NCBI GenBank assembly: GCA_036169595.1
Contig: CM069766.1
Coordinates: 310,001-337,500, forward strand
Origin: Dictyostelium firmibasis
Lineage: Eukaryota > Evosea > Eumycetozoa > Dictyosteliales > Dictyosteliaceae
Length of the DNA stretch: 27,500 nucleotides
Direction of reading: 5' to 3'
Shown: positions 1 to 27,500 of the stretch, piece by piece
Position numbering within the stretch: position 1 is the stretch's first letter
Layout: the number at the start of each line of letters is the position of its first letter
The notes under the pieces: generated by a model
The model's database searches: none
What the model was told of the DNA's origin: nothing
What the model saw: the letters and a program-made list of their open reading frames with translations, nothing else
Program-made: the position numbers and the translations under genes

Positions 1-1034
1 CATTAGTAGTAATGATACAAAAGTAAAAACCGAAAAGGTTTTATTTTCTTTTGAAAAGTAAAATAAAATTTCAATATTCCAGAACACACTTATCAATAAA
101 AAAAAAAAATATCTTTATAAATTTTATTTTTTTATTATATTTTAATTAATAATAAAACAAAAATATCTGTTTTCATTTTTTTTTTAAAAAAATTTTTAAA
201 AAATTTTATGGGACTCAAAAAAAAAAAACAAATTGTAATTGTTTGTATATTTATTTTCACCATGGCTTTTTACAATAGAGCAAATTGTTTTTTTTAGATA
301 TGGCGTGTGATCAGAGAATTGTTTAAAAATTTGTTTTATTATTTTTTTTATTTAACCAACTTTTGTTTGGTTTAGTGTTACGATATTTAAAATGAAAGTT
401 TGTATACTTGAAATTAATAATTTAATAAAAAATCATTTAAAAAATCAAAATTATCCAAATGAATCGAAAAAAACCTTCACATTTCAAGTAAACCCTTTTT
501 TTATTATTATTTTTCTCACTCCAAAAAAAAAAAAAATAAATAAATAAAATTTAAAATATGTTTCAATTAATTTCTTCAAATCTTTCAAAAAAAATGATGA
601 AACTAAGTAAATAGAGAAACAAATAGAAAAAAAGTAAAAGATGAAGATTATATAATAGTTAATGAAAAAATTATTTATTATTTTTTTAAAATTTGGCATA
701 ATATGATTTTAAAAAATAAAATCCTATTGGAGAATAGAAGATTTTCAATTATTTGTAATCAAAGAATTCAATTAAAAATTTTAGAAGGGAGATTTGAATT
801 TAAATTCTTGCAAATTCTTTTATTACCTCTCAAAAACATACAATTAAAGTTTTAAAAAATAAATATTAATATATATTTATTATGAAATAAAAAAACAATG
901 TCTTTTCTCTTAACCAAAATAAGAAATATTCACAAAAAAAAAAAAAATAGTAATAATGAGAAATGATGTTTTTTTGTTGTGGTGGAGGTTTTGTTTCTAA
1001 AATAATCAGAAAAAAAAAAAAAATCAAAAACGAA

Positions 1035-1081
<47 letters not shown>

Positions 1082-1120
1082 ATAAATTTTTATTTAATTA
1101 AATAAAAAAATATCAAAATA
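1..1120. other. Gene-poor AT-rich intergenic region
   Basis: No recognisable gene covers this stretch. It contains a short Met-started open frame at 392-487 that ends at a GTAAAC, a stop-free stretch at 607-855 (listed separately), and a 38-base T run at 1039-1076 just before the start of the next gene. The T run followed by an A-rich leader is the usual look of a Dictyostelium core promoter. A small perfect hairpin (AAAACC/GGTTTT) sits near 27-44. Nothing here resembles a tRNA, snRNA or transposon. Confidence 0.6.
607..855 (+). pseudogene. Possible remnant or small paralog of the F-box-like/ankyrin family
   Basis: An 82-codon stop-free stretch ends at TAA 853-855; its first in-frame Met is at 703, leaving only 50 residues after it. 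The part before that Met contains FFKIWHNMILKNKILLEN. This resembles the N-terminal motif of the two large minus-strand genes in this window (FWKVFKNKYLLGLILEN and YKSIFNNIYLTKLIYKF). An upstream Met frame at 392-487 ending at a GT could be a first exon, but I find no convincing acceptor that joins the two in frame except at 730, which would drop the motif. The similarity rests on a short degenerate pattern, so this may equally be chance. No function is proposed. Confidence 0.2.
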
Positions 1121-2081
1121 ATGAGTGATATAAATGAAAGAAAACAAGCAATTTATGAAAAATTTCAAAAAGTTATAAATGAAAATAATGAAAAAGAGCG
1201 ATTAAAAAATCAAGGACAAGATGACAATAAAAAAGAAACAAATGTAAATAAAAATAATCAAAATGAAGATAAAGATGTTCAAGAAATAATAAATAAAAGG
1301 GAAAATAATAGTAGTGGTAATCATAATAATGACAAACTTGAAAGTGAAATATTATTAGAAAAGAGAAGAGTTGAATTAGAAAAAGAGATCAAAGAAATTA
1401 ATGAAGTTTTAAATAGAAAAGGAAATGTAAACCTTGGTAAACCAAAATTAAAAGAACCATGGTACGAAAAATATCCAACTGCAAATGCACTTTTCTCACA
1501 TCCAGATTTTCATGATTGGCAAAAATTTACATCTCTAATGTCAATCGCTGGTTTAGTTATGGGTGGTCTTCATGGTTATAGTGAAGGTAAAAAATATATA
1601 AGAGATTCAATTGCGAAATCTGTACATAGTCCATTATCGATTTCATCTGTGAGCTTTTAAATTTAAATTTAAATAATATAAAATAATATAAAATAATATA
1701 AAATAATATAATTATATAATAATTAACAAGAATTTTAAATAGGTTCAATTAAATCAAAGAAAAACATTAGGTATAATGGTATTTAGATCATCATTAATAT
1801 TTAGTTATAGATGTGGTTTATATACAGCAACATTTTTAGGTACAGAATATTTATTAAAGAACAATGTATTTGGTGAGGGTAGTTTATTAAATAGAACATT
1901 GGCAGGTACTGCTATTGGTGCATTAAGTGCTTTTCATATGAGAAAAAGAGGTAATTTGGTAGTTCCACTTTCAATTTGTATGGGTACTACAATTGGTTTT
2001 GTTACTGGTTGTGCTGATTTATTAGTTGATAAATCATTTAGAAAAATAGAAGAATTTACAAGAGAATCTGAAAATAAATAA
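1121..2081 (+). CDS. Tim17-family-like membrane protein, TIMMDC1 (complex I assembly factor)-like
   Basis: Two exons, 1121-1648 and 1743-2081, joined in phase 0 across a 94-bp intron (GTGAGC donor, AAATAG acceptor), give 288 residues. Residues 1-110 are highly charged and Asn/Lys/Glu-rich, probably disordered or coiled coil. A conserved-looking core follows: a KEPWYEKYP motif, a Gly-rich hydrophobic segment (LMSIAGLVMGGLHGYSEG), then two or three more hydrophobic segments including AGTAIGALSAFHMRKRGNL. The order of segments, a YIRDS after the first one, and the AG..GAL..F..G.RG.. pattern match what I recall of human TIMMDC1, an inner-mitochondrial-membrane factor for complex I assembly. The intron contains four tandem AAATAATATA units. 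The long charged N-terminus is unlike the human protein. A generic Tim17/22/23-like protein is the alternative. Confidence 0.6.
1671..1710 (+). repeat. 10-bp tandem repeat in intron
   Basis: Four direct copies of AAATAATATA lie inside the intron of the TIMMDC1-like gene. It looks like a simple minisatellite with no coding effect. Confidence 0.7.
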
Positions 2082-2507
2082 AAAAATATATAACAAATTA
2101 TTTAAATCAATCTAAAAAACGAAAAAAAAAAAAAAAAAAAAAAAAAAATCCAACACAAACTTTTGAAAAAATAATAATAAATGGTAATCTTTTTCAATAT
2201 TTTCTCATCAAATAATTATTATTATTTGGCATTGAGATCAAAAACAATTCCTTTTTTTTTTTACAGATGCAAAATAAATTTTTTTTTTTTTTTTTTTTTT
2301 TTTTATTTTTTAAATTTTATTTTTTTTAATTTTTTTTTTTTTTTTTTTTTGACGAAAAATCAAAACCGAATCATTTTTTTTTTTTTTTCGTTTTTTTATT
2401 TTTAATTTTTTTTTTTTTTTTACCTCTCTTGTGTGAATCTCTATCTTTTTTTTTATTTTATTTTTATTTCAATATTTTTGTAAAAATATAATTGACAAAT
2501 TTAAAGA
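2082..2507. other. Intergenic region with homopolymer runs
   Basis: This holds a 27-base A run at 2122-2148 and several T runs between 2278 and 2420. Open frames here encode only Phe-rich low-complexity peptides and are not credible genes. The T-rich stretch directly before 2508 is the likely promoter of the Rrp5-like gene. Nothing else was seen. Confidence 0.6.
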
Positions 2508-5496
<2,989 letters not shown>

Positions 5497-5871
5497 AAAA
5501 TAAAAAAAATAAAAAATAAAATAAAAATAAAAAAAAATATTAAAAAAAAAACCTAGATAATAAAGTTTTTTTAGTTTATAATTAAATTTTCAAAAACAGA
5601 TAAATTCAATAGAGTTGGATTTTAGGGTTTTTGATAGTGTGGAGGTGTTTTTTTTTCTTTTTTTTTTTTTATTGTTGATGTTAGTTATAATAATTGAATC
5701 AAAACACACCTTTATTTTTTATAATATTTATGTGTTGGTTTTTTTTTTTTATTTTTTATTTTTTTTTTTTTAATATTATAATCATAAAAGGTAAAAAAGT
5801 AAGAAATGCACTATCATTTACAAACAATCACACTCAATCTCACTAATTAATTAAGATTAATAATTCAGATA

Positions 5872-5910
<39 letters not shown>

Positions 5911-6091
5911 TTTTTAGTGTTGTAGTATGTAATTTGTAAAGTTGTGTTTTTTGTTTTTTTTAACCAATTAAAAAAAGTTTTAAAAAAATATAATTATGAA
6001 ATCATTAATAACGCCATTGTTAAAAAAAAAAAGAGAGTTTAACTATAATACCCATTGTGGAATTAAACTCTTTCAATAAAATAAAAAAATT

Positions 6092-6132
<41 letters not shown>

Positions 6133-6716
6133 TTTTTGATTGTTAACAGATAAATTAAACTTTGAAATTGTTAATTTTGATTGACTGATTGAACAGGGAA
6201 TTTGGGGTATATAAATTTGGTTCAATGAATTTTAAAACTTTTTATATTGTTTTTTTATAATTTATAAAACACAAAAATGTTTTCTTGAAAAAAAAGTAGA
6301 TATGGTATATGGTGGTATATTATAAAAAAAATATTTTTTTACCACATATAGCAGTTACATTTAATCATACAAAATTAATTTTTTTTAAAAAAAAGTGTGT
6401 TAACTGACCTATTAATCATATAAAATTTTAAAAATATTTTAAAAAAAAAATTATAATTGTTATTAAAAGATAATTATTTTTTATTAAAAAAAATATAATT
6501 GATAAAAAAATTGCAACATTTTGAATGTTTTTTTTTAGTATAAATTAATTAGAATTTTTTTTTTTTCAGTTATTAATTTATCAAATATTAATCTAAATCA
6601 CCAAAAAAAAAGTAATTATAATTTCTTAAATTTTAATTATAAAATATTTCTTATTTCTAATAATAAATTTTTATTTTTTTTTTTTTTTTTCACAAATTTT
6701 TAGTTTATAAAGAAAA
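5497..6716. other. 1.2-kb intergenic region with hairpins and A/T runs
   Basis: No long gene is visible. The stretch contains A runs at 5873-5905 and 6096-6128, a GTGTGGAGGTGT motif near 5638 with an oppositely oriented AAAACACACCTT near 5702, an inverted repeat at 6032-6073 (listed separately), and an imperfect hairpin near 6308-6356 (ATATGGTGGTA against TACCACATAT). The last ~150 bases are T-rich and serve the small gene at 6717. Confidence 0.5.
6032..6073. repeat. Inverted repeat (11-bp stem, 20-nt loop)
   Basis: Arms AGAGAGTTTAA-like (6032-6042) and TTAAACTCTTT (6063-6073) pair with one G.U. The loop holds ACCCATTGTGG, which is GC-richer than the surroundings. It could be a structured RNA or a DNA palindrome. 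I do not recognise a known class. Confidence 0.4.
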
Positions 6717-6881
6717 ATGGGCAACGCTCCAAGCAAATCTGAAACTACTTGTGATAATTCAATGAATATTAATTTTAATATTTCAAGTGATAATAAAATT
6801 TCCTATCAATTCTATACCAAAGAAGCCGAATCAAATCCAATCGATTCAGTTAGTAGTGTATATTTTCATAAAACTACTTAA
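6717..6881 (+). CDS. Small 54-residue protein with N-myristoylation-type start
   Basis: An uninterrupted frame from ATG 6717 to TAA 6879-6881 encodes 54 residues. The first codons (GGC AAC GCT CCA AGC) are GC-richer than surrounding noncoding DNA and look like real coding usage. The start MGNAPSK fits the N-myristoylation pattern: Gly2, small or uncharged residues at 3-5, Ser6, Lys7. Cys12 could be a second lipid site. The rest (FNISSDNKISYQFYTKEAES and onward) has no domain I recognise. The frame is preceded by a T-run and an A-rich leader as for other genes here, and followed by an AT-rich 3' region convergent with the minus-strand gene. It is likely a small membrane-tethered protein; the function is unknown. 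Confidence 0.6.
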   Translation: MGNAPSKSETTCDNSMNINFNISSDNKISYQFYTKEAESNPIDSVSSVYFHKTT

Positions 6882-7033
6882 TAATTTTTTTTAAAAAACT
6901 TGTTATTGTCAAAAAAAAAAAAATAAAATTTATTTATTATAATTTATATCAAACAATTTAAAATTTTTTTTTTTATTTTTTTTTAAATATACATAGAGGT
7001 TAACTTTAATCTGAGGTAATTTTTAAAAATCTT

Positions 7034-7076
<43 letters not shown>

Positions 7077-7113
7077 TGCACAAAACATTTTAAATTTCTA
7101 TTTCTATTTATTT

Positions 7114-10356
<3,243 letters not shown>

Positions 10357-10494
10357 TTGGTGTAATAATTTAAAAAAAAAAAAAAAAAAATAATAAAAAT
10401 AAAAAAATAATATTAAAAAAAAGTTTAGATATTTTTTAAAAAATAAAAAAAAAATTGGTTATTTTTTTTAATAAAAAAAAAAATAAAGTTTTTT

Positions 10495-10551
10495 TTTACG
10501 ATATCATTTTTTGCGAAAATTAAATGAATTCACAAAAAATGATATTGTAAA
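10495..10551. repeat. Near-perfect 19-bp inverted repeat
   Basis: The arm TTTACGATATCATTTTTTG (10495-10513) pairs with CAAAAAATGATATTGTAAA (10533-10551). Eighteen pairs are Watson-Crick and one is a G.U (or mismatch in DNA). The loop is 19 nt. Confidence 0.9.
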
Positions 10552-10560
10552 CCCGGGTTT
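10549..10560. repeat. Perfect palindrome AAACCCGGGTTT
   Basis: A 12-bp perfect palindrome with a CCCGGG core, followed by CCCG so that CGGG-TTT-CCCG also forms an inverted repeat. Six consecutive G/C bases are unusual in noncoding DNA this AT-rich. It could be a dimeric-factor binding site. Confidence 0.85.
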
Positions 10561-10859
10561 CCCGAAAAAAAAAAAAAATTTCTTTTGACCAAACAAGTCA
10601 AAATAAATAAAAAAATCGATTGAATAAAATAGAATGAGTTCTTTGAAATAAAAATAAAAATAAAAATAAAAATAAAAAAAAAAAAAAAAAACTTTAATAT
10701 TTAAATTTTTTTTATTCCGAGATGAAAACCAACCTAAAAAAATGGTAAAATTACCAGTAAAATTATAAAAAAAAAAATTTGGTTGACACCAATCTTTAAG
10801 AAATTTAAAAAAAAAAAAATTTTTCATCCAAAACATAACTTTTCTTTTTTTCTTTCAAA

Positions 10860-12356
10860 ATGGTCAAAAAGATAATTCTCTTGTTTGTGTCAATATTTTT
10901 TAGTTGTTTTGTTTATGTATCATCATCATCATCATCATCATCATCATCGAGTGGATGTGTGCAAAAAATCTATAGTGTTTCAGAGGTTAACCCTTATGTG
11001 TTGGGTAGCGTTTTAGTGATAAAAGGTATTTTTTGTTTGAATACTACAGATGAAATAAAGATTTCACTCTATGTACCAGAGGAAAATTCAAATATTTCAT
11101 ATGGAATAGATTGTGATGATAGCTTAATGATTGATTCAATTGGTGAAACCATCACATGTAGACTATCTGATATTTACCAAGGCTCAAATGGTGTAAACTT
11201 TACATCATTAACAATTGCAGTTGTTAATACACCAATTCCAGTTCCAAATCCATCAAAATCATTATCATCATCACTAATTGGTAATAGCCCAGTACCAGTA
11301 TTAGGAACTAGGAGTTATTTATTCACAAACAGTACTTGTCCAAGTGGTTGTGAAAAAAATGGATTTTGTGATGTTGCTAGTACCTGTAGATGTGATCAAG
11401 GATATGCATCATTCGATTGCAGCGTTAAAGTAGATAACTCAACTTCATTACCATCACCATCATCCCTTCATTTTGATACATTTACAATTAGTACATCAGG
11501 TGATGCTTTCAATATTAGATTATCACATATTTTAGCAAATCCTCAAGAGTCAATGTCAGATCTTTCCTATCAAAGACAATTATCTACTTTAACAGCTTAC
11601 AATAAATCATCAAATCAACAAGGTTTATCATATACATTAAATGGTACTAGTATTTCATCGATGAAACCATGGTTAAACCAATTATATTATAATGTTGAAT
11701 TCAATTCAAATAATGAACCATCATTCAATTACTCAAATTATAAAGGTTCATACCTACCCTTATCATCAACAGCAGCTATAATCACAGTGAATCCAACTAT
11801 TGATCCAAAATACTTACCTTCACAATTTTCAGCTTATAATGGTCATACTGGATATTCAATGGTATTTGAAATTTCAAATTTATTTAATAATATGGATGGG
11901 TATTCAAGTGTTTTATCTCAATCTTTAACAACTATCACATTAACAGGTTCCCATGCTCAAAAATCATTATTAGTTATTAGTATATCAGATATCTATAGTT
12001 TTAATCAATCAACTGTACCAAATCATGCCTACATTCAATTACTCTCTTCTTCAGATGCCGAAACATTAATTGGTGTTACTAGTAATCAAAATTTATATGT
12101 TTCTGTCGTTATACCACAAACAACATCATATAATCCAATTCCAAAGGGTGCATACACCGTTCAATTGAATATCAATGCCTATAATGTTGATTATCAATCA
12201 CTATTTAATCTCGGACTCCCTCACTGGGCTATCGCTCTCATAGTTTGTGGTTCTGTACTTTTTGTAGTCATTATTATTGTAATTGTTATTAAATGTATTA
12301 GATCAAGACATCATTATACTGTTATTAATGATCCTCATCACCACAATCATCATTAA
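10860..12356 (+). CDS. Type I membrane protein with one EGF-like domain
   Basis: A 498-residue single-exon frame. Residues 1-20 are a signal peptide (KKIILLFVSIFFSCFVYV) followed immediately by an 11-Ser tract coded by TCA/TCG. Residues ~32-155 form a beta-rich extracellular part with several N-glycosylation sites, possibly an IPT/TIG-like fold. Six cysteines (C160, C164, C170, C176, C178, C187) make a short EGF-like domain. A long beta-rich ectodomain follows, then a transmembrane helix ~456-479 (WAIALIVCGSVLFVVIIIVI) and a short cytosolic tail ending in DPHHHNHH. The arrangement resembles the EGF-like adhesion or signalling proteins of Dictyostelium such as the ComC group, but I cannot assign a specific member. 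Function is probably at the cell surface. Confidence 0.75.
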   Translation: MVKKIILLFVSIFFSCFVYVSSSSSSSSSSSGCVQKIYSVSEVNPYVLGSVLVIKGIFCLNTTDEIKISLYVPEENSNISYGIDCDDSLMIDSIGETITCRLSDIYQGSNGVNFTSLTIAVVNTPIPVPNPSKSLSSSLIGNSPVPVLGTRSYLFTNSTCPSGCEKNGFCDVASTCRCDQGYASFDCSVKVDNSTSLPSPSSLHFDTFTISTSGDAFNIRLSHILANPQESMSDLSYQRQLSTLTAYNKSSNQQGLSYTLNGTSISSMKPWLNQLYYNVEFNSNNEPSFNYSNYKGSYLPLSSTAAIITVNPTIDPKYLPSQFSAYNGHTGYSMVFEISNLFNNMDGYSSVLSQSLTTITLTGSHAQKSLLVISISDIYSFNQSTVPNHAYIQLLSSSDAETLIGVTSNQNLYVSVVIPQTTSYNPIPKGAYTVQLNINAYNVDYQSLFNLGLPHWAIALIVCGSVLFVVIIIVIVIKCIRSRHHYTVINDPHHHNHH

Positions 12357-12458
12357 TGATCACTTTGTTTTTATTTAAATAAAAAACAATTTAATTTTTT
12401 AATAATAACAATAACAATAATTAAATATTAGATACAATTTTTTTATTTTTTTTTTTAT

Positions 12459-15320
<2,862 letters not shown>

Positions 15321-15739
15321 TTATTTCTTCTTTTAAATTTATTATTAATTTGTTTTTTTTTTTTTTTGTTTTTTTTATTAATTGAAAAAAATAAAAAACA
15401 AAATAAAAAAAATAAAAAAAAAATTTTTAAAAAAAAAAAAGGGTGTGATTGGGATTTGTTTCAAATAAAAATGAAAAAATCTTTTTTTCTATAAATAGCA
15501 GTTTTACACACCCCCACCAAAATAAGTTTTTACCAAATTAAAAAAAAAAAAAAAAATAAAAAATAAAAAAATAATAAAAAAAAATAATAATGGAAATGGG
15601 GGACATTACAATATTTTTTTTTTTTTTTGAACTTTCATTTTTTTTTTCCTTTTTTTTTTAATATATATTTAAAATAGGCAATTGTCTATATATTTTAAAA
15701 AAACTTTTTTTTTTTTTTTTCTTTTTATTTATTTGTTTG

Positions 15740-15770
<31 letters not shown>

Positions 15771-16440
15771 GATTATTAGTTTTTTTTTTTTTTTTTTTTT
15801 TTTAATTGGGAAGTTAACTTAATATATAGCAAATATTGAATGTTATAATAATTGTTGCTTTAACAAAAAATAAAAAAAAATAAAAAAAAATAAAAAGATA
15901 AAAATAACAAGATTATTTTCGACTTTGAAGAAATAATTTGATCTAAAATTTCCATACAAAAAAATTTAAATTTTTTTTAATTTTTTTTTTTTTTTAAAAT
16001 TTTTTTTTTTTTTCGTTTTTTTTTGAAGCGAGTGGTCATAATAAATTTTTTTTTTATTTTTTTATTTTTTTTTTTCAACGCTCTACGTTTCTGTGCGACT
16101 ATATATATAATTTTTTATATATATATTTGTTTGTTTTTTATATATACTCTTTTTTTATTATTCTTTTTTATTTATTTCATTTCATATTTCTATATATATA
16201 TATCTACATATAAAACTAGCATTCAAATTAAATATAATTTAAATACTATATTTAATCATTAAATAAATATTTTCGTAATTTTTTTATAATTTTTTTTTTT
16301 CATTAAAAATTTTACGTAAATTCTAAACACATACAATTCACACAACACAATTCACACATACACACACAATATAAAACACAACATCAACAACAACAACAAC
16401 AGTATCTATTACAAGAAGAAAATAAAATAAAAACAAAATC
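15321..16440. promoter_or_regulatory. Divergent intergenic region with G-box pair and CA-rich leader
   Basis: Between the starts at 15320 (minus) and 16441 (plus). The left part carries the G-box pair listed separately. The middle (15610-16020) is T-run dominated. The right part has TA repeats (16100-16205) and, from ~16328 to the ATG at 16441, a leader rich in CACA and CAACAA with almost no G. This is probably the 5' UTR of the VIT-VWA-eIF4G gene. Confidence 0.5.
15441..15520. promoter_or_regulatory. Pair of inverted G-box-like elements
   Basis: GGGTGTGATTGGG at 15441-15453 and, on the opposite strand, TTGGTGGGGGTGTGTAAAA at 15502-15520. Both fit the GT-rich G-box bound by the developmental factor GBF in Dictyostelium. 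They lie 120-200 bp upstream of the minus-strand start at 15320, and the two 7-bp cores (GGGTGTG and CACACCC) form an inverted repeat. Confidence 0.4.
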
Positions 16441-19400
16441 ATGTATTCAGGATTATGGACTAAAAATGGAGAACAAATACTTCCATCATTTATATCGATC
16501 AACGCCAAAGTTGTAGATTTGGCAGCACAAATCGTCTTTACCAAAACCTATTCAAACATTAACAAGTATTTCGCCACAATGAATAAGATGAACAATAGTA
16601 AGGAGGAGGACGCAACCTTTAAGGCATTTTTAAACACATCGATGGGTGTTCTATGTGGTTTCGAAATCAATCTCGATGGTAAGAAGATCACCTCCCAAGT
16701 CGTTAGTCAAACCGATGCAATGAGATTATTTGAAAAGAACCAAATTAGTACCGATGACATTGTCAAAGAGGCTGAATTCAACAATTCCGATCCACACATT
16801 GAAGAGGATTTCTTTCTCTGTAAAGTTAACAACCTCTCGCAATATAAAGAGTTGGAAATTATCATCACCTACTCCACTGAAATGTCCACTCAAGGTGACT
16901 ATCTCTTAATGGAGTTCCCAACTTCTCTAACTACAATTAGATCAAGTCAATTCTTTGAAACTTTAGATAATGAAAATATAACAAATACACCAACAACTCA
17001 AACACAATCTGTAAATACAATAACACAAACAACAACACCAAATACAAATATAAATAATACACAAAATAATAATAATAATATAGTAGGATCAAATACAGGT
17101 GGTTTAACACATTCAACATCTTCCAATAAATTATCATTATCATCATCATCTATTCAAGTTAATCAAAAACAAGGTTTATTGATCGAAATGAATTTAGAGA
17201 TGCCATCAAAAATCTCCGAGATTATTTCACCATCACATTCAGGTTTGATCGATGTCGAGTACAAAGGAGAGAACGGTAAGGTAACATATAAGGATTCACG
17301 TTCAATCGATGTCGTTAATCAATCTGATTTGGTAGTATTGATTAAATTAGATAATCCACATGAACCATATGGTTTCATTGAAGAGAATGAAAATGGTAGT
17401 CGTGCCCTTATGATCGCTTTCTATCCTCAATTGTCGTCTGCCGCTATCGCTGCCTCTGATTGTACACCTGTTGTCGAGAGTGAATTGATCTTTTTGGTTG
17501 ATGTATCCGAATCAATGGAAGGTTACAATATGAAACATGCAAAGAAAGCACTTCATCGTTTCCTTCACTCCCTCTCAAAAGATACCTATTTCAATATTAT
17601 CAGTTTCGCCTCTTCTCATCGTAAATTGTTTGCCCAATCCGTCAAATACAATGATGAGAACCTTAAAGCTGCCACTGCCTACGTTGAATCGCTCAAAGCC
17701 ATTAGTCACGGTGAAACTAATCTCTTAGAGCCATTAAAAGATATCTATTCCATTGGTGCCTCTCGTCCAAGAAAAATTTTCCTCTTAACCGATGGTCGTG
17801 TTAATAACCTTGGTCCAATCGTTGATTTAGTTCGTCAAAATGCTCATAATACTTCAGTTTTCCCAATTGGTATGGGTGAATTTGTTTCACGTCAACTTGT
17901 AAGTTTTTTTTTAAAAAAAATCTTCTTTTATTGTGAACTTAAACAAAAATAATTAACATTTTCGGTTTTTTTTTTCGGTTTTTTTTTTTCTCGATTTTTT
18001 TTTTACATTTTATCTCCTTCCCTTATCGATTTTTTTTTTTTTTTAGGTTGAATATATTGCAAATGCAGGTTCAGGTGTTGCAGAATTAGTAATTGAAAAT
18101 GAAACTATCGAAAGTAAAGTTATGCGTCAATTGAAGAGAGCATTACAACCAGCAATGTCAAACATTAAAGTTGATTGGGGATCATTATCAAGCAAGAGTC
18201 AAGCACCAAGAGATTTACGTACATTGTTTTTCGGTGATCGTTTAACAATTTATAATATCCTCGGAAAGGATGAAAAGATCGATGGTACCACAGTTAAATT
18301 AATTGCAAATGGTCCAACTGGTCCAGTATCTTTCCCAGTAACAATTAAGAGTGAGGAGACTAAAAAGGGCAACCTTGTTCATAGTTTAGCCGCCTACACT
18401 TTGATTCAAGATCTTCAAGATCAAATCTATGAAAACAATTTAGTTGATCCAAAAGATATTGATCCAATTCGTCAAAAAATCATTGATCTCGGTATTAAAT
18501 ATGGTTTAGCTTCAAATTATACCTCTTTTTGTTCCGTTGAACAACCTGATCAATTTAATGAATTATTAAATAATAAACAATCAGAACAAGAAGACTCAAC
18601 ATCTTCAACTACCACAACAGCAGTTGAAGAAAATTTTGTCGTTGAAGAGAAACAACCAGAACCAATCGTAGAAGAACAACCACCAGTTTTAAATAATAAC
18701 ATTAATTTACATAATTTAACAATCAGTCATGATGCCAAATCAAATGATAATGGTTTGTTCAAATCAAATGATAGATTCAAAGGTCATCAAGGTGAAAGTG
18801 CCATGATTTCATTAAGAGGTTCCGCTAGTGGTATCCCAACTACTTTATCTGGAAGTGGTATTCCTTTCTATAACCCATCTTCACCAAATCATGATCGTAA
18901 TATTAATTTAAATAATCAACAACAACAACAACAACAACAAAACCAACCAACAGCACAATCAACTCCATTAAAAACACCATTAAAAACTCCACTTACACCC
19001 TTATCAAAATCTGGTCTCAAAGTTAGTTCTCCAGAATTTGTACCAAAAAATACATTAAGTGCTAAAGCTGCTCCATTTGTTCCATCACCAATTAAAGTAG
19101 CAACACCAGCTCCAACAACAACACCACTACCAACTACCGATGCTAAACCAACTACTGTTGTTGAACCAACTAAACCGGTTGAACCAATTAAACCAGTTGA
19201 GCCAACTAAACCAATCGAGCCAACTAAACCAGTTGAACCAACTAAACCAGTTGAGCCAACTAAACCAGTTGTTACTGAACCAATTAAACCAACTGTTGAA
19301 GAGACACAAAAACCAGCTGCAAAACCAACACTTTTCGAAATGATTAAAATCGCAGAGGCTAAAGCTGCTGCTGAACAAAAAGCTGCTGCTGAACAAAAAG

Positions 19401-22400
19401 CTATCGCTGAAGCTAAAGCTGCTGCTGAACAAGCCTCCAAACCAGTTGAGCCAGTTAAATCAGTCGAAACAGTTAAACCAAAAGCTGATAAACAATCAAA
19501 ACAAAACGCAAAGGATAATAAACAACAACAATCGAATAAACCAGCTGCTGTTGCTGCCGCTGTTGAACAAAAACCAACAGTCACAGAAACTAAGCCAGTT
19601 GTTGAACAAAAACCAATTGTTGTACCAGAGTCAACCACACCAACAAAGCCAACCTTTGCTCAAGCTGCTGCTGCCGCTGCTGCTGCTCAACAAGCCGCTA
19701 CTCAACAAGCCGCTGCTGTAACTCCAGTTAAACAACCAACCAAACAAACAACACCAAATAAATCAGCACCCGTTGTTGAAACCAAACCAAGTGTTGTCAC
19801 CGAAGCCAAACCAGCTATTGTCACCGAAACCAAACCAGTCGTTGCAGCTGAAACCAAACCAGTTGAACAATCAAAACCAATTGAACAACCAAAGCCAGCT
19901 GAACAAAAGCCAGTCGAACAATCAAAACCAGTTGAACAATCAAAACCAGTTGAGCAACCAAAACCAGTTGAGCAATCAAAACCAGTTGAACAAACTAAAC
20001 CAATAGAGGCAACAACCAAACCAACAGTAAATTCAATTGCATCAACACTTGCAAACTTTAGTTTCCATACTAATGAACCAACTGAACCAACTCCAGCAGT
20101 TGCATCACCATCTACCACAACAACACAATCAAACACTGAATCTAATATTACTTCTAATAATAATAATATTAATATTGTTTCAACACCAATTAAAAAACCA
20201 GCAGTTACAAATATTTTACCAACTCAAGCAGTTATATTATCATCAGGAGCACGTCGTGTTTATAATAATGATTTCTTATTATCATTCAAAGACTCAAATA
20301 CTAAAGCACCAGATTCATTAAAGACAACACCAATCTTTTCAAATGGACCACAAGGATTAAGTCCATCATCTGGAAATGGTTCAAATAAACCACACTTTGG
20401 TAAGAAGAGAGGTGATCGTGGTGGTAGAGGTGGTAGAGATCGTGATGCAGAGCCATCAACTCCAATCGTTATTAAGAAAGTATTCTCACAAGATGTTCAA
20501 GGTACTCATCAAGAGTTGTTAAAGAAATTCAAATTCAATCTCAATAGAATCACCATGGACACCTATAGTTCCTTGATTAAAAACATCGATGAATTAAAGG
20601 TACCAGATGAAGAGGCCCTCAAGTCTATCTCCAAAATCCTCTTTGAGAAAGCAATTATCGATCAAAAATATTCCGCAGTTTACGCAATTCTTGCTGGTCA
20701 CTTGGATACTGCATTCCCAAAGTTTGCAGAACTTTCCCTCAAACGTGCCATTCTCGACAATTGTCAAACCGAGTTTAGTACCGTTGTTGATAAATCTAAA
20801 TTCGAAGGCTTAAGTAAAGAGGATCTCGAAGAACAAGAGTTTATTATCAAAAGAAGAGTATTGGGTAATATTAAATTCATTGGTGAACTTTATAAACATG
20901 GTGTTCTTGGTGAAAAGGTTGCCAAGGCTATCGTTGTACAATTGATTACCAAATGTGAAGAGAAATTGGACGAAGAGTCCATTGAGCCATTAGTTAAAAT
21001 TCTCAATACCATTGGTAAGAAACTCGATGAAGTTGACAAGACCAACACCGATTTATTCTTCACCAGAGTCATTAATATCTCAAACAATCCAGTCGTTACC
21101 GCTAGAGGTCGTTTCATTTTATTGGATCTCATCGATTTAAGAGCAAACAAATGGCAACCAAAGAACTCCACTCAAACCAAAACCAAAAAAGAAGAAACTG
21201 ATAAAGAAGAACGTTTCATTGCCAAACATGGTGGTCCAGCAAAGAGAGAAAACGATTCACGTAGAGGTGGCGATGATCGTAGAGGTAGAGACTCAAGAGA
21301 CGATCGTAGAGGTGGTGGTAGTGGCGGTAGAGGAGATGCACCAAGAGGTGCATTCGGTGGTAAGAGTAGTAAAGATGGTTGGGAAACTGTTGGTGGAAAA
21401 GGTGGTAATAGAGATAAAGGACGTGGTGATCGTAGCGGCGGCAAACAATCTCCAAGTGGTAAGAAAGATTCAGGTTTCGGTTCATCAAGCTCAAGCTTAT
21501 TTGGTGGTAGAAGGGATGATCGTAGAGATAGTGGTAATTCATCACCATACCGTCCAGGTCAAGGATTTGGTAGAAAAGATGATCAATCTTCCTCATCCAC
21601 CTCTGTTCCAAGCAGATCAAATGTATTTAGTGCTTTAGAGGATGATGACTACCAACCATCCTCACCACAACCACCATCAGTATTTGGTAACCGTGGTAAT
21701 GATTCACGTGGTGGCCAATCAGCACCATCAAGATCAGATAACCGTAATAAACAACCAGCTCAACCACCAGCACCAGTTGAACCAGTTAAACCAAAGATTG
21801 ATTTCGAAAAGATTGAAGACAATATTTCTATGACTTTGGATGAATACCTTGAAACCCATGATATCGATGAAGCCATCGAATGTATAAAAGAAATTAATGA
21901 ACCAACTGTTTTGGGTAAACAATTCAACATTTTCATCATGAAATCATTGGAAAGAAAAGAAAAGGAGAAACAATTAATCACCGAATTGTTTGGTGGTATT
22001 TTAACTGCTCAACTATTCAATGCCGAGCATATCAAAGAGGGTCTCAAAGACATTATCGATACCATCGAAGACATTGAAATTGATCTTCCATTCTCTTGTG
22101 TATTTGTTGCAACAATCGTGGGTATTTGTATAGAATCCGAGATATTCCCATTGAATTACTTAGAGGAGGCATACGCTCACTTGGTTGATAGTGACAAGGC
22201 CGAAGAGATGATTGTAAATACTTTTAATTCCATCGTTAAAGTCTCTGATAAGGATCGTTTGGTTGAAATCTATGAAAACACCAAAGGTCTTGACATCTTG
22301 AAATTATTCGCCCTCAAGAATAGAAAGGTTGCCTATTTGGAAGAATTCTACCAAACTCATTTCCCATATCTCTCACATGAGAAAGCAGTTGAAGGTAGCA

Positions 22401-22771
22401 ATGAATCCGCTTTGAATGAACAACCAGATCTCATTGAACATCTCTTATTATTACAATCTGCTGATGGTTATTGGCAATTGGATAAGAAATTAGCTGGTAT
22501 TTTAGGTATCTCTTTAAATATCTTGGAAGAGGTTGACTCAAGTGATAGTTGCGTTATTGCCACCCATCCAGAGGTTTGGGCAACTTGTTTAGCCATTTCC
22601 TTTGTTAAATTAAACAATGTATCTGATCCAGATGATGAAGATGATTTGGAATTAGTACTCAGTAAAAGTTATAAATGGTTGGCCTCTCAATATGAATCCG
22701 GTAAACCACCAAAACAATCTCAAGATGATGTTTTATTAAAAGCTAAAAGATTATTAAGTGAAGTTTTATAA
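16441..22771 (+). CDS. eif4g: VIT-VWA protein with an embedded eIF4G (translation initiation factor 4 gamma)
   Basis: Exons 16441-17898 and 18047-22771 join in phase 0 (GTAAGT/TTTTAG, 148-bp intron) to give 2060 residues. Domains in order: a VIT domain ~5-140; a Thr/Asn/Ser-rich insert ~180-240; a VWA domain from ~345 with an intact MIDAS (D354-x-S356-x-S358, T426, D451); the VWA5A-type segment ending at LGIKYGLASNYTSFCSVE (~651); a Gln/Pro/Thr linker with PVEPTK, PVEQSK and Ala-Glu-Lys repeats; the eIF4E-binding motif YNNDFLL at 1225-1231 (Y-x4-L-phi); a MIF4G domain ~1300-1525 with RRVLGNIKFIGELYKHGVLG; an RGG-rich stretch ~1548-1725; an MA3 domain ~1748-1890 starting LDEYLETHDIDEAI; and a VWA5A/PARP4-like C-terminus ~1947-2060 (LQSADGYWQLDKKLAGILG, then VWATCLAISF). 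It should bridge eIF4E and eIF4A at the mRNA cap. The role of the VIT/VWA part is unknown. I see no W2/HEAT-3 domain. Confidence 0.88.
19163..19275 (+). repeat. 18-bp tandem repeat encoding PVEPTK units
   Basis: About six 18-bp units encode EPTKPV with variants (EPIKPV, EPTKPI) in the linker between the VWA part and the eIF4E-binding site. A related EQSKPV/EQPKPV array is at 19864-20004. Both are Pro-rich and probably extended. Confidence 0.85.
19864..20004 (+). repeat. Second Pro-Val-Glu-Gln repeat array
   Basis: About eight units of the form EQ(S/P/T)KP(V/I/A). They are related in period (18 bp) and sequence to the array at 19163-19275, suggesting both grew from one unit, with the Ala-rich segment between them. 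Confidence 0.8.
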
Positions 22772-23047
22772 AAAAAAAAAAAAAAGAAATTAAAAAAAAA
22801 ATTAAATATAGTTTACATATAAAAATAAAAAACAAAATAAATTTTTAAAAAAAAAGACAAAAGAAAACTAAAAATAATTAAAAATAAAATCAAAATTGTA
22901 TAATTATATTATTAAAAATAAATAAATATTAAAATTATCATAAAATTAAGGATAAGATTCATTTTTTATTGTTGTTTTTAAAACTACAAATTAAAACAAT
23001 GAATGAAAATCCAATCCAAATATTCATCGTGTGTATCCAAAATATCC

Positions 23048-23087
<40 letters not shown>

Positions 23088-23168
23088 TGCTTTAATTTAA
23101 AATTTTTGAATTTTAAATTTTTTGAATTTTTTTTTTGAAAATATTGAGAATTTGTTGAAAGATTTTAA
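22772..23168. promoter_or_regulatory. Intergenic spacer and probable APC11 promoter
   Basis: A-rich 3' DNA of the upstream gene with several AATAAA-like sequences (for example near 22917) is followed by a 34-base T run at ~23053-23086 just ahead of the APC11 start. No other gene is visible. Confidence 0.5.
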
Positions 23169-23728
23169 ATGAAGGTGACCATAAAAAGTTTGTGTCTAAA
23201 TAATTTTTACAACTATAAAATGATTTAATACTCTTAATACTAACGTACATACATAAATAAAAAAAATTCATTAAAATAAATATGAATATAAGGGTAAATA
23301 ACAGAAATATTAAAATTTATTTCAATGATGATCAATAATAACAACAATAAAAACTATTTATTTATTATTTATTTTTTTTAGATGGAACACTGTATCAGCA
23401 TGGCATTGGGATGTAAATGAAGAATGCTGTGGTATTTGTAGAATGGCTTTTGATGGTTGTTGTGTTGATTGTAAAATACCTGGTGATGATTGTCCACCTG
23501 TTTGGGGTGTTTGTAATCATGCTTTTCATATGCATTGTATTTTGAAATGGTTAAATGCAAATGAACTACAGCAATGTAAATATAGATCTTTCTTCATAAA
23601 ATTAAAGATATAACAAATAATAAAAGTAAATAATAATAATCGATAATTCTTCAAAAAAAAAAATAAAAATAATAAAAACAGGTCCGATGTGCAGAAGTGA
23701 GTGGAGGTTTAAATCTGATGAAAAGTAA
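23169..23728 (+). CDS. anapc11: Anaphase-promoting complex subunit 11 (RING-H2)
   Basis: Three exons, 23169-23191 (23 nt), 23382-23575 and 23682-23728, join to an 87-residue protein beginning MKVTIKSLWNTVSAWHWDVN. APC11 is the catalytic RING of the APC/C ubiquitin ligase, working with the Apc2 cullin to ubiquitinate cyclins and securin. The zinc-ligand spacing of APC11 is complete: C24, C27, C35, C38, C45, C52, H54, H57, H59, C60, C73, C76. Family signatures CGICRMAFDGCC and GDDCPPVWG are present. Length is close to the human 84. Exon joins are fixed by the protein: AGT TT|A TGG gives S-L-W, and CAA T|GT CCG gives Q-C-P. The first donor, GTGTCT, is weak, so the 23-nt first exon is the least certain part. 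Confidence 0.92.
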
Positions 23729-24420
23729 TAGAAGAAGGAAAAAATTAATAAAATTGTATATAAAAGTAACATAAATAGTTTCACCCTTTGCTTTATTTTT
23801 TTTATTTTTTTATTATTTTTTTTTTTTTGGCAAATATTAATATAATAAATAATAAATTATAATAGAGAATTTAAATGTTTATGACGAAAAATACACCAAA
23901 CGATAAAAATAGAATTATAATTTCGAAAAATCTTGAGTATCAGAGATATTGATTTTAAAAAAAATTTTATTTTTTTTTAATTTTTTTTTTTTTTCTTGTG
24001 TATTTTTTTTTTTTTTTTTTTTTTCTCAAATTAAATGAGTTACACCAAACACAACATAATTTCATTTTTATCAACATCAATAAACATACACGCATGAACC
24101 AATAAAAAAAAAAAACAATTTACATTTTTAAATACACCAATAACCTCATTCTTTTTATTTATTTAACCATCACTGAAAAAAAAAAAAAAAAAAAAAAATA
24201 GAAATAATAATAATTAACTCTATCTTTTTTTTTTTATCTTTTATTTTTTTTTTATTATATTTTTTATGTATGTACTACTATTTCAATACTCTTGGTATTT
24301 GCCACTATCAAAGTCCACCAAAATTCACACACACACGCACAAATCTATTTTAAAATTGTATTTTTTTTTTTCATTTTTATTTTATTTTTATTTTTATTTT
24401 TTAATTTTAACTATATTTAC

Positions 24421-24460
<40 letters not shown>

Positions 24461-24682
24461 GTGCCAAAAATTAATTTTCATTTTAAAAAAAAATTTATAT
24501 ATATATACAATAAATCTCTTTTTTTTTTATTTTATTTTTTTTTTTTTTTATTTATCCATTTGTTTATTCATTTATTTCCTCAAAAAAAAATAAAAAAAAT
24601 AAAAAATAATATATCTATTTATTCAATTCATTTATGCTTTTACCAATCAAAATTAAATAGGTTTATTTTTAATTTTGAATAA

Positions 24683-24716
<34 letters not shown>

Positions 24717-24860
24717 TTAATTTATTTTTTATTTTTTTATTTTTTTATTTTTTTTATTTTTTTTTTTATTTTTTTTTTTGAATTTTTTTTCATATTGCAA
24801 ACAAAAAAAAAGTTTTTTTATATAAAACCAAAGAATCCAGATATCCCCACAAAACAAACA

Positions 24861-24908
<48 letters not shown>

Positions 24909-25465
24909 ATATTGCCTTTTACATTTACATTTATATATTTATATACACATATATTTATATAGTCGCAAACTAATTTCAAATTTTAATTAATTTAAGCCTT
25001 TTTTTTTTGTTATAGCTTTTTTTTTTTTTTTTTTTCATATGAAATTTTTGTAAATATAAACAAAAACATAATAAAATTAAATAATTTATGGAATAGTTTG
25101 TTTATGATATATATATAAAACCATATAGATGTAAGTTAATTATTATTAAAAACAAAAAATAAAAAAAATAAAAAAAATAAAAAAAACAAACAAAAATAAA
25201 AAAAAAAACAAGAAAAAAAAAATAAAAAAACTTACACATATAAGGTTTTTTTTATTTTTTTTTTTTATTTTTTTTATTTTTTTTTATTTTTTTTACAAAT
25301 GTAGTGTTTTTTTAATTTAATTTTATTTTTTAAATTATTTTTTTATTAATACTTTAAATTAATAATTTTATAGACAAACAGAATTCATAAAAAAAATTTT
25401 AAAATTTAAAACCCCACCCCACACATTCTCTCATCTCCATCCACACATAAATATATATTTTAAAG
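23729..25465. other. 1.7-kb gene-free region upstream of med25
   Basis: Long A and T homopolymers dominate (24431-24457, 24685-24714, 24874-24905 and others). Islands of mixed sequence occur at 23880-23945, 24025-24175 (CA-rich) and 24290-24345 (a CACACACACGCAC stretch). A C-rich ACCCCACCCCACACATTC at ~25411-25428 sits just before the Mediator gene and may be a promoter or leader element. Open frames here are Phe/Lys low complexity only. An imperfect hairpin AAAACTTA/TAAGGTTTT occurs near 25226-25250. Confidence 0.5.

Positions 25466-27500
<2,035 letters not shown>

Follow-up and report, generated by a model that had tools for sequence, protein, structure and literature searches.

An eIF4G core placed between the VIT-VWA body and the C-terminal domain of a VWA5A-type protein in Dictyostelium firmibasis and related dictyostelids

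Translation initiation is organized around eIF4G as its central scaffold, while VWA5A is a human tumour-suppressor candidate. In human VWA5A and Dictyostelium Vwa1, a long disordered loop carries the C-terminal domain (CTD), for which docking on the vWFA domain, at a site remote from the MIDAS, is predicted; the authors propose autoinhibition (PMC10539598). The same paper counts seven VIT/vWFA genes in D. discoideum and mentions a Vwa6 that is described in its supplement, where the fusion presented here may be listed. The literature that we searched, at the level of titles and abstract openings, held no description of it.

The locus lies in a stretch of 27,500 nucleotides of the D. firmibasis genome (contig CM069766.1, positions 310,001 to 337,500), referred to below as the window. 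Its gene, confirmed at 16441..22771 of the + strand, encodes a VWA5A-type protein with eIF4G lodged between its closed VIT-VWA body and its CTD, an architecture that we regard as nearly certain. Its features are as follows (window coordinates):

16441..17898, +: exon 1 (residues 1-486), with the start codon, VIT, Hyb1a and most of VWA
16492..16872, +: VIT domain (residues 18-144), Pfam PF08487, E 1.2e-5
17482..18085, +: VWA domain (residues 348-499), split by the intron; VWA_3, Pfam PF13768, E 2.3e-21
17899..18046, +: intron, GTAAG...TTTAG
18047..22771, +: exon 2 (residues 487-2060 and the stop codon), one uninterrupted frame with the end of VWA, the eIF4G core and the CTD
18086..18541, +: up to residue 651, the region by which the VIT-VWA body is closed (Hyb1b, three-helix, VITpt2)
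18809..18841, +: conserved island SLRGSASGIPT (residues 741-751), present in 8/8 orthologues
19016..19045, +: PAM2-like motif LKVSSPEFVP (residues 810-819), a candidate PABP-binding site
20261..20281, +: putative eIF4E-binding motif YNNDFLL (residues 1225-1231), of the form Y/W-x4-L-hydrophobic in 8/8 orthologues
20537..21151, +: MIF4G domain (residues 1317-1521), Pfam PF02854, E 1.3e-26; 100 bits in the genome search
21236..21450 (approximate ends), +: RGG/arginine-glycine-rich stretch, read from the translation
21815..22144, +: MA3 domain (residues 1743-1852), Pfam PF02847, E 2.8e-14; also detected in the genome search
22145..22423, +: helical extension after MA3 and a short spacer (residues 1853-1945), from the structure model; 61% mean identity over residues 1736-1927
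22424..22768, +: VWA5A-type CTD (residues 1946-2060), 48 bits with a profile of 108 VWA5A C-termini; hhalign P 5.2e-23

The product of 2060 residues, proposed in an earlier note made from the letters of this DNA, is borne out by the gene model. The frame is kept open by 15 of the tested GT-AG pairs, and only the intron at 17899-18046 yields the full 2060 residues; the splice junction that it creates, RQLVEYIANAGSGVAEL, is in accord with the orthologues. A stop-free frame of 1574 amino acids covers all that follows, from the final part of VWA to the stop codon. In 300-base windows, the GC fraction stays between 0.26 and 0.46 from 16350 to 22799, compared with 0.13-0.19 in windows that lie completely outside the gene; since it never reaches the outside level within this interval, no intergenic-like gap is hidden in the gene. 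Elsewhere in the window, two reading frames at 3128-5496 carry RRP5-type S1 domains (S1_RRP5, E 4e-7 and 6e-18) and are perhaps exons of one gene. A gene that runs off the window (25466-27500), with no Pfam match in the first of its reading frames, presumably has a likeness to the Mediator subunit 25 VWA domain, as judged by eye.

Two features recognized as typical of VWA5A were found in the N-terminal part: VIT with a MIDAS-bearing VWA, and an ITIH-like body closed by VITpt2. The VIT assignment is borderline, with 25.9 bits in a Pfam scan of pieces, just below the cut-off of 26.5, and 28.1 bits, above the cut-off, in the genome search. The MIDAS motif DVSES begins at residue 354, and the DxSxS, T and D sites are present in 8/8, 7/8 and 8/8 orthologues, respectively, T being replaced by I in one of them. 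The intact MIDAS perceived in the earlier note is thus confirmed, as is the eIF4G core. The best solved relative of the latter in a PDB search is eIF4G1, from MIF4G through MA3 (E 5e-42), followed by eIF4G2 (E 2e-19), with CWC22 reaching merely 0.009; the eIF4E motif, preceding MIF4G, starts with Y in seven orthologues and with W in one. The fusion clade falls somewhere among the eIF4Gs in the MIF4G tree.

The assignment of the last ~110 residues relied on a profile built exclusively from VWA5A C-termini, which matched 109 of 120 proteins (the best 120 of 310 in the VWA5A search), 108 of these matches being used as rows and one being too short; in 106 of the 109 the match ends no more than 22 residues from the protein end. 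This profile scored 48-61 bits in 7/7 fusions and 57 bits in the eighth, compared with at most 4.7 bits in 210 shuffled and seven reversed fusions and at most 2.6 bits in 54 other MIF4G proteins together with a second D. firmibasis eIF4G. The reverse profile, made from fusion CTDs, placed the four VWA5A-like genes of the genome on top among 81 reading frames, in all four cases near their C-termini, and neither CTD profile exceeded 2.8 bits in the same 55 MIF4G proteins. When the C-terminus was compared as a single sequence with the VWA5A genes of the genome, the E values were just 0.38 (blastp) and 0.11 (phmmer), both weak, so the kinship is settled by profiles only. With strong matches and low controls, the alignment of this end to VWA5A C-termini, on which the earlier note had staked its interpretation, passed the test, and the view that the C-terminus belongs to VWA5A holds at the level of sequence profiles. 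An eIF4G HEAT/W2 domain was rejected as an alternative identity, with no such match in Pfam and the same low scores in the 55 MIF4G proteins. A further alignment, of VWA5A proteins (A4), comprises 21 rows from 20 proteins hand-picked among 62 non-redundant C-termini. A PDB search with a profile of fusion CTDs only gave no convincing relative. The structure model of the CTD, built from eight sequences, is of moderate quality (pLDDT 66.7, pTM 0.50); Foldseek returned no match to it at E <= 0.001, and the top ranks were taken by 9e5c_4s in Foldseek and by the MINT domain of PARP4 in VIA-align.

Seven orthologues were retrieved by searches that took in proteins of 1133-3605 residues, six from one protein-database search and the seventh from a MIF4G search: those of Polysphondylium violaceum, Heterostelium album, Acytostelium subglobosum and Cavenderia fasciculata, one JGI entry and two EukProt entries. 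Records of the named relatives read "type A von Willebrand factor domain-containing protein" or hypothetical. The domain order is the same in all eight proteins (window plus seven), and among 61 retrieved MIF4G proteins a VWA is listed in these seven and in none of the other 54, as judged from the precomputed Pfam list. In one EukProt orthologue (P0003, gene4874-6080), the gene model runs past the CTD into amine-oxidase-like sequence (PF01593), probably by a merge with the next gene. No fusion named as D. discoideum, D. purpureum, D. citrinum or D. firmibasis was returned within the searched size range, other proteins of these species being present in the database.

The fusions form a single clade in the MIF4G tree (100/99), from which 20 near-identical MIF4G proteins had been dropped beforehand, as well as in the VIT-VWA tree (100/100), constructed from 32 proteins hand-picked from the 120 VWA5A-search proteins (best 120 of 310). 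The former tree separates one set (87/66) with the window, P. violaceum, JGI and one EukProt sequence from another (96/93) with C. fasciculata, H. album, A. subglobosum and the other EukProt sequence. We take these two sets to match the two major dictyostelid branches, and the fusion therefore probably predates their split. Mean pairwise identity amounts to 71% for VIT, 68% for VWA, 59% for MIF4G, 61% for the MA3 region, 56% for the CTD and 47% for the eIF4E motif, vs. 18-44% for the linkers. This arrangement dates far back within dictyostelids and has been maintained under constraint.

Two short islands stand out from the poorly alignable linker. Residues 737-752, which include SLRGSASGIPT, show 93% mean pairwise identity vs. 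18% and 28% on their flanks; the S-x-I-P sequence inside this island presumably resembles EB1-binding motifs. The other island (74%) is the PAM2-like motif, whose pattern L...[SAG].EF.P is found in 8/8 fusions, in 0/55 other MIF4G proteins and in 0/120 VWA5A-search proteins (best 120 of 310). When each linker was shuffled 5000 times, the pattern turned up by chance in 1 to 8 of the shuffles. A PDB search with one peptide, that of C. fasciculata, gave as its sole match the PAM2 peptide of Paip1 (1jh4, 3ntw) at a weak E of 0.73, and among the seven peptides other than that of orthologue P0002, the Pfam PAM2 model gave 13.6 bits (cut-off 20) for one and nothing for six. The single MLLE match of the genome is in a PABP, with KITGMLL in its translation. 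The pattern is no more than suggestive of a PABP-binding site.

As to the origin of this architecture, the earlier note read it as eIF4G inserted into the linker of a VWA5A-like gene, not as two proteins fused end to end. Sequence comparison supports this reading: a VWA5A CTD follows eIF4G (P 5e-23) and occurs in none of the 55 other MIF4G proteins, and insertion into a host is the simplest history. The note had likened the CTD to VWA5A/PARP4-type proteins; of these two types, the host is VWA5A, and a PARP4-like host was rejected, with the genome copy falling elsewhere in the VIT-VWA tree, on a long branch. Across 113 of the VWA5A-search proteins (from the best 120 of 310), similarity to the N-terminal body and similarity to the CTD were uncorrelated (rho 0.10, p 0.28), and the data therefore give no support for one donor of both host halves. 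The fusion is not the sole eIF4G of its genome (31.46 Mb in 12 contigs, as searched): a second, ordinary one of 1094 residues (G000:C4, L001:4-3288) has an eIF4E-type motif (YSKELMMSL), MIF4G and MA3, with no VIT/VWA and no PAM2-like motif. The insert may be a duplicate of this gene: a single clade of the two was not rejected (p 0.18) in a test from which 24 rows had been dropped, the outgroup and long branches among them.

Overall, we lean towards viewing the fusion as a second dictyostelid eIF4G in one polypeptide, with the scaffold in a disordered loop and the VIT-VWA/CTD part controlling or placing it. Judging from its conserved motifs and domains, the fusion is probably a working eIF4G, which would gather eIF4E, eIF4A and, via the PAM2-like motif, PABP, like other eIF4Gs. 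Since the genome contains eIF4E genes, a PABP with MLLE and a second eIF4G lacking VIT/VWA, specialization of the fusion is possible. The eIF4G part is located exactly in the loop of Vwa1/VWA5A and, if the CTD docks on vWFA here too, as analogy with these relatives suggests, the scaffold would be held at both ends. We propose such a clasp, closing eIF4G into a loop, tentatively and at somewhat less than even odds; binding of a ligand or metal by the MIDAS, or of a partner by the CTD, might then open it and free the scaffold. In this way, the VWA5A-type part could hold or steer translation initiation or act as its switch. This suggests that initiation is physically linked to VWA5A proteins, about which little is understood, in a group that includes D. 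discoideum, an organism easy to manipulate.

Several other explanations have to be weighed against a regulated second eIF4G. An artefact of annotation or assembly joining two adjacent genes, for which the intron inside VWA could in principle mark a boundary, has a negligible probability: both junctions are inside one stop-free exon, seven other sequences have the same order, an AT-rich gap is absent within the gene, and the assembly, as published, comprises 31.5 Mbp in 12 contigs, the largest of 9.4 Mbp, at 739x coverage (PMC11193728). It is also unlikely that the fusion is a competitor that binds eIF4E, eIF4A or PABP without supporting initiation, a scaffold-shaped 4E-BP acting at some developmental stage. 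The presence of an ordinary eIF4G beside the fusion would fit such a repressor, as would the action of VWA5A-type Vwa1 in development with an SCF F-box protein (PMC10539598); nevertheless, MIF4G and MA3 are both kept and conserved (59-61% mean pairwise identity), beyond the needs of a decoy. Lineage-specific elaborations of eIF4G outside MIF4G, noted in PMC5862402, would be compatible with a passive fusion, in which the VIT-VWA/CTD roles were lost and the protein is simply an eIF4G. This is quite improbable given that conservation of VIT, VWA, the VITpt2 region and the CTD is close to that of the eIF4G domains, and that the MIDAS is kept.

The remaining alternative concerns vaults. The VWA5A CTD looks related to the vault-binding MINT domain of PARP4 (PARP4 1579-1710), the likeness consisting of a fold rank for a modelled structure and a weak profile score; unexpectedly, this weakly favours the vault part of the tether suggested in the earlier note. 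As a vault adaptor, the fusion would bind major vault protein through its MINT-like CTD and bring cap-binding complexes or ribosomes to vaults, which we consider rather improbable. PARPs are reported among the vault-associated proteins of D. discoideum (PMC13100048), and MVP is not named in the searchable text of the VIT/vWFA paper (PMC10539598). The bolder version is a long shot: the VWA5A CTD and PARP4 MINT would be one family, which in dictyostelids docks the initiation scaffold onto or inside vaults, loading cap-binding complexes and ribosomes into the lumen. If true, vaults and translation would be physically connected through the fused eIF4G, which would explain the oriented ribosome in ~1/10 of Dictyostelium vaults; such a link of initiation with vaults is more speculative than that with VWA5A proteins.

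Compared with known systems, PARP4 (vault PARP) has a VIT-VWA body similar to that of the fusion (E 1.8e-15 and 1.7e-6) and a MINT domain that the fusion CTD may resemble, whereas the PARP and BRCT domains are absent from the fusion in the Pfam scan. The separate PARP4-like gene of the genome (L009/L015) has no CTD match; its reading frame in L015 (G000:C2:642500-651800) ends in low-complexity sequence. The Trypanosoma brucei VWFA protein of a flagellar microtubule-doublet structure (9e5c, chain 4s), in which no eIF4G is named, ranked first in Foldseek for the CTD model, with a probability of 0.96 but E 0.38, and its residues 736-821 match the VWA5A CTD profile at E 0.032. With animal eIF4G1/eIF4G3 and yeast p150, the fusion shares the order of eIF4E motif, MIF4G and MA3; it differs from them by VWA5A parts on both flanks and by having no W2/HEAT3 match in Pfam, and from other MIF4G proteins (54/54 retrieved and the second D. 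firmibasis eIF4G) by its PAM2-like pattern. We know of no other eIF4G that is enclosed in this way by a second multi-domain protein. The VWA5A/Dictyostelium Vwa1 family shares with the fusion VIT, VWA with a MIDAS, VITpt2, the loop and a CTD at the extreme C-terminus; the fusion clade is apart from the dictyostelid VWA5A paralogues (each 100/100), as their sister at 85/79 only, and unlike them carries in this loop about 1,290 residues, including eIF4G.
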